64,000 bases of DNA, taken from NCBI GenBank assembly GCA_900556485.1, contig USOX01000001.1, positions 248,001-312,000 of the forward strand, in the 5' to 3' direction. Under the pieces are notes generated by a model that saw only the letters and a list, made by a program, of their open reading frames with translations, was not told the DNA's origin and ran no database searches. This DNA comes from an uncultured Dysgonomonas sp. Its GTDB lineage: Bacteria > Bacteroidota > Bacteroidia > Bacteroidales > Dysgonomonadaceae. How positions within the stretch are numbered: position 1 is the first letter of the stretch; each line of letters starts with the position of its first letter. Positions 1-64,000 of the stretch are shown in pieces. The position numbers and the translations under genes were made by a program.

Positions 1-269
1 ATTGCTCCAAGCATGCCACTTGAGACAGCCACCATATATTTGCCTTTTATTTTCTTTTTTAACCCTAAGTTTGCCAGATATGTACTTATGCAAATAATAA
101 GTATACTAAAAAGACTGAGAGCTATTCTCCATACTTTTTCTCTTTCTATATCTGCATCTATCAAACGATATGTATCAGCTTGAAATATGAATATCAGTGT
201 CATAAAAAGCGTAAATTGTATACTACTTGCAAACTTTTTTAATTGAGAGAAAAATCCTTTTGTTTCCAT
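1..269 (-). CDS. Partial membrane protein, N-terminal part only
   Basis: An open frame runs from an ATG at 269 to the window edge, giving about 89 residues that start METKGFFSQLKKFASSIQ. Two hydrophobic stretches are visible, roughly residues 17-30 (IQFTLFMTLIFIFQ) and 50-66 (IALSLFSILIICISTYL), followed by a basic segment (LKKKIKGKY). This is the start of a polytopic inner-membrane protein. The arrangement is reminiscent of the N-terminus of DUF4153-type Bacteroidetes membrane proteins, but that is a guess. It is divergent from ispE. Function unknown; the rest lies outside the window. Confidence 0.6.
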   Translation of the reverse strand, partial: METKGFFSQLKKFASSIQFTLFMTLIFIFQADTYRLIDADIEREKVWRIALSLFSILIICISTYLANLGLKKKIKGKYMVAVSSGMLGA

Positions 270-392
270 TTTATTAATATATTTTGTTTATAGAACAAAG
301 GTTATATTCTTTTTTCATGGCTGAAAATCTGTTTAACCAACAACTCTTTTTCATAAATAAAAGTACAATTTTTCTATATAAAGAGATTGAAC

Positions 393-400
393 TATCTTTG
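393..400 (+). promoter_or_regulatory. Bacteroidetes -7 box before ispE
   Basis: TATCTTTG matches the Bacteroidetes sigma-ABfr -7 consensus TAnnTTTG and lies 20 bases before the ispE ATG. No clear TTTG -33 box was found at the usual 19-21 nt spacing. Confidence 0.5.
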
Positions 401-420
401 TTAATGTAAAAATATATAGA

Positions 421-1245
421 ATGATAACTTTCCCTAACGCAAAAATTAATTTAGGACTAAATATAATATCTAAACGTCCTGATGGATATCATAATTTGGA
501 AACTGTTTTTTACCCAGTGCCTATAAAAGATGCCCTTGAAATAATCGTAAGGGGAAATCAGCATGAAGATACTCTTGTTGAAGCCGGAACAAAAGTAGAT
601 GCAACTCCTGATTGTAATTTGGTAATGAGGGCTTTGAAGTTAATGAGGGAAAAATACTTTTTCCCAAAAGTAGAAGTACATCTACTAAAAAAGATACCTT
701 TTGGAGCAGGATTAGGAGGGGGATCTGCCGATGCTTCATTTATGTTGAGATTATTAAATGACACTTTTGAATTAAAGATCGCAGATGAAGAATTGATTTC
801 TTTAGCAGCACACTTGGGAGCCGATTGTCCGTTCTTTATTCATAATCGTCCTATATTTGCATCAGGAATAGGAGAAATATTTGAAGATATAAAAGTTTCT
901 TTAAATGGATATTATTTGGTATTGATTAAACCGGATATACATGTGTCAACCAAAGATGCTTTTTCTGAGATAAAACCACAATTGCCAGAATTATCTTTGA
1001 AAGAGGTTGTCAAAAGGCCTGTTTCGGATTGGAAAGATTTGATGATAAACGATTTTGAGAAAAGCGTATTCGCCAAGTATCCTAAAATAAGAGAAATAAA
1101 AGATAGCCTATATGATAAAGGGGCTATATATGCTTCGATGTCCGGTTCTGGATCTTCTGTTTTTGGTATTTTTAATAAAGATATGAAAGATATTCAAGCC
1201 GATTATCTGGATTGTTATGTATGGACTGGTAAATTAATATACTAG
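421..1245 (+). CDS. ispE: 4-diphosphocytidyl-2-C-methyl-D-erythritol kinase
   Basis: IspE phosphorylates CDP-methylerythritol at the 2-hydroxyl in the cytosolic MEP pathway to isoprenoids. The 274-residue protein is a GHMP kinase of normal length. The N-terminal motif FPNAKINLGL carries the expected Lys8. The glycine-rich ATP loop PFGAGLGGGSADAS is at about residues 93-106. The catalytic Asp region LGADCPFFI is near 132-140, and the C-terminal GHMP motif MSGSGSSVFGIF is near 239-250. The ATG follows a TATCTTTG box by 20 bases, which supports this start. The acyltransferase gene follows after only 6 bases, so the two are probably co-transcribed. Confidence 0.95.
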   Translation: MITFPNAKINLGLNIISKRPDGYHNLETVFYPVPIKDALEIIVRGNQHEDTLVEAGTKVDATPDCNLVMRALKLMREKYFFPKVEVHLLKKIPFGAGLGGGSADASFMLRLLNDTFELKIADEELISLAAHLGADCPFFIHNRPIFASGIGEIFEDIKVSLNGYYLVLIKPDIHVSTKDAFSEIKPQLPELSLKEVVKRPVSDWKDLMINDFEKSVFAKYPKIREIKDSLYDKGAIYASMSGSGSSVFGIFNKDMKDIQADYLDCYVWTGKLIY

Positions 1246-1251
1246 GTTAAT

Positions 1252-2250
1252 ATGAATATATTACAACAAATATCAAAGCATAGGACTGTATTGATGGGAG
1301 TGGCTATTCTTTGGATAGTACTGTATCATTCAGGATTTCAATGTTTTCCATTTTGTTGTCAACCAATGAGGTTCATTCAGGATTCAGGTTATGGAGGTGT
1401 TGATATTTTCTTATTTCTTTCAGGCTTTGGGTTATATTATTCTTCATTGAAAAGTGAATCAAAATTGAGCTTTTATAGAAAAAGATTCTTCCGTATTTTT
1501 CCGGCATATATAATTATTGTTACTCTTGCTGTGTTGATAGGACATGAATCTGCTTCATCTTATTTATATAAAGTTACAACTATTGGTTTTTGGCTTAACG
1601 AGGGCTATTTCGATTGGTATGTTCCATCAATCGTAGTACTATACTTATTGTTTCCCTTCTATATTAAATTATTTAATAGAAAGCCTCTTATTACTACAAT
1701 TTTTGCAATTATATTGGGATTAATTATAACCTTTATTTTTGGCAGATATTTTCTCAATCTTGGACAAATTATCTTACTTTTTCTTACTCGTATTCCTATT
1801 TTTGTGATAGGCATATTTATAGGTAAACTATCTACAGAGAAAAGCTTTTCTTCATCTATAATGAAACCTTTGTCTTATATATTAATGCTGTTGGGTTTCG
1901 CAGGTTTGTTTTATATCAAAACTGATCCGGTCTTTACTCCATATTTGTGGAAAGGATTACATTGGCTGCCATTTGCTATAATTGTGCCCGGCCTTATTTT
2001 ATTGCTTTCGTCACTATTTAAAAGGTTTTATAATAAATATATTTACAAAGGATTTACTTTCCTTGGCAATATATGTTTCGAATTGTATCTGAGTCATATG
2101 CTTCTTTTTATGTATCGGGATTATTGGGCATTAAAGTATAATTTAAATATCGATCTGGTTACATTTATATTTATTCTAATAAGCTTACCTATTGCTTATT
2201 TCTTGAATCAGGTGAGCAATGTAGTTGCAAAAAAGTGTATTAGAGCCTAA
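1252..2250 (+). CDS. Acyltransferase 3 family membrane protein
   Basis: A 332-residue polytopic membrane protein of the acyltransferase-3 (OafA/NodX-like) family, which transfers acetyl or other acyl groups to sugars of surface glycans. Visible signs are an N-terminal LYHSGF (family His region), GGVDIFLFLSGFGLYYS, and FYRKRFFRIFPAY after TM2, a typical family signature. About nine to ten hydrophobic segments follow, ending with ELYLSHMLLFMYRDYW. The gene starts 6 bases after ispE, probably in the same transcript. The substrate cannot be told from the sequence; O-antigen, capsule or peptidoglycan are all possible. Confidence 0.85.
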   Translation: MNILQQISKHRTVLMGVAILWIVLYHSGFQCFPFCCQPMRFIQDSGYGGVDIFLFLSGFGLYYSSLKSESKLSFYRKRFFRIFPAYIIIVTLAVLIGHESASSYLYKVTTIGFWLNEGYFDWYVPSIVVLYLLFPFYIKLFNRKPLITTIFAIILGLIITFIFGRYFLNLGQIILLFLTRIPIFVIGIFIGKLSTEKSFSSSIMKPLSYILMLLGFAGLFYIKTDPVFTPYLWKGLHWLPFAIIVPGLILLLSSLFKRFYNKYIYKGFTFLGNICFELYLSHMLLFMYRDYWALKYNLNIDLVTFIFILISLPIAYFLNQVSNVVAKKCIRA

Positions 2251-2327
2251 TCCTAATTATATATAAAATCATTTACTGTTTATGGTCTATAAACAGTAAG
2301 CATCTTCATTTTTTGAAAATTATGTCG

Positions 2328-2335
2328 TACCTTTG
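2328..2335 (+). promoter_or_regulatory. Bacteroidetes -7 box before lytic transglycosylase
   Basis: TACCTTTG fits TAnnTTTG and lies 43 bases before the chosen ATG at 2379. Transcription starting just after it would exclude most of the alternative GTG-initiated extension at 2355. Confidence 0.5.
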
Positions 2336-2378
2336 ATAGTTATTATCTATTTAAGTGTTATTGTCAATTTATCCGAAA

Positions 2379-3359
2379 ATGAAGAAAAAAATACTATTAT
2401 ATATTATACCAATTATTCCTGTTTGTCTACTCGCAGCAATGTTATTATCTAACAACAGTCAGGTAGAGGTTGAATCTAAAACTCCTTTTGTATTATCTAT
2501 GACTCGTTCGATAGAAGTGCCTCATAAAGTAACTTTTGCCGGGGAAGATATTTCGTTGGAACGATATGATTTACATGAGCGTTTTGATAGAGAGATTAAT
2601 GGCTTTACATATCTCCATTCGACTACATTATTACTTATAAAGAAAGCAAACAGATATTTTCCTATCATAGAACCAATATTGAAAGAGAATAATATACCTG
2701 AAGATTTTAAATATCTTGCTGTAATAGAAAGTAATTTGAATCATAGAGCTGTATCTTCTGCCAGTGCTGCCGGATTATGGCAGTTTATGCCGAAAACAGC
2801 ACCAAATTATGGTCTGGAGGTTAGTTCAGAGGTGGATGAAAGGTATTCCATCGAAAAATCGACTGTTGCGGCTTGTAAATACTTTAAAGAAGCTTATGCT
2901 AAATATGGTAATTGGGCTAGTGTTGCTCTATCATACAATGCCGGTCAAGGGCGTATCAGCGGCGAAATAAATAAACAACAAGCTGAAAGCGGGTTAGACC
3001 TTTGGTTGGTAGATGAGACATCACGGTATTATTTCCGTATGTTGGCTATAAAGCAAGTTTTCGAGAACCCATATAAATATGGATTTGTTATAACATCAAA
3101 AGATTTATATAAACCGATAGAATTTAAAGAAGTCGTAGTAACACAATCTATTCCTGATCTGGCAGATTTTGCTAAACAGAATGGAGTAACTTATGCACAG
3201 CTGAAAGATTTCAATTCTTGGTTGAGAGACCGTAAATTGACAATTTCAGCGAGAAGCAGGAGTTCTTATACAATACTTATTCCTACTCAGGAATCGCTTT
3301 TTTATAAAAAAGGCGATAAGGTAAAAGTGCATGACAGAGCGTGGGTTACGAACGATTAA
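2379..3359 (+). CDS. Lytic transglycosylase, SLT/MltD-like
   Basis: A 326-residue secreted or membrane-anchored murein lytic transglycosylase that cleaves the MurNAc-GlcNAc bond. MKKKILLYIIPIIPVCLLAAMLL is a signal peptide or anchor, which is why I prefer the ATG at 2379 to the in-frame GTG at 2355. The SLT core spans about residues 95-235: LAVIESNLNHRAVSSASAAG holds the catalytic Glu117, followed by GLWQFMPKTA and ALSYNAGQG. The C-terminal ~80 residues resemble the linker and LysM-like tail of MltD proteins (FNSWLRDRKL...YTILIP) but carry no clear full LysM. uvrA follows 32 bases after the stop. Confidence 0.88.
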   Translation: MKKKILLYIIPIIPVCLLAAMLLSNNSQVEVESKTPFVLSMTRSIEVPHKVTFAGEDISLERYDLHERFDREINGFTYLHSTTLLLIKKANRYFPIIEPILKENNIPEDFKYLAVIESNLNHRAVSSASAAGLWQFMPKTAPNYGLEVSSEVDERYSIEKSTVAACKYFKEAYAKYGNWASVALSYNAGQGRISGEINKQQAESGLDLWLVDETSRYYFRMLAIKQVFENPYKYGFVITSKDLYKPIEFKEVVVTQSIPDLADFAKQNGVTYAQLKDFNSWLRDRKLTISARSRSSYTILIPTQESLFYKKGDKVKVHDRAWVTND

Positions 3360-3391
3360 AAACTATTGTTGAAAAAGGAGCATTTTATTTA

Positions 3392-6229
3392 ATGGAAACA
3401 AATACGCCGGAAGCAAAAGAGACTATAAACGTGTACGGTGCACGTGTTCACAATCTAAAAAACATTGATGTAGAAATACCACGCGACTCATTAGTGGTAA
3501 TTACAGGACTTAGCGGTAGTGGAAAATCTTCATTAGCATTCGATACAATTTTTGCAGAGGGACAGAGAAGGTATATAGAAACATTTTCGGCATATGCCAG
3601 AAATTTTCTTGGAGGAATGGAACGTCCCGATGTTGATAAAATAACAGGGCTTAGTCCGGTTATTTCTATCGAGCAGAAGACCACAAACCGAAATCCACGC
3701 TCTACAGTAGGTACTACAACCGAGATTTACGACTTTCTTCGCTTATTGTATGCTCGTGCAGGTGATGCATATTCGTACCTTACAGGAGAGAAGATGGTCA
3801 AATATACAGAAGAACAGATACTCGAACTGGTAATGGAACGGTACCTGGGTAAAAAGATATATCTATTAGCTCCGGTAGTGCGTAACCGTAAAGGGCATTA
3901 TAAAGAATTATTTGAACAGATAAGCAAGAAGGGATATCTGACAGTTCGCGTGGATGGTGTTATTCGCGAGATATTACCGGGTATGCGGCTTGATAGATAT
4001 AAGATGCACAGTGTGGAAATACTTATCGACAAGCTTGCTGTTTCGAATAAATTTGCAGATAATCTAAAATCCAGTCTTCGTACTGCTATGAAGCAAGGAG
4101 ATGGTTTGATAATGATACAGGATGTAGAAACGGAGGAAGTTCGCCATTTTAGCCGTCAATTGATGTGTCCAAGTACAGGGCTTTCGTATAGTGAACCGGC
4201 TCCACATACATTCTCTTTCAATTCTCCATATGGCGCTTGTCCAAGATGTAAGGGGTTAGGGTATGTTAATCAGATAGATATTGATAAAATAGTTCCAAAA
4301 CCTCAATTAAGTATCTATGCAGGGGGGATTGTTCCATTAGGAAAATATAAAAACTCATTGTTCTTTTGGCAAATAGAAGCTATCTGTGAAAAATATGGAG
4401 TAACTATTAAGACTCCGATAAAAGACATTCCACAAGAAGCTATTGATGATATAATGTTTGGTACTGATGAGCGTTTACAAATAAAAAATGAATCGTTAGG
4501 TACTTCCAACTATGTGGTAGCGTTCGAAGGTGTTGCTAAATATATAGAGATGCAGCAGGATAGCGATTCTTCTGCTTCAGCTCAGAAATGGGCGGAACAG
4601 TTTATCAAAACTGATGTATGTCCCGATTGTAATGGGCAACGATTGAATAAAGAGGCTCTTCATTATAAAATAAATGGAAAGAATATTGCTGAATTAGCAG
4701 AGATGGATATCAGCCGCCTGTACGAATGGATACAGGATATGGATGAGCATACTTCTGAACGTCAGAAAGTGATTGCTTCTGAAATTAAGAAGGAGATTGT
4801 TTCCCGTTTGTCTTTCTTGTTAGATGTTGGGTTAAATTACCTTTCACTCAACAGGGCTTCTGTTACTCTTTCGGGAGGAGAAAGCCAACGTATTCGATTG
4901 GCTACGCAGATTGGTTCTCAATTAGTGAATGTACTTTATATTCTTGATGAGCCTAGTATAGGGCTTCACCAGAGAGATAATAATCGTTTGATAGATTCTT
5001 TAAAGAAGCTTCGTGATACAGGAAACTCGGTAGTTGTGGTTGAACATGACAAAGATATAATGCTTGATGCCGATTATGTTGTAGACATGGGGCCATATGC
5101 TGGTAGGAGAGGAGGGAAGGTTGTATTTTCCGGAACTCCAAAAGAAATGCTTGAGGCAAATACAATGACAGCCGATTATCTGAATGGAAGGTTAAAAATT
5201 GAAATACCAAAGAAGAGAAGACGTGGTAATGGCAAAAAGATTACATTGAAAGACGCAACCGGGCATAATCTGAAAAATGTTTCGGTAACTTTTCCGCTAA
5301 ATACCTTTATCTGTGTTACAGGAGTCTCCGGTAGTGGAAAATCTAGTCTTATAAACGGAACATTACAGCCAATTCTAAGTCAGCATCTATATCGCTCACT
5401 TGCTGATCCTCTGCCATACAAATCACTGGATGGTATCGAAAATATAGATAAGGTAATCAGTGTCGATCAATCTCCTATTGGGAGAACTCCTCGCTCAAAT
5501 CCTGCTACATATACAGGTGTATTCTCGGATATAAGAAACCTTTTTGTAAACCTGCCCGAATCTAAAATAAGGGGATATAAGGCAGGGCGCTTCTCATTCA
5601 ATGTGAAAGGTGGACGATGTGAAGTATGTGGAGGAAATGGATATAAAACGATTGGTATGAATTTCTTGCCGGATGTATATGTCCAATGTGAAGAGTGTCA
5701 TGGAAAAAGATATAATAGAGAGACGCTCGAAGTTCGCTTTAAAGGAAAGTCAATCGCAGATGTGTTGGATATGACTATCAATATGGCTGTTGAGTTTTTT
5801 GAGAATGTACCTAATATTTTGCATAAGATAAAAGTCTTGCAAGAAGTTGGATTAGGATACTTGAAGTTAGGGCAACCTTCAACTACACTTTCGGGAGGAG
5901 AATCCCAAAGGGTAAAACTGGCTTCCGAATTAGCTCGTATAGATACAGGTAATACTATCTATATATTAGACGAACCGACAACAGGACTACATTTTGAAGA
6001 TATTCGTGTCCTGCTGGGAGTCTTGAATAAATTGGTTGACAGAGGTAATACAGTTATTGTAATAGAACACAATCAGGATATAATTAAGAGTGCTGACTAT
6101 ATAATTGATATGGGACCGGAAGGTGGTGTCGGTGGAGGAACTGTTGTTGCATATGGTAAACCCGAAAATGTTGCAAAAGTAGAAAATAGTTTTACGGCAG
6201 AGTATCTTAAAAGAGAGCTGAAAAATTAA
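3392..6229 (+). CDS. uvrA: Excinuclease ABC subunit A
   Basis: UvrA is the DNA damage sensor of nucleotide excision repair; as a dimer it loads UvrB. The 945-residue product has two ABC ATPase halves. Walker [13 protein letters not shown] is at about residues 39-50, and [12 protein letters not shown] begins the second half. Two LSGGESQR signatures are present, each with its Walker B ([11 protein letters not shown] and [11 protein letters not shown]). The large C-terminal zinc finger CEVCGG...CEECHG is intact, and the first CPRCKG/CPDCNG pair is present. I use the ATG at 3392, whose product reads [10 protein letters not shown]. The open frame extends further upstream but would overlap the preceding gene. 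Confidence 0.97.
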
Positions 6230-6301
6230 TTAAAACCTCCTTAAAAGAATATAAAATTCAAAAAAAATAGAATATTATCATTGTTAGTCTATAAAAATCA
6301 T

Positions 6302-6309
6302 TATCTTTG
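6302..6309 (+). promoter_or_regulatory. Promoter of putative non-coding RNA
   Basis: TATCTTTG is an exact TAnnTTTG -7 box. A partial -33 box (TTG, 6281-6283) lies 18 nt upstream. No start codon with a long reading frame follows, and the transcript would instead cover the structured region ending in a strong terminator at 6589-6625. Confidence 0.55.
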
Positions 6310-6315
6310 TTAACA

Positions 6316-6625
6316 GATCATACACAGCATAGAGTTATATAAAATATGAAGTCACAACCTCAAAAGAACTGAAACAAAGCAAAGAAACACTGCCGAATAA
6401 AGATTCTGTAGCGTATTTTTGTATGAGGTTGGAAAATGATCTATTAAACTTTGATTAAAATATAAGGGGTATTACCCTGAAAATATATATCGTACACAGA
6501 GTTGGTTCCTGAGATTATTTATGAACCAAATTATCAGGCTGCAATCAGCTCTATTGTGTAGTTTTGTAAAGTTTGTGTTAAGGTTGGGAAGTCTGCGAAG
6601 TTGATTTCGCGGACTTTCTTTTTTT
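6316..6625 (+). ncRNA. Structured non-coding RNA, possibly 6S/Bacteroidales-1-like
   Basis: This roughly 310-nt stretch lies between uvrA and the convergent glutamine synthetase gene, has no convincing reading frame, and runs from a -7 box to an intrinsic terminator. Several long-range pairings are exact. 6321-6326 plus 6329-6334 pair with 6549-6560 (12 bp with a 2-nt bulge), closing the molecule. 6355-6362 pairs with 6424-6431 (CAACCTCA/TGAGGTTG). 6502-6508 pairs with 6523-6529 (TTGGTTC/GAACCAA). A small hairpin is centred on GGGTATTACCC near 6467. A closing helix around a long interrupted rod is like 6S RNA or the uncharacterised Bacteroidales-1 motif, but family membership is unproven. It is not tmRNA, RNase P RNA or SRP RNA as far as I can see. 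Confidence 0.6.
6589..6625 (+). terminator. Rho-independent terminator of the ncRNA
   Basis: AAGTCtGCGAA (6589-6599) pairs with TTCGCgGACTT (6606-6616) over 11 positions including one G-T, with a 6-nt loop. It is followed by a T-rich tail 6617-6625. Confidence 0.85.
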
Positions 6626-6722
6626 ATGTCTTCCTATATTCATCTCATTTCCCCTTGCATATAAAAACAAAACCCCGATACCAAAAGATACCGGGATTCC
6701 AATACTATCTTCTAATGTTTAT

Positions 6723-8900
6723 TTAACGAATAAATAACAACTCTCTATATTTAGCCAATGGCCACATTTCATTATCTACGATTAGCTCCAGCTTGTCTAC
6801 ATGATAACGGATTTCATCCAGATAAGGAGCTACATTATCATGATAAGCAACAGCCTTTTCTCGTTCACTTTCTATATTGTTTGCAGCCTTACGAGCATCA
6901 ATCATTTCGTGTACCTTTGCATTTATCGCATTAACATGTATAGAAACTTTCTCTATCAGTCTGATTTGTTCAGCTCCCAGTGTTTTATAATCATCTGAGA
7001 TATCTTTCAGCTTCGATACGTTTGTCAACAGTATTGATTGATATGAAATAGCTACAGGGATAATATGGTTGAGGGCAAGATCACCTAACACACGTGATTC
7101 AATCTGGATTTTCTTTGTATAAGTTTCCCATTTCACTTCGTTACGTGCATGAAGCTCTACTTCAGACAGGATACTGTTGAAAGTTATGATACTCTGTTTA
7201 GACGTATAGCTGTCATAGATAAGAGGCACACTTGTTTCGCAATCAAGCTTACGCTTTTTAGCTTCTTCTTTCCATTCGTCACTATATCCATTTCCATTGA
7301 AGCGGATAGGGCGTGATTCTTTAATGTATTTCTTCAATACTTCATATAAAGCTTCTTCTTTCGATTTGCCTTTCTCAATCAGAGTATCTACTTCTTGTTT
7401 AAATGTTCTGAGTTGTTCAGCTACAGAAGCATTAAGAGCAGTCATTGCCGATGCACAGTTTGCAGAAGATCCTACAGCACGGAATTCAAAACGGTTTCCG
7501 GTAAAGGCAAACGGAGATGTACGGTTACGGTCAGTATTATCAAGTAATATTTCAGGTATCTGTCCTACACCAAGGCTGATTTGTTTCTTGCTGTCTACAA
7601 CAATAGCATCCTTTACAGAACTTTTCTCAAATTTATCAAGTATGTCACTAACCTGCGTACCAAGGAATACCGAAATAATTGCAGGAGGTGCCTCATTTGC
7701 TCCAAGGCGATGAGCATTAGTAGCCGATGATATCGAAGCCTTTAATAAGCCATTGTTTTTATATACGGCAGCTAAGATGTTGACAACGAAAGTGATAAAG
7801 CGGAGATTGTCTACTTTGTCTTTCCCGGGAGAAAATAAGTTGATACCATTATCTGTACATAGCGACCAGTTGTTATGCTTACCTGATCCGTTAATTCCTT
7901 TGAATGGTTTCTCATGGAATAGGATGCGGAACGAATGTTTGCGGGCAACCCTGTCCATTACAGACATTACCAAAAGGTTGTGGTCTACCGCAAGGTTGCA
8001 TTCTTCGTATATCGGAGCTAACTCAAACTGGTTTGGAGCTACTTCATTATGACGGGTTTTTACAGGGATTCCAAGGGCATACGACTCATACTCAAGTTCT
8101 TCCATGAATTTCTGTACGCGCTCTGGTATCGCTCCAAAATAGTGGTCTTCTAATTGTTGATTTTTAGCACTTTCGTGGCTCATTAGCGTTCTGCCCGTAA
8201 GTGCCAGATCTGGACGTGCCATAAAAAGGTCTTCGTCGACAAGGAAATATTCTTGTTCCCATCCAAGGTTAGCTATTATCTTTTTAACCTCTGGGTTGAA
8301 GTAATGTACTACCTCTGTAGCTGCTTTATCCACAGCTGCCAAAGCTTTCAATAGAGGGGTTTTATAGTCAAGAGCCTCTCCTGTATAAGAGATAAATATA
8401 GTAGGGATACATAATGTGTCGCCTACAATAAAGGCTGGAGATGACGGATCCCATGCAGAATATCCTCTCGCCTCGAAAGTGTTGCGAAGTCCTCCAGAAG
8501 GGAAGCTGGATGCATCAGGCTCTTGTTGAGCGAGAAGTTTTCCTTCAAATTCTTCGATAAGGCCGCCTTGTCCATCATGTTCTACAAAAGCATCATGTTT
8601 TTCAGCAGTTCCATCTGTCAAAGGATGGAACCAGTGAGTATAGTGAGTTACTCCGTTTTCTAAAGCCCACATACGCATTCCTGCTGCAACATGCTCTGCA
8701 AGATTACGATTTACAGATTGCCCTTTATCGATGGCATCACTAAGAGCTTTAAAAGTTTCTTTCGATAGGTATTTTGTCATAGCCTTACGGTTGAATACCT
8801 TTTCGCCGTAATATTCCGATGTTTTGCTTTTCGGTTTCTTCACCTCTACGGGTTTTCTTTCCGAGGCAATCGCTACTGCTTTGAAACGTAACTTTGTCAT
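6723..8900 (-). CDS. glnN: Type III glutamine synthetase (GSIII)
   Basis: It condenses glutamate and ammonia with ATP to glutamine in the cytosol. At 725 residues it has the length of the GSIII (GlnN) family typical of Bacteroidetes, well above GSI and GSII. Visible motifs are the ATP-binding GINGSGKHNNWS, KTRHNEVAPNQFELAP around the central active site, ANEAPPAIISVFLG, and NRTSPFAFTGNRFEFRAVGS. The C-terminal helical region is GSIII-specific. The ATG at 8900 gives MTKLRFKAVAIASERKP. A MITE-like insertion begins only 40 bases upstream and separates it from dapL. Product feeds GltBD, encoded 50 kb away in the same window. Confidence 0.95.
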   Translation of the reverse strand: MTKLRFKAVAIASERKPVEVKKPKSKTSEYYGEKVFNRKAMTKYLSKETFKALSDAIDKGQSVNRNLAEHVAAGMRMWALENGVTHYTHWFHPLTDGTAEKHDAFVEHDGQGGLIEEFEGKLLAQQEPDASSFPSGGLRNTFEARGYSAWDPSSPAFIVGDTLCIPTIFISYTGEALDYKTPLLKALAAVDKAATEVVHYFNPEVKKIIANLGWEQEYFLVDEDLFMARPDLALTGRTLMSHESAKNQQLEDHYFGAIPERVQKFMEELEYESYALGIPVKTRHNEVAPNQFELAPIYEECNLAVDHNLLVMSVMDRVARKHSFRILFHEKPFKGINGSGKHNNWSLCTDNGINLFSPGKDKVDNLRFITFVVNILAAVYKNNGLLKASISSATNAHRLGANEAPPAIISVFLGTQVSDILDKFEKSSVKDAIVVDSKKQISLGVGQIPEILLDNTDRNRTSPFAFTGNRFEFRAVGSSANCASAMTALNASVAEQLRTFKQEVDTLIEKGKSKEEALYEVLKKYIKESRPIRFNGNGYSDEWKEEAKKRKLDCETSVPLIYDSYTSKQSIITFNSILSEVELHARNEVKWETYTKKIQIESRVLGDLALNHIIPVAISYQSILLTNVSKLKDISDDYKTLGAEQIRLIEKVSIHVNAINAKVHEMIDARKAANNIESEREKAVAYHDNVAPYLDEIRYHVDKLELIVDNEMWPLAKYRELLFIR

Positions 8901-8937
8901 AAATGTGATTTTATAGAGTTTTATATAATTTCGTTAT

Positions 8938-8940
8938 TTA
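8938..8940. repeat. Left target-site duplication (TTA) of MITE copy 1
   Basis: TTA directly before the terminal inverted repeat starting at 8941, matched by TTA at 9134-9136 on the other side. Confidence 0.5.
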
Positions 8941-9133
8941 GAGTCTGTTTAAATTTTATAGCAAAACTTTTTTATGGCTATTTTTAGATGGATTTTATTA
9001 TTTTTCTCTAGCAGGTTTAGCAGGCTAAACCAAGAGGAAAAAGGGTAAAATACGCTAAAAAGAGCAGAAAAAGTTGCTAAGAATAATAACTGGAGCCTAT
9101 AAGAAAAATTTTCGCTAAAATTTAAACAGGCTC
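8941..9133 (+). mobile_element. MITE-like element, copy 1 (193 bp)
   Basis: Non-coding element with terminal inverted repeats GAGTCTGTTTAAATTTTA (left) and, read from the right end, GAGCCTGTTTAAATTTTA. It is flanked by TTA on both sides. Shared internal blocks, for example the stretch around GGCTATTTTTAGATGG and ACGCTAAAAAGAGCA, recur in inverted orientation at 47648-47859. The right end can fold as a hairpin: 9093-9098 GAGCCT with 9128-9133 AGGCTC, enclosing 9106-9112/9117-9123 around CGCT. A 3-bp TNA-type duplication recalls the IS1031 branch of the IS5 family, which is only an inference. No transposase is present. Confidence 0.75.
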
Positions 9134-10366
9134 TTAGATAGAAATCTTTTTCAATCGGCTTACAGCCTCTTTCGTATTTTCAAGAGTTCCAAAAGCTGTC
9201 AGCCTCAGGTATCCTTCTCCACTTGGACCGAAGCCAACACCCGGAGTACCTACAATATTAAGTTCGTTAAGCAAATAATCGAAAAAGCCCCATGAGGTTA
9301 ATCCGTTTGGAGTTTTAACCCATATATACGGAGAATTTACTCCTCCATAAACTTGTAGCCCTTGTTCGGTTAATGCTTCTCTTATAATTTTTGCATTATT
9401 CAGGTAATAATCGATAGTAGCTTTTACCTGTTTCTTACCTTCTGTAGAGTAGCATGCTTCTGCTGCTCGTTGTATAATATAAGGCACACCATTAAATTTA
9501 GTAGTATGGCGTCTGTTCCACAGTTTATTTAATGCTACCTTCTCTCCCGATTTTGTATAACCCATTAATGCTTTAGGCACAACTGTATATGCGCAACGGG
9601 TTCCGGTAAATCCGGCTGTTTTAGAGAAGCTTCTAAACTCAATGGCGATTTCTTTAGCTCCTTCTATTTCGTATATACTGTGTGGTACATCATCCTCAGT
9701 AATGAATGCTTCGTAAGCACTATCGAATAAAATCAATACCTTGTTTTGTAATGCGTAATCAACCCAAACTTTCAATTGTTCCCTTGTGAGAGTTGTTCCG
9801 GTAGGGTTATTAGGATAACATAGGTAAACAATGTCTACTTTTTCTGTAGGTAGCGATGGTACAAAGTTGTTCTCTGCGGTACAAGGTATATATACCAACT
9901 TGCTCCATTTGCCGTTGGCCAACAAATCTCCAGCTCTACCCGCCATTGCATTTGTGTCTACATATACAGGGTATACAGGGTCTGTTATGGCAACAATATT
10001 GTCAATACCTAATATATCGCCGATGTTTCCTGTGTCACTTTTCGATCCGTCACTAACAAATATCTCATCTGCACTAATATCTAATCCCAGTGCTTTATAG
10101 TCATTTTCTACAATTGTATTTACCAGAAAGTCATAACCTTGCTCCGGGCCATATCCTCTGAAAGTAGAGGTATCTGCCATTTCATCCACAGCCTTATGTA
10201 ATGCGTCTATTACAGCGGATGGAAGTGGTTTGGTAACATCTCCAATACCAAGGCGTATTACATTTGCTTCAGGGTGTGTCGTTTTAAATTCAGTTACTTT
10301 TTTAGCTATATCCGAAAATAAATAGCTTCCGGGTAGTTTTATATAATTTTCATTTATAAATGCCAT
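9134..10366 (-). CDS. dapL: LL-diaminopimelate aminotransferase
   Basis: DapL converts tetrahydrodipicolinate directly to LL-diaminopimelate with glutamate as amino donor, for lysine and peptidoglycan. The 410 residues from [17 protein letters not shown] match the family length. An in-frame upstream extension to 10444 reads [12 protein letters not shown] and contains the TGACAAAAGTGACAC repeat, so I reject it. Class I aminotransferase features are present: the [10 protein letters not shown] start region, [21 protein letters not shown], and the PLP lysine in [21 protein letters not shown]. The stop codon coincides with the target duplication of MITE copy 1. dapF lies upstream on the same strand. 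Confidence 0.95.
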
Positions 10367-10406
10367 ATTCTTATTTTTGATATTTCTTTTCTTTAATTCA
10401 AATTCG

Positions 10407-10427
10407 AAAAAGTGACAAAAGTGACAC
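10407..10427. repeat. TGTCAC-type tandem motif, copy 1
   Basis: AAAAAGTGACAAAAGTGACA plus C, that is GTGACA twice at a 10-base spacing. The same signature recurs at 10492-10518, 38617-38639 and, weaker, 44324-44350 and 55119-55142, always outside genes. Confidence 0.5.
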
Positions 10428-10491
10428 GTATTAGCTGTTAGCATTTAGCTTATGGCTATTAGCCAACTTGTATCTCGTTACTTATATTTCC

Positions 10492-10518
10492 AAAAAGTGA
10501 CAAAAGTGACACTTTTTG
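10492..10518. repeat. TGTCAC-type tandem motif, copy 2
   Basis: It repeats the 10407-10427 sequence exactly and continues into CTTTTTGT, so the motif is flanked by A5 and T5. It lies in the 263-base dapF-dapL spacer, which otherwise holds only AT-rich sequence. Confidence 0.5.
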
Positions 10519-10629
10519 TATACTTTTTCAATGTAACTTTTTTCTTTTCTACAACTAGTAAACTTGTATACTCATATACTTAAAGGCTAGTAGTATATAG
10601 ATAAACCATAATAGAAATAGTTTACTTTA

Positions 10630-11472
10630 TTACTCAACCAGCTCTCCTTCGAATACGGTTACGGCTTCGCCTGTCATATAAACATGGTTGTTGTTAATAT
10701 CCCATTCTATTTCCAGGTCACCGCCAAGTAGATGGATTGTAACTTTTCGGTCACAATGATTATTTAGAATAGCCGCCACAGCAGCAGCGCAAGCTCCTGT
10801 TCCGCATGCAAGAGTTTCTCCTGCGCCTCTTTCCCAAACTCTCATGTTTAGTGTCTTGCGGTCGATTACTTCAATAAACTCTGTATTTGTCTTTTTCGGA
10901 AAAATCGGATGCTTTTCAAATTTTGGTCCAATAACAGGTAGGTCCAGATTTTTAATACCTGAAGTAAATATCACAGCATGAGGGTTACCCATCGATACTG
11001 CCGAAATTTTCCATATCTTTCCTTCTATATCCAGTGGATAGTTAAGGACGGGTTCTTCGTATACATTGATAGGAATTAAAGCAGGATCGAGTATAGGCTC
11101 ACCCATATCTACTGTTATTTTTCGCTTCTTGCTGTCTCCATCCAGTAACGAAATATATTTAACTCCGGCTTTAGTCTCTAATGTTATTTTGGTTTTTGTA
11201 GTCAAACCATTGTCATAAACATATTTTCCAACGCATCTTGAAGCATTTCCGCACATTTCTGCTTCGGAACCATCCGAGTTAAACATTTGCATTCTAAAGT
11301 CACATGTGTCGGATGGTAAAATCATGACTAATCCATCTGATCCGATTCCAAAATGACGGTTGCTTAATTTTATAGCGAGTTCGGAAGGGTTTGTTATTTC
11401 TTGAGTGAAGCCATTTATATAAATATAGTCGTTGCCGGCTCCTTGCATCTTAGTGAATTTCAGATTCTTCAT
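10630..11472 (-). CDS. dapF: Diaminopimelate epimerase
   Basis: It converts LL- to meso-diaminopimelate, the step after DapL, giving the lysine precursor and peptidoglycan cross-linker. The 280-residue protein starts MKNLKFTKMQGAGNDYIYIN, the family N-terminal motif. The two catalytic cysteines are both present: MCGNASRCVGKY near residues 73-84, and ETLACGTGACAAA in the C-terminal half. NPHAVIF is also conserved. Normal length for the family, intact. Lies 263 bases upstream of dapL on the same strand, so co-transcription is possible but not certain. Confidence 0.96.
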   Translation of the reverse strand: MKNLKFTKMQGAGNDYIYINGFTQEITNPSELAIKLSNRHFGIGSDGLVMILPSDTCDFRMQMFNSDGSEAEMCGNASRCVGKYVYDNGLTTKTKITLETKAGVKYISLLDGDSKKRKITVDMGEPILDPALIPINVYEEPVLNYPLDIEGKIWKISAVSMGNPHAVIFTSGIKNLDLPVIGPKFEKHPIFPKKTNTEFIEVIDRKTLNMRVWERGAGETLACGTGACAAAVAAILNNHCDRKVTIHLLGGDLEIEWDINNNHVYMTGEAVTVFEGELVE

Positions 11473-11768
11473 CTATTGTAGAATGTATTTTTTATATCTT
11501 CTGATGTATTTATTATTTATATGTGCAAATTTCGTACAAATTATTCGATTTAGCAAGAAATAAATAACAATTTTTCGTTTTTGTGATAATAAAACAACTT
11601 TTTGCTTGTTTTTGTTTATTAAATATAGACAAAAAGATATCCTTAAAAGATGGATGATTTACAAATGTCATCATTTGTCTGAATTCTGTATCCATAATCC
11701 TGACTTTTTCTTTTAAAGTTTCATTTTAATACTTTTATTTTTCCTATAGTAATCATATGTATGTTGCT

Positions 11769-11861
11769 TTACTTTGCAGCGGGTTCAGATTGTTTGTACT
11801 TGTCAATAGCTTTATAAAAACTCTCTGTTGTTCCTTTTTTTTGTTCTGTGATTTTACTCAA
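11769..11861 (-). CDS. Possible 30-aa small protein or gene remnant
   Basis: A minus-strand TTG-initiated frame just downstream of the asnB terminator would encode SKITEQKKGTTESFYKAIDKYKQSEPAAK. The amphipathic, Lys/Glu/Tyr-rich composition looks more like real coding than the surrounding AT-rich DNA, but there is an in-frame stop 12 bases upstream, the start is non-ATG, and I recognise no family. It could be the tail of a decayed gene. Confidence 0.2.
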   Translation of the reverse strand: MSKITEQKKGTTESFYKAIDKYKQSEPAAK

Positions 11862-11883
11862 CTTTATATAATTTCAATAAAAA

Positions 11884-11902
11884 AGAGAGACATTGTCTCT
11901 CT
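11884..11902 (-). terminator. asnB terminator
   Basis: On the minus strand AGAGAGAC pairs with GTCTCTCT around a 3-nt loop and is followed by a run of T (complement of the A-run at 11879-11884). It sits just after the asnB stop codon. Confidence 0.8.
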
Positions 11903-11907
11903 AATCT

Positions 11908-13575
11908 TTAATTATAAGCATCTGTATGAATCGTTTTTACGGCTCTTCCTGATGGGTCGGCACTATTCTTAAATGATGCATCCCATTCTAAAGCTGTGGC
12001 TGTACTGCATGCTACTGAGGGAACCGAAGGGACGGTCTGTGCGGCTGAAGCGGATGGGAAGTGATTTTCGAATATAGAACGATACCAATATTCCTCTTTT
12101 GTCATAGGTGGATTGATCGGGAAGCGTTCTGCGGCACGTTTCATTTGGTTATCTGTCACCTTCAAAGCGGCTACTTCTTTGAGGGTGTCTATCCAGTTAT
12201 AGCCTACACCATCCGAAAATTGCTCTTTTTGTCTCCATGTCACACTTTCGGGTAGATAATTTTCGAAAGCTTTGCGAAGAATATGTTTCTCTATTTTGCC
12301 GTTTCCACACATTTTATCTTGTGGGTTTAATCGCATAGCTACATCTATAAACTCCTTGTCAAGAAAAGGTACGCGTCCTTCAACTCCCCATGCGGCAAGC
12401 GATTTGTTCGCTCTGAGGCAATCGTATAAATGAAGCCTGTCAAGCTTTCTGACAGTTTCCTCATGAAAAGATTTCGCATCAGGTGCTTTATGGAAATAAA
12501 GATATCCCCCAAACAATTCATCAGATCCCTCGCCTGATAATACCATTTTTACTCCCATCGATTTTATGTAGCGTGCCAGCAGATACATAGGGGTAGAAGC
12601 TCTGACGGTTGTTACATCATATGTTTCGATGTGATAGATAACATCGCTCAGAGCATCCAAAGCATCTTCTATTGTAAAATGTATTTCATGATGCACAGTT
12701 CCTATATATTCTGCAACCTTTCTTGCTGCTATTAAGTCCGGAGCATCTTTTAGTCCGACAGCAAACGAATGGAGCTGAGGCCACCAAGCTTCACTCTTAT
12801 TGTCATCCTCTATTCGTCGCGATGCATATTTTTTTGCTATAGCTGAGATGATAGAAGAATCTAATCCGCCCGATAGTAGAACGCCATAAGGTACATCAGA
12901 CATAAGTTGACGTTGTACGGCATTTTCTAAGCCCTCTCTTAATTCATTAATATCCGATATATTGTCTTTTATATTGTCGTAATCAGACCACTCTCTTCTA
13001 TACCATTGTTTAATGTTATTTCCCTCGTTACTAGCCAGGTAGTGTCCGGGAAGAAACTCCTTTGTGTTCGGGCAAACTTCTTCCAGTGCTTTAAGCTCGC
13101 TGGCAACGTAGAATTGTCCTCTGTCGTCGAAGCCTGTATATAAAGGTATAATCCCCATATGGTCTCGTCCTATAAGATATACATTGTTTATCTTATCATA
13201 CAAAGCGAATGCAAAGATACCATTTAGCTCTTCAAATAGGTCTGCACCCTTATCCTGATATAGGGCTAAAATAACTTCGCAATCAGAATTTGTCTGAAAC
13301 TCGTATTCCGGATAACGGTTTCTTATTTCTTTATGGTTGTAAATTTCGCCATTAACAGCCAGTATAAGGCTCTTATCTTTATTGTATAAGGGTTGGTTTC
13401 CCGAATCAATGCCTACTATAGATAATCTTTCGTGAGCAAGGATTGCTTTATCACAGCTGTATATACCCGACCAGTCTGGACCTCTATGGCGTATTTTTTT
13501 TGCCATTCGTAAAATTTGAGGTCTTAAGAGGTCCGGATTCATTGTTAATTCGAATACACCGACAAATCCACACAT
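11908..13575 (-). CDS. asnB: Asparagine synthase B (glutamine-hydrolysing)
   Basis: It makes asparagine from aspartate, glutamine and ATP. 555 residues, normal for AsnB. The N-terminal glutaminase begins MCGFVGVFE with the Cys2 nucleophile, followed by the class II GATase motifs IRHRGPDWSG, LAHERLSIVG and AVNGEIYNH. The C-terminal synthetase has the PP-loop YGVLLSGGLDSSI, LSGEGSDELFGGY, and WGVEGRVPFLDKEF. The C-terminal ~40 residues (SASAAQTVPSVPSVACSTATALEWD) fit Bacteroidetes AsnB. Belongs functionally with GSIII and GltBD in this window. Confidence 0.96.
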   Translation of the reverse strand: MCGFVGVFELTMNPDLLRPQILRMAKKIRHRGPDWSGIYSCDKAILAHERLSIVGIDSGNQPLYNKDKSLILAVNGEIYNHKEIRNRYPEYEFQTNSDCEVILALYQDKGADLFEELNGIFAFALYDKINNVYLIGRDHMGIIPLYTGFDDRGQFYVASELKALEEVCPNTKEFLPGHYLASNEGNNIKQWYRREWSDYDNIKDNISDINELREGLENAVQRQLMSDVPYGVLLSGGLDSSIISAIAKKYASRRIEDDNKSEAWWPQLHSFAVGLKDAPDLIAARKVAEYIGTVHHEIHFTIEDALDALSDVIYHIETYDVTTVRASTPMYLLARYIKSMGVKMVLSGEGSDELFGGYLYFHKAPDAKSFHEETVRKLDRLHLYDCLRANKSLAAWGVEGRVPFLDKEFIDVAMRLNPQDKMCGNGKIEKHILRKAFENYLPESVTWRQKEQFSDGVGYNWIDTLKEVAALKVTDNQMKRAAERFPINPPMTKEEYWYRSIFENHFPSASAAQTVPSVPSVACSTATALEWDASFKNSADPSGRAVKTIHTDAYN

Positions 13576-13777
13576 ATATTATTTGTTTTAATTCACTTTC
13601 TATTGTTTAATTATTTTGCGAAAATAAAACAAAATGTTTGTATTTCAAAATTTATTATACCAAAAAGATGTAAAATGTAGCAATTATGCATTAAAATGAG
13701 ATATTATTTGCTCTATCGGTTTTAAAATATTAAAATACTATAACTATTTATAATTGGAGATTTATTGCGAAAATATT

Positions 13778-13785
13778 TATCTTTG
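13778..13785 (+). promoter_or_regulatory. Bacteroidetes promoter before lipoprotein gene
   Basis: -7 box TATCTTTG with TTG at 13754-13756, a spacing of 21 nt, as expected for the -33 element. The ATG at 13810 is 24 bases downstream. Confidence 0.6.
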
Positions 13786-13809
13786 TAGCATCCAATAATA
13801 ATATAACAC

Positions 13810-14334
13810 ATGAACAAAAGTACACTACTTACATCTGCCCTTTTGGTTTTGATCCTCAGTTTTTTATCTTGCGAAAAAGATGATAAAGGTAGTAGCGAGT
13901 ATACCGAAATAAAAGGATACTGGCTTACAACAGAACGTTCATTTAAAAGTGACGATTCTGAATTTGATAAAAGAATAAATAAAATATTCCAGCTCGATAG
14001 CGAAAATTATCTGGTAATGCGGAGTTTTTCAGCCATAGAACCTGAATCAGGTTTAGGTAGGATTGCTACATATATCGAGCACGAAGATACAGGCTCTAAA
14101 GATAGGGAGAGGAGAGGGGATTATCATGTAGTGGCTGATACATTATATGTGAATGACGAAAAAGTAGGAAATACTAAGTCTAAAATAGTACTCGAAAAAA
14201 ACTTGCTATTAACCACAACTAAACTAACCCGTAAAGAAATAGTTCCAATATACGTAGAAATGGGTGGACACGAAAGCTATGTTCCGGAAGGTATAGAAGG
14301 TGTACTTTACACCAGAGAAACGAGAGAAGAATAA
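13810..14334 (+). CDS. Putative lipoprotein of unknown function
   Basis: 174 residues. The signal peptide MNKSTLLTSALLVLILSFLSC ends in a lipobox with Cys21, followed by EKDDKGSS, an acidic stretch expected after the anchor. The mature part (GYWLTTERSFKSDDSEFDKRINKIFQLD...) alternates short strands and charged loops and could be a lipocalin-like barrel, but I recognise no family. It has its own promoter, is flanked by asnB (divergent) and rplU, and shows no sign of being in an operon. Confidence 0.7.
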   Translation: MNKSTLLTSALLVLILSFLSCEKDDKGSSEYTEIKGYWLTTERSFKSDDSEFDKRINKIFQLDSENYLVMRSFSAIEPESGLGRIATYIEHEDTGSKDRERRGDYHVVADTLYVNDEKVGNTKSKIVLEKNLLLTTTKLTRKEIVPIYVEMGGHESYVPEGIEGVLYTRETREE

Positions 14335-14354
14335 TAGAATTTTTGGATTAAATA

Positions 14355-14386
14355 TTTGATTTGTCAGAGGTTATTTATTATCTTTG
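14355..14386 (+). promoter_or_regulatory. rplU-rpmA promoter, full -33/-7 match
   Basis: TTTG at 14355-14358 and TATCTTTG at 14379-14386 with a 20-nt spacer, the best complete match to the Bacteroidetes consensus in the window. It leaves a leader of about 75 nt before the L21 ATG. Confidence 0.75.
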
Positions 14387-14468
14387 CCACCCGATTGCTA
14401 ATAGGCTAACAAGAAATCGTGTGTAAAGCGGTTCGCCTCAGGCACATAACCTGTAAATATAAAAACAG

Positions 14469-14780
14469 ATGTACGTAATTGTAGACATTCAGGGACAACA
14501 AATGAAGGTTGAAAAAGACCAAAAATTGTTCGTTCACAGAATCAATGCAGAAAATGGCTCTAAAGTAGAGTTCGAAAAAGTCTTATTGGTAGACAAAGAT
14601 GGTGCTGTAACTGTAGGAGCTCCTACTGTAGAAGGTGCTAAAGTGGTATTAGAAGTAGTATCTCAGGTAAAAGGAGATAAAGTACTTATATTCCACAAAA
14701 AGAGAAGAAAAGGTTATCGTAAATTGAACGGTCACCGTCAACAATTCTCTGAAGTTGTAGTTAAAGAAATTATTGCTTAA
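14469..14780 (+). CDS. rplU: 50S ribosomal protein L21
   Basis: L21 binds 23S rRNA in the large subunit. The 103-residue protein starts [25 protein letters not shown] and has the conserved C-terminal [16 protein letters not shown] that contacts rRNA. Standard rplU-rpmA gene pair with a 19-base gap to L27. Strong promoter and an approximately 75-nt leader precede it. Confidence 0.97.
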
Positions 14781-14799
14781 TCAGTAAAAACAGAAGAAA

Positions 14800-15063
14800 A
14801 TGGCACACAAGAAAGGTGTAGGTAGTTCCAAAAACGGCCGTGAATCGGAAAGTAAACGATTAGGCGTTAAAGCATTTGGTGGCGAAATCGTAAAAGCAGG
14901 AAATATTATAGTACGTCAAAGAGGTACAACTCATCATCCGGGCGAAAATGTAGGTATCGGTAAAGATCATACTCTATTTGCATTGGTAGACGGTGTAGTA
15001 CAATTCCGCAGAAAAAGAAACGATAGATCTTTTGTTTCTGTTCTTCCTGTAGCAGAAGCTTAA
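14800..15063 (+). CDS. rpmA: 50S ribosomal protein L27
   Basis: L27 lies near the peptidyl transferase centre. 87 residues starting [20 protein letters not shown]; the N-terminal basic tail reaches the A and P sites in the family. [17 protein letters not shown] and the [17 protein letters not shown] block are canonical. No N-terminal prepeptide of the kind cleaved in Firmicutes L27 is seen. It ends the rplU transcript at the terminator 15117-15158. Confidence 0.97.
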
Positions 15064-15116
15064 TTTATCAGACTAATCCTTGTTAGGTATTACAACTTAA
15101 TAGGGCAAAAGAATAT

Positions 15117-15158
15117 CAGACAGTAGAAAGGCTTATCTTTCTGCTGTCTGTTTTTTTT
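15117..15158 (+). terminator. Terminator after rpmA
   Basis: CAGACAGtAGAAAG (15117-15130) pairs with CTTTCTgCTGTCTG (15137-15150) around GCTTAT, followed by eight T. Confidence 0.93.
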
Positions 15159-15266
15159 ATATTCTGATTATTAGTTTGTTATGTAATATTATATGTTATT
15201 CCTAGACCAAGTGAATATATATAATAATATTTTACTGCTTAATTTTATTTATACCTCTTTTTTTTA

Positions 15267-15274
15267 TACATTTG
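15267..15274 (+). promoter_or_regulatory. Possible -7 box before ClC gene
   Basis: TACATTTG fits TAnnTTTG, 16 bases before the ATG at 15291, implying a very short leader. No convincing -33 box. Confidence 0.35.
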
Positions 15275-15290
15275 GTGGCTCAATTTCTAA

Positions 15291-17090
15291 ATGATGACCT
15301 TCAAAAAACTATATAACAATTTCCTCATCTGGAAGACTAAAAATATAAGGGAAAAGCAAATGGTACTATTTGTTAGTTTCCTTGTCGGAATATTTACAGC
15401 ATTGGCTGCACTTATTCTAAAAACCCTTATCCACTTTATCCAGAATTTACTTACATCGAGCTTCCTGACCGAAGGTGCTAACTATATCTATCTTGTATAT
15501 CCGGTAGTTGGTATTCTGATTGCCGGACTATTTGTGAAGTACGTTGTAAGAGATGATATCAGTCATGGGGTAACTAAAATCTTATATGCAATATCACAAC
15601 GTAAGAGTTTTATCAAGTTACATAATGTCTATACATCTATAGTTGCCAGCTCTATAACTATCGGTTTCGGGGGGTCGGTCGGAGCAGAGGCACCTATTGT
15701 TCTTACAGGATCGGCTATCGGATCAAATTTAGGACGGGTTTTCAAGTTAGAACAGAAATACCTGATGCTTCTTATCGGATGTGGTGCTGCCGGAGCTATT
15801 GCGGGTATTTTTAAGGCTCCGATTGCAGGATTGGTTTTTGTGGTTGAAGTATTGATGCTCGACCTGACCACATTTACAGTGTTGCCTTTATTGGTTACAT
15901 CTGTTACGGCTGCTACCCTGTCTTATATTACTATGGGTACAAAGGCGATGTTCAGCTATGCTCATGCCGATGTTTTTGAGATGGAACGTATACCATATGT
16001 TATTTTGCTAGGTATATTCTGTGGATTGGTTTCTCTATATTTTACCAGAGCGATGAACTGGATAGAAGATATTTTCCGCAAACTATCATACTGGCAAAAG
16101 TTTGCATTGGGAGCCAGTATATTGAGTATTCTCATTTTCCTTCTGCCGCCTCTTTATGGAGAAGGTTATGATACCATAAATGCATTGATTAGTGGGAATA
16201 ACGATTATGGCGCGTTGATTGATAATAGTTTATTTTTTCAGTTTAAAGACTTTAGATGGACTATTATACTCTTCTTGGGAGGTGTGTTATTAATGAAAGT
16301 CTTTGCTTCCAGTGCAACTAATGGAGCCGGAGGTACAGGAGGAATATTTGCTCCATCACTCTTCCTGGGTTGTATTGCCGGATTTATATTTGCTTATGTG
16401 ATAAACAATTCGGAACTGGGAAGACACCTGCCTTTCCTTCCAGAAGAGAACTTTGCCCTGATGGGTATGGCCGGGGTAATGGCCGGGGTAATGCATGCTC
16501 CTTTAACCGGGACATTCCTGATAGCAGAGTTGACAGGAGGCTATGAACTGTTGCTGCCTTTGATGATAGTATCTATTTGTTCATATGCCTTTATCAAAAT
16601 ATTCGAACCTCATAGTATCTACTCTATGCGTTTGGCTAAGAAAGGAGAGCTTATAACACATCATAAAGATAAGGCAGTGCTTACTTTGATGAATATGAGC
16701 AGGCTGATAGAAACTAATTTTCAGGCTGTGCATCCGGATATGACTATGGGCGATATGGTTAAAGTGATATCACGCTCGTCTCGCAATGTATTTCCTGTTT
16801 TGGATGAAGAAAACCGCTTTTTAGGTATAGTGCTGATAGACAATATACGAAATATAATGTTCCGTCCCGAACTGTATAACAGATTCAATGTAGCCCGAGT
16901 TATGACCTCAGCTCCTGCAGTGATAGCTATTGGTATGACGATGGAATCTATAATGAAACGTTTTGACGAAACTAAAGCTTGGAATCTTCCGGTTGTAGAC
17001 GAACATGGTGTTTATCTAGGGTTTATATCCAAATCGAATATATTGGATGTATATAGGGAGATATTAGTGGAAAACTTCTCAGAAGATTAA
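15291..17090 (+). CDS. ClC-type chloride channel or Cl-/H+ antiporter with CBS pair
   Basis: A 599-residue inner-membrane ClC protein with about ten or more hydrophobic segments in residues 25-450 and two CBS domains at about 470-595. The selectivity-filter motifs are visible: FGGSVGAEAPIVLTG carries the gating glutamate Glu133 (family GREGP; here GAEAP, so the Arg and Gly are replaced), and GGTGGIFAPSLFLG corresponds to GGIFAP. The retained Glu suggests exchanger-like gating. Two adjacent ATGs exist at the start (15291 and 15294). It stands alone, converging with the DUF4294 gene 5 bases after its stop. Confidence 0.92.
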   Translation: MMTFKKLYNNFLIWKTKNIREKQMVLFVSFLVGIFTALAALILKTLIHFIQNLLTSSFLTEGANYIYLVYPVVGILIAGLFVKYVVRDDISHGVTKILYAISQRKSFIKLHNVYTSIVASSITIGFGGSVGAEAPIVLTGSAIGSNLGRVFKLEQKYLMLLIGCGAAGAIAGIFKAPIAGLVFVVEVLMLDLTTFTVLPLLVTSVTAATLSYITMGTKAMFSYAHADVFEMERIPYVILLGIFCGLVSLYFTRAMNWIEDIFRKLSYWQKFALGASILSILIFLLPPLYGEGYDTINALISGNNDYGALIDNSLFFQFKDFRWTIILFLGGVLLMKVFASSATNGAGGTGGIFAPSLFLGCIAGFIFAYVINNSELGRHLPFLPEENFALMGMAGVMAGVMHAPLTGTFLIAELTGGYELLLPLMIVSICSYAFIKIFEPHSIYSMRLAKKGELITHHKDKAVLTLMNMSRLIETNFQAVHPDMTMGDMVKVISRSSRNVFPVLDEENRFLGIVLIDNIRNIMFRPELYNRFNVARVMTSAPAVIAIGMTMESIMKRFDETKAWNLPVVDEHGVYLGFISKSNILDVYREILVENFSED

Positions 17091-17095
17091 GCGGT

Positions 17096-17722
17096 TCACT
17101 TGAACGAATGATAGTTACGGGCATAATTCTGATCTATCGTTCCCTGCTCTATCTGAATAACAATAGCCTCAATCATAGCATCTTTACCATCAGGATCATA
17201 CTTGGTTTTCAAACTGTTTCCAAACAGTCCTGCAAATGTATTATATACACCTGCTTTAAAACTGCCAACTAATGATTTTACTATATTGTAAGACGAAGTA
17301 TTGCACTCTCTGTCAACTAGTTTTACCAATATTTTCCCCTGATTTTTAGTCATCTTTTTCATCTGAGGTTTGTATTGATCCATCATGTCTTTTTGTACAG
17401 CTTCCAGATGCTTCTGTCTTGTCTTTTCGTCCGGTAAAGTCTGCATATATTCGTAGGTTTCGATGATAGATGAGGCAATCAGACGAGCATAAGGATATGC
17501 TTTCTTTACATCTCTTACCAATTTTGAGTATTCCTGGCGTTGTTTATTGCTCTTAAATTTGATGGGGGCAAATATGTAGACAGGTCGAAGTGGAACAAAA
17601 GCGACTGTATCTCCCTCATATATAGCAGCTATGTCTATATATGTCTTTGGCTTCTCATCTTGCGCATGGGCAATAGAAACTACCATCAGGAAAAACAAAA
17701 ACAGGAACACAGTCTTCTTCAT
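17096..17722 (-). CDS. DUF4294 family secreted protein
   Basis: 208 residues from MKKTVFLFLFFLMVVSIAHA, a signal peptide with likely cleavage after AHA-Q. The mature part contains VRDVKKAYPYARLIASSIIETYEYM and NQGKILVKLVDRECNTSSYNIVKSLVGSFKAGVYNTFAGLFG, the conserved core of the Bacteroidetes DUF4294 family as I remember it. No known catalytic motif. I start at the second Met (17722) because it directly precedes the signal peptide; the first ATG is at 17728. A -7 box TATATTTG lies 19 bases upstream. Confidence 0.8.
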   Translation of the reverse strand: MKKTVFLFLFFLMVVSIAHAQDEKPKTYIDIAAIYEGDTVAFVPLRPVYIFAPIKFKSNKQRQEYSKLVRDVKKAYPYARLIASSIIETYEYMQTLPDEKTRQKHLEAVQKDMMDQYKPQMKKMTKNQGKILVKLVDRECNTSSYNIVKSLVGSFKAGVYNTFAGLFGNSLKTKYDPDGKDAMIEAIVIQIEQGTIDQNYARNYHSFK

Positions 17723-17740
17723 ACCCATCTGTTAAGAAGC

Positions 17741-17748
17741 CAAATATA
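17741..17748 (-). promoter_or_regulatory. -7 box for DUF4294 gene
   Basis: Minus-strand TATATTTG (plus CAAATATA), 19 bases before the ATG at 17722. Confidence 0.45.
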
Positions 17749-17806
17749 CAAGAAAAAGAAATACCTGCATGTTTTTTTATATAAATTAAGAGATGAGTTA
17801 TCTGCT

Positions 17807-18823
17807 TTACAGCTTTGAAAATACACGGGTAAATCTTAAATAATAAGCAACCAGAATACTACGTTGATAGATAGTTGTAGGGATAGAAAGTGTGGCCCTT
17901 TTTAGGTTTTCCTGACGGGCTTCCCTATACTTTTTTCTATTATCATAGAAGTCTTTATGAGCCTTAATTACCTCTTTAGCATTGGCATATTTTCCCGTGA
18001 TAGTAAATTCTATGGCAGCTATGTAGTCCAGAATCAAGCGTATAATCATTACCCTTTTTAATTTCTTCTGAGGTAGATTCTTGTACAGCATTATCAGGTT
18101 GTTTCTGAAATTCAAAAACGTCTTGCGAGGGCTTTCTTTCTTCAATGTAGCAGCACCCACATGATAAACTATCGAAGATGGCAGGCAAACTATTCGCTTA
18201 CCTCTACAGTTTAGTCGCCAACATAAGTCAATCTCTTCCATATGAGCAAAAAAAGAACCGTCGAATCCTCCAGACTCAAAAAAATCTTTGGAACGAATAA
18301 CTAAACACGCACCCGTTGCCCATAATATATCTACAGGTTTGTTGTATTGATGATTATCTTTTTCTACTGTATTGAAAATACGCCCACGGCAAAAAGGATA
18401 ACCATATTTATCAAGAAAACCGCCCGCGGCACCGGCATACTCGAAATGTGTCTTTTTTCGCTGAGATAATATCTTGGGCTGAGCAGCAACTATATCCCTG
18501 TTTTTATCTAGATGATCAATGATAGGTTGCAGCCAGTCTTGCGTTACTTCCACATCAGAATTGAGGAGTACAAAATAATCGGCTTTTATCTCTTTCAGAG
18601 CTCTGTTGTATCCTTCTGCAAAACCATAGTTCTGTGGCAGGATTACTTGTCTAATTAAGGGATAATGTACCCGGAGAAAGTCTAGAGATGTATCTGTAGA
18701 GCCATTGTCAGCTATTACAATCTCTACATCGGGATGTGATGTAAATTGCATAACAGATGGTAAAAACTTCTCAAGTAAGTTTCTCCCATTCCAATTTAAT
18801 ATTACGACCGCTGTTTTTTTCAT
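17807..18823 (-). CDS. Glycosyltransferase family 2, rhamnosyltransferase-like
   Basis: 338 residues from MKKTAVVILNWNGRNLLEKFLPS, a GT-A fold enzyme of the type that adds sugars to lipid-linked glycans. The nucleotide-binding Asp pair is IVIADNGSTD, and the DxD region is FVLLNSDVEV (NSDVEV). GFAEGYNRALKE, a conserved acceptor-side helix, follows. DILWATGACLVIRSKDFFE and EEIDLCWRL complete the family signature. The ATG at 18823 is chosen because an upstream in-frame start would overlap the acyltransferase; it begins 5 bases after the LpxL-like stop, so the two are co-transcribed, with mtaB further upstream. Confidence 0.88.
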   Translation of the reverse strand: MKKTAVVILNWNGRNLLEKFLPSVMQFTSHPDVEIVIADNGSTDTSLDFLRVHYPLIRQVILPQNYGFAEGYNRALKEIKADYFVLLNSDVEVTQDWLQPIIDHLDKNRDIVAAQPKILSQRKKTHFEYAGAAGGFLDKYGYPFCRGRIFNTVEKDNHQYNKPVDILWATGACLVIRSKDFFESGGFDGSFFAHMEEIDLCWRLNCRGKRIVCLPSSIVYHVGAATLKKESPRKTFLNFRNNLIMLYKNLPQKKLKRVMIIRLILDYIAAIEFTITGKYANAKEVIKAHKDFYDNRKKYREARQENLKRATLSIPTTIYQRSILVAYYLRFTRVFSKL

Positions 18824-18828
18824 TGTTA

Positions 18829-19725
18829 TTAAGCTGTCTCCACATCTTCGCGTTTTCTTTTCCACCTATTGTGTGTCCACAACCAATAAGCTGGGTTGCG
18901 GAGGATGGTTTTTTCCATTTCGCGAATGTAGGTCTCTGTTATTTTAAATTCGGGTTCCTCCTGAGGTTTTTCACAAATTAACTTTACAGTAGATGTATAG
19001 TAACCTCTTTTTACTTTTTGAATATCCAAATAAACAACCGAAAAACCGGTTTGCTTAGCTATTCTTTCCACTCCAGTAAATACAGGTGAATCTTGATTTA
19101 GGAATGAAGTCCAGTAATGGATATTGTTTAATGTAGGAGTTTGGTCAGCCATAAATCCTATTAAGGTTTGCTTCTTTTCTTTACGCCATTTCACTATTAT
19201 TCTTAGTGTATCGCTTTTTATTATACCAACAGAGCCAAAACGGCTTCTTAGTTTACGAAATAAATCATCAAAGGCTTTATTTCTTAAAGGTTTGTAAATC
19301 TCACCTAATAATATATTGCCATCTTTGAAATGTAGATTGAGCGAAGTAACCCATTCCCAGTTGCAATAATGTCCTAAAAACATCAGACATGAGTTTCCAT
19401 CCTTCATCAGGTCTTTAATCAACTCTACATTCTCAAATTTCATTCGCCTTTGCATTTCTTCATCAGAAATATGTAATAACTTGAGTGTTTCTACAAAATA
19501 ATCGCAAAAGTGATGATAAAATTCACGCTCTATTTTGCGGAGTTCTTCTTTTGTTTTATCCGGAAAAGAATTCTCCAAATTGGTTCTTACTACTTTCAGA
19601 CGATATCCGGCGAGTTTATAAACAAAGAAATAAAGGATATCTGATAATATATACAATGCACGGAAAGGCAATAATGCATGCAAAAACATCCATGTATATA
19701 CAATCCAATATAATATTTTATTCAT
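18829..19725 (-). CDS. LpxL/HtrB-family lipid A acyltransferase
   Basis: 298 residues. An N-terminal membrane segment (ILYWIVYTWMFLHALLPFRALYIL) anchors a cytoplasmic-face acyltransferase. The HX4E catalytic motif is GHYCNWEW, with His119 and Glu124. Further family blocks are MADQTPT and WLWTHNRWK near the C-terminus. The enzyme transfers a secondary acyl chain onto lipid A or a related lipid; Bacteroidales lipid A is usually penta- or tetra-acylated with one such enzyme. It sits between mtaB and a GT2 gene in an apparent three-gene operon with 2- and 5-base gaps. Confidence 0.9.
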   Translation of the reverse strand: MNKILYWIVYTWMFLHALLPFRALYILSDILYFFVYKLAGYRLKVVRTNLENSFPDKTKEELRKIEREFYHHFCDYFVETLKLLHISDEEMQRRMKFENVELIKDLMKDGNSCLMFLGHYCNWEWVTSLNLHFKDGNILLGEIYKPLRNKAFDDLFRKLRSRFGSVGIIKSDTLRIIVKWRKEKKQTLIGFMADQTPTLNNIHYWTSFLNQDSPVFTGVERIAKQTGFSVVYLDIQKVKRGYYTSTVKLICEKPQEEPEFKITETYIREMEKTILRNPAYWLWTHNRWKRKREDVETA

Positions 19726-19727
19726 TA

Positions 19728-21041
19728 TTATTCTTTTTCTACTAATGCTGATTTTAGGTCATTAAAGTCTCCTAAGGTAACAATTTTTACTTCATTTGCT
19801 TTATCCGCATGGTATGGAGTTTCCACTTTTATATAATTCTCGGTAAAGCCATACATTACATCTCCATGACGTGTGTGTTCGTAAAGCACTTTCCGTTGTG
19901 TTTCCTGCTGCGACTGGTAAAAAGCTTGTAATTTTCTGTCCGATAGGTCTAATAACACCTTGCAACGGGTATGCTTTGTTTTGGGATCAACTTCATATTC
20001 AATCTTTAATGCTTGTGTATTAGGCCGTTCCGAATAGGTGAAAACATGTAATTGCGAGAAGTTTAAAGATTCAAGGAATTGTCTTGTTTCTTCAAAATAC
20101 TCATCTGTTTCTCCACGCGTGCCAACAATAACATCGACCCCAATGAATGCATCCGGCAATATCTCTTTGATCTTTTCTACTTTATGACGAAATAAGGCAG
20201 TGTCATAGCGGCGGCGCATCAGTTTCAGAACAGTGTCGGAACCTGCTTGCAAAGGTATATGAAAATGGGGGGCAAAACGTTTTGAATTTGCAACAAATTC
20301 TATTATTTCATCTGTAAGCAGGTTGGGTTCGATAGATGAAATACGGTAACGTTCTATTCCTTCCACTTCATCCAAGGCTTTGATAAGATCAAAAAACGAT
20401 TCACCTGTTGTCTTCCCGAAATCACCAATATTAACTCCTGTAAGGACAATCTCTTTTCCTCCTTTAGCTGCAACTTCCTGAGCCTGCTTTACCAGGTCTT
20501 CTATTGTTCCATTCCTACTCCGGCCTCTGGCAAACGGAATGGTACAGAAAGAACAGAAATAATCACAACCATCCTGCACTTTCAGAAAATAACGGGTACG
20601 ATCATCCTGCGAACAAGATGGAACAAATATTTTAATATTATTTGTTTTAGTAGTGTGAACAACTCCCTTGTCTTTCTTTTTCAGTTCGTCCAGATAAGTT
20701 ATCACATCTAGTTTTTGTTCTGCTCCCAAAACGATATCAACGCCATCTATGCCGGCGATATCTTCGGGCTTAAGTTGTGCATAACACCCTGTGACTATAA
20801 CATATGCTCCCGGATTTTCTTTTATCATTTTCCGAACAGCCTGACGGCATTTTTTGTCTGCCAATTCAGTAACAGAGCAAGTATTGATTACGCAAATATC
20901 AGCAACTTCTCCTTCTCTGGAACGACGAACTCCAATTTGCGACAATTGCTTGCCTATAGCCGAAGTTTCTGCAAAATTCAGCTTACATCCTAAAGTAAGG
21001 TAAGCTGCTTTTTTATTTTCGAATATTGTATTATCTATCAT
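19728..21041 (-). CDS. mtaB: tRNA t6A37 methylthiotransferase MtaB
   Basis: MtaB is a radical-SAM enzyme that methylthiolates t6A37 of tRNAs to ms2t6A. 437 residues from MIDNTIFENKKAAYLTLGCKLN. The N-terminal UPF0004 domain has the cysteines of LGCKLNFAE, INTCSV and TGCYAQ, which bind the auxiliary cluster. The radical-SAM motif is GCDYFCSFCTIPFARG. RGRSR and the C-terminal TRAM region follow. The LGCK(L/V)N form points to MtaB rather than MiaB (LGCQMN). Start at 21041 rather than the upstream ATG at 21068, which would add nine unconserved residues. A minus-strand box TAATTTTG is at 21123-21130. Confidence 0.93.
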   Translation of the reverse strand: MIDNTIFENKKAAYLTLGCKLNFAETSAIGKQLSQIGVRRSREGEVADICVINTCSVTELADKKCRQAVRKMIKENPGAYVIVTGCYAQLKPEDIAGIDGVDIVLGAEQKLDVITYLDELKKKDKGVVHTTKTNNIKIFVPSCSQDDRTRYFLKVQDGCDYFCSFCTIPFARGRSRNGTIEDLVKQAQEVAAKGGKEIVLTGVNIGDFGKTTGESFFDLIKALDEVEGIERYRISSIEPNLLTDEIIEFVANSKRFAPHFHIPLQAGSDTVLKLMRRRYDTALFRHKVEKIKEILPDAFIGVDVIVGTRGETDEYFEETRQFLESLNFSQLHVFTYSERPNTQALKIEYEVDPKTKHTRCKVLLDLSDRKLQAFYQSQQETQRKVLYEHTRHGDVMYGFTENYIKVETPYHADKANEVKIVTLGDFNDLKSALVEKE

Positions 21042-21122
21042 ATAATCTCTTTGTAAAGACCCAACCATTCTTTATTAAAGAAAAGAATAACCGTAAAGCC
21101 CCTATCTTATCGTAAAAGTGTA

Positions 21123-21130
21123 CAAAATTA
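21123..21130 (-). promoter_or_regulatory. -7 box for mtaB operon
   Basis: Minus-strand TAATTTTG (plus CAAAATTA), fits TAnnTTTG, 82 bases before the mtaB ATG. No clear -33 partner. Confidence 0.35.
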
Positions 21131-21183
21131 CACATTTGTTGCAACTTTACAGATAAAATACTTGCAGTTTATATACCTTTTCT

Positions 21184-21191
21184 TATTTTTG
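21184..21191 (+). promoter_or_regulatory. Promoter of acyl-CoA synthetase gene
   Basis: TATTTTTG as -7 box with TTG at 21162-21164 (19-nt spacer), ATG 30 bases downstream. Confidence 0.5.
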
Positions 21192-21220
21192 CACAGATTC
21201 ACTAAAAATGCGCAACTTTT

Positions 21221-22888
21221 ATGATTAAAGAAAACCTTATAGAATTATACGAAAACAGTTTCAAATATAACTGGGATTTAAAAGCGCTTTCAGATTATTC
21301 TGAAAAACAAACACTCTATTATAAAGACCTTGCACGAGAAATTTCGAGGATACATATCTTATTGGAAGAAGCTCAGATAAAAAAAGGAGATAAAATCGCT
21401 TTGATTGGGAAAAATAATATCCCATGGTGTGTTACATATCTGGCTGTAGTTACATATGGTGCAGTTATAGTTCCTATATTGCAGGACTTTCATGCTGATA
21501 GTATACAACATATAATAAATCATTCGGAGTCGAAATTATTGTTTAGTAGTAACTCAATCTGGGAATCGTTGGATGAAGATCATCTGCCAATGATACGAGG
21601 TGCATTTTCCTTAAGTAATTTAGGCTTATCATGTTTATATGAGAGAAAAGGCGAACATTTATCTATAATAGTCAACTCTTTAGACAAGAAAATGGATAGC
21701 AAATATCCTGACGGCTACACACCGGATGATGTGAAGTATGCCGAAGTGGATAATTCTGAATTGGTTCTGATTAATTATACATCAGGAACTACAGGCTTCA
21801 GTAAAGGTGTTATGCTTTCGGCCAACAATCTGGCAGGTAATACCACTCATGCTCATTATTTGCAACTTTTGTTCAGAGGGCAAAATATTGTTTCATTTTT
21901 GCCGCTTGCTCATGCTTATGGATGTGCATTCGAATTTTTGTATTCTTTGACTGAAGGTTCTCATACTACTCTGTTAGGAAAAGCGCCTTCTCCAAAAATA
22001 TTGACAGAAGCCTTTGCTGAGATCAAACCTCATCTGATTATATCTGTACCTTTGGTTATAGAAAAGATATACAAAAAAGCTATTCTGCCTAAGATAGAGA
22101 AGCCTTCAATAAAAATGGCTCTTAAAATCCCAATTATAAGAGACCAGATTTATGCAAAAATCAGAAAAGGATTGATGGATGCTTTAGGCGGTAACTTCCA
22201 TGAAGTAATAATTGGTGGAGCTGCATTAAACAGGGAGGTGGAAGCTTTTTTATATAAAATAAAGTTTCCGTTTACAGTAGGTTATGGAATGACAGAATGT
22301 GCTCCGCTTATATCGTATGACCATAATTATGATTTTATCCCAACTTCTTGCGGAAAGATATTGGATAATATAATGGAAGTCCGAATAGATTCGGATGATC
22401 CTTACAATACTGTAGGGGAGATACAAGTAAGAGGAGAGAATGTGATGATGGGCTATTACAAAAATGAAGAGGCTACAAAAGCTGCATTTACAGAAGACGG
22501 ATGGCTCAGAACCGGAGATTTGGGAACAATAGATCAAAATAATAGGATCTTTATCAGAGGGCGTAGCAAAACTATGCTTTTGGGACCAAGTGGGCAGAAT
22601 ATATTCCCTGAAGAAATTGAAGCCAGGCTTAATAATATGCCATTTATCTTAGAAAGTCTGGTTGTGGAGCGTAACGGTAAGTTAGTCGCTCTGGCGCATC
22701 CGGACTATGAAACAATGGATGCTGCACAGGTAGAACATGAGATGTTACCGGCTATTATGGAAGAAAACAGGCAAAACCTGAATAAAATGCTAGCCAGCTA
22801 TGAGAACATAACTGCTATACAAATCTATCCCAGCGAGTTTGAGAAAACTCCTAAAAAAAGCATAAAAAGATATCTGTATGAAAATTAA
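21221..22888 (+). CDS. Long-chain fatty acid--CoA ligase, AMP-binding family
   Basis: 555 residues, ANL adenylating superfamily; activates a carboxylate (probably a long-chain fatty acid) as an acyl-AMP and then CoA thioester. The P-loop is INYTSGTTGFSKGVML near residue 188. Others are the A5 motif VGYGMTECAPLISY, the A7/A8 motifs DGWLRTGDLG and GRSKTMLLGPSGQNIFPEEIE, and the A10 lysine region EKTPKKSIKRYLY at the C-terminus. The Bacteroidetes GQNIFPEEIE form is seen in LC-FACS-like enzymes. Monocistronic with own promoter; divergent from mtaB. Confidence 0.9.
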   Translation: MIKENLIELYENSFKYNWDLKALSDYSEKQTLYYKDLAREISRIHILLEEAQIKKGDKIALIGKNNIPWCVTYLAVVTYGAVIVPILQDFHADSIQHIINHSESKLLFSSNSIWESLDEDHLPMIRGAFSLSNLGLSCLYERKGEHLSIIVNSLDKKMDSKYPDGYTPDDVKYAEVDNSELVLINYTSGTTGFSKGVMLSANNLAGNTTHAHYLQLLFRGQNIVSFLPLAHAYGCAFEFLYSLTEGSHTTLLGKAPSPKILTEAFAEIKPHLIISVPLVIEKIYKKAILPKIEKPSIKMALKIPIIRDQIYAKIRKGLMDALGGNFHEVIIGGAALNREVEAFLYKIKFPFTVGYGMTECAPLISYDHNYDFIPTSCGKILDNIMEVRIDSDDPYNTVGEIQVRGENVMMGYYKNEEATKAAFTEDGWLRTGDLGTIDQNNRIFIRGRSKTMLLGPSGQNIFPEEIEARLNNMPFILESLVVERNGKLVALAHPDYETMDAAQVEHEMLPAIMEENRQNLNKMLASYENITAIQIYPSEFEKTPKKSIKRYLYEN

Positions 22889-22995
22889 GTGTTTAGATGT
22901 GAAAGCTAAAATCTTAAATATACGAAATAAACGCTTTCAAGAAAAAAATACTAAAAAAATATAATTATGCTATACAACATCTAAATAAATATATA

Positions 22996-23003
22996 TATCT
23001 TTG
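22996..23003 (+). promoter_or_regulatory. -7 box before small lipoprotein gene
   Basis: TATCTTTG in an AT-only context, leaving a 60-nt leader before the ATG at 23068. Confidence 0.6.
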
Positions 23004-23067
23004 CACCACGTTATCTTAAAAAATAACTCAAATACATTTACCGTTTAAGTTTTAATAGAAAAGAAAA

Positions 23068-23277
23068 ATGAAAAAATTAGTTTTATTTGCTGTTGCAGTT
23101 GTTGCAATCTCATTCGCTTCATGTGGAGGAAACAAACAAGTTGATGCTGAGAAAGAAGCTCAAAGAATAAAAGATTCTATCGAAGCTGTTGCTGCAGAAG
23201 CTGCTGCTCAAGCTGCTGCTACTGTTGATTCTCTAGCTGCTGCTGTTGATTCTGTTGCTGCTCCTGTAGCTGAATAA
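23068..23277 (+). CDS. Small Ala-rich lipoprotein
   Basis: 69 residues. MKKLVLFAVAVVAISFASC is a lipoprotein signal peptide with Cys19 followed by GGNKQ. The mature 50 residues are almost entirely Ala, Asp, Glu, Val and Ser with two DSLAAAVDSVA-like repeats, and are predicted helical, possibly coiled-coil. It resembles in style, not in sequence, a Lpp-type abundant envelope protein. Clear -7 box upstream and strong terminator directly downstream make a tight monocistronic unit, typical of a highly expressed gene. No family assigned. Confidence 0.8.
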   Translation: MKKLVLFAVAVVAISFASCGGNKQVDAEKEAQRIKDSIEAVAAEAAAQAAATVDSLAAAVDSVAAPVAE

Positions 23278-23302
23278 TTATTCAAACAGCACAAAAGGTA
23301 CA

Positions 23303-23336
23303 AACCTGTATGAGAAGTCTCATATAGGTTTTTTTA
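23303..23336 (+). terminator. Terminator after small lipoprotein
   Basis: AACCTgTATGAG (23303-23314) pairs with CTCATAtAGGTT (23319-23330) around AAGT, followed by a run of T. Confidence 0.9.
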
Positions 23337-23412
23337 TTGCCTATATATTGGGTATATTTAGAATTATTCACCATCGAATACGTCTGAATATCAACAATAC
23401 AGAAAAAATAGC

Positions 23413-23420
23413 TATCTTTG
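23413..23420 (+). promoter_or_regulatory. -7 box at head of polysaccharide locus
   Basis: TATCTTTG 46 bases before the wzm ATG. It is the only clear promoter I see before 17 kb of same-strand glycan genes. Confidence 0.55.
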
Positions 23421-23466
23421 TATAAGATTAGTAATAGACACAAACAATATAATTTACTGAAGATAA

Positions 23467-24327
23467 ATGGAGCCTGAAAAAGAGCACTGGGATATAGTTA
23501 TCAAGCCTCGAGGGAACAACTTTTCGCTCAACCTGAGAGAGATATGGAAATACCGGGATTTAATAAAAATGTATATCCATCGTGACGTTGTTACGGTATA
23601 TAAACAAACAGTTTTAGGTCCCCTTTGGTATGTAATCCAACCTTTATTTACAACCGTCATTTATATGTTCGTTTTTGGTGGGATCGCCGATATACCGACT
23701 GACGGGTTGCCACATATGCTATTTTACTTATCCGGAATCTTGATGTGGAACTACTTCTCAGAGTGTTTAGGGAAGACTCAGGGTACTTTTGCCGGCAATG
23801 CAGGTGTATTTAGCAAGGTGTATTTTCCTCGTATGGTAGTGCCAATCTCAGGTACAATATCGACTTTAGTAAAACTTGCAATACAATTGGCAACTTTTCT
23901 TGTCGTTTATCTTTATTATTACTTAGATGGAGCGAATATTCAACCTAATATATATATATTGCTATTACCGCTATTAATAGCAATGACAGCAGGGATGGCT
24001 ATTGGTTTTGGTATCATAATATCATCTATGACAACAAAATATAGAGACCTGAGTATCTTATTTACATTTGTTATATCCTTATGGATGTATGCAACCCCTA
24101 TTATATATCCATTGTCTGCAATTCCGGAGTCATACAACCAATATAAATGGATTATAGAGTTGAACCCTATGACATCTATCGTAGAAACTTCTCGCTATGC
24201 TTTTATGGGGGTTGGAGCTTTTTCCTGGGAATCTATTGGATATAGTTTTGTTGTAACAGTTATAGTCTTAGTCATCGGGACATGGATATTTAATAAAGTG
24301 GAAAGAAACTTTATTGATGTAGTGTAA
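23467..24327 (+). CDS. wzm: ABC-2 type polysaccharide export permease
   Basis: 286 residues with six hydrophobic segments; the Wzm/TagG-type permease that moves lipid-linked polysaccharide across the inner membrane together with a Wzt ATPase. The N-terminal cytoplasmic amphipathic region ends with YRDLIKMYIHRDVVTVYKQT, and VLGPLWYVIQPLFTTVIYMFVFG is the conserved entry into TM1. TKYRDLSILF and YATPIIYPLSAIPESY are conserved ABC-2 blocks, with NPMTSIVETSRYAFMG near the end. First gene of the locus. Its ATPase partner is 2.6 kb downstream rather than adjacent, with three transferase genes in between. Confidence 0.93.
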   Translation: MEPEKEHWDIVIKPRGNNFSLNLREIWKYRDLIKMYIHRDVVTVYKQTVLGPLWYVIQPLFTTVIYMFVFGGIADIPTDGLPHMLFYLSGILMWNYFSECLGKTQGTFAGNAGVFSKVYFPRMVVPISGTISTLVKLAIQLATFLVVYLYYYLDGANIQPNIYILLLPLLIAMTAGMAIGFGIIISSMTTKYRDLSILFTFVISLWMYATPIIYPLSAIPESYNQYKWIIELNPMTSIVETSRYAFMGVGAFSWESIGYSFVVTVIVLVIGTWIFNKVERNFIDVV

Positions 24328-24346
24328 AATCTTTAAAAAGATTGTA

Positions 24347-25150
24347 ATGAAAATCGTATTAGGTTCTTTTGCAAACAAAGCTATATCTTATGGCTTTTCA
24401 AGGCTTGAAGCACAAGCTAAAAGCTTCGAGTTGTTTGACAAAATATATCTATTCACGGAAAAGGACTTAACACCAACCTTTAAAAAAGACTTCAAAAGAT
24501 ATATGATACCATATACAAGAGGCTTTGGTTACTGGTGTTGGAAGCCTCAAATAATATTACAATTATTAGATAAAATAGATGAGGGTGATATATTATTATA
24601 TATGGATATAGGCTCGCATCTGAACATTGGAGGAAAAAAGCGATTACTCGAATATATAAAAACAGTAGACGAGTCGGAAACTGGAATATTAGCTTTCCGT
24701 AGCCCTGAGCATTTGGAAAGTAAATTGACCAAAATGGATATTTTCGAATATTTTGGAGTTGCTGATAATAAATTTTACACCAATACAACACAGATAGAAG
24801 ACGGACATATTTTTATAAAAAAAAGCCCTTTTGCCATTTCTTTTATAAAAGAATGGATGAAAGCTTATTGTGACGATTTTAGTCTGGCAACAGATAGTCC
24901 TTCCCGAAAAGCTAATTTTGGCGATTTTATGGAGAATAGGCATGATCAAAGCTTATTTTCTATACTTGGGAAAAAATATGGTATAACAACATTATCAACA
25001 GATGAGACTTACTCTACCGATTGGAGCACAATGACAGATTATCCATTTCAGGCAAAAAGAGATAAAGCTTATAAGAATGAGAGATATCATAAGCATAGAT
25101 TCAAACTTGAAAAACTATATCGGCTTCTCTGGAAAATCCGCTATAAATAA
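24347..25150 (+). CDS. Putative glycosyltransferase, GT32/GMA12-like fold
   Basis: 267 residues. The block RGFGYWCWKPQIILQ and DILLYMDIGSHL (DxD-like Asp) are characteristic of a family of small galactosyl- or glycosyltransferase-like proteins found in capsule and LPS loci. IEDGHIFIKKSPFAISFIKEW and ENRHDQSLFSIL (the HDQS motif of GT-A retaining enzymes) support a transferase fold. The donor and acceptor are unknown. 19 bases after wzm and 12 before the next GT, hence co-transcribed. Confidence 0.7.
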   Translation: MKIVLGSFANKAISYGFSRLEAQAKSFELFDKIYLFTEKDLTPTFKKDFKRYMIPYTRGFGYWCWKPQIILQLLDKIDEGDILLYMDIGSHLNIGGKKRLLEYIKTVDESETGILAFRSPEHLESKLTKMDIFEYFGVADNKFYTNTTQIEDGHIFIKKSPFAISFIKEWMKAYCDDFSLATDSPSRKANFGDFMENRHDQSLFSILGKKYGITTLSTDETYSTDWSTMTDYPFQAKRDKAYKNERYHKHRFKLEKLYRLLWKIRYK

Positions 25151-25162
25151 AATATTATAAAA

Positions 25163-25966
25163 ATGAACATTGATATTCATAGAAAGAAATTCCCAATTAG
25201 TGCAATCATTACAGGATATAACGAAGGTTATCTTCTGGAGGATTGTCTAAAGTCTATTTCTTTTTGTGAAGATATTACATATGTAGATTTAGGTTCTAAG
25301 GATAATTCAATTGATATCGCAAAGCAATTTGGTGCGCATATCCTAGAACATGAGCATGTGCCAATGGTCGAGATAATCCATAAAGAACTATCTAAAGACA
25401 CCAAATACGAGTGGATTCTTATTATTGATCCGGACGAACGTATAAGTGATGAGCTTTATCCTGATATAGAAAAAATATTAGAAGAAGGTATTCCTGAGAA
25501 TATAGGGGCGATTTTGGTTCCATGCATATATTATTATAAGAAGCATGCACTAAAAGGTACCAGATGGGGTGGAATACATACCCGCATGATACTATTTCAT
25601 AAAGATCGTTGTCGTATGACTGATATTGCCCATGCTGGGAGGCATGTACTGGAACCTTATATTCCTTATTATATTCCTTATACAGGTAAGAATGTAGACC
25701 ATCACTATTGGATGCTAAGCTTTAGCCAACTATTAGAGAAGCATAAGCGTTATTTAAAAATGGAGGGAGAGTCCAGAAATTTCATGGGATTTGTAGCCAG
25801 CCGTAAAGAAATACTGAAAAGGCCAATTAAAGCTTTTTATTCTTGTTTCTTTAAGGCAAAGGGATATGAAGATGGAATTTATGGAATTATCCTGTCCCTT
25901 TTTTGGGCTTGGTACGATACATCAGCTGAGATAGAATTGTACAAATATCAGCAGGTTAATAGATAG
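25163..25966 (+). CDS. Glycosyltransferase family 2, WaaE-like
   Basis: 267 residues, GT-A fold. ISAIITGYNEGYLLEDCLKSI is the N-terminal nucleotide-binding strand and helix. YVDLGSKDNSIDIAK replaces the usual DDGSTD. WILIIDPDERIS gives the DPDE form of the DxD motif seen in WaaE/KdtX-like beta-glucosyltransferases. The C-terminal ~100 residues (HHYWMLSFSQLLEKHKRYLKMEG...) match the helical tail of that group, with a possible membrane-associated segment. Part of the polysaccharide operon. Confidence 0.85.
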   Translation: MNIDIHRKKFPISAIITGYNEGYLLEDCLKSISFCEDITYVDLGSKDNSIDIAKQFGAHILEHEHVPMVEIIHKELSKDTKYEWILIIDPDERISDELYPDIEKILEEGIPENIGAILVPCIYYYKKHALKGTRWGGIHTRMILFHKDRCRMTDIAHAGRHVLEPYIPYYIPYTGKNVDHHYWMLSFSQLLEKHKRYLKMEGESRNFMGFVASRKEILKRPIKAFYSCFFKAKGYEDGIYGIILSLFWAWYDTSAEIELYKYQQVNR

Positions 25967-25979
25967 TAGAGATATAAAT

Positions 25980-26951
25980 ATGAATAAGGAACCTCTCATA
26001 TCTGTTGTGATGCCGGCATATGATGTCGGAGAATATATAGAATTGTCAATTAAAAGTATTCTTAATCAAACACTTTCTGATTTTGAATTTATTATAATTG
26101 ATGATGGTTCCACTGATAATACTGTAGATATAATAAAATCATTTAATGATAAGAGAATAAAACTATATATTCAGGATAAAAATATGGGACTATTTCATAC
26201 ATTAAATTATGGGCTAAACCTTTCTTCGGGGAAATATATAGCTCGTATGGATGGTGATGATGTCTCTATACCTGAAAGGTTTAGAATGCAAGTTGATTTT
26301 CTTGAAAAAAATAAAGAAATATCAATATTAGGGACGAGTATTATTCGTATGGACAATAATATAAGGATTGATTATCCCTTAGATCATGACTCTATCAAAG
26401 TTCATCTTCTGAGAGATCCTGCTTTTGCGCATCCAACGGTGATGATGAGAAGAGCCGACATTGTTAGTAAAGGATTGAAATACGGATCTTTTGTAGAAGA
26501 TTATAGCTTGTGGACTGACGCTGCTATTGCTGGGGTGAAATTTGCTAACCTAAATGAGGTATTATTAGAGTACAGAGTATATGCAACTCAATTTACAAGT
26601 TCTAATATTACAAAACTGGAAGTAGAAGCAAAAAAAATACGTAGAAAGTATGCAATGGCTTTCAGTAATAATCGTTTGAGTGAAAAGGATCTATGGGCAA
26701 TAGAAAGAAATTATTTTGAAGTATCGGCAATAGAGAGTGCTTTTACCATAAACAAATTAATTTCATTAAATACCCAAATTCGTTTTTTTAATCCAGTTAA
26801 ACTGAAAAGTTTTTTATGGGAAAATATTTCTTTGAAAATAAATAAGAATAGTATCATAGAATTGATAAACAGGAATTTACCGGTGAGTTTTAAAATATGG
26901 TTGATTAAAAATTACTTGCAAAAAGCATTTTATAACTTAACACAAAAATAA
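25980..26951 (+). CDS. Glycosyltransferase family 2
   Basis: 323 residues. ISVVMPAYDVGEYIELSIKSIL and IIIDDGSTDNTVDII form the UDP/GDP-sugar site, ARMDGDDVSIPERF holds the DxD, and HPTVMMRRADI with YSLWTDA forms the acceptor side. The tail after residue 230 is variable and basic. Lies 13 bases after the preceding GT and 4 bases before wzt, so clearly one transcript. Sugar specificity unknown. Confidence 0.87.
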   Translation: MNKEPLISVVMPAYDVGEYIELSIKSILNQTLSDFEFIIIDDGSTDNTVDIIKSFNDKRIKLYIQDKNMGLFHTLNYGLNLSSGKYIARMDGDDVSIPERFRMQVDFLEKNKEISILGTSIIRMDNNIRIDYPLDHDSIKVHLLRDPAFAHPTVMMRRADIVSKGLKYGSFVEDYSLWTDAAIAGVKFANLNEVLLEYRVYATQFTSSNITKLEVEAKKIRRKYAMAFSNNRLSEKDLWAIERNYFEVSAIESAFTINKLISLNTQIRFFNPVKLKSFLWENISLKINKNSIIELINRNLPVSFKIWLIKNYLQKAFYNLTQK

Positions 26952-26955
26952 AAAG

Positions 26956-28209
26956 ATGTCAGATATCGCAATAAAATTTGAAAATATATCAAAACAATAC
27001 CGACTAGGCTTGGTTGGAACAGGGACTATAAGCCATGACCTCAACAGATGGTGGCATACAGTAAGAGGCAAAGAAGACCCATATTTAAAAGTTGGAGAAA
27101 TAAATGATCGAGCATCTAAAGCTACAAGTAAATATGTATGGGCTCTGAAAGATATTACCTTTGATGTAAAACAAGGTGAGGTTCTGGGAATTATAGGTAA
27201 AAACGGTGCCGGAAAATCTACTTTGTTAAAAATTTTATCAAGGGTAACATCTCCAACCACTGGTTTTATAAAGGCGAAGGGCAGAATAGCTTCTCTACTC
27301 GAAGTGGGAACAGGATTCCATCCTGAATTGACCGGACGGGAGAATATCTATATGAATGGAGCTATAATGGGTATGACTAAACCCGAAATAAACAGGAAAC
27401 TAGATGAAATTGTAGCCTTTGCCGGAGTAGAGAAGTATATAGACACTCCTGTTAAACGTTACTCATCAGGAATGACTGTACGTCTAGGTTTTGCTATTGC
27501 GGCACATCTTGAACCCGAAATACTTGTTGTGGATGAAGTTTTGGCAGTAGGTGATGCAGAATTTCAGAAAAAAGCAATAGGAAAGATGCAGGATGTATCT
27601 AAGGGAGAGGGTAGAACAGTCTTGTTTGTGAGTCATAATATGGATTCGATAAAGTCCTTATGTACCAGTGGTGTTCTTTTAGAAAATGGAGGGGTTAGTT
27701 ATATGGGTGATATCAATGAATGTATTGAAAAATACCAGATTGATAATAACACAAATAAGGATAAAATAATTGATAATATAAAATATCATAATCCTGATAT
27801 TTCCTTAAATTCAATAACAATAAACAATTCACCTTACAGTCATATATCGTTATCCTCTAATGAAAACATCGTAAATATCAGAATAGATGGACATCTTAAT
27901 ACCAATAAAAAGATGGCATTGGAGGCTATATTCTTGGATTCCTTAAACCGGGAAATATTTTTTTATAGTCCATCCCATTATACAGGTAATGTGCCTTTTT
28001 TTGATGCTGGAAATTTCGTAATAGACCAAAATATAATTTTACCTAATGGGTTGAATCAGATGAATTTATATATAGATTTTTATTTAACTTATCCTGGCTA
28101 TGAAGGATATCTTGAAACTGCTTCCCGGGTAAAACTGTCCATAGAAGGAACTAAAATCGCTAATGGACAGATACTTAGCAGTTCAAGTGGGCTTATTTTT
28201 TTACATTAA
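26956..28209 (+). CDS. wzt: ABC polysaccharide exporter ATPase with glycan-binding tail
   Basis: 417 residues. The ATPase domain (about 1-250) has Walker A GKNGAGKSTLLKIL, the signature RYSSGMTVRLGFAIAAH, and Walker B EILVVDEVLAVGD. Residues ~280-417 form a beta-rich C-terminal extension such as that of Wzt proteins that recognise the non-reducing end of the finished O-polysaccharide (as in E. coli O8/O9a). That predicts a chain terminated by a specific modification or sugar, with export coupled to termination. Works with wzm at 23467. The ATP domain is well conserved while the tail is AT-rich and divergent. Confidence 0.93.
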   Translation: MSDIAIKFENISKQYRLGLVGTGTISHDLNRWWHTVRGKEDPYLKVGEINDRASKATSKYVWALKDITFDVKQGEVLGIIGKNGAGKSTLLKILSRVTSPTTGFIKAKGRIASLLEVGTGFHPELTGRENIYMNGAIMGMTKPEINRKLDEIVAFAGVEKYIDTPVKRYSSGMTVRLGFAIAAHLEPEILVVDEVLAVGDAEFQKKAIGKMQDVSKGEGRTVLFVSHNMDSIKSLCTSGVLLENGGVSYMGDINECIEKYQIDNNTNKDKIIDNIKYHNPDISLNSITINNSPYSHISLSSNENIVNIRIDGHLNTNKKMALEAIFLDSLNREIFFYSPSHYTGNVPFFDAGNFVIDQNIILPNGLNQMNLYIDFYLTYPGYEGYLETASRVKLSIEGTKIANGQILSSSSGLIFLH

Positions 28210-28337
28210 GGTTCTATCAAAAATTAGAAAGACTTAGTAAATCTTCATTTTTATAGAGAAGTCCAACTAGAGCTTTCAGTCTCTATAAGTAGATTTTAAA
28301 AAAATAGAATGAAGAGAGAATAAAACAGACAGTAAGA
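28210..28337. other. wzt-fucosyltransferase spacer with inverted repeat
   Basis: 128-base gap, the widest between 23.5 and 29 kb. TATAGAGA (28252-28259) can pair with TCTCTATA (28280-28287). No T-run follows, so it is not a classic terminator, but it could attenuate transcription into the next genes. Confidence 0.3.
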
Positions 28338-29225
28338 ATGATAATTAGTAGGCTACAAGGAGGTTTAGGAAATCAGATGTTTCAGTATGCTGTAGCAAGG
28401 GCATTAGAGAAAAAAACAGATAAAAATATTTATTTGGACTTAGACTTTTTACAACAGAACAATATTTCTACAGATTCTTTTACTGCAAGAGATTTCGAAT
28501 TAAATATTTTTCCTAATTTAAGGGCTAAAGAAATAAAGAAATTACCTCGTGAGATACTTTTATCCCAGAGAATACGCTATAAAATAGTGAGAAATTATTT
28601 AAAACCAGTTCTAAAAGTTGTGGAGCAATATGGATGTGAATTTATCGAGCTTCCTGTTTCTAGAAAATATTCAGTAATCTATTTGAGCGGTTATTTTCAG
28701 TCTGAAAAATATTTTTCATCTATTAGAAAAGATTTAATTAGCGACTTTAGATTTCCTTTACTTGATGTGAAAAATGAAGAATTAAAACTGAAAATATTAG
28801 ATGAAAATTCCGTAAGCATTCATGTAAGAAGAGGGGATTATCTTAAAAAATGCAGTGTTAATGTTCATGGAGTGTTAGATCTAGAATATTATAAAAAAGC
28901 GATAGAATATCTCAAAGAAAAAGAAACATCTTTAACTTTTTATATATTCTCAGATGATATTGAGTATGTAAAAAATAATTTCAATTTTCTTTCTAATATT
29001 AAAATTGTTGATATAAATGCAGGAAAAGACAGTTGGAAAGATATGGCCCTTATGCAATCATGTAAGCATCATATTGTAGCCAATAGTTCATTTAGTTGGT
29101 GGGGAGCATGGCTGAGCGAAAGAGGTGGCATTAATATTGCCCCTTCCAAATGGTATAGCGAATATGTAAATTATAATATATTTGATTTTATTCCTAATGA
29201 ATGGGAAATAATAAATTTAGAGTAA
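28338..29225 (+). CDS. GT11 alpha-1,2-fucosyltransferase-like enzyme
   Basis: 295 residues. All three family blocks are visible: LQGGLGNQMFQYAVARALEK at the N-terminus, the GDP-fucose motif VSIHVRRGDYLKK in the middle (HxRRGDY), and NSSFSWWGAWLSE near the C-terminus. GT11 enzymes of this type transfer fucose (occasionally galactose-type sugars) to a terminal galactose. This implies a GDP-fucose supply, whose genes are not in the window. Noticeably AT-rich, and begins after a 128-base gap, suggesting separate acquisition. Confidence 0.88.
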   Translation: MIISRLQGGLGNQMFQYAVARALEKKTDKNIYLDLDFLQQNNISTDSFTARDFELNIFPNLRAKEIKKLPREILLSQRIRYKIVRNYLKPVLKVVEQYGCEFIELPVSRKYSVIYLSGYFQSEKYFSSIRKDLISDFRFPLLDVKNEELKLKILDENSVSIHVRRGDYLKKCSVNVHGVLDLEYYKKAIEYLKEKETSLTFYIFSDDIEYVKNNFNFLSNIKIVDINAGKDSWKDMALMQSCKHHIVANSSFSWWGAWLSERGGINIAPSKWYSEYVNYNIFDFIPNEWEIINLE

Positions 29226-29285
29226 TATTTTTTTATATACATCAAGATAAGTATTTATTCGGATAAAGAAAGACCTTGTAACTTC

Positions 29286-30830
29286 ATGAAACTATCTATA
29301 GTAACAATTAATTATAATAACGCTAATGGTTTAGAAAAAACTATTCAGAGTATAATTAATCAAAGTTTTAATCTTTTTGAATATATAATTATAGATGGAA
29401 ATTCGACGGATGATAGTATTGATATTATAAAAAAATATACAAATGAGATTGATTATTGGATTAGTGAATCCGATACAGGCATTTATAATGCCATGAACAA
29501 AGGCATTGAAAAAGCAAAAGGTGAGTATTTATTGTTTATCAATAGTGGAAACTGTCTTTATAATGAAGAAGTTCTTGAAAATGTATTTTCGCAAAAACAA
29601 GATAAAGATCTAATCTTTGGCAGCCTGCATCAGATATATCCAGATGGGCTCACCAATGTGATAAAGATGCCCGAACATATAACAATCGATTTTATGTTTG
29701 ATGCTACTATTATTCACCATGCAGTTTTTATAAAAAGATATTTATTTGACAAATATGGCTTATACAGAGAGGATCTCAAAGAAGTTTCTGATTGGGCATT
29801 CCTTTTCAAACTAGTAACTTTTGGACAGGTTACACAACAATGCCTTGATGTTGTAGTATCATCCATTGGGATGGATGAATCAGATAGTAACCTAAAGAAT
29901 AAAGAAATTATAAAAAAAGAAATTCAAACAGTTATTAATGAGAGTTTTTCTAATGAATTACTTGAAATATATACCACATTTCCTTTTTACTATAACTTCT
30001 ACAATAAAATAATATTTACTCGATTACGAAGATTTAAAGAAATAATAAGAGTTGCATTTAATCCTACTAACTGGATAAAATATATATATAAACACAGGAT
30101 ACATTCTCTTATATACTTATTAAATAAAAAAGTTAGGAAACAAAAGAAGGATACATCTACTATACCAATAATTATAGTTAATTATAATCGTCTGACAGAT
30201 TTAAAAAAACTTATTACATTTTTAATTGATAGAAAACATAAGAATATTGTTATTATAGATAATAATTCTTCATATCCGCCATTATTAGACTATTATAAAG
30301 AAATAGAAGATGTAGTTACAATTGAAAGATTGGATAGTAATATAGGTCATATGGTTCTTTGGGAAAATGAATATCTTTATCAAAAGTATGCAACTGCATA
30401 CTATATAGTAACAGATTCGGATGTAATTCCTAATGATAAATTACCGAAAGATTATATATCTAATCTATTGAAAACATTAGATAATAATAAGAATTTGACT
30501 AAAGTTGGCTTTGCTCTGAAAATAGATGATATCCCTGATCACTATATTGATAAAGATAAAGTGCTGGGATGTGAAAGAGAATACTGGAAAAAGCCTATTG
30601 GCAACAATATGTATCTGTCTAAGCTTGATACAACGTTTGCCATTTATCCGCCATATTATAAATATTTTTTCCACAATTTCTTTGATGCAATCAGAATAGC
30701 TGGAGATTATACAGCAATACACACAGGTTGGTATATAGATATTAATAACATGACCGAAGAAGATAAATATTATTTCAAGACAGCAAACGATTCTACCTCT
30801 TTGCGAATAGTAAATAAAAAACTCTTATGA
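29286..30830 (+). CDS. Two-domain glycosyltransferase (GT2 plus GT-A-like)
   Basis: 514 residues with two transferase halves. Residues 1-~250 are a WfgS/WcaE-like GT2: LSIVTINYNNANGLEKTIQSI, YIIIDGNSTDDSIDI, DTGIYNAMNKGIEKAKGEY, LLFINSGNCLY (NSG in place of DxD), then HHAVFIKRYLF. After a basic linker (KVRKQKKDTS) residues ~294-514 start again with IPIIIVNYNRLTDLKKLITFLI and VIIDNNSSYPPLLDYY, with YYIVTDSDVIPNDKLP as DxD. The second half has no clear C-terminal GT2 blocks and resembles GT-A enzymes sometimes found alone. Overlaps the next gene by 4 bases. Confidence 0.83.
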   Translation: MKLSIVTINYNNANGLEKTIQSIINQSFNLFEYIIIDGNSTDDSIDIIKKYTNEIDYWISESDTGIYNAMNKGIEKAKGEYLLFINSGNCLYNEEVLENVFSQKQDKDLIFGSLHQIYPDGLTNVIKMPEHITIDFMFDATIIHHAVFIKRYLFDKYGLYREDLKEVSDWAFLFKLVTFGQVTQQCLDVVVSSIGMDESDSNLKNKEIIKKEIQTVINESFSNELLEIYTTFPFYYNFYNKIIFTRLRRFKEIIRVAFNPTNWIKYIYKHRIHSLIYLLNKKVRKQKKDTSTIPIIIVNYNRLTDLKKLITFLIDRKHKNIVIIDNNSSYPPLLDYYKEIEDVVTIERLDSNIGHMVLWENEYLYQKYATAYYIVTDSDVIPNDKLPKDYISNLLKTLDNNKNLTKVGFALKIDDIPDHYIDKDKVLGCEREYWKKPIGNNMYLSKLDTTFAIYPPYYKYFFHNFFDAIRIAGDYTAIHTGWYIDINNMTEEDKYYFKTANDSTSLRIVNKKLL

Positions 30831-31585
30831 TCTCTATCGTAATACCGACTTATAATTCAGAATCAACTATAAAAAAGTGTTTGGACAGCATTATTTCTCA
30901 AACATTTAAAAACTTTGAAGTCCTTATCATTGATGCCATTTCAGATGATAAAACTTTAGAGATTACAAAAGCATATCAAGATTCACGCATTATAATTCAT
31001 ACAGAAAAGGATAAAGGACCATATGATGCAATGAATAAAGGCATAAAATTGTCTTCTGGTTCTTGGTTGTTTTTTTTAGGCAGTGATGATTACTTTTATG
31101 ATAATAATGTACTAGCTGATGTTTATAGTTCTATAGAAAATAAAAATCCAGATATTATTTATGGTGATGCCTTTTTTATAGGCCAACAATGTCGGCATGC
31201 TGGAGCTTTTACCAGGCAACGATTTTGTATTACTAATATATGCCATCAGGCTATTTTTTACAATAAAAATGTATTCAATCGCCTAGGATTATATAATCTG
31301 GAATATCCTATTTATGCTGATTGGGATTTTAATATAAGATGCTTTTCCACTCCTGATTTGAAGATTGGATATATAGATAGAATTATATCCTACTATAATG
31401 AACTGTCCGGATTAAGTAATTCGGAATTAGACGACCCAAAATTTATAGAAGTATATGGTATTAGAAATTGGCAAACAATAGAGAAACAAAAGATTCATAT
31501 TCAGGCAATAGAAAGCTCCAGGGAATATCGGCTGGGGAAAAAAATATTAGCTCCTTTGAGAGCCTTTAAAAAGAAACTGTCATGA
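30827..31585 (+). CDS. Glycosyltransferase family 2, WfgS-like
   Basis: 252 residues. ISIVIPTYNSESTIKKCLDSII, VLIIDAISDDKTLEI, DKGPYDAMNKGIKLSSGSW and LFFLGSDDYFYDNN (DxD equivalent GSDD) mark the WfgS-type GT2 group. NICHQAIFYNKNVF and YPIYADWDFNIRCF (acceptor-side Asp) follow. Start ATGA overlaps the preceding stop by 4 bases and the next gene does the same, indicating translational coupling. Confidence 0.87.
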   Translation: MISIVIPTYNSESTIKKCLDSIISQTFKNFEVLIIDAISDDKTLEITKAYQDSRIIIHTEKDKGPYDAMNKGIKLSSGSWLFFLGSDDYFYDNNVLADVYSSIENKNPDIIYGDAFFIGQQCRHAGAFTRQRFCITNICHQAIFYNKNVFNRLGLYNLEYPIYADWDFNIRCFSTPDLKIGYIDRIISYYNELSGLSNSELDDPKFIEVYGIRNWQTIEKQKIHIQAIESSREYRLGKKILAPLRAFKKKLS

Positions 31586-32484
31586 TATCCATTCTTCTAC
31601 CCAACTATAATCACGCACCCTATCTCAGACAACGGATAGAGTCGATACTCAACCAAACTTACAAAGATTTTGAGTTGATCATTCTGGATGATTGTTCCCC
31701 TGATAATAGTAGGGATATAATAGAAGAATACAGGAATAACCCTTATGTATCTCAGATTGTTTATAATGAGAAAAACTCAGGTTCTACATTCAGTCAGTGG
31801 AAAAAAGGATTCCATTTGGCAGAAGGTGAATATATATGGATAGCAGAAAGTGATGATTATGCAGATCCTACTTTTCTGGAGAAAGTGATGCAATCTATCA
31901 AAAAGCATAATTCGGTATATTGCTTTGTACAAACCACCGTAGTGGATAAAAACAATGAGGTGGTTATGAAGCAGCCAAATATTCTTCCGAAAGAAAGCAT
32001 TGGTTTGAAAAAATTTACTGAAGAATATCTTTTATTCAGTACACCTATTTGTAATGCAAGTATGGCCGTGTTCAAAAAGGATGCGCTTGATCGGGGAGTA
32101 TGGGATAGGATAATAAAATTCCGTTATTGTGGCGACTGGTTACTATCCGGAAGTTTCAACGGTGACGAAAATGCGACAGTGTCGGAAGTAAAAGAATATC
32201 TTAACTTTTTCAGAACACATTCGGTAAATGTATCTAATAAATCGGAGCAGCGTGGACTTGGGATTCTGGAGGGATATAAAGTCTCTAAGTATATTGCAGA
32301 CAGGCTAAAGCTAAAAAGAGATAAAGAATATAGCCTGAAATGGTATTATAAGTGGCAGGAATATAAATTGAAATTTTCATATCCGTTAAGCCTCAATACA
32401 AAAATATTGGGTATGTTTATAATAAATCAACCAATGGTTGTATATTACGAACTAAAGCGATTATTTTCACGTTTTATAAAATAA
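31582..32484 (+). CDS. Glycosyltransferase family 2
   Basis: 300 residues. ISILLPNYNHAPYLRQRIESIL, LIILDDCSPDNSRDII and YIWIAESDDYADPTFL (ESDD form of DxD) are typical of GT2 enzymes in O-antigen loci. TPICNASMAVFKKDAL and YCGDWLLSG give the acceptor side. The ATGA start overlaps the previous gene. The next gene starts one base after its stop. Base composition is less AT-extreme than the preceding two genes. Confidence 0.87.
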   Translation: MISILLPNYNHAPYLRQRIESILNQTYKDFELIILDDCSPDNSRDIIEEYRNNPYVSQIVYNEKNSGSTFSQWKKGFHLAEGEYIWIAESDDYADPTFLEKVMQSIKKHNSVYCFVQTTVVDKNNEVVMKQPNILPKESIGLKKFTEEYLLFSTPICNASMAVFKKDALDRGVWDRIIKFRYCGDWLLSGSFNGDENATVSEVKEYLNFFRTHSVNVSNKSEQRGLGILEGYKVSKYIADRLKLKRDKEYSLKWYYKWQEYKLKFSYPLSLNTKILGMFIINQPMVVYYELKRLFSRFIK

Positions 32485-32485
32485 G

Positions 32486-33268
32486 ATGAAAGTATCCATT
32501 ATTACTATTAACTATAACAATGCCAGTGGACTGGAAAAGACGATAAAGAGTATTATAAACCATAGCAATTCTCTTTTCGAATATATTGTTGTTGATGGAG
32601 GCTCAGATGATGGAAGTCTAAATATCATACATAAATACAAAGATAAAATCAATCATTGGGTAAGTGAACCTGACTCCGGCATTTATAATGCGATGAATAA
32701 AGGAATAAAAATTGCTAATGGAGAATATATCTTATTTGTAAATAGTGGGGATGTTTTGAAAGAGGAAGCAGATATAAAAAAAATATTCAGTTATCTTGCC
32801 AACAAAGATATTGTCTATTTTGATATGGAGATAGCAGATACAAATAATAGCTATATTAAAAAATATCCTGATTGTCCTGATTTTAAATATTTTGCGGAGG
32901 ATACATTGCCTCATACAGCCTCTTTTATAAGAAAAGAATTATTTATAAAGCATGGCTACTATAATGAGGAAATGAAAATTGCTTCCGATTGGGCGTTTTT
33001 TATGGATGCTATCTGTTTACATAAATGTAGTTATCAGCATATTGATGATTGTTTCTCTACCTTTTATATAGATGGTATAAGTTCTCTGCAAGAGAACAGA
33101 GGGGCACTGTTGGAAGAAAGAAACATTCACATTGAAAAGACTTATCCCTTATACAACAGTCTCTATAAAGAATGGCTGGAAAAGAAGGATGAATTGTACA
33201 AACTGAAAACCTCTTTTAGCGTTAAAACTTTGAAGAAAATGGGCTTTCTTAAATGGCTTCGATTATGA
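32486..33268 (+). CDS. Glycosyltransferase family 2, WfgS-like
   Basis: 260 residues, clearly paralogous to the N-terminal half of the protein at 29286 and to the one at 39581. VSIITINYNNASGLEKTIKSII, YIVVDGGSDDGSLNII, DSGIYNAMNKGIKIANGEY, LFVNSGDVLKEE, then HTASFIRKELF and ASDWAFFMDAI. Probably adds a hexose or HexNAc in the same polymer. Overlaps the next gene by 4 bases. Confidence 0.88.
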   Translation: MKVSIITINYNNASGLEKTIKSIINHSNSLFEYIVVDGGSDDGSLNIIHKYKDKINHWVSEPDSGIYNAMNKGIKIANGEYILFVNSGDVLKEEADIKKIFSYLANKDIVYFDMEIADTNNSYIKKYPDCPDFKYFAEDTLPHTASFIRKELFIKHGYYNEEMKIASDWAFFMDAICLHKCSYQHIDDCFSTFYIDGISSLQENRGALLEERNIHIEKTYPLYNSLYKEWLEKKDELYKLKTSFSVKTLKKMGFLKWLRL

Positions 33269-34128
33269 ATAATATTTATCCTATCATATCAGTTATAGTA
33301 CCATGCTATAATCAGGCTAAATATTTGCCTGAAGCATTGCAATCGGTTCTCGATCAGGATTATCCTCATTGGGAGTGTATTGTTGTAAACGATGGCTCGC
33401 CTGACAATACTGATGAGGTAGCCAGACGATGGGTAAATAAAGACAGCCGTATCAAATATTTCAGAAAAGAAAACAGTGGAGTATGTGATACTCGTAACTT
33501 CGGAGTAAAACAGGCTATCGGCGAATATATTATTCCTTTGGATGCTGATGATAAGATAGGTCCCCATTACTTTACAGAGGCAGTTAATACTTTTATAAAA
33601 CATCCGAAAGTTAAACTAATATATAGCGACACTATATTGTTTGGAGACAGGGATGAGGAGATAATAAATCCTCCATTTGTTTTCGAAAAAATGATAACCG
33701 AAAACCAGATATTCAATTCAGCCATATTCCGGAGAAAAGATTTTCTGGCAGCAGGAGGGTATAACCTGAATATGTTTGATGGAATTGAAGATTGGGATTT
33801 TTATTTATCACTGATTCAACCAAACGATAAAGTTGTAAAACTGAATGCATTCCATTATTATTACAGGATAAAGGAGGTTTCGCGGTCGATGCGTATTTTC
33901 AAAGAAACTGAAAAAAATGATGCAATGCTTCTACAGATGTTTAAGAATCATTTACCTTTGTTCCTGGAATATTTGAATCCGATAAGGAACAAAATAGAGG
34001 CAGAGACTTACAAAAACGAACTTAGGTGGCACTACAATACAAAAGAATACCGTTTTGGCAGAATAACGTGTGCCCCTTACAATTTTCTGAAAAAAGTCTA
34101 TCACCTTATGCGTTCGAAAGAAGATTGA
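33265..34128 (+). CDS. Glycosyltransferase family 2
   Basis: 287 residues from MNNIYPIISVIVPCYNQAKY. I prefer this ATG, which overlaps the preceding stop as ATGA, to an in-frame ATG 12 bases earlier that would overlap by 16. CIVVNDGSPDNTDEVARRW and YIIPLDADDKIGPHYF (DADD) are the donor-site motifs, with NSAIFRRKDFLAAGGYN and EDWDFYLSL the acceptor-side blocks typical of GT2 enzymes near hyaluronan/chondroitin-type transferases. Confidence 0.87.
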   Translation: MNNIYPIISVIVPCYNQAKYLPEALQSVLDQDYPHWECIVVNDGSPDNTDEVARRWVNKDSRIKYFRKENSGVCDTRNFGVKQAIGEYIIPLDADDKIGPHYFTEAVNTFIKHPKVKLIYSDTILFGDRDEEIINPPFVFEKMITENQIFNSAIFRRKDFLAAGGYNLNMFDGIEDWDFYLSLIQPNDKVVKLNAFHYYYRIKEVSRSMRIFKETEKNDAMLLQMFKNHLPLFLEYLNPIRNKIEAETYKNELRWHYNTKEYRFGRITCAPYNFLKKVYHLMRSKED

Positions 34129-34146
34129 TCTTAATACAGGCTTTTA

Positions 34147-34995
34147 ATGAAAATAAATGTCATACTCATCACATATAATCATGCCGGATATATTCGTCAG
34201 AGTCTGGAAAGTATCCTGATGCAGAAAACACTGCATGAGGTAGAGATTATTGTGGCTGACGATTGTTCTCCGGACAATACAGTGGAGATAATCCGAGAGT
34301 ATGAAGATAAGACACCTTTTACGTTTACCTATGTAGCCAAAGATCGTAATGTAGGATATAATAAGAACTATCAGCAGGCATTTTCGGTATGTACAGGCGA
34401 TTATGTAGCAATTATGGAAGGTGATGATTATTGGGTAAAACCAAATCATTTACAGAGCCACATCAATTTTCTGGAAAATCATCCTGATTGTTCGATGAGT
34501 TATAACAGGCATATCCGTCTATTTGAAGATCAGAACAGGGAAGAGATATTCGATTGGGCGAACGACAAAGGATACGAACTTGTTACAACTGAACAACTTG
34601 CTCTTGGCAACCGTATCGGCAACCTTTCTTGCTGTATGTTCAGAGGAAATCTGATAAGGAATATAGACCCGAAGCTATTCGATATGGAAATAGCAGATTG
34701 GATGTTGGGTATGTATATGGGACAGTTTGGTACTCTATTATATTTGAAGGATGTGACTTCGGCTTACCGTATACACGATAACGGACAATGGTCGAGAATG
34801 AGTGAAAGAGAGCAATGCCAGAGAGTGATAGAATTGATAAATGAATACGATAAATATTTCAATTATAAATATACAGAGGCTTTTACAAAACATAAACGAA
34901 GGCTGGAAATACTGCTCTATGGAGATAAATCACTTAGAGGCCGTTTGAAAAGTATTACACCTGAGTTTATTAGAAAAATAATTCATAAATTATAA
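34147..34995 (+). CDS. Glycosyltransferase family 2
   Basis: 282 residues. INVILITYNHAGYIRQSLESIL, IIVADDCSPDNTVEII and YVAIMEGDDYWVKPNHL (EGDDYW) place it in the GT2 subgroup often found in capsule loci; it is most like the enzyme at 38655. Acceptor side IGNLSCCMFRGNLI and IADWMLGMYM. It closes the first uninterrupted run of glycosyltransferases; a 109-base gap with tandem repeats follows. Confidence 0.87.
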   Translation: MKINVILITYNHAGYIRQSLESILMQKTLHEVEIIVADDCSPDNTVEIIREYEDKTPFTFTYVAKDRNVGYNKNYQQAFSVCTGDYVAIMEGDDYWVKPNHLQSHINFLENHPDCSMSYNRHIRLFEDQNREEIFDWANDKGYELVTTEQLALGNRIGNLSCCMFRGNLIRNIDPKLFDMEIADWMLGMYMGQFGTLLYLKDVTSAYRIHDNGQWSRMSEREQCQRVIELINEYDKYFNYKYTEAFTKHKRRLEILLYGDKSLRGRLKSITPEFIRKIIHKL

Positions 34996-35069
34996 GTTGT
35001 GAATTATAAATTATAAATTGAGTTTCATGATTTTACCAGTTTCCGGTTTGTTTCTTAAATGAAGAGCTT

Positions 35070-35097
35070 GTAACTCGTAACTTGTAACTCGTAACTC
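35070..35097. repeat. 7-bp tandem repeat GTAACTY x4
   Basis: Four consecutive 7-base units: GTAACTC, GTAACTT, GTAACTC, GTAACTC, ending 7 bases before the DegT aminotransferase ATG at 35105. An AT-only tandem (taaattataaatta) lies at the start of the same spacer. Confidence 0.75.
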
Positions 35098-35104
35098 TAA
35101 AAAC

Positions 35105-36229
35105 ATGAGCGATAATAAAAAAATAATGGTTACTCAACCGGCTCTTCCTCCATTAGAAGAGTTTATTCCTTATCTGGAAAAGATATGGGATAACAAATGG
35201 TTGACAAATGACGGACCATTTCATCGTCAATTCGAAAAAGAGCTTGCCGAATATCTCGGAGTAAAATATATATCCGTATTTTCTAATGGAACGCTGGCAT
35301 TGATTACAGCATTACAGGCTCTGCGGATTACAGGCGAGGTGATAACTACTCCGTTTAGTTTTGTGGCTACCACTCACTCTCTTTGGTGGAATAATATAAA
35401 ACCTGTTTTTGTAGATATTGACAACAAATACTATAATATAGACCCCGAAAAGATTGAAGCTGCCATTACTCCACAGACCACAGCTATAATGCCTGTACAT
35501 GTATATGGAAATCCGTGTAATGTGGAAGAGATACAGCGTATAGCTGATATCTACGGGCTTCGGGTTATCTATGATGCAGCTCACGCCTTTGCTGTAAAGA
35601 AAGACGGGCAATCGGTAATGAACTGGGGCGATTTGTCTATACTCAGTTTCCATGCGACAAAAGTGTATAATACCATCGAAGGAGGTGCTATTGTATGTCA
35701 GGATGAGAAGACAAAGCAGCGTATAGATTTGCTTAAAAACTTCGGATTCCGCAATGAGACTACAGTTATAGAACCGGGTATTAATGCAAAGATGAACGAG
35801 TTGCAGGCCGCGTATGGTTCGTTGCAACTGAAACATGTGGATAATTATATTGCAAAACGCTTAGAGTTGGCAAAACTCTATGATAGTTTGTTAACGGACA
35901 TTCCCGGGGTTACATATATGAAAGTAGCAGAAGGAGTAGAACATACTTATCCGTATTACCCTGTACGCATAAATACGGCTGAATACGGAATGAGCCGTGA
36001 TGAATTGTATTTCAAATTGCAGGAGTATGAGATATTCGGACGACGTTATTTCTATCCTCTTATAAGCGATTTTCCAACATATAAAGGGTTGCCTTCTGCC
36101 AGTGCAAGTAATCTGCCTGTTGCAACACAGGTTTCGAAAGAGATAGTATGTCTTCCTATGTTTGCCAATCTGGAATTTGACGATGTAAGAAGAATCTGTG
36201 ATTTGATTAGAAATAAGCCTTGGATGTGA
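35105..36229 (+). CDS. DegT/DnrJ/EryC1 family sugar aminotransferase
   Basis: 374 residues. PLP-dependent transaminase that aminates a keto-sugar nucleotide (for example 3- or 4-keto-6-deoxyhexose) or related donor. The PLP lysine is Lys186 in SFHATKVYNTIEGG, and the Asp is Asp157 in IYDAAHAF. LTNDGPFHRQFEKELAEYLG and VFSNGTLALITAL are family N-terminal blocks. It implies an amino sugar in the polymer, though no dehydratase for the substrate is in the window. It overlaps the WbqC-like gene by one base. Confidence 0.92.
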   Translation: MSDNKKIMVTQPALPPLEEFIPYLEKIWDNKWLTNDGPFHRQFEKELAEYLGVKYISVFSNGTLALITALQALRITGEVITTPFSFVATTHSLWWNNIKPVFVDIDNKYYNIDPEKIEAAITPQTTAIMPVHVYGNPCNVEEIQRIADIYGLRVIYDAAHAFAVKKDGQSVMNWGDLSILSFHATKVYNTIEGGAIVCQDEKTKQRIDLLKNFGFRNETTVIEPGINAKMNELQAAYGSLQLKHVDNYIAKRLELAKLYDSLLTDIPGVTYMKVAEGVEHTYPYYPVRINTAEYGMSRDELYFKLQEYEIFGRRYFYPLISDFPTYKGLPSASASNLPVATQVSKEIVCLPMFANLEFDDVRRICDLIRNKPWM

Positions 36230-36924
36230 TGAAAGTGGGGATAATGCAGCCATATTTTTTGCCGTATATCGGATATTTTCAATTGTTGAATGCTGTTGAT
36301 AAATATGTGATATACGATAATATTCAATACACGAAAAAAGGCTGGATTAACCGCAACCGTATCCTACAAAACGGAAAGGATGCTATGATTTCCATTCCGA
36401 TAGAAAAAGATTCCGATTATCTGGATATAAAAGACAGGTTTGTATCGAAAGGGTTTGATAGGAAAAAGCTGATAAACCAGATACGAGAATCGTATCGTAA
36501 AGCATCTCATTTTGATGAAGTAATGCCTCTTGTCGAAAGTATTATAAATTATGAAGAGGATAACCTTTTCCTTTATATTTATAATTCGGTGATCAAGGTT
36601 TGTGAATATATAGGTATAAATACAGAGATCATTATTTCGTCTACATTAGATATTGATCATACATTGAAAGGACAAGATAAAGTGCTTGCTATATGTGAAA
36701 AACTTGGTGCAACTGATTATTATAATGCGATTGGAGGACAAGAGCTATATAATACAAGAGATTTTAAGGGCGAAAATATCGATTTGCATTTCGTCTCAAC
36801 GAATCCAATTGAATATAAACAGTTTAAAAATGAGTTTGTACCTTGGTTGTCTATAGTGGATGTGATGATGTTTAATTCTCTCCCCGAAATACATATAATA
36901 TTAGGTGAATATAAAATGATATAA
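36229..36924 (+). CDS. WbqC-like family protein
   Basis: 231 residues from MKVGIMQPYFLPYIGYFQLL, the diagnostic N-terminus of the WbqC family, with YDNIQYTKKGWINRNRI and QDKVLAICEKLGATDYYN following. Family members occur next to DegT aminotransferases in O-antigen loci and may act as N-acyltransferases or aminotransferase partners, but the reaction is not established. I use the ATG whose A is the last base of the DegT stop (TGATG), not one 9 bases upstream. Pairing with DegT suggests a shared amino-sugar step. Confidence 0.88.
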   Translation: MKVGIMQPYFLPYIGYFQLLNAVDKYVIYDNIQYTKKGWINRNRILQNGKDAMISIPIEKDSDYLDIKDRFVSKGFDRKKLINQIRESYRKASHFDEVMPLVESIINYEEDNLFLYIYNSVIKVCEYIGINTEIIISSTLDIDHTLKGQDKVLAICEKLGATDYYNAIGGQELYNTRDFKGENIDLHFVSTNPIEYKQFKNEFVPWLSIVDVMMFNSLPEIHIILGEYKMI

Positions 36925-36936
36925 CCCAAACTAAAA

Positions 36937-37530
36937 ATGGAAAACGAATTTGATTATTATCTACCCTTAGAAATGAATTCAGCAAATACTCCTTTATTAA
37001 TGGGTAATATAATTTATATACAACAAAGTCAAGCACCTAAAGGTCATATTGCTCAGTTAGTATTCAGATCACCCAATATTAGAAAACCGGATATAAATAC
37101 AGATTATTTACAACTGGATACAAATTCTGTATTTTCAAAAAAAATACATGATGCGCTAATAAATATACCGATAGAAGAGTTTCAATTAGTTCCTGCTTTA
37201 ATCTGGGACCAGAAAAAAGGTATAAAATATGAAAATTTTTATATTGCAAATGCATATAAAAAGATTAGTTCGTTTGATAAGGAAAAAACGATTTACTGGA
37301 AAATAAGTGACCTTACAGGAGCATGGGTAGATATTGAAAAAATTAATTTAGATAAGAATATTTTATCAAAAATTCCATTAGAAGAAAGATTAATATATAC
37401 TTCTGCTGAAAACTCGGCATTTGTTTTATATCACAAGACGATTGTGGATATAATACTATCAACTAATCCTAAAGGTGTAAACTTTATTCCTGTTGAAGAA
37501 TGGAATAATGATACATTTTTTTCAGAGTAA
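36937..37530 (+). CDS. Imm11/DUF1629-like protein (possible immunity protein)
   Basis: 197 residues, no signal or membrane segment. The C-terminal half (KISDLTGAWVDIEKINLDKN, SAENSAFVLYHKTIVDIIL, GVNFIPVEEWN) resembles the DUF1629/Imm11 immunity family as I remember it: a substrate-free alpha/beta protein whose members neutralise polymorphic toxins. The N-terminal YYLPLEMNSANTPLL is consistent. No toxin gene is adjacent. It lies inside the glycan operon, 12 bases after wbqC-like and 15 before the PLP-like gene, and is more AT-rich than either. The family call is by pattern only; an unrelated locus-specific protein is possible. Confidence 0.5.
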   Translation: MENEFDYYLPLEMNSANTPLLMGNIIYIQQSQAPKGHIAQLVFRSPNIRKPDINTDYLQLDTNSVFSKKIHDALINIPIEEFQLVPALIWDQKKGIKYENFYIANAYKKISSFDKEKTIYWKISDLTGAWVDIEKINLDKNILSKIPLEERLIYTSAENSAFVLYHKTIVDIILSTNPKGVNFIPVEEWNNDTFFSE

Positions 37531-37545
37531 TAGCCAAAGAACAAG

Positions 37546-38502
37546 ATGAAAGAAATAGGAGGATATTTTGAACTTCAACTCCGTAGAGGAGAACATTACC
37601 ATAAAGGTGCTGTACAGTTAAATACAGCGCGTAACTGCTTGGAGTATATTTTACGGGCAAAAAAATACAAGAAAATATATATACCTTATCTGGATTCGGA
37701 AGTGATATGGGAACCAATGAAAAAGTTAGGAATTGAATATGAATTCTATTCTGTTGATTTCCGGTTAGACCCAATTTTTGATAGGGAGCTTGGAAAAGAT
37801 GAAGTGTTTTTCTATTCAGACACCTATGGCATTAAATATTGCACTGTGGAGAAAATGGTAAAACGTTTTGGGAAACAGTTGATAATAGACAATACACATG
37901 CTTTTTACTCAAAACCATATCCGGGAATAGATACTATATATTCGCCCCGTAAGTTTTTTGGTCTTCCGGATGGAGCTTATCTGTATACTGATAAGTTGCT
38001 GTTCGAAGAGTTTGAACAGGATATGTCTATACCTCATATGACACACCTGATGAAGCGGATTGAATATGGTAATGCAAGTGCAGCCTATCAGGATTACTTG
38101 GATTATTGTGCAAGCCTGGTAGGACAACCTATAAAGAGAATGTCGAATCTGGCTTCTGCCCTTTTGGCAAATATTGATTACGAGAATCTGAAAGAAAGAC
38201 AAATAAGGAATTTTCAATATCTTCATTCGGCTTTGGGAGGAGATAATAGGTTCGAATACGACGATTTTCCGGTTGATACATGTCCTTTGAGCTATATGTT
38301 TTATTCTGAAGACCCAAATTTGAGAAAAAAGTTGATAGATAATAAGGTTTATGTGTCTACTTATTGGAAGGAAACATTAAATCTGGTAGAGAAAAATTCT
38401 GCTGAATACAAAATAGTAAACTTCTTATTGCCTTTGCCTTGTGATCATCGGTATGATGAGGAAGATATGAGGCGGATTATAGATGTTATCAGCCCCTCCT
38501 AG
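37546..38502 (+). CDS. Divergent PLP-aminotransferase-fold protein
   Basis: 318 residues, shorter than DegT enzymes (~370). QLNTARNCLEYILRAKKYKKIYIPYLD resembles the N-terminal cofactor domain of fold-type I. LIIDNTHAFYSK provides the Asp (Asp115), and IYSPRKFFGLPDGAYLY has a Lys at 136 in the position of the PLP lysine. C-terminal domain is present but divergent (YVSTYWKE...LPLPCDHRYDEEDMRRII). Likely an amino-sugar or acyl-transfer enzyme with changed substrate. The stop codon TAG falls inside the palindromic repeat at 38493-38519, so the natural C-terminus may have been altered. Confidence 0.65.
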   Translation: MKEIGGYFELQLRRGEHYHKGAVQLNTARNCLEYILRAKKYKKIYIPYLDSEVIWEPMKKLGIEYEFYSVDFRLDPIFDRELGKDEVFFYSDTYGIKYCTVEKMVKRFGKQLIIDNTHAFYSKPYPGIDTIYSPRKFFGLPDGAYLYTDKLLFEEFEQDMSIPHMTHLMKRIEYGNASAAYQDYLDYCASLVGQPIKRMSNLASALLANIDYENLKERQIRNFQYLHSALGGDNRFEYDDFPVDTCPLSYMFYSEDPNLRKKLIDNKVYVSTYWKETLNLVEKNSAEYKIVNFLLPLPCDHRYDEEDMRRIIDVISPS

Positions 38503-38519
38503 CCTCCCCAATGGGGAGG
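38493..38519. repeat. G/C-rich palindromic repeat, copy A
   Basis: CCTCCCC (38503-38509) and GGGGAGG (38513-38519) form a 7-bp stem with a 3-nt loop, preceded by CCCCTCCTAG. It is related to copy B at 38691-38720 in the same locus. It has no T-run, so a terminator is unlikely. It carries the stop codon of the preceding gene. Confidence 0.7.
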
Positions 38520-38616
38520 AATACAAAGAGAGTATTCTTGTGATGAAATAAGTGGTCTTTTATCTATATTGTACAAGAATGAAAAGATAAAAAGTAACAA
38601 TAAAAAGGTAGCAAAA

Positions 38617-38639
38617 GGTGTCACTCTTGTCACTTTTTT
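38617..38639. repeat. TGTCAC-type tandem motif, copy 3
   Basis: GGTGTCACTCTTGTCACTTTTTT, the complement arrangement of the 10407 and 10492 copies, in the spacer between the PLP-like gene and the next glycosyltransferase. Confidence 0.45.
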
Positions 38640-38654
38640 AAGAGGACGTTAAGG

Positions 38655-39581
38655 ATGAGTAATATCAATAACAATATACATGCATCAAGTCTCCCCTCCT
38701 TTGGAGGGGAAAGGGGGAGGCCATTGGTTTCTGTCTCAATGATTACTTACAATCATGAAAAGTTTATTGCCGAAGCAATAGAAGGGGTAGTTATGCAAAA
38801 AACAAACTTTCCTTTCGAACTTGTTATTGGTGAAGATTGTAGTACAGACAATACGAGAGCCATTTGTATAGAATATCAGAAAAAATATCCTGATATTATC
38901 CGGTTAAGATTACCTGAAACAAATCAGGGAATGATGCTAAATTGGATAAACAATATAGAAAGCGGAAAGGGAAAATATATTGCTCTTTGTGATGGTGACG
39001 ACTATTGGACAGACCCTCATAAATTGCAGAAGCAGGTAGACTTTATGGAGGCGAATCCTGATTTCGCACTTTGTTCGCATGCTACTCACACGCTTATGTG
39101 CGGTGTATTGGATGACAATATGGAGATAGAGAAAGATATATTGTCTACCGAAGACCTGATAAAAAAGGATTGGGCATTACTTACCGCTTCCATCTTTTTC
39201 CGTAAAGATGCTCATAAGACTCCCGATTGGTATTATACGGTAAAGAATGGTGATTATGCCCTTCAATTGATTGTTTCGTTGTCGGGAAAAATTAAGTTCC
39301 TGCCTGAATATATGGCAGTTTACCGTCAGCATCTGGGCGGAATGTCATCTACATTGAAGCCATTGAATCAGACTGCATGGATGGTACATTTATTGTATGA
39401 ATTCAATAAGTATACATCTGAGAAGTCCAAAAAGATAATTGTAGAACGGATAAAAAGGATGTTTAAGCTACAGATATATTATGCCTGGGGCTATAAGCTA
39501 AGGAAAGCAGCTGTAGTATTGGAAGTATATCAGAAATTACTGTTTATCAATCCATTTATGATAAAATCGAAACGCAAATAA
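38655..39581 (+). CDS. Glycosyltransferase family 2 with repeat-encoded N-terminus
   Basis: 308 residues. The GT2 core begins at PLVSVSMITYNHEKFIAEA, with VIGEDCSTDNTRAI and YIALCDGDDYWTDPHKL. The first ~25 residues (MSNINNNIHASSLPSFGGERGR) are unlike the relatives and are encoded by palindromic repeat B: CTCCCCTCCTTTGGAGGGG reads SLPSFGGE. This is an insertion within the N-terminus or a start in a foreign stretch. An alternative downstream ATG (MITYN) would lose the first strand, so the repeat seems to be translated. Overlaps the next gene by one base. Confidence 0.82.
   Translation: MSNINNNIHASSLPSFGGERGRPLVSVSMITYNHEKFIAEAIEGVVMQKTNFPFELVIGEDCSTDNTRAICIEYQKKYPDIIRLRLPETNQGMMLNWINNIESGKGKYIALCDGDDYWTDPHKLQKQVDFMEANPDFALCSHATHTLMCGVLDDNMEIEKDILSTEDLIKKDWALLTASIFFRKDAHKTPDWYYTVKNGDYALQLIVSLSGKIKFLPEYMAVYRQHLGGMSSTLKPLNQTAWMVHLLYEFNKYTSEKSKKIIVERIKRMFKLQIYYAWGYKLRKAAVVLEVYQKLLFINPFMIKSKRK
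38691..38720. repeat. G/C-rich palindromic repeat, copy B, inside coding sequence
   Basis: CCCCTCC (38693-38699) and GGAGGGG (38703-38709) form a 7-bp stem, followed by AAAGGGGGAGG. It is in frame with and apparently translated as the N-terminal SLPSFGGERGR of the glycosyltransferase. Confidence 0.7.
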
Positions 39582-40399
39582 TGAAACTGTCAATCATAAC
39601 TATTAACCTGAACAATAAAGATGGTTTGCAAAAGACTATCGATAGTGTTATATCCCAGACTTTTACCGATTATGAGTTTATCATCATAGATGGTAAATCG
39701 GGTGATGGTAGCGTTGAGCTTATACAACAATATAAGGATAAAGTTACTTATTGGGTTAGTGAGAAGGATAGTGGAATATATAACGCGCAAAATAAAGGAA
39801 TAAAGCAAGCTAAAGGCGAATATCTATACTTCCTTAATTCGGGAGATGCTTTGTATGAAAAAGATACGTTAGAGAAGGTATTTGCCGATGACCCTCATGA
39901 TCCATTTATCTGTGGTAGTTTCTATATGGAGGTAGGTGGCAGGCTTGAAGCTGATACTACCTATAAGGACAGGGATTGGCATATGGCTATATATGAACTT
40001 TTCTCAGGCTTTCTTTGCCATCAGGCATTTTTTATTCATCGCAGCAATTTTGAGAAATATGGGCTATACGATGAGAGTTTGCGGGTAGTTGCCGATTGGA
40101 AGTTGTTCTTTCAAGGTATAGCAATAGATCATTTGCCTGTGAATTATGTGGATACATTTATTGTAATATATAATATGGAGGGTTTTAGCACACAGATAGG
40201 AGGGGAAGTTATTTACCCGGAAAAACTAAAAGTATGCAGGGAATTCCTGAATGAGGAGGCTGTGAAGAAACTTGAGCGTCTTTATTATTTGGAGCAAAAC
40301 GGATTTGTTACTGATATAATGAAATCGAAAAGGTGGATATATAACGGTTTCCGGACATTCTGTAAGATAGGTCGCATCTTCGGTTTTGTCAAAGGCTGA
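39581..40399 (+). CDS. Glycosyltransferase family 2, WfgS-like
   Basis: 272 residues. LSIITINLNNKDGLQKTIDSVI, FIIIDGKSGDGSVELI, DSGIYNAQNKGIKQAKGEY, YFLNSGDALYEKD and CHQAFFIHRSNF mark it as a paralogue of the enzymes at 29286 and 32486. Last gene of the polysaccharide locus; the ATG shares a base with the previous stop (TAATG). The C-terminal WIYNGFRTFCKIGRIFGFV is a basic amphipathic tail that may touch the membrane. Confidence 0.88.
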   Translation: MKLSIITINLNNKDGLQKTIDSVISQTFTDYEFIIIDGKSGDGSVELIQQYKDKVTYWVSEKDSGIYNAQNKGIKQAKGEYLYFLNSGDALYEKDTLEKVFADDPHDPFICGSFYMEVGGRLEADTTYKDRDWHMAIYELFSGFLCHQAFFIHRSNFEKYGLYDESLRVVADWKLFFQGIAIDHLPVNYVDTFIVIYNMEGFSTQIGGEVIYPEKLKVCREFLNEEAVKKLERLYYLEQNGFVTDIMKSKRWIYNGFRTFCKIGRIFGFVKG

Positions 40400-40510
40400 G
40401 AACCTAAAATGTTAAAAAACAGATTGTAGACAATAAGATATATACTAGGGCGTTTGATATGTAGAAATAACTAAAAACCTGTTTAAACTGTTACACGGAT
40501 ATTTATATCC

Positions 40511-40684
40511 ATGATAAATCGTACGCCTATGGGAAAAATTATTACTCCAAATCGCCTTGACAAAAAGAATGAGGAGGTTGTCGCACCTTCTGCCAAAACA
40601 CTGGATTTCATTAAGCAATTTGCACATACTTATCATGTAGAGAAGTCGCTGCCTAAGCCAATCAATGGATTTTGCACAAATTGA
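40511..40684 (+). CDS. 57-aa conserved Bacteroidales small protein
   Basis: A short frame not long enough for routine gene finding. It reads MINRTPMGKIITPNRLDKKN, EEVVAPSAKTLDFIKQFAHT, YHVEKSLPKPINGFCTN. The block VVAPSAKTLDFIKQFAHTYHVE, highly non-random and amphipathic, matches a small protein I recall as widespread and unnamed in Bacteroidales. The second Met (40529) may be the real start. A perfect inverted repeat GGATAT-TT-ATATCC ends exactly at 40510, touching the ATG. A terminator follows at 40705-40744. Function unknown; DNA-independent role cannot be excluded. Confidence 0.65.
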   Translation: MINRTPMGKIITPNRLDKKNEEVVAPSAKTLDFIKQFAHTYHVEKSLPKPINGFCTN

Positions 40685-40704
40685 TTTTCTGATCATAAGA
40701 AACA

Positions 40705-40744
40705 GAAGAGGTATAGGCTAAAAGTTTGTACCTCTTTTCTTTTG
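40705..40744 (+). terminator. Terminator after 57-aa gene
   Basis: GAAGAGGTA (40705-40713) pairs with TACCTCTTTTC (40729 on) around a ~15-nt loop, followed by a T-rich tail. Confidence 0.75.
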
Positions 40745-40763
40745 TCCTACATCTGCTTTTTAG

Positions 40764-40771
40764 TACTTTTG
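40764..40771 (+). promoter_or_regulatory. -7 box before rpe
   Basis: TACTTTTG fits TAnnTTTG, 51 bases before the rpe ATG. The same octamer precedes the nrnA-like gene. Confidence 0.5.
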
Positions 40772-40822
40772 TTTTATAGAGTTAAGCTTAGTCATTTATA
40801 ACCCATAACTCACTAAAAAGAC

Positions 40823-41476
40823 ATGCCTCATAAAATAGCTCCCTCTTTATTATCTGCTGATTTCCTGAATCTAGAAGCGGATGTTGAAATGATAAATAAT
40901 AGCGAAGCCGATTGGTTTCATTGCGATGTAATGGATGGAACATTTGTTCCAAATCTTTCATTTGGGTTTCCGATTATAAAGCAAATCAGTACAATAGCAA
41001 AGAAACCATTGGATGTGCATCTGATGATTGTTAATCCTGACAAATATGTTGAGCAGGTGAAAGATGCAGGGGCTTATATGATGAATGTACATTATGAGGC
41101 TTGTACCCACTTGCATAGAGTGGTGGGAGCAATCCATGATGCAGGAATGAAAGCAGGTGTAACATTAAATCCGCATACCCCTGTATCGCTTCTGGAAGAT
41201 ATTCTACAGGATGTGGATATGGTGCTGCTAATGACAGTTAATCCCGGATTTGGTGGTCAGAAGTTTATCGAACATTCTCTTACGAAGGTAGCTAGACTAA
41301 AAGAAATGATACTTAAGAAGAACTTACATACCCTGATAGAAGTGGATGGAGGTGTTAATCTTGAGACAGGAAAGAGGTTGGTTGATGCCGGAGCAGATGT
41401 ATTGGTAGCAGGGAATGCCGTTTTTGCTGATCCAAACCCAACAGAAATGATTCATAAACTGAAAAGTATAGTGTGA
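40823..41476 (+). CDS. rpe: Ribulose-phosphate 3-epimerase
   Basis: It interconverts ribulose-5-phosphate and xylulose-5-phosphate in the pentose phosphate pathway. 217-residue TIM barrel: IAPSLLSADFLNLEADV (N-terminal strand), WFHCDVMDGTFVPNLSFG (metal and catalytic Asp), LDVHLMIVNP, LLMTVNPGFGGQKFI (catalytic Asp region with metal ligands), IEVDGGVN and AGADVLVAGNAVF for phosphate binding. Normal length. Overlaps comEC by 4 bases. Confidence 0.96.
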   Translation: MPHKIAPSLLSADFLNLEADVEMINNSEADWFHCDVMDGTFVPNLSFGFPIIKQISTIAKKPLDVHLMIVNPDKYVEQVKDAGAYMMNVHYEACTHLHRVVGAIHDAGMKAGVTLNPHTPVSLLEDILQDVDMVLLMTVNPGFGGQKFIEHSLTKVARLKEMILKKNLHTLIEVDGGVNLETGKRLVDAGADVLVAGNAVFADPNPTEMIHKLKSIV

Positions 41477-43053
41477 AAAATTCATTGGCGAGAACACCAT
41501 TTCTGTTTTTGTCCATTCCTCTGATTATAGGAATACTTTTACAATATTACTTTCGGATACAATATATAAGCATGGCATTTTTCCTTATGGGGATAACTGC
41601 TATGCTTTCTTCTTATTTTATTCCTCAACAAAAAGAGTTTAAGTGGAGATGGTTATTTGGAGTAGGTGTTTTCTTCTTCATTATAGGAATTGGTCTTGTA
41701 TCGACTAATATAAGACAGCAGCAATCAATGTTCACATTTTCGGAAGAGAGAAAAGCATATCTTGGCGTAATAACCGATACCCCACAAGAAAAAGCTAAAA
41801 CAACTGCATATAAAGTAAAACTACTAAATGAGGATAAAAATATAGTCTGTTATTTTCAGCGCGATCAGTCGATAAAGGAACGGTTATTACCTGGTGATGA
41901 AATACTATTTTATGGGAAAATACAGCCTTTTCAGAATATGGGAGACTTCGATTATGTAACATATATGCACAATCAGGGGTTTGCAGGTTCTGCCTATATA
42001 CCATTGACTGCATGGAAAAAGACTGGTGAAAGGTCTTCATCCCTTAAACTATATGCACTGACTTATAGACAAAAGATTCTGAATTTCTATCAATCGCTCG
42101 GACTGGATAATACCGAATATAGCATCCTTGCTGCACTGACATTAGGTTATAAAAATGAATTAAGTGACGAGTTGAAGCAAGGCTTCAGAGCTACCGGAAC
42201 TGTACACGTACTTTCTACCAGTGGTTTACACGTAGGTATTATCTATTTTATGATAAGCTTATTTCTTTGTTTTATTCGTAGAGGAAGTAGATATTATAAG
42301 TTAAAGCCTGTACTCATTATTCTTTTATTGTGGGGTTATTCTTTTGTTATTGGCTTACCTGTGTCTGTAGTTAGGGCAAGTCAGATGTTGTCTGTTTTTT
42401 GTCTTGCTGAGTTTTTCGGGAAGAAGAATGCTTCGATGCATGCTGTCTTTATTGCCGTATTCTTTATGTTGCTATATAATCCATTATCACTGTTCGATGT
42501 TGGTTTTCAATTGAGTTTTGCTTCTGTGATATCTATAATTTGGTTACAGCCCAAAGCTTCAAGCTTGTTGAAAACGGATAATAGATATTTGAGGTATATC
42601 TGGCAGGCATTTACCCTCTCGATAGTTGCCCAATTGGCTACTTTTCCTATTTGCTTATACTATTTTGGCACATTTCCTACTTATTTCTTTGCAACTAATC
42701 TTATAATCGTACCTCTGGTTTCTTTTATCATTTATTGTGCAGGAGGGATTATTATCGCCAAATTATTGAGTTATATATTACCTACTTTTAGTGATTACCT
42801 CTTCTATCTTCCTGTAATGGTTATGCAATGGTTAGTGAAAGGAATGACCTCTATTATTCAGTTCTTCGAACAACTACCCATGGCGCAATTAGATAATCTG
42901 AAAATATCGTTTATTGATTTACTGTTGATATATACATTAATTGTAGGATTCGTTATTTTCTTTATCTATAAAAAGCCAAAGGCACTGATTGTAGGGTTAT
43001 CTGCATTTTTAGGATTTCTTGTATTACAAACTTTTGATAATCTAATTGTTTAG
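41473..43053 (+). CDS. comEC: ComEC/Rec2-family protein lacking the metallo-beta-lactamase domain
   Basis: 526 residues, polytopic. N-terminal DUF4131-like region (LARTPFLFLSIPLIIGIL to ~170) followed by the Competence domain with HVLSTSGLHVGIIYFMISLF, the conserved GLHVG block, and GLPVSVVRASQMLSVFCLAEFFGK. About ten hydrophobic segments. The DNA-uptake ComEC of other phyla carries an additional C-terminal metallo-beta-lactamase-like nuclease; here the chain ends after the last TM segments. GTG start at 41473 (overlapping rpe by 4). Function in DNA transport is inferred from family only. Confidence 0.87.
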   Translation: MKNSLARTPFLFLSIPLIIGILLQYYFRIQYISMAFFLMGITAMLSSYFIPQQKEFKWRWLFGVGVFFFIIGIGLVSTNIRQQQSMFTFSEERKAYLGVITDTPQEKAKTTAYKVKLLNEDKNIVCYFQRDQSIKERLLPGDEILFYGKIQPFQNMGDFDYVTYMHNQGFAGSAYIPLTAWKKTGERSSSLKLYALTYRQKILNFYQSLGLDNTEYSILAALTLGYKNELSDELKQGFRATGTVHVLSTSGLHVGIIYFMISLFLCFIRRGSRYYKLKPVLIILLLWGYSFVIGLPVSVVRASQMLSVFCLAEFFGKKNASMHAVFIAVFFMLLYNPLSLFDVGFQLSFASVISIIWLQPKASSLLKTDNRYLRYIWQAFTLSIVAQLATFPICLYYFGTFPTYFFATNLIIVPLVSFIIYCAGGIIIAKLLSYILPTFSDYLFYLPVMVMQWLVKGMTSIIQFFEQLPMAQLDNLKISFIDLLLIYTLIVGFVIFFIYKKPKALIVGLSAFLGFLVLQTFDNLIV

Positions 43054-43168
43054 TTTGTCTACTAAAAGATAATCCTGCATAAATAAAGGCCTTTAGCTAA
43101 AGATTGTAAAAATATAAACATTGCTTCTCTTACACTGGTTCTGATTAGTAGTTTAGCATAATTTTTAG

Positions 43169-43176
43169 TACTTTTG
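43169..43176 (+). promoter_or_regulatory. -7 box before nrnA-like gene
   Basis: TACTTTTG, 40 bases before the ATG at 43217. Confidence 0.5.
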
Positions 43177-43216
43177 TGCCTACAAAAAACAGGATTTATT
43201 AAGAACATACAAATAA

Positions 43217-44248
43217 ATGATTTCGAAGATTATAGCCAGCAATAAAATAACAGAAGTGGAAGAGCTTCTGGACAAATATGATAAAATTGTAATAGTGACT
43301 CATGTCTCTCCCGATGGAGATGCTATAGGGTCATCATTGGGGCTTTATCATTATCTCAATGATCTTGGAAATACAGTAAATGTGATTGTTCCTAATTCGT
43401 ACCCTGATTTTTTGAAATGGATACCCGGAGCAAAAGAGATCATTGATTTTGAGAAGTATCCTGATTTTTCTCAAAAGCTGATAGACGAAGCAGAGCTAAT
43501 ATTCTGTCTCGACTTTAATATACCTAAACGTGCCCATAATCTGGGACCATTGGTAGAAGCAGCTAAAGCAAAAAAGATATTGATAGATCATCACCCTGAA
43601 CCATCTGATTTTTGTGATGTAATGATATCTTATCCGCAAATATCATCAACAAGTGAACTTATATTCAGATTAATATGCCGGATGGGCGATTTCGAAGTAA
43701 TGAGCTACGAAAGTGCGACCGCTATTTATACAGGTATGATGACTGATACCGGAGCCTTTACATATAACTCTAATGATGCAGAAATTTTTTATATCATTGG
43801 AGAATTGCTAAAGAAGGGTATAAACAAAGACCAAATATATTCTAATGTATACCACAACTATTCGGAAGACCGCTTTCGTTTGTTAGGTTTTACATTATCC
43901 GAGAAGATGAAAATCTATCCGGAATATCATGCGGCCCTTATCTGGCTTACGAATGAGGAGCAAAGTAAATATAGTGTAAAAAAGGGCGATACTGAAGGGT
44001 TTGCCAATATGCCACTCAATATAAAAGGAATTATTTTCTCAGTTTTTATCAGAGAAGACAATGAAATGATAAAAATTTCGTTTCGTTCTCAGGGAGGCTT
44101 CCCAAGCAATAAATTTGCATCGCAATGTTATAATGGTGGAGGCCATCTTAATGCTGCCGGTGGAGAATTTTATGGGACAATGGATGAGGCTATTGCTATA
44201 TTCGAAAAGGCATTACCTGAATATGCAGACCTACTGAAACAAAAATGA
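43217..44248 (+). CDS. nrnA: DHH/DHHA1 phosphoesterase, NrnA-like
   Basis: 343 residues. Bifunctional oligoribonuclease/pAp phosphatase family that degrades nano-RNA and 3'-phosphoadenosine phosphate. DHH motifs: IVTHVSPDGDAIGSSLGLYH, ELIFCLDFNIPKRAHNLG, ILIDHHPEP (the DHH triad) and TGMMTDTGAFTYNS. The C-terminal DHHA1 domain has CYNGGGHLNAAGGEF. Intact; normal length. Located ahead of the DUF4827 lipoprotein and glmM, an arrangement I remember from other Bacteroidales. Confidence 0.9.
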   Translation: MISKIIASNKITEVEELLDKYDKIVIVTHVSPDGDAIGSSLGLYHYLNDLGNTVNVIVPNSYPDFLKWIPGAKEIIDFEKYPDFSQKLIDEAELIFCLDFNIPKRAHNLGPLVEAAKAKKILIDHHPEPSDFCDVMISYPQISSTSELIFRLICRMGDFEVMSYESATAIYTGMMTDTGAFTYNSNDAEIFYIIGELLKKGINKDQIYSNVYHNYSEDRFRLLGFTLSEKMKIYPEYHAALIWLTNEEQSKYSVKKGDTEGFANMPLNIKGIIFSVFIREDNEMIKISFRSQGGFPSNKFASQCYNGGGHLNAAGGEFYGTMDEAIAIFEKALPEYADLLKQK

Positions 44249-44323
44249 TTAATTCTTAAATAAAGTAAACTAACAATAGGCGTATAAGGTTACAGACTCG
44301 AAAAATGAAAAAAAATAGTACAT

Positions 44324-44350
44324 TTGTTACTGTTACCTTTGTCACTTTTT
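44324..44350. repeat. TGTCAC-type tandem motif, weak copy 4
   Basis: GTTACTGTTACCTTTGTCACTTTTT: one perfect TGTCAC and two diverged units (GTTAC), in the 138-base gap before the DUF4827 gene. Confidence 0.3.
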
Positions 44351-44386
44351 ACATTTCGAACAAAAACTAAGCAATACATTGAATAA

Positions 44387-44989
44387 ATGAAAAAAATTAC
44401 TTGTATAATATTTACTCTGATAAGTTTAGGATTTTTGCTCTCTTCTTGTGGGGGAGAAACATATGCTGACAAGCTAAGAAAATCGAACAAAGCAATAAAT
44501 CGCTTTATTGACCAGAAAGATATTAAGATAATTAACGATTATCCTGAAGATGGAATATTCGCCGAAAATGAATATTTCAAAGAGCCTAAAACTGGAATTT
44601 ATATGCGTGTTATTAATAAGGGTGATGAAGATGATAAGCCTGTCCTGGGAAAAACAGATGTCTATTTAAGATATACCAATATAATTAACCTGCTTAAGCC
44701 GGATGATGAAATATATCCAGGCAATGAGCATGGTGTATATATGACATTCCGCTATGGTTATACAAATACGTATAAAGTGACAAGTACAACTACAACAGCG
44801 CAGACCCAAATGTACATGTTTCTGTCTCAGGCTTGTGTAGTACCTTTTGAGTATGGTTTAGGAAATAATTCGGAGGTAAGCTTGATTGTTCCATTCGAGA
44901 ACGGATCTACTTATCAGGGATCTTCTTATGTCCCTCTTTATTATGAAAGCCTTAGATATCGTTTCACAAATGATGTAGAAGAGGATTAA
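44387..44989 (+). CDS. DUF4827 lipoprotein
   Basis: 200 residues. MKKITCIIFTLISLGFLLSSC is a lipoprotein signal peptide (Cys21, GGETYADK after it). YADKLRKSNKAINRFIDQKDIKII and GIYMRVINKGDEDDKPVLGKTDVYLRY and the FKBP-like order of strands fit the DUF4827 family, sometimes thought to be FKBP-fold without catalytic evidence. QACVVPFEYGLGNNSEVSLIVPF is conserved in the family. Genetic neighbourhood with glmM is recurrent. 22 bases to the next gene's ATG. Confidence 0.82.
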   Translation: MKKITCIIFTLISLGFLLSSCGGETYADKLRKSNKAINRFIDQKDIKIINDYPEDGIFAENEYFKEPKTGIYMRVINKGDEDDKPVLGKTDVYLRYTNIINLLKPDDEIYPGNEHGVYMTFRYGYTNTYKVTSTTTTAQTQMYMFLSQACVVPFEYGLGNNSEVSLIVPFENGSTYQGSSYVPLYYESLRYRFTNDVEED

Positions 44990-45010
44990 CTAACAGACTA
45001 AATAAGGACT

Positions 45011-46396
45011 ATGACTTTAATAAAATCAATATCCGGTATCAGAGGGACTATGGGTGGGAAAGTAGGTGATGGACTGAATCCACTCGATACAGTCAAATTT
45101 GTATCGGCGTATGCTACTTTTATCAGAAAAAATAAAGAAAGCGGATCTAGTACTATTGTAGTAGGAAGAGATGCCCGTATTTCCGGGAAGATGATGGAAC
45201 AGCTTGTTGTTGGTACATTGATGGGTATGGGATTTGATGTTGTGAACATTGGTTTGGCTACAACTCCAACTACAGAAGTAGCGGTAACTATGGAACATGC
45301 TTGTGGCGGAATAATTCTTACAGCCAGCCACAATCCTAAACAATGGAATGCGTTAAAACTATTGAACGAGAACGGTGAATTTCTGAATGCTAAGGAAGGT
45401 GAAGAAGTACTCCGTATAGCCGAATCTGAAGATTTTGAGTATGCGTATGTAGACCATATAGGTTCTGTTAAAGAGAAAGATTATACAGAAAAACATATAC
45501 AAGCTGTTCTTGATCTGCCATTAGTAGATGTAGAAGCGATCAAGACTGCTGATTTTGAAGTTTCGATAGACTGCGTCAACTCAGTGGGAGGAATTGTACT
45601 ACCAAAGTTATTAAAGGCTTTAGGAGTAAACAAAGTAAACGAACTATATTGTACTCCGAATGGAGATTTTCCTCACAATCCGGAACCTCTTCCTGAACAT
45701 TTACAAGACATATCTATAATGATGAAAACTACTCCATCGGATGTGGGTTTTGTTGTCGATCCGGATGTAGACCGATTGGCTATTATCTGCGAAAACGGAG
45801 ATATGTTTGGCGAGGAGTATACATTGGTAGCTGTTGCTGATTATGTGTTGAAGCATACTCCGGGTAATACAGTGTCTAATCTTAGCTCTAGCAGGGCGTT
45901 ACGTGATGTTACCCGTAAATATGGTTGCGAATACAATCCGGCGGCAGTAGGAGAGGTGAATGTTACCACTAAAATGAAAGAGACCAATGCCGTAATTGGT
46001 GGCGAAGGCAACGGAGGGGTTATTTATCCGGCAAGCCATTATGGCCGCGATTCTTTGGTTGGTATCGGGTTGTTCTTATCGCATTTGGCTCATGAGAAAA
46101 AGAAAGTGAGTGAGATAAGAGCATCTTATCCGCAATATTATATTGCCAAACAAAAGGTAGAACTTACTCCAAATATAGATGTAGATGCTATATTGAAGGC
46201 TGTTAAAGAGAAGTTTAGCCAATATGATGTGACAGATATAGATGGAGTTAAAATAGACTTCCCTGATAAATGGGTACATCTCCGCAAATCGAATACCGAA
46301 CCTATTATTCGTGTTTATTCAGAGGCACATACAATGAAAGAAGCCGAGGACATAGGAGCAGAAATAATGACAGTAATTAAACAATTAGCAAAATAA
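45011..46396 (+). CDS. glmM: Phosphoglucosamine mutase (alpha-D-phosphohexomutase)
   Basis: 461 residues. Converts glucosamine-6-phosphate to glucosamine-1-phosphate for UDP-GlcNAc. The phosphoserine loop is IILTASHNPKQWNALKLL with Ser106. The Mg2+ loop is VDPDVDRLAI, the sugar-binding loop is GGEGNGGVIYP, and RKSNTEPIIRVYSEA binds phosphate. TASHNP followed by QWNALK is typical of the Bacteroidetes GlmM group; it could also act on other hexosamine- or hexose-phosphates. Bidirectional terminator follows. Confidence 0.93.
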   Translation: MTLIKSISGIRGTMGGKVGDGLNPLDTVKFVSAYATFIRKNKESGSSTIVVGRDARISGKMMEQLVVGTLMGMGFDVVNIGLATTPTTEVAVTMEHACGGIILTASHNPKQWNALKLLNENGEFLNAKEGEEVLRIAESEDFEYAYVDHIGSVKEKDYTEKHIQAVLDLPLVDVEAIKTADFEVSIDCVNSVGGIVLPKLLKALGVNKVNELYCTPNGDFPHNPEPLPEHLQDISIMMKTTPSDVGFVVDPDVDRLAIICENGDMFGEEYTLVAVADYVLKHTPGNTVSNLSSSRALRDVTRKYGCEYNPAAVGEVNVTTKMKETNAVIGGEGNGGVIYPASHYGRDSLVGIGLFLSHLAHEKKKVSEIRASYPQYYIAKQKVELTPNIDVDAILKAVKEKFSQYDVTDIDGVKIDFPDKWVHLRKSNTEPIIRVYSEAHTMKEAEDIGAEIMTVIKQLAK

Positions 46397-46398
46397 AA

Positions 46399-46432
46399 AT
46401 AGCAGCCTTCTTGAAGGCTGCTATTCTTTTAT
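46399..46432. terminator. Bidirectional terminator between glmM and nspC
   Basis: AATAGCAGCCTTC pairs with GAAGGCTGCTATT (13 bp), loop TT, with CTTTT on the plus side and T-rich sequence on the minus side; it lies between convergent genes. Confidence 0.9.
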
Positions 46433-46445
46433 TATAGTTATTACC

Positions 46446-47588
46446 TTAGCTCATACGATTTTTATAATCTTCATAGCTGAACTCTCTATATATTTCTAAT
46501 TCATTGTTCTTGTTCCATAAAGCGATAGCCGGGTGCGATATGCCATTGAACATTGTTGTTTTTACAATAGTATAGTGTATCATATCTTCAAAGATAATTT
46601 TATCGCCTACCAATAATGGTTCATCAAACGACCATTCACCAATAAAGTCTCCACTCAAGCAACTATTACCTCCCATGCGGTAAGTAGGACGTTCTTGCAC
46701 TGGTTCGTGATATGCGCCTCTGATTCGTGGCTTATATGGCATTTCAAGACAGTCGGGCATATGACAAGCAAATGATACATCTAAAATGGCTGTCTTAATA
46801 CCTCCATTATCAACAATATCCACAACCGTAGAAACTAGGACACCTGTTTCCCATGCAAAAGCGCTTCCGGGTTCCAATATTAATTCCAAGTTAGGATATT
46901 TGGCTTTGAAGGATTTAAGAAGTTTGATCAGATGCTCTATATCGTAATCTTTGCGCGTCATAAGATGGCCTCCACCCATATTTAGCCATTTGACTTTAGG
47001 TAAGAAGTGGCCAAATCTTTGTTCTACATGCTCCAGTGTCTTCTCCAAATCGTAGGAGGTAGACTCACAAAGAGTATGAAAGTGTATCCCTTCTACACCT
47101 TCGGGTAACTCATCTCCAAAATGCTCTGCTGTAATACCTAAACGCGAACCGGGTGCTGCCGGATTATAGAGATCAGTTTCTACAACTGAAAATTCGGGGT
47201 TAACACGGATTCCGCATGATATCTTCCTGTCAGATTTCAATGTTTCGGGATAGAAACGTTCGAATTGAGATAGGGAGTTAAAAGTTATATGGCTACTATA
47301 CTTCATGAAGATGGGAAAATTCTCATGTGTATATGCCGGAGAGAAAGTATGTGCCGGACTACCCATTTCTTCATATGCTAATTGAGCCTCATATATAGAG
47401 CTGGCTGTAGAGTGAGGAATATACTCTCTGATTATAGGAAATGATTTCCACATGGCAAATGCTTTGAACGCCAATATAATATTTACTCCCGCTCTATCTT
47501 TTACCGATTTAATAAGAGAAAGGTTTTCTCTTAATAATTCTTCTTCCATAACAAAGCATGGAGAAGGAACTTTATGTATTTCAATCAT
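46446..47588 (-). CDS. nspC: Carboxynorspermidine/carboxyspermidine decarboxylase
   Basis: Makes spermidine (or norspermidine) by PLP-dependent decarboxylation of the carboxy derivative. 380 residues, alanine-racemase-like fold. MIEIHKVPSPCFVMEEELLREN opens the fold; the PLP lysine is in INIILAFKAFAMW. Others are HTLCESTSYDLEKTL, WLNMGGGHLMT (phosphate binding), LEPGSAFAWETGVLVSTVVDI, and CLSGDFIGEWSFDEPL near the C-terminus. The start at 47588 is used because the upstream extension (MFRQFLINVKIP) is unconserved. The -7 box is at 47636-47643 with the MITE copy directly beyond it. Confidence 0.93.
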   Translation of the reverse strand: MIEIHKVPSPCFVMEEELLRENLSLIKSVKDRAGVNIILAFKAFAMWKSFPIIREYIPHSTASSIYEAQLAYEEMGSPAHTFSPAYTHENFPIFMKYSSHITFNSLSQFERFYPETLKSDRKISCGIRVNPEFSVVETDLYNPAAPGSRLGITAEHFGDELPEGVEGIHFHTLCESTSYDLEKTLEHVEQRFGHFLPKVKWLNMGGGHLMTRKDYDIEHLIKLLKSFKAKYPNLELILEPGSAFAWETGVLVSTVVDIVDNGGIKTAILDVSFACHMPDCLEMPYKPRIRGAYHEPVQERPTYRMGGNSCLSGDFIGEWSFDEPLLVGDKIIFEDMIHYTIVKTTMFNGISHPAIALWNKNNELEIYREFSYEDYKNRMS

Positions 47589-47635
47589 TGGAATTTTTAC
47601 ATTAATAAGAAACTGTCTAAACATCTACGAGCAGA

Positions 47636-47643
47636 CAAAGATA
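47636..47643 (-). promoter_or_regulatory. -7 box for nspC, abutted by MITE
   Basis: Minus-strand TATCTTTG (plus CAAAGATA), 47 bases before the ATG. The MITE's target duplication starts at 47645, so any native -33 element is separated or replaced by MITE DNA. Confidence 0.65.
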
Positions 47644-47644
47644 C

Positions 47645-47862
47645 TAAGTAACTGTTTAAATTTTAGCGAAAATTTCTATTACAGTTACTTAAAATAGTTC
47701 TTAGCCATCTTTTTTTGCTCTTTTTAGCGTCTTTTCGCCTTTTTCCTTTTGATTTAGCCCACTAATTAGCTCCGCTGACCGTTGGTTCTTCAAGTAAAAA
47801 TACAAAAATCCATCTAAAAATAGCTACAAAAAGATTGACTATAAAATTTGAACAATTACTAA
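47645..47862. repeat. Target-site duplications (TAA) of MITE copy 2
   Basis: TAA at 47645-47647 and 47860-47862 directly flank the inverted repeats. Confidence 0.45.
47648..47859 (-). mobile_element. MITE-like element, copy 2 (212 bp)
   Basis: Reverse orientation relative to copy 1. Terminal repeats GTAACTGTTTAAATTTTAGC and, from the other side, GTAATTGTTCAAATTTTATAG. It shares the internal blocks with copy 1 (for example ATTTTTAGATGGATTTT and ACGCTAAAAAGAGCA on the minus strand). The left end folds: GTAACTGT (47648-47655) with ACAGTTAC (47681-47688) around AAATTTT-AGCG-AAAATTT. No gene inside. The 433-base nspC to GT-C spacer contains nothing else I recognise except the promoter boxes. Confidence 0.75.
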
Positions 47863-47994
47863 TTGTAGATAAGCAATAATGTATTTGCTTAGTTTTTACA
47901 TTCAGGTATTTCTTTTTCAGCCCATTAATTATTGTTGGCGGGAAACATGAATCTACAGATGCAAAAACGTAACGTCAATAATATGTATTCGATA

Positions 47995-48002
47995 TATTTT
48001 TG
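47995..48002 (+). promoter_or_regulatory. -7 box before GT-C paralogue 1
   Basis: TATTTTTG, 19 bases before the ATG at 48022. The inverted paralogue has the same octamer at nearly the same distance. Confidence 0.45.
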
Positions 48003-48021
48003 CTTGGGATAACTACACTGA

Positions 48022-49527
48022 ATGATAATAAAGAAAATACAAGAAGATAAGAAGACATTTGTTGCACTCTTCATATATGCTTTTCTGCTCATATTCTTTT
48101 GCTCTAAAATGTCTCCTTTATATCCGTTCAATGAATGGTCGGATGTCAATTTGTATTTTAATATCGGGAAAGCTATTGCTCATGGAAAAGTTCCTTATAC
48201 AGAAGTGTTTGACCATAAAGGTCCACTGATCTTTTTTATCTATAGTGTTGGATATCTTATATCCAATACCAGCTTCTTTGGAATGTATATCATTGAATCA
48301 CTTTTCTGGACAATTATGATATTTGCTGGCTACCTTACAGCTCGGTTATATTTGGAGAAAATACGTGCTTTCATTATTGCTTTGCTCTTTCCTGTGGTAA
48401 CACTGTCTTTTATTTTGGAAGGAGGTTCTGCTGAAGAGTTTATACTTGTTTTTCAATTTGTTAGTTTATATTTTTTCGTAAGGCATTTTAATAATAAAGA
48501 TTCTGTTCTTCACAATCCTGTTTATATGTTTGTGCATGGTGCAATGTGCGCTATGACACTGCTGATAAAAATGAACCTGATTGTTTTTTGGTTCTTTCCT
48601 CTGTTAGCTATATTTGTTCCTCTGCTTATAAAGAAAGAGTATCGTAATTTGATACAAAACGCCATTATGTATCTCGCGGCTATTGTTCTTGTAATACTGC
48701 CAATGTGTATTTACTTTCTGGCAAATAATGCATTGCAAGAGGCATGGAATATATATGTTACACTTAACAGAAATTATATGATAATAGATGGACCGAAGGA
48801 CACCATCTATACTTTACTCACCCGTTTCTTCCACTTTGCAAGATATAATACATTCGATTTTTTTATTGTAATGCTAGGTGCTATTTATTTCCCTATTAAG
48901 TATATTGGAAACAATTGGGGCAAAGTTTCTATTATATTATCATTTTTCTCACTATTTATTATCATTCATATTTCGCCTATATTTTTCTTATATTATCCTA
49001 TACCTTATTATGTATATACTGTTTTGGGCTGCATTGCTATTTGCAGCTATTTGAGAGTGTCTTCTACAAAATTGGCATATGCTTTGACCTTTATTATAAT
49101 TCTGATAACAGGTATAAAAAAACAAGATTTTTTTGGTATTAAAATAAATGCTCTGGTAAATAGAGAGATACCTGAAAAATCCCTTGTCTTTCAGTTTAGT
49201 AAGCATATAGAAAAGGAGAAAGACCCTACATTACTTAATCTGGGATTAGATACAGGAAATGGGGTTTTTACAAAAACAGGAATATTACCTAGCTTTAAAT
49301 ACTTTATTTCTCCAAACTTGTCTCATGCTATTTATCCGGATATGCGGGATGAGCAAACCCGGTACATAGAGAACAAAGAACCTCAATTAATTATCTTAAC
49401 AGACTTCAGTTTTAATATCGATTATTTTAAAGACCTTCCGGCACTTGTTGATAACTATACAGTAATTGATTACTTTTACGAAGAAAATACGAATAAGAAA
49501 TATTACTTGTATAAGAGAAATGAATAA
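48022..49527 (+). CDS. GT-C-like polytopic glycosyltransferase, paralogue 1
   Basis: 501 residues with about ten hydrophobic segments. SPLYPFNEWSDVNLYFNIGKAIAHG and VPYTEVFDHKGPLIFFIYSVGY form the N-terminal periplasmic loop of integral-membrane (GT-C fold, PMT/ArnT-like) transferases that use polyprenyl-phosphate sugars; Asp residues in WSDVN and VFDHKGP are candidate catalytic or metal sites. The soluble C-terminal ~80 residues (YFKDLPALVDNYTVIDYFYEENTNKKYYLYKRNE) are conserved with the paralogue. Overlaps the methyltransferase gene by 8 bases. Confidence 0.75.
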   Translation: MIIKKIQEDKKTFVALFIYAFLLIFFCSKMSPLYPFNEWSDVNLYFNIGKAIAHGKVPYTEVFDHKGPLIFFIYSVGYLISNTSFFGMYIIESLFWTIMIFAGYLTARLYLEKIRAFIIALLFPVVTLSFILEGGSAEEFILVFQFVSLYFFVRHFNNKDSVLHNPVYMFVHGAMCAMTLLIKMNLIVFWFFPLLAIFVPLLIKKEYRNLIQNAIMYLAAIVLVILPMCIYFLANNALQEAWNIYVTLNRNYMIIDGPKDTIYTLLTRFFHFARYNTFDFFIVMLGAIYFPIKYIGNNWGKVSIILSFFSLFIIIHISPIFFLYYPIPYYVYTVLGCIAICSYLRVSSTKLAYALTFIIILITGIKKQDFFGIKINALVNREIPEKSLVFQFSKHIEKEKDPTLLNLGLDTGNGVFTKTGILPSFKYFISPNLSHAIYPDMRDEQTRYIENKEPQLIILTDFSFNIDYFKDLPALVDNYTVIDYFYEENTNKKYYLYKRNE

Positions 49528-50236
49528 TGTGTTACAACCTTCTTTATATTTAATTCCTGTAACTTTAGGTGAAACTTCGGTAGAACAGGTATTACCAACA
49601 TACAATAAAGATGTAATTCTACAGATAAAACATTTTATTGTAGAAAATATTCGTTCGGCTCGCCGCTTCCTGAAAAAAGTAGATAATGGTATTAATATTG
49701 ATGAACTTACATTCTACGAATTAAATAAGCATACTAAGCCGGAGCAAATAGAAACATATCTACAACCGCTATCTAAAGGGTTTCATATAGGTATTATCTC
49801 AGAAGCTGGTTGCCCTGCAGTGGCTGATCCGGGAAGTGATATTGTGGCTATAGCACAACGCAAGAATTATAAGGTAATACCATTGGTTGGGCCCTCGTCT
49901 ATATTGCTCTCTTTGATGGCCTCAGGTTTTAATGGGCAAAGCTTTGCATTTCAGGGTTATCTACCGGTAGATAGTTCGGAAAGGATAAAAAAAATAAAGC
50001 AATTGGAAGGCTATATTCAGCACAATCATCAGACCCAAATTTTTATAGAGACTCCTTATCGCAATCAGAAATTAGTAGAAGATATTATTAAAAACTGCAC
50101 ACCTTCGACAAAGTTATGTATTGCGATGAATATTACCTGTGAAGATGAATTTATAAAAACCTTGCCCGTGAAGGAATGGGCGAAGAAGATGCCGGATATG
50201 GCAAAGCAATTGTGTATATTTTTACTTTATAAATAG
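49520..50236 (+). CDS. Tetrapyrrole-methylase-fold SAM methyltransferase, RsmI-like
   Basis: 238 residues from MNNVLQPSLYLIPVTLGETS. The SIRO/TP-methylase fold is recognised by LYLIPVTLGE, IISEAGCPAVADPGSDIVAIAQ, VIPLVGPSSILLSLMASGFNG, FAFQGYLPVDSSERIKKI, and IFIETPYRNQKLVEDII. RsmI modifies the 2'-O of C1402 in 16S rRNA; this form is the shorter, divergent Bacteroidetes version so the target is uncertain. The ATG lies within the last codons of the GT-C gene (8-base overlap); the convergent paralogue begins 48 bases beyond its stop. Confidence 0.78.
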   Translation: MNNVLQPSLYLIPVTLGETSVEQVLPTYNKDVILQIKHFIVENIRSARRFLKKVDNGINIDELTFYELNKHTKPEQIETYLQPLSKGFHIGIISEAGCPAVADPGSDIVAIAQRKNYKVIPLVGPSSILLSLMASGFNGQSFAFQGYLPVDSSERIKKIKQLEGYIQHNHQTQIFIETPYRNQKLVEDIIKNCTPSTKLCIAMNITCEDEFIKTLPVKEWAKKMPDMAKQLCIFLLYK

Positions 50237-50284
50237 AGTGGATTATTTTGGAGTTTCTATTGTAAGACTTGCTATTTTCTTGTA

Positions 50285-51796
50285 TTATCTGATATTATCC
50301 TTCTTTTTATATAGATAATAGGTTTTGAACCCATCCTCTAAATAAGAGTCTATTATCGAATAGTTCTCATTTAAAGCAGGAAGATTGTGGAAATACTGAA
50401 AATTATTGGAATATTCTGCCAGAATAATAAATTGAGGTTCTTTGTTCTCTATGTACCGGGTTTGCTCATCCCGCATTTCAGGGTAAGCTTCATGTTTAAT
50501 ATTGGGAGATATAAAATATTTGAATGTCGGATTTACATTTGCCCTCGTAAAAATTCCGTTACCAGAATCAAGTCCCAGATTAAGTAATGTAGGGCTTTTC
50601 TCCTTTTTTACGTGCTTGCTAAATTGATAACTGACTGTATTTATCTCTTTGCCTTTCACTAAATCAGCTATCTGATATTCAAAAAAGTCTTTTTGTTTGA
50701 TTCCCCATACTAGAATAAGCAACGTTAAAGCTGCATACGAAATGCGAGTAGAAGGTATAACTTTTAAACACTTGCAAATTATAATACAAGCCGGAAGTGC
50801 ATAAACATAATATGGTATAGAATAGTAAAATACATAATTAGTTGGTACAAATATGAGAAGATAAAGAGAAATGAATGACAAAGGTATGGCTATTTGTCCC
50901 CATTTATTAGATAAATATTTGAAAGGGAAATAAAATGCTCCGACCAATATTGCTAAAAACTCAAATGTTTCGAAACGGAGACGTAAATAAAAACGAACAA
51001 TCAATAGTTCGATTACTTCTATAAATGTTCCAACACTAGCATAGCTCTTATTCAATATAATATAGATATTCCAGGCTTCACCAAAAGCATTGTTAATCAA
51101 GAAATATATGCAGATAGGAAGAGCTATTATCAATACTCCAATTGTAAAGGCTATAATATTATGTATTAAATTCTTATATTCTTTATTTATGAGCAGAGGT
51201 ACTAATATAGCTAACAGAGGAAAGAACCAGAAAATGACCAGATTGATTTTTATAAATAAAGTCATTGCACACAGAAGCCCATGTACAAGCATATAGGCAG
51301 GCTTATGAGTAGTAATCTCTTTGTTTTTAAAATAGAGGATAAACAAATAGAGACTAATAGTTTCAAATATAACAATAAATTCTTCTGCAGAACCTCCCTG
51401 AGATGTGTGAGATTGTATAATGACAGGGAATGCTAAAGCTACCAGATAGGCATGTCCTTTTTTTAGATAAAGTTTTGCTGTCAGATAGGCGGTAAATATC
51501 ATTAACACCCAAAAAAGTGATTCGATGATATACATCCCCAGAAAACTGGCATTGGATATAAGGTATCCAAGACTATAAATAAAGAAAATCAAAGGCCCTT
51601 TATGATCAAAAGCTTCTGTATAAGGAACTTTTCCATGGGCAATAGCTTTTCCGATATTGAAGTATAGATTTACATCCGACCATTCATTGAATGGGTATAG
51701 TGGGGACATTTTGGAACAAAAGAATATGAGCAGAAAGGCATATATGAAGAGTGCAATAAATATATTCTTATCTTCAAGAAGCGTTTTTTTTATCAT
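50285..51796 (-). CDS. GT-C-like polytopic glycosyltransferase, paralogue 2
   Basis: 503 residues, nearly identical in its N-terminal third to the gene at 48022 (FIALFIYAFLLIFFCSKMSP, EWSDVNLYFNIGKAIAHGKV, TEAFDHKGPLIFFIYSLGY) and conserved at the C-terminus (YPEMRDEQTRYIENKEPQ, LYKKKD), but the middle transmembrane part has drifted. It is in inverted orientation around the methyltransferase. -7 box TATTTTTG lies 26 bases upstream of the ATG. Either two transferases of different specificity, or one copy decaying, though both are intact. Confidence 0.75.
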   Translation of the reverse strand: MIKKTLLEDKNIFIALFIYAFLLIFFCSKMSPLYPFNEWSDVNLYFNIGKAIAHGKVPYTEAFDHKGPLIFFIYSLGYLISNASFLGMYIIESLFWVLMIFTAYLTAKLYLKKGHAYLVALAFPVIIQSHTSQGGSAEEFIVIFETISLYLFILYFKNKEITTHKPAYMLVHGLLCAMTLFIKINLVIFWFFPLLAILVPLLINKEYKNLIHNIIAFTIGVLIIALPICIYFLINNAFGEAWNIYIILNKSYASVGTFIEVIELLIVRFYLRLRFETFEFLAILVGAFYFPFKYLSNKWGQIAIPLSFISLYLLIFVPTNYVFYYSIPYYVYALPACIIICKCLKVIPSTRISYAALTLLILVWGIKQKDFFEYQIADLVKGKEINTVSYQFSKHVKKEKSPTLLNLGLDSGNGIFTRANVNPTFKYFISPNIKHEAYPEMRDEQTRYIENKEPQFIILAEYSNNFQYFHNLPALNENYSIIDSYLEDGFKTYYLYKKKDNIR

Positions 51797-51821
51797 CTGT
51801 CTATTAATTCTTTATTGGTTA

Positions 51822-51829
51822 CAAAAATA
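51822..51829 (-). promoter_or_regulatory. -7 box for GT-C paralogue 2
   Basis: Minus-strand TATTTTTG (plus CAAAAATA), 26 bases before the ATG at 51796. Confidence 0.4.
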
Positions 51830-51980
51830 AGAAAAATATTGCCAATAGAGAAATTGCCTTAACTTTGTATAGTTATATAACTTACGCCAATCAAGAAGTT
51901 GGATGGTAAAAGACATGGTTCAATTAATCTATGCATAAAGACAATTTTTATCTGATATTTAATTCTTTGCATAATTACTG

Positions 51981-52460
51981 TCGCGCCCTCCCGGGCTTGC
52001 CCCTTCTTTTGGCATTGCCCAAAAGAAGGCAAAAGGCTAGTGCTGGAAGCCTCGCCTGCCTGAGCGGCTTATTGGCTAAACAAAATAAACTTGCCTTATC
52101 AGGCTTCGAACAGCATTTTGTTTTTAACGCCAACCTCACCACTCAGCCTACGGCTGCGGTCTCCTATGCACGGGAGGCTGACGCACGACAAGAGCTTTGC
52201 AATTCGCTGTCTTATCATGGCTTTGCCCCAGCGCCGTTAGGCGAGCGTACGGGGACTCACCCATCGAAGGCGGCGTAGAATGAAGTGGGAGTGCTGTTTT
52301 ACGAATTTTCTTGAATATCAGAATGATTGGATTTAGCTTCACTTCATTCAGCTGACAAGATGTTGGTGGGTCGTACAGCGAGGCGGGGCGCAAAAGAACT
52401 TTTGCTTACTTTTGGGAATTTGGCCAAAAGTAAGGCAAGCAATCTTCGATTGCGCGCAGC
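51981..52460. repeat. GC-rich palindromic island, dispersed-repeat-like
   Basis: About 480 bases of markedly higher G+C in an AT-rich chromosome, non-coding by appearance. Left hairpin 52002-52012/52019-52029 (CCTTCTTTTGG...CCAAAAGAAGG). Right hairpins: GCAAAAG-AA-CTTTTGC at 52390-52405, CTTACTTTTGG (52405-52415) with CCAAAAGTAAG (52424-52434), and GCAATC-TTC-GATTGC at 52439-52453. An internal CAGCC-TAC-GGCTG stem is near 52144. The bounding hairpins share the core TTTTGG/CCAAAA. A 115-codon plus-strand frame (51931-52278) is low-complexity and overlaps the stems; I do not call it. The surrounding 789-base gap otherwise holds only the GT-C promoter. Confidence 0.7.
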
Positions 52461-52585
52461 ATAAGCTAATAGAACATATATTTCAACTACTGATTCACAT
52501 AATTTATATTTTTAGGTTATGTATATGAATAAACTAATTTTCAATTAAATAAGTAATTATTGTAATCTATATTAAGATACTATCA

Positions 52586-53962
52586 ATGAATTTACCTGCC
52601 GATTTTATAGAAAAAACAAAGCCTTTGCTAGGAAAAGACTGGGATGATTTTGTGGAAGCTTTGAATGATGAATCTCCCACAAGCATACGTTTGAATAAAA
52701 GAAAAACCAATAGTACGGATTTGAAAAATGGCGTCCAATGGTGCGATACAGGCTTTTATTTAGATAAAAGGCCTCAATTTACCTTCGATCCGCTTTTTCA
52801 TGCAGGTAGTTATTATGTGCAAGAAGCATCATCCATGTTTATAGAGCAGGTTATAAGACAATATGGTGAGGGTAATCTCCGTATTTTAGACCTTTGTGCA
52901 GCACCGGGTGGAAAATCTACATTGATAGCTAGTCTGATAGATGAAGATAGTTTACTTGTATCTAATGAAGTCATTCGTTCGCGAGCAAATATCCTTTCAG
53001 AAAATATGGCTAAATGGGGGCGCTCGAATGTAGTTGTAACGAATAATGATCCTTCCGAATTCGGCAAAGCGAAGGGTTTCTTTGATATTATTTTGGTAGA
53101 TGCTCCTTGTTCGGGCGAAGGTATGTTCCGAAAGGATGCAGGAGCTATTACAGAATGGTCTTTGGATAATGTAAAACTATGCAAAGAACGTCAGCAGCGC
53201 ATATTAGCTGATATATGGCCGGCTCTAAAAAGTGATGGCATATTAGTTTACAGTACATGTACTTACAATCTGGAAGAGAATGAGAGGAATGTAGAATGGA
53301 TTCGTAATGAGCTGGGTGCTGAAGTTTTACCTGTAGAAATAAAAGAAGACTGGAATATAACACCATCTTTTATTGAGAATGTATCTGCATATAGATTCTT
53401 TCCTCACAAAACTAAAGGCGAAGGATTCTTTTGTGCTGTTTTAAGAAAAACATCCGACGAAGAGGCTTACAGAACAAATAAAAAAGCAAAGAATAAAGAG
53501 AAGAAAGCAAAAAAAGAATTATCATCTGATTATAAACAATATTTGCAAATACCCGATAGTTTTACTTTTTATTCTAAAAACGATAATTGGTATGCAATAT
53601 CATCTGCATTGTACGAAGATATTCAAATGCTCCAATCCTCTTTAATTATTATATCAGAAGGTATATTTATAGGCGAATTCAAGGGTAAAGATTTTATTCC
53701 GAGCCAGCCTTTAGCATTGAGTAATAATCTGAACAAAGAAGCTTTTGAAATATGTGAGGTGGACTGGCTCACTGCAATAACTTACCTCCGAAAAGAGGCT
53801 TTAGTTCTGGAAAACCAGCCTAAAGGGTATATTTTGTTAACTTACAGAAATATACCTCTTGGTTTTGTGAAAAATATAGGAAACAGGGCCAATAACTTAT
53901 ATCCTCAGGAATGGCGCATCCGTTCGGCAAATGTTCCGAATGAAGAAATAACGGTTTTATGA
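52586..53962 (+). CDS. rRNA m5C methyltransferase, NOL1/NOP2/Sun (RsmF-like)
   Basis: 458 residues. Methylates cytosine C5 of 16S rRNA. Residues 1-300 carry the core: GSYYVQEASSMFIEQVI, ILDLCAAPGGKSTLIAS (SAM), ILVDAPCSGEGMFRKD (one catalytic-pair Cys) and LVYSTCTYNLEENE (second Cys). C-terminal 150 residues form the RNA-binding tail of RsmF-like enzymes, with a basic linker KKAKNKEKKAKKELSS. Normal length. Its stop touches that of the convergent lipoprotein gene. Confidence 0.92.
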   Translation: MNLPADFIEKTKPLLGKDWDDFVEALNDESPTSIRLNKRKTNSTDLKNGVQWCDTGFYLDKRPQFTFDPLFHAGSYYVQEASSMFIEQVIRQYGEGNLRILDLCAAPGGKSTLIASLIDEDSLLVSNEVIRSRANILSENMAKWGRSNVVVTNNDPSEFGKAKGFFDIILVDAPCSGEGMFRKDAGAITEWSLDNVKLCKERQQRILADIWPALKSDGILVYSTCTYNLEENERNVEWIRNELGAEVLPVEIKEDWNITPSFIENVSAYRFFPHKTKGEGFFCAVLRKTSDEEAYRTNKKAKNKEKKAKKELSSDYKQYLQIPDSFTFYSKNDNWYAISSALYEDIQMLQSSLIIISEGIFIGEFKGKDFIPSQPLALSNNLNKEAFEICEVDWLTAITYLRKEALVLENQPKGYILLTYRNIPLGFVKNIGNRANNLYPQEWRIRSANVPNEEITVL

Positions 53963-54991
53963 TTATTTAGATTTTAAAGTCTTTGCCACTTTTTTAATTT
54001 GCTCAAATATATCACTTCTATTATTAAAAGACATTCCCGAAAAAGATATTGTAGCTTTGTTATCTCCGACTACTAATACATATATTTGGGCAGGTTTATC
54101 GACATAGTTTGCATCGAATGAAGCCTCGTAGCCTCTCATATTATTTATTTCAATCTCTTTTCTATCTATTTCGGATGTGATAATAACGCCTGATTGGGCG
54201 TAACGGGGAAGCATATCCTCCACCAGCTCCACTTTCTTTTCGTATGTTACAGCAGGTAATGGCATGATCATTATCTGATCTAAATAAAGGTCGGATAGAG
54301 GATCACCTTTCCCGTCAATTGTATAATAAAAGACAGAGGACATATGCCTGTTAAATTTAAACTTTGTTTTTGATAGATCAATGGCGAAGTTAGATAAAGC
54401 ATCGTAATCTACTTTAGCGGATTTATCTACATATATCGTTTGCAGAGCATCTACAATCTGTTGTTTCGACTTATTATCGCTTCGGATCAAAGCACAGGCT
54501 ATCATTACACTAAAGTCGTCATCGCCAAAAAGCATTACTATCTGATCGAGATTAGGTACATTATCGGCTCCATAGATGATAAATGCATCATAATCGCCAA
54601 GCTTAAATTCCTTTTGGTAATACGGGGTGAGTCCATGTTGTTGTTGAGCATTTTCGAAAGCCTGTAATACCTCAGGTCTTTTCTCATAATAACTCATGCC
54701 AAAAGATTCGACAAAATGGATATAATTATCATCGCTTTTCTGAAGGCGTATCATTTCTGGAAAAAGTGTAAATCCTTCGGGTTTTGATACAAATATATGA
54801 GTTCCCGGAAGCTGTATTTGTCCGTTATCTTTTTTTACTTCAACTTTATCGGGAATATTTAAAGCTTGATTCTCCTTCGTCTCAGTCTTTTCGGTTGCTA
54901 TAACTTCTTGCTGTTTCTTCTTGTTATTGCAGCTGTTTAATGTGATCACTGATATGAGAATGAGTATTATAAGCTCCTTTGTATAGTTCAT
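53963..54991 (-). CDS. Lipoprotein of unknown function
   Basis: 342 residues. MNYTKELIILILISVITLNSC is a lipoprotein signal peptide (lipobox LNSC, Cys21; then NNKKKQQ). A charged, disordered linker (residues 25-60) precedes a folded part beginning GTHIFVSKPEGFTLFPEMIRLQ, with repeated alpha/beta elements and YGADNVPNLDQIVMLFG, SVFYYTIDGKGDPLSDL, GYEASFDANYVDKPAQIYVLVVGD. I recognise no family or catalytic motif. Envelope location is expected. Monocistronic between rsmF (convergent) and prfA (divergent). Confidence 0.75.
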   Translation of the reverse strand: MNYTKELIILILISVITLNSCNNKKKQQEVIATEKTETKENQALNIPDKVEVKKDNGQIQLPGTHIFVSKPEGFTLFPEMIRLQKSDDNYIHFVESFGMSYYEKRPEVLQAFENAQQQHGLTPYYQKEFKLGDYDAFIIYGADNVPNLDQIVMLFGDDDFSVMIACALIRSDNKSKQQIVDALQTIYVDKSAKVDYDALSNFAIDLSKTKFKFNRHMSSVFYYTIDGKGDPLSDLYLDQIMIMPLPAVTYEKKVELVEDMLPRYAQSGVIITSEIDRKEIEINNMRGYEASFDANYVDKPAQIYVLVVGDNKATISFSGMSFNNRSDIFEQIKKVAKTLKSK

Positions 54992-55118
54992 TATTATAAG
55001 AGTTTCTTTTAATTATGCGAAATTAAGTAATTTCATTCAATATAAGCCCTACTGAATTATCTATATTGAGAATAGTGATCTTGAGTACAAGAAAAAGACA
55101 CTTCAGAAAAATATAAAA

Positions 55119-55142
55119 AAGTGTGTCATTTGTGTCATTTTT
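55119..55142. repeat. TGTCAC-type tandem motif, diverged copy 5
   Basis: AAGTGTGTCATTTGTGTCATTTTT: GTGTCATTT repeated twice at 9-base spacing, the same layout as the other copies but with TCAT instead of TCAC. It lies in the lipoprotein-prfA spacer (250 bases, otherwise AT-rich). Confidence 0.35.
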
Positions 55143-55203
55143 AATGTATCATTTTCTTTTATTAATGAATATTATTTTTTATCACTAATAACCTAAAAAG
55201 CCT

Positions 55204-55211
55204 TACCTTTG
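55204..55211 (+). promoter_or_regulatory. -7 box before prfA
   Basis: TACCTTTG, 30 bases before the ATG at 55242; it also overlaps the GTG (55209) of a longer frame, which argues against that longer start. Confidence 0.6.
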
Positions 55212-55241
55212 TGGCGAATTTTAAAAGAGGAACAAACAATT

Positions 55242-56327
55242 ATGAGCCAACAATCTTTATTAGAAAAACTTGATGCTTTGGTCATCCGTTTCGAAGAAAT
55301 CGGCAAGCTAATTACCGACCCTTCCGTTATCGCTGACATGAAGCGTTATGTGAAGTTGAATAAAGAATATCGTGATTTGGAGAAAATCAGTATTGCACGT
55401 AATGAGTATAATCAATTACTAAATACTGTGGATGAGGCAAAGAATATCCTTGAAACAGAAAACGATGTTGAGTTACGCGAAATAGCAAAAGAGGAGCTTG
55501 ATATAGCAAACGACCGTTTACCAGAACTGGAAGAAGAAATAAAGATACTACTTGTACCTGCCGATCCACAGGATAGTAAAGATGCTATTGTAGAAATCAG
55601 AGGCGGAACAGGAGGAGATGAAGCTGCAATTTTTGCAGGAGACCTTTATCGTATGTATACAAAATATTGCGAGCTGAAAGGGTGGAAGACAGAAGTAACC
55701 AGTCTTACAGAAGGTACATCAGGGGGATATAAAGAAATCATTTTTACAGTTACAGGAGAAGGCGTTTACGGAATTTTAAAATATGAATCGGGGGTACATC
55801 GTGTACAACGTGTTCCTGCTACGGAAACACAGGGACGTGTTCATACATCGGCGGCAACAGTTGCTGTTCTTCCCGAAGCAGAGGAAGTAGATGTGGAAAT
55901 AAATCCTGCTGATATTGAGATGCAGACAGCCAGATCGAGTGGCGCCGGGGGGCAAAATGTGAATAAGGTGGAAACTAAAGTACAATTGACACATAAGCCA
56001 TCAGGAATAGTTGTTGTATGTCAGCAAGCCCGTTCGCAGTTGGCTAACAGGGAGTTGGCTATGCAGATGTTGAGGACTAAGCTTTATGATATAGAACTTT
56101 CTAAATATCAGGAAGAGATAGCTTCGAAACGAAAAACAATGGTTTCTACCGGAGACCGTTCGGCTAAGATCAGAACATATAACTATCCTCAAGGACGCGT
56201 AACTGATCATCGTATCAACTTGACATTGTATAATCTACAGGATATAGTAAACGGTGAAATTCAGCCGATATTAGATCAGTTGATAATAGCAGAGAATGCA
56301 GAGCGTCTGAAAGAAAGTGAACTTTAA
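55242..56327 (+). CDS. prfA: Peptide chain release factor 1
   Basis: RF1 reads UAA/UAG and hydrolyses peptidyl-tRNA. 361 residues from [20 protein letters not shown]. The GGQ motif is [14 protein letters not shown]. The codon-recognition tripeptide region [16 protein letters not shown] has PAT (RF1; RF2 has SPF), so this is RF1 rather than RF2. [22 protein letters not shown] is canonical. The start at 55242 is chosen over an upstream GTG that overlaps the promoter box. pyrF follows at 25 bases. Confidence 0.96.
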
Positions 56328-56352
56328 CTAACACTAAAACAATATTCGGAAC

Positions 56353-57183
56353 ATGACAAAACAAGACTTATTCAATAATATCAAAAAGAAGAAATCTTTC
56401 CTCTGTGTCGGATTAGACACTGATATTAAAAAGATTCCTTCACACTTATTGGAAGAAGAAGATCCTATTTATGCCTTTAATAAGGCTATTGTAGATGCTA
56501 CTGCAAAATATTGTGTTGCGTATAAGCCTAATGCAGCATTTTATGAAAGTTTGGGGGTAGAAGGGATAATCTCGATGGAAAAAACCATTGAATATATCCG
56601 CACTAAATATCCAGACCAATTTATCATTTTGGATGCTAAGCGTGGCGATATAGGAAATACTTCTGAAATGTATGCAACTTCTGCTTTCGAGCACTTAAAA
56701 GCAAATGCTGTGACAGTGGCTCCATATATGGGTGAAGACAGTGTGAAGCCATTTATAAAATATCCTAAAAAATGGGTTATCTTATTGGCTCTGACTTCTA
56801 ATAAAGGTTCTCAGGATTTTCAATTAACTGAGGATAAGAATGGGGAGCGCCTTTTTGAAAAAGTATTGAGGAAATCTCAGGAATGGGCTACAGACGAGCA
56901 GTTGATGTATGTTGTAGGTGCAACTCAAGGTGAAATGTTTGCAGATATCCGTAAAATAGCCCCGAACCACTTTTTATTAGTTCCTGGTATAGGAGCTCAG
57001 GGAGGTAGCTTGGAAGAGGTCGTAAAATACGGAATGAACTCAGAATGTGGTTTATTAGTGAACTCTTCGCGCTCTATTATATATGCAGATAATTCACGCG
57101 AATTTGGTTATGCCGCTGCTGCAGAAGCCAAAAAACTGCAAGAGGAAATGGCAGGATATTTAGAGAAACCGATAGGTGAATAA
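56353..57183 (+). CDS. pyrF: Orotidine 5'-phosphate decarboxylase
   Basis: Last step of UMP synthesis. 276 residues, the longer type-2 OMP decarboxylase. [14 protein letters not shown] at the N-terminus, [16 protein letters not shown], and the catalytic [19 protein letters not shown] (DxKxxD), followed by [15 protein letters not shown], and [17 protein letters not shown] for phosphate. Intact. Pair prfA-pyrF is common in Bacteroidales and is likely an operon. Confidence 0.96.
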
Positions 57184-57255
57184 AAAAATTATTTAGTAGC
57201 TAATAATAGATAGTGTTAATTTTTTATTATAGATAAGAATATTAATATATTTTAC

Positions 57256-57263
57256 TATCTTTA
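57256..57263 (+). promoter_or_regulatory. Near-consensus -7 box before membrane protein
   Basis: TATCTTTA, one mismatch to TAnnTTTG, 49 bases before the ATG at 57313. Confidence 0.35.
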
Positions 57264-57312
57264 CCTGCGAGATATAAATATTTTAAACTTTTTAACAAAC
57301 TAACACACTATT

Positions 57313-57771
57313 ATGTTTTACGGAATCTTACTTATCGTAATGGGACTTTTAGCGTCCCCGTCACTTCTTTTATCAAAAAAACCAAATGCTAAAGAAATGC
57401 TAGACAAGCTAGTTCCTTATCAAGGATGGGCTGGAGTTGTATTCTGTATTTGGGGTGTTTGGGGTATTATCTCTAGTATTTTAAGCCTTGGTATGCTGTC
57501 TTATGGCTTATGGGGTATTATTTACTGGGTAACATTGCTAGCTGTTTCTGTAGTATCGGCATTGCTTGGATTTATTTTAGGTTATTCATTAATCGTAAAA
57601 TATGCTTTGAGCAAAAATGAAGCTGCAAGAGAAAAAGGTGAACAAGTATTAGAAAAAATCCGTCCTATGCAAGGAAAGATTGGTCTTCTAGGAATCATCC
57701 TTGGAGCATGGTTAATCATCTGTTCATTTCTTTATGCTGCTGCAGTAGCAGTAACAGTAGCTACAGCATAA
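57313..57771 (+). CDS. Small four-TM membrane protein with internal duplication
   Basis: 152 residues. Four hydrophobic segments at about 1-20, 38-60, 68-97 and 122-148. The loop PNAKEMLDKLVPYQGWAGVVFCIWGVW is repeated, diverged, as EKGEQVLEKIRPMQGKIGLLGIILGAW, suggesting a tandem-duplicated two-helix unit. No known family by eye. Monocistronic with a near-consensus promoter and a strong terminator, which suggests good expression. Confidence 0.7.
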   Translation: MFYGILLIVMGLLASPSLLLSKKPNAKEMLDKLVPYQGWAGVVFCIWGVWGIISSILSLGMLSYGLWGIIYWVTLLAVSVVSALLGFILGYSLIVKYALSKNEAAREKGEQVLEKIRPMQGKIGLLGIILGAWLIICSFLYAAAVAVTVATA

Positions 57772-57792
57772 AAGAACTGTAAAAGCATAAAA

Positions 57793-57836
57793 AGAGAGCG
57801 AAAATTCTGTTATATGGATTTTCGCTCTTTTTCTTT
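57793..57836 (+). terminator. Terminator after four-TM protein
   Basis: GAGCGAAAAT (57796-57805) pairs with ATTTTCGCTC (57818-57827), followed by a T-rich tail. Confidence 0.9.
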
Positions 57837-57915
57837 TATTAAATATGATTCTGTTAAACTTTTTATCATAGACTGACGTTTTATCTTAATATAAACTTTT
57901 AAAAACAATTCAACA

Positions 57916-58251
57916 ATGGGAAAATTTGAGATTTCAAAAAGAAAGAATGATGAGTTTCAATTCAATCTAAAAGCAAGTAATGGTCAGGTGATACTTAGCA
58001 GTGAAGGATATACTACAAAAGAAAACTGTAAGAACGGAATAGAATCAGTTAGGAAAAATAGTCAGGTTGATGCACGCTTCGACAAGTTGGAGGCTAAGAA
58101 TGGCAAACCTTACTTCAATCTAAAAGCAACCAATGGGCAGATCATTGGTACAAGTGAAATGTATGAGAGTGTTGCTAGTCGCGATAATGGTATCGAATCT
58201 GTTAAGAAAAATGCTCTTGATGCAGAGATAGTAGATCTTACTGTTGCATAA
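57916..58251 (+). CDS. DUF1508/YegP family protein
   Basis: 111 residues, two tandem DUF1508 repeats: FEISKRKNDEFQFNLKASNGQVIL...GYTTKENCKNGIESVRKN and FDKLEAKNGKPYFNLKATNGQIIG...YESVASRDNGIESVKKN. Cytosolic small beta-alpha protein of the YegP family; function unknown. The two repeats align block for block, a normal length for the family. Confidence 0.92.
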   Translation: MGKFEISKRKNDEFQFNLKASNGQVILSSEGYTTKENCKNGIESVRKNSQVDARFDKLEAKNGKPYFNLKATNGQIIGTSEMYESVASRDNGIESVKKNALDAEIVDLTVA

Positions 58252-58282
58252 ATATTGGTTTGCAAAACAAAACTTAATAATA

Positions 58283-58316
58283 ATTGCGGTAACAGCTGAA
58301 AGGCTGTTACCGCAAT
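58283..58316. terminator. Inverted repeat, likely bidirectional terminator
   Basis: ATTGCGGTAACAG (58283-58295) pairs perfectly with CTGTTACCGCAAT (58304-58316) over 13 bp, 8-nt loop. It lies between convergent genes (YegP-like and gltD). No strong T-run on either side. Confidence 0.65.
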
Positions 58317-58344
58317 ACATTTATATAAAATAAACAAAGAAGAT

Positions 58345-59769
58345 TTATATTCTGAGGAAGTCATCAATATGTTGTGCGGTTTTTCGTCCGGAGGCGATGC
58401 TTGTCACAACTAAAGATTGTCCGCTAACACAGTCACCTGCACCAAACACTTTTGCCACATTGGTAGCTCTGCTTTCATCCGTTGCAATATTATGACGAAT
58501 ATTGTCAGTCTTTATATCCAGCTCTTTTAATAATCCTTCCTGAATAGGATGAACAAAACCTAATGCCAAAAATACAAGATCAATTTTTAAGACTTCTGGC
58601 TCTCTAACTTCTTTCATGATGTGTTTTCCTGTTTCATCTTGTTCCCAAACAACTTCTACCAGCTCAACATCAGTCAACTTACCATCTTCTCCTATAAAGC
58701 GTTTTGTATTTAGAGACCATCGGCGCTCACAGCCTTCGAGGTGTGAGGAGGATGTTTTAAGAACAACAGGAAATGGTATCGGCCAAGGATTATCTATATC
58801 TTCCAATTTTGGTGGTTTAGGCAATATTTCTATCTGAAGAATATTCGCTGCTCCTTGACGATTAGCAGTACCAATACAATCGGAACCAGTATCGCCACCC
58901 CCAATAACAAGTACATTTTTTCCTTTGGCATCTATTATCTGATCGCTTGGAATATCTTCTTTTGCAACCAAACGATTTTGAATGGTAAGATACTCCATTG
59001 CATAATATACACCTTTGAGTTCTCGTCCTTCTATTGGTAAGTTACGGGGAACCTGAGAGCCGATAGCTACACAAACAGCATCATATTCTTTTAAGATATC
59101 TTTTCCTTTTATATCCTTGCCTATTTCTGTATTGGCTACAAACTTCACACCTTCAGCTTCCATCAATTTCAACCGACGGTCGATAATATTCTTATTCAGT
59201 TTGAAATCAGGTATACCAAATCGAAGTAAGCCTCCAATGCGCGGATTCTTCTCAAATACTGTTACATCATGCCCTTTCTGATTCAGTTGATTTGCTACGG
59301 CAAGTCCCGAAGGACCAGAGCCAATTACCGCAACCTTTTTTCCAGTACGATGGGTTGGTACTTTAGGTTGTATAAAGCCCTCACTGAAAGCATGCTCCAA
59401 GGCAGATGCTTCATTCTCTCTGATTGTGACAGGTGCACGATGAATAGATAAAACACATGATTTTTCGCAAGGAGCAGGACAAATACGTCCTGTGAATTCG
59501 GGGAAATCATTTGTTTGCATCAATACTTCTGCTGCCAATTTCCAGTTTCCTTTATATATATATTCCTGCCACTCAGGCATCTTATTACCTAACGGGCATC
59601 CCCAGTGACAAAAAGGAATGCCACAATCCATGCAGCGGGAAGCTTGTTCACGTCTGTCTTCTGTATTTAGGGTTTGCTCAACTTCACCAAAATCGAGGAT
59701 ACGTTCCTGAATCGGACGATATCCCGCGTCTTTTCGTTTTACTGTTAAAAATGCTTTTGGATTTCCCAT
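58345..59769 (-). CDS. gltD: Glutamate synthase (NADPH) small subunit
   Basis: 474 residues. Supplies electrons from NAD(P)H to GltB. N-terminal Fe-S ligands CMDCGIPFCHWGCPLGNKMPEW, and CPAPCEKSC; FAD-binding VIGSGPSGLAVANQL; NADPH-binding VIGGGDTGSDCIGTA; C-terminal GAGDCVSGQSLVVTSIASGR. Normal length, located 97 bases downstream of gltB on the same strand, so co-transcribed. Confidence 0.96.
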   Translation of the reverse strand: MGNPKAFLTVKRKDAGYRPIQERILDFGEVEQTLNTEDRREQASRCMDCGIPFCHWGCPLGNKMPEWQEYIYKGNWKLAAEVLMQTNDFPEFTGRICPAPCEKSCVLSIHRAPVTIRENEASALEHAFSEGFIQPKVPTHRTGKKVAVIGSGPSGLAVANQLNQKGHDVTVFEKNPRIGGLLRFGIPDFKLNKNIIDRRLKLMEAEGVKFVANTEIGKDIKGKDILKEYDAVCVAIGSQVPRNLPIEGRELKGVYYAMEYLTIQNRLVAKEDIPSDQIIDAKGKNVLVIGGGDTGSDCIGTANRQGAANILQIEILPKPPKLEDIDNPWPIPFPVVLKTSSSHLEGCERRWSLNTKRFIGEDGKLTDVELVEVVWEQDETGKHIMKEVREPEVLKIDLVFLALGFVHPIQEGLLKELDIKTDNIRHNIATDESRATNVAKVFGAGDCVSGQSLVVTSIASGRKTAQHIDDFLRI

Positions 59770-59866
59770 ATTGTTAATATGCTAATTTTCTAATATGCCG
59801 ATATTTCAATGAAACTTCGATTCCATCCATTTGCTCATTGGCAAATCGGCACATTAGCACATTGTT

Positions 59867-62800
59867 TTAATAATCAAACTCTACCTGAGCTATTTTCTTT
59901 TTAATAGCTTCCAGTTTTTCATCTTGTAATACTTTCTTATATTCGATAGGAGTGACCTTCATAAATTTGTCTACTTGGGTATTCCAATTATCCAGAATAT
60001 ATTTTGCCAGAGGACTATTTGTATAATTATAATGGTTTGTTATTAGTTGACGAAGCTCACGGCTATCGTAAGTGTCTTCTATCAAGGTTAACTCTACCAT
60101 TTGCATATTACAATAATAGTCAAAATCTCCATCCACATTATATACATAAGCGACTCCACCACTCATTCCGGCAGCAAAGTTCCGTCCGGTTTTTCCTAAT
60201 ACAACGGTGCGACCTCCTGTCATATATTCGCAGCAGTGATCTCCTGCACCTTCTACTACAGCAGTTGCACCACTATTGCGGACACAGAAGCGTTCACCCA
60301 CTTTGCCGTTTATATAAATCTCACCAGCAGTTGCTCCATAAAGTAAAGTATTGCCGGCTATAATATTATCTTCCGGTTTGAATGTTGATACAGCTGGTGG
60401 AACAATAACTATTTTACCACCAGAAAGACCTTTTCCAACATAGTCATTAGCATCCCCTTCCAAACGGAATGTTACACCATGAGCGAGAAATGCACCAAAG
60501 CTTTGTCCGGCAGCACCCTGAAAAGTACAACGGATAGTATCTTCGGGCAATCCGGCATTTCCATATTTCTTAGCTATTTCTCCGGAAAGCATAGCACCTA
60601 CAGTGCGATCTGTATTTCTGATTATTCGGGTTATTTCTACCGGCATGGCTTTGTCTATAGCTAAGCGGGATGTTTCAATTAATTTCCGGTCAAGTACATC
60701 ATCTAGTTTATGCTCCTGATTTTTTATACGATGGATAGCATTTTCTTTGGCTTCTGCAGGGAAGTAAATCAAACGAGATAAATCCATCTTCTTTATTTTC
60801 TCATTAGATTCACTCTTCGCATATTTCAGCAGATCGGCACGTCCTACAATTTCATCAAGAGACTTCACTCCTAAAGCAGCTAAATGCTCACGCACTTCTT
60901 CTGCTAAGAAATTGAAGTAATTAACCAGATATTCACTTCTTCCTATAAATTTCTTTCTTAGCTCTTCATTTTGGGTAGCAACTCCTACCGGACAAGTGTT
61001 CAAGTGACATTTACGCATCATTATACAGCCTAACACAATCAATGCACTGGTAGCGAAACCAAATTCTTCGGCTCCGAGCATAGCTGCAACAATAATATCA
61101 TGTCCTGTTTTTAGCTGTCCATCTGTTTGCAGGTAGACTTGTCCTCGAAGGTTATTAAGCACTAAAGTCTGCTGCACTTCGGCTAAACCAATCTCCAAAG
61201 GAAGACCTGCATGCTTGATAGAACTGGCAGGACTTGCTCCTGTTCCACCTTCGCATCCACTGATTACTATACGGTCGGCTTTTGCTTTTGCCACTCCGGC
61301 AGCTACTGTCCCCACGCCGCTCTCTGATACAAGCTTTACACTTATCTGAGCAATTGGATTCACACTCTTGAGATCGAATATCAATTGAGCTAAATCCTCT
61401 ATCGAATAGATATCGTGATGTGGAGGTGGCGATATTAACGAGATACCTGGTATAGAGTGTCGGGTTTTAGCAATAATCTGATCTACTTTAAATCCTGGAA
61501 GCTGACCTCCTTCTCCGGGTTTTGCACCCTGAGCTATTTTTATTTGAAGTTCATCGGCGTTTACCAGATATTCGGTAGTAACTCCAAAACGTCCTGAAGC
61601 AACCTGCTTAATAGAAGACCGTGCATTTGTAGCAAATCGTTCAGGTAATTCACCCCCTTCTCCAGTATTACTTTTTCCACCTATTGCATTCATTGCAACA
61701 GCCATTGCTTCGTGAGCTTCACGACTTATAGAACCGAAAGACATTGCACCTGTAACAAAGCGTTTTGTTATTGCTGATGCTGGTTCTACTTCCGAAATAT
61801 CAATGGGTTTCTTTGATAGTTCGAAATCGAGAAAATCACGCAAGAAAATCTTTTCAGGTTTCTTGTCAATCGACTCTGTATACTCTCTGAACTTCTTATA
61901 ACTACCCAAACGTGTAGACATTTGAAGTTTCATTATCGTTTCCGGATTCCATGCATGGTATTCGCCATTACGTCTCCATGCATAAATACCTTGGCTGACA
62001 AGTGAGGGGTCAATAAAATCATCTTCGAATGCCTCATAATAGGCTTCTAATGTATCACTGGCTATATCGCTCAGATCAATACCTTCAATCTTAGATGTTG
62101 TTCCGCTGAAATATTTATCGATAACAGCAGAACTTATGCCTATAGCCTCAAATATTTGTGCTCCAAGATAGCTCTTCAATGTTGAAATTCCCATCTTAGA
62201 CATAGTCTTCAACAAGCCTTTATTGATAGATTTTACATAGTTTTTCATTGCAGTATAGAAGTCGAGATGGATATCTCCTTTTTTCACAAGGTCTTCTATT
62301 ACAGCTAATGCCAGATAAGGGTTTACTGCATTGGCTCCATATCCGAACAATAATGCAAAGTGCATTACTTCGCGAGGTTCGGCAGACTCCACAACTATAT
62401 CTATCTGCATACGTTTGCGCCGTTCTATCAAATAATGATGAACAGCCGAAACAGCAAGTAAAGATGGTATAGCTACATTTTCCGGGTTTACGCCTCTGTC
62501 ACTTAGTATTATATAGTTATTTCCATTATCTACAGCCTTTTCTGCGATTTTACATAGATTATCTATTGCTTTTTCCAAACCAGTGGCGCCTTGTTTCGGA
62601 TCGAACAGCATCGGAAGGACTTCACATTTAAATCCTTTATATTGCAAATGGATAAGTAAGTCTAATTCCCTATTAGACAAGAAAGGATTTGATAAGCCTA
62701 CCATTTTAGTATGCTCTGGCATCGGCTCCAATATATTCTTATGTAATGAGCCTATATATCCGGCCAAAGACATTACCAATTCTTCGCGAATAGGATCGAT

Positions 62801-64000
62801 AGGAGGATTGGTTACCTGTGCAAATAGCTGACGAAAATAAGTAAACAATCGCTGCGGCTTATTGGATAATATAGCTATCGGAGCATCATTTCCCATCGAT
62901 GCAGTTGGCTCTTTACCTTCTGCTGCCATTGGTAAAATCAGACGTTCTATATCTTCTTTATAATAGCCGAATACTTTCAATAGTTTACTATAATTGTCAA
63001 CACTATATTTCGGCGTTCTACCAGAGGATACATCATCTAATGATATACGGTTTTTCGCAAGCCATTCTCTGTATGGATATGCTTTAGCCAGATTTTCTTT
63101 CAATTCGGCATCATATTGAATAGTCCCCGTTTCGGTATCTACCATCAACATTTTACCTGGTCTAAGTCGTCCTTTTTCCTTAATCTCTGATGGCTCGAAT
63201 GGCAATACACCCATTTCTGAGGCAACTACCATAATATCATTGTTAGTCATCAGGTAACGTGCCGGACGTAAACCGTTCCGGTCCAACAGACCTCCGGCAT
63301 AACGACCATCGGAGAATAATAGCGTTGCAGGGCCATCCCAAGGTTCCATAAACAAACTATGGTATTCGTAGAAAGCTTTCAAATCATTTGATATAGGGTT
63401 CTTGTCATTCCAAGACTCAGGCACCATCATAGCCATTGCATGAGGCAGTGATTTGCCGGACATCACTAGAAATTCCAATACATTGTCAAATGAAGCGCTA
63501 TCGCTCATATATGGCTGCACTATAGGCCAAAGCTCATTAATATTACCTAATAAGTCAGATTTCAACACACTCTCACGAGCTTCCATCCATAGGCGATTGC
63601 CCTTGATAGTATTGATTTCTCCATTATGCGCTACCATACGGAATGGATGAGCCAAATCCCATGTTGGGAATGTATTGGTACTGAAACGGGAGTGAACCAA
63701 TGCGATCGCACTTGTCAAATGAGGATTCAGTAAATCTGGGTAATAGTGGCGAAGCTGCTCAGATGAGAGCATCCCTTTATATATGATACGCTTTGTAGAT
63801 AGGCTTACAATATAAAAAGCCCTTTTTGTCTCCATAGAGAAGATTTTGGAGTCGAATATCTCTTTCTCTATCTTTTTACGAAGCAAATACAACTTATGCT
63901 CCAACTCATCTTGAGTGAGATCTTCATCGCCTAATACAAAGATTTGCTTGATTTCTGGCTCATTCAGCAATGCCATTTCTCCCAGAATATCACTGTTTAC
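59867..64000 (-). CDS. gltB: Glutamate synthase large subunit, 5' end outside the window
   Basis: 1,377 residues are visible; the frame is open to the window edge (VNSDILGE before MALLNEPEIKQIF), and the N-terminal ~130-150 residues with the glutaminase Cys are missing. Seen: glutaminase-domain part with HSRFSTNTFPTWDLAHPFRM and HNGEINTIKGN, central domain, FMN-binding barrel (PPPHHDIYSIEDLAQLI, GEGGQLPGFKVD), 3Fe-4S cluster CHLNTCPVGVATQ, and the C-terminal GXGXG beta-helix (GMSGGVAYVYN). It makes glutamate from 2-oxoglutarate and the glutamine produced by GSIII. Intact as far as seen. Confidence 0.95.
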   Translation of the reverse strand, partial: VNSDILGEMALLNEPEIKQIFVLGDEDLTQDELEHKLYLLRKKIEKEIFDSKIFSMETKRAFYIVSLSTKRIIYKGMLSSEQLRHYYPDLLNPHLTSAIALVHSRFSTNTFPTWDLAHPFRMVAHNGEINTIKGNRLWMEARESVLKSDLLGNINELWPIVQPYMSDSASFDNVLEFLVMSGKSLPHAMAMMVPESWNDKNPISNDLKAFYEYHSLFMEPWDGPATLLFSDGRYAGGLLDRNGLRPARYLMTNNDIMVVASEMGVLPFEPSEIKEKGRLRPGKMLMVDTETGTIQYDAELKENLAKAYPYREWLAKNRISLDDVSSGRTPKYSVDNYSKLLKVFGYYKEDIERLILPMAAEGKEPTASMGNDAPIAILSNKPQRLFTYFRQLFAQVTNPPIDPIREELVMSLAGYIGSLHKNILEPMPEHTKMVGLSNPFLSNRELDLLIHLQYKGFKCEVLPMLFDPKQGATGLEKAIDNLCKIAEKAVDNGNNYIILSDRGVNPENVAIPSLLAVSAVHHYLIERRKRMQIDIVVESAEPREVMHFALLFGYGANAVNPYLALAVIEDLVKKGDIHLDFYTAMKNYVKSINKGLLKTMSKMGISTLKSYLGAQIFEAIGISSAVIDKYFSGTTSKIEGIDLSDIASDTLEAYYEAFEDDFIDPSLVSQGIYAWRRNGEYHAWNPETIMKLQMSTRLGSYKKFREYTESIDKKPEKIFLRDFLDFELSKKPIDISEVEPASAITKRFVTGAMSFGSISREAHEAMAVAMNAIGGKSNTGEGGELPERFATNARSSIKQVASGRFGVTTEYLVNADELQIKIAQGAKPGEGGQLPGFKVDQIIAKTRHSIPGISLISPPPHHDIYSIEDLAQLIFDLKSVNPIAQISVKLVSESGVGTVAAGVAKAKADRIVISGCEGGTGASPASSIKHAGLPLEIGLAEVQQTLVLNNLRGQVYLQTDGQLKTGHDIIVAAMLGAEEFGFATSALIVLGCIMMRKCHLNTCPVGVATQNEELRKKFIGRSEYLVNYFNFLAEEVREHLAALGVKSLDEIVGRADLLKYAKSESNEKIKKMDLSRLIYFPAEAKENAIHRIKNQEHKLDDVLDRKLIETSRLAIDKAMPVEITRIIRNTDRTVGAMLSGEIAKKYGNAGLPEDTIRCTFQGAAGQSFGAFLAHGVTFRLEGDANDYVGKGLSGGKIVIVPPAVSTFKPEDNIIAGNTLLYGATAGEIYINGKVGERFCVRNSGATAVVEGAGDHCCEYMTGGRTVVLGKTGRNFAAGMSGGVAYVYNVDGDFDYYCNMQMVELTLIEDTYDSRELRQLITNHYNYTNSPLAKYILDNWNTQVDKFMKVTPIEYKKVLQDEKLEAIKKKIAQVEFDY

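Follow-up and report, generated by a model that had tools for sequence, protein, structure and literature searches.

IS5-type MITEs of Dysgonomonas with a record of tip switching and a probable template switch in one hairpin arm

The window analysed here, a 64,000-nucleotide stretch of DNA from an uncultured Dysgonomonas sp., contains two diverged copies of one short element, and these are ordinary IS5-type MITEs with a record of tip switching. Both copies are non-autonomous, and their ends (a 5-nt tip followed by TGTTTAAATTT) and 3-bp T(A/T)A flanks match those of the IS5 family (NCBIfam IS5_3 type). A preliminary description had taken the agreement between left tip, right tip and internal arm in each copy for a three-way covariation that pointed to tip-specific recognition and to selection on a hairpin. 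The agreement between the three sites is real and non-trivial, but the wider data give no support to a generally co-varying recognition hairpin. The explanation favoured here, with a probability of about 60%, is that these IS5-type MITEs swap tips and that the arm of the second copy was rewritten by a template switch.

Two MITE copies in the window

Copy 1 spans 193 bp on the minus strand (8941..9133). Read on that strand, it consists of the left tip GAGCC at the hairpin end (at 9133), the internal arm ATAGGCTC (9093..9100), which pairs with this tip in folding, and the right tip GAGTC (at 8941). Copy 2, on the plus strand (47648..47859, 212 bp), has the tip GTAAC at its hairpin end (47648), the arm ACAGTTAC and the right tip GTAAT (47859). 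Exact 3-bp repeats flank both copies: TTA on the far side of copy 1 (8938..8940) and at 9134..9136, and TAA on both sides of copy 2, the right-hand repeat lying at 47860..47862. Placed in one orientation, the copies have most of their length in common. The preliminary description was correct in its coordinates and in calling them related elements with different tips, each with an internal arm that matches its own left tip. Both share a hairpin end laid out as tip, TGTTTAAATTTTAGCGAAAATTT, spacer and arm, followed by a centre with TTTAGCC..CTAA and a second end (tip, TGTTYAAATTTTATAG).

An extra central stretch in copy 2 contains a 23-nt module, TTAGCTCCGCTGACCGTTGGTTC (47766..47788, plus strand), which is not in copy 1 and is found in the closest relatives of copy 2. 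The collected loci hold 30 matches to this module with at most two mismatches (overlapping loci counted twice), of which three, judged by a simple test of context, are not in the usual MITE centre, and near-identical stretches occur in loci L189 and L199; the module may be a small repeat in its own right. Open reading frames of at least 100 aa are absent from both copies. A known structured RNA was rejected as the identity of the elements, as no Rfam family matched at the gathering threshold anywhere in the window.

Copy 1 adjoins the coding part of dapL (9134-10444), and the stop codon of this gene, TAA on the minus strand, coincides with the flanking repeat at 9134..9136. Copy 2 lies between nspC (46446-47624, minus strand) and a PMT_2 glycosyltransferase-like gene at 48022. 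The latter is one of a pair (48022-49527 and 50285-51796) on opposite strands, whose proteins of about 500 aa each match over the same residues, 66-226.

Distribution and mobility

Many copies of these elements are spread over several genomes. The exact 21-nt core of the hairpin end occurs in 113 stretches of the genome contigs (genome_contigs), and among the 80 core matches listed all come from Dysgonomonas or from two MAGs labelled Prevotella (G007 and G008), which are listed in the genus of Dysgonomonas sp. 521. A BLAST search with copy 2 (E<=1e-5) gave a match in 12 of 25 genomes of the genus. GTAAY ends were found in four of eight genomes, with 79 in genome G001 and none in a reversed control. 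Such relatives occur often in Dysgonomonas genomes, and GAGYC, GTAAY and GAAAY tips are found there side by side; G018 carries numerous elements of both the GAGYC and the GTAAC type.

As expected of MITEs, the elements are short, non-coding, multicopy and bounded by inverted ends. The collected loci yielded 196 elements of 60 bp up to 450 bp with paired ends and T.A flanks, and 162 of these 196 have identical flanks, as in a target site duplication, given that T.A was required. Where each side carries either TAA or TTA (182 elements), the two triplets are equal in 155 cases, against a chance expectation of about half, as T.A had been required. In a set of 201 elements, 29 are flanked by TAA/TTA or TTA/TAA without an exact duplication, which could reflect recombination between copies or a mismatched central base.

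The genes dapL, glutamine synthetase III and nspC of the window are 72-84% identical in DNA to genes of the genus, and because of this the source of the window looks like a separate species. Copy 1 reaches 91% identity to MITE copies in G001 and G007; identity above that of the genes fits recent spread, although constraint on the element may contribute. The dapL junction is free of an element in 21 of 22 genomes (23 loci, G024 contributing two). In the remaining genome, G008, there is at the 3ʹ end of dapL (L368) an independent, GAAAC-tipped element in the opposite orientation, one base from the copy 1 site, and the first base of this element completes a TAG stop codon of dapL. Upstream of nspC, 22 of 24 loci are without an element end (up to one mismatch, up to 260 bases scanned), and G018 and G008 carry elements of other tip classes there.

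Searches of mobile DNA gave no exact core in viral contigs and no match for copy 2 in plasmids; four weak partial matches of copy 1 in phages (E 0.2-0.6) were not accepted as relatives. A literature search found no description of such MITEs for Dysgonomonas.

IS5-family insertion sequences with the same ends

The preliminary description had suggested a search for a transposase with matching tips, and two IS5-family insertion sequences with such ends, both broken, were found in the genus. The first (L326, 939-1813) measures 875 bp, has GAGCC at both ends and TTA/TTA flanks, and its frames are broken. Its transposase piece scores 130.7 bits against NF033580 (IS5 family; cut-off 110) and also matches the Pfam families DUF4096 and DDE_Tnp_1. 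The second (L325, 1340-2256) measures 917 bp, has GTAAC at both ends, one in-frame stop and flanks that are not identical (TTA/TAA); its two transposase pieces score 79.3 and 77.3 bits against NF033580, each alone below the cut-off of 110, and one of them matches DDE_Tnp_1. These insertion sequences (NF033580 IS5_3; PF13340, PF01609) share with the window MITEs the terminal repeats, GAGCC or GTAAC plus TGTTTAAATTT, and the T(A/T)A flanks; unlike them, the window elements are about 200 bp long and have no transposase. Because the genus contains IS5 insertion sequences of both kinds, GAGCC-ended and GTAAC-ended, tip-specific recognition appears plausible. In such a scheme the transposase would read the tip, and GAGYC and GTAAC would belong to different but related IS5 transposases.

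Identity between the two insertion sequences is about 50%, and a GAGTC-ended remnant in G018 (L329) matches L326 at 80% identity over 55 residues. A second GTAAC-ended insertion sequence (L323, in G017) is 53% identical to L325, versus 52% for GAAAC-ended ones; because L323 is barely nearer to L325 than the GAAAC-ended ones are, the relation of tip class to transposase sequence is not simply one to one. Across the order, relatives of the L326 transposase were found in 15 of 393 genomes (19 matches), and nine of these loci show paired ends, with tips such as GAGGT, GAGGC, GAAAC and GAAGC.

Both L326 and L325 are broken and reside in genomes (G016 and G012) that have no match to copy 2, and the flanks of L325 are unequal; for these reasons the donor transposase can only be put forward as a candidate. 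An intact insertion sequence with these ends was not seen in the MITE-rich genomes G001, G002, G008 and G018. Of the Pfam searches, that with PF13340 in 25 genomes yielded L325 and L326, and that with PF13359 in 25 genomes gave one useful match, weak and below the cut-off, inside the GAGCC insertion sequence L326 (L317). Transposases matching PF13586 (six genomes) and PF01609 (seven genomes) were rejected, as end scans found no such ends nearby; a scannable locus was available for 6/6 PF13586 and 30/32 PF01609 matches. In G005 (L290), two ends enclose a 1.3-kb stretch that, on reading, was taken for a host gene next to a minimal palindrome and discarded.

Tip classes and mixed elements

Tips fall into discrete classes, and the two ends of one element usually agree: the same class is present at both ends in 157 of 196 elements, 10 are mixed and 29 have an end without a class. 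Elements with agreeing ends would be those that move. Thus far the preliminary description stands, both in its tip classes and in the plausibility of tip-specific recognition, whereas its further claim that the arm follows the tip does not hold in general. It had itself named mixed tips within one element as evidence against its reading, and such elements exist, including the nearest relative of copy 2 (L144, also recorded as L069 4175-4388), in which a GAGCC left tip and the arm GGTTC are combined with a GAAAC right tip.

Identical flanks surround seven of the ten mixed elements (L061, L066, L068, L074, L086, L121 and L297), the remaining three being L069, L127 and L148; some of the ten may be chance pairings of neighbouring ends, and L068 (344 bp) may be two adjacent elements rather than one. 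Three mixed elements combine a left GTAAC tip with a body of the same kind and an arm that belongs to another type: L148 has GTAAC at the left, the arm GGTTC and GAGTC at the right, and L121 and L127 have GTAAC at the left, an arm of the GGAT or GGGAT type and GAAAC at the right. In all three the tip has changed and the arm is unmatched. L029, which lies outside the hairpin-end count, likewise has a GTAAC tip, a GGTTC arm, a GAGTC right tip and the flank GAA. Such a pattern would result from an occasional tip swap by way of the shared TGTTTAAATTT core.

The idea that GTAAC elements generally carry a GTTAC arm was rejected: in six complete GTAAC elements from loci of G001 and G002 the bodies differ and a GTTAC arm is lacking, and the TAAC motif in the arm region of G011, G018 and G023 is direct rather than inverted. 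At the position of the inverted arm of GAGYC elements, the GTAAC-tipped hairpin ends of L160 (1643-1692), L172 (1501-1550) and L170 (1501-1550) contain a direct TAACTRTTT or a similar sequence. Minimal palindromes of 38-41 bp that consist of two facing terminal repeats were also seen (L291, L290 1592-1632, L308 and L047 1697-1734), most of them with T.A flanks; these are possibly the smallest mobile form.

Pairing of arm and tip

If left tip, right tip and arm co-varied through selection on an end hairpin within a tip-specific transposition system, the arm should follow the tip from copy to copy. Pairing was counted in 185 hairpin ends (188 found, three minimal palindromes dropped) with at most two core mismatches and T.A flanks, a filter that drops L029; the underlying set is not random, having been drawn from an exact hairpin-core pattern, a GTAAY pattern and the copy 2 BLAST search (at most 32 candidates per genome), with further loci from regions hand-chosen from those lists and from transposase and flank searches, and its copies are related by descent. 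Full pairing over the five bases, G.T allowed, was found in 103 of 117 GAGYC ends, 0 of 32 GAAAY ends, 1 of 22 GTAAY ends and 3 of 14 others, and the sole paired GTAAY end is copy 2. As a cross control, the tip GTAAC was set against the arm regions of the other classes and paired over its full length in 1/117 GAGYC, 0/32 GAAAY and 0/14 other ends. These counts per tip class already contradict the three-way covariation of the preliminary description as a general rule. Because elements without full pairing are numerous, pairing is not needed for spread. A hairpin pattern like that of copy 2, which finds copy 2 in the window, matched in 0 of 101 genomes of the family.

Selection on the hairpin nevertheless has observations on its side. 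The pairing arm of GAGYC ends is retained in at least seven genomes, and copy 2 pairs at all five positions. In an alignment (A2) of 30 rows, hand-picked from 99 representatives and with three bases added upstream, 83.1% of the structure cells are paired versus 79.7% in shuffles (0/500 shuffles reach this value), and the covariation score is reached by 7/500 shuffles. Against this, doubly changed pairs are no commoner than in shuffles (245/500 reach the observed number), and with the partner shifted by +2 or -1 there are 12 or 10 cells with a double change, versus 8 for the named structure. Across the 17 GAGYC rows of A2, conservation of the arm columns is mostly 0.76-1.00, with one at 0.47, and that of the next nine columns is 0.41-0.82; better-conserved arm columns would likewise fit selection on the hairpin. 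Folded as single-stranded DNA, the left end of copy 2 forms a hairpin better than all 200 shuffles (z -4.6), and that of copy 1 a weaker one (z -2.0; 9/200 shuffles as good). With the absence of full pairing in all 32 GAAAY and 21 of 22 GTAAY ends, and with the copy 2 match reaching into host DNA as described below, selection-driven covariation is an unlikely account of the data. In the template-switch explanation, the GAGYC arm would be an old inverted copy of the tip, by now degenerate, that was preserved through descent, recurrent correction of the template-switch sort or weak selection.

Origin of the copy 2 arm

The closest relatives of copy 2 are about 86% identical to it and have the arm GGTTC. 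Compared with them, copy 2 differs in both tips and in the arm, and the 23 nt that follow the left tip are unchanged. The three compensated pairs of the preliminary description hold between copies 1 and 2, but against these relatives only two pairs have changed on both sides, the third having gone from G.T to A-T through the tip change alone. The changes are concentrated in about 10 nt that coincide exactly with the arm and are sparse to its left and right; they amount to a block in which GGTTC and the following bases became GTTACTTA.

Together with an unchanged ACA, this block forms an 11-bp perfect inverted repeat. Its outer arm TAAGTAACTGT (47645..47655, plus strand) comprises the 3-bp target flank, the tip and TGT, and its inner arm ACAGTTACTTA (47681..47691, plus strand) is the reverse complement of the outer one. 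The first three bases of TAAGTAACTGT are thus target flank, outside the element. Among 185 ends this repeat is the longest, the next being 9 bp. The match extends three or more bases into the flank in 3 of 107 arm-paired elements, copy 2 included, and a 3-bp flank match could be luck in AT-rich DNA. Selection on the hairpin of the element itself would not explain the copy 2 match, because the match runs into the target flank.

One alternative is coincidence, in which two point substitutions turned GGTTC into GTTAC. Two substitutions do suffice for this, one match among 22 GTAAY ends is not extremely rare, and the cross control found one GAGYC arm region that happens to pair with GTAAC. When arm mutation of the relatives was simulated from one consensus arm with independent substitutions, GTTAC arose near the arm in 0.6-1.7% of elements and ACAGTTAC in 0.1-0.3% of arms, whereas GTTACTTA arose in 0.0005-0.03%. 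Given a match of 11 bp rather than 5 and changes that are clustered, coincidence is improbable; pure chance is unlikely for copy 2, although this is a single case picked after the fact.

A further alternative takes the left 41 bp of copy 2 for a minimal element nested in it (GTAAC...GTTAC, flanked by its own TAA and TTA), the arm being a former terminal repeat. Palindromes of two facing ends of this size exist (L291, L308, L047, L290), and a GTAAC...GCTAC palindrome of similar kind, likewise with the AGCG loop, is present in L069. The inner arm part TATTACAG, however, matches GAGYC relatives and not a terminal repeat, and TAA/TTA flanks would be no identical duplication, which makes nesting very unlikely.

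One template switch that copied flank and tip into the arm explains copy 2 better than pair-by-pair selection. Copy 2 would be a GAGYC-type body that gained GTAAC-class tips. Its inner arm would then have been rewritten in a single event, by polymerase fold-back at the quasi-palindromic end during replication, with the flank TAA and the tip GTAAC copied into the arm as GTTACTTA. Quasipalindrome template switching is known to bring imperfect inverted repeats closer to perfection (PMC7202029) and can produce multibase compensatory changes (PMC8794818); it predicts a block change like that of copy 2. The likeness to this process (PMC7202029, PMC8794818) lies in the multi-base change that perfects an inverted repeat, whereas the switch at copy 2 is deduced from one element and was not observed as a mutation.

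Relation to known elements and significance

Close parallels are the IS5-type MITEs of Porphyromonas gingivalis. As the relevant passages of PMC4596501 describe them, BrickBuilt and MITEPgRS/MITE464 have terminal repeats that equal those of full IS5-family elements in the same genome or deviate from them by at most one nucleotide. The Dysgonomonas elements resemble them in their IS5-family ends, and MITEPgRS begins with GAGACTGTTGCA (PMC4596501). BrickBuilt, in the same passages, has 23-nt tandem repeats and target duplications of varying length; unlike it, the Dysgonomonas MITEs have 3-bp flanks, no such tandem repeat seen in the two copies, and several tip classes on related bodies (PMC4596501). 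MITECca01 of Cardinium, in the portion of PMC9769881 that deals with it, is likewise a MITE, about 240 bp long with ends like those of its parental insertion sequence, but it derives from IS982, not IS5.

A tentative extension, which we regard as doubtful, is that these MITEs may change transposase allegiance. A shared body would repeatedly swap its 5-nt tips among co-resident IS5 specificities (GAGYC, GTAAC and GAAAC), and the fold-back hairpin at one end would allow template switching to write a new tip into the inner arm, so that elements would carry a spare copy of the tip in readiness.

Because one template switch can yield several compensated pairs, copy 2 serves as a caution that compensated changes in a hairpin need not imply selection on RNA or DNA structure. 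If tip swapping lets bacterial MITEs outlive their own transposase, the Dysgonomonas families would be natural experiments in this process: one genome can contain related bodies that differ in their tips, mixed elements occur as intermediates, and there are insertion sequences whose ends match.
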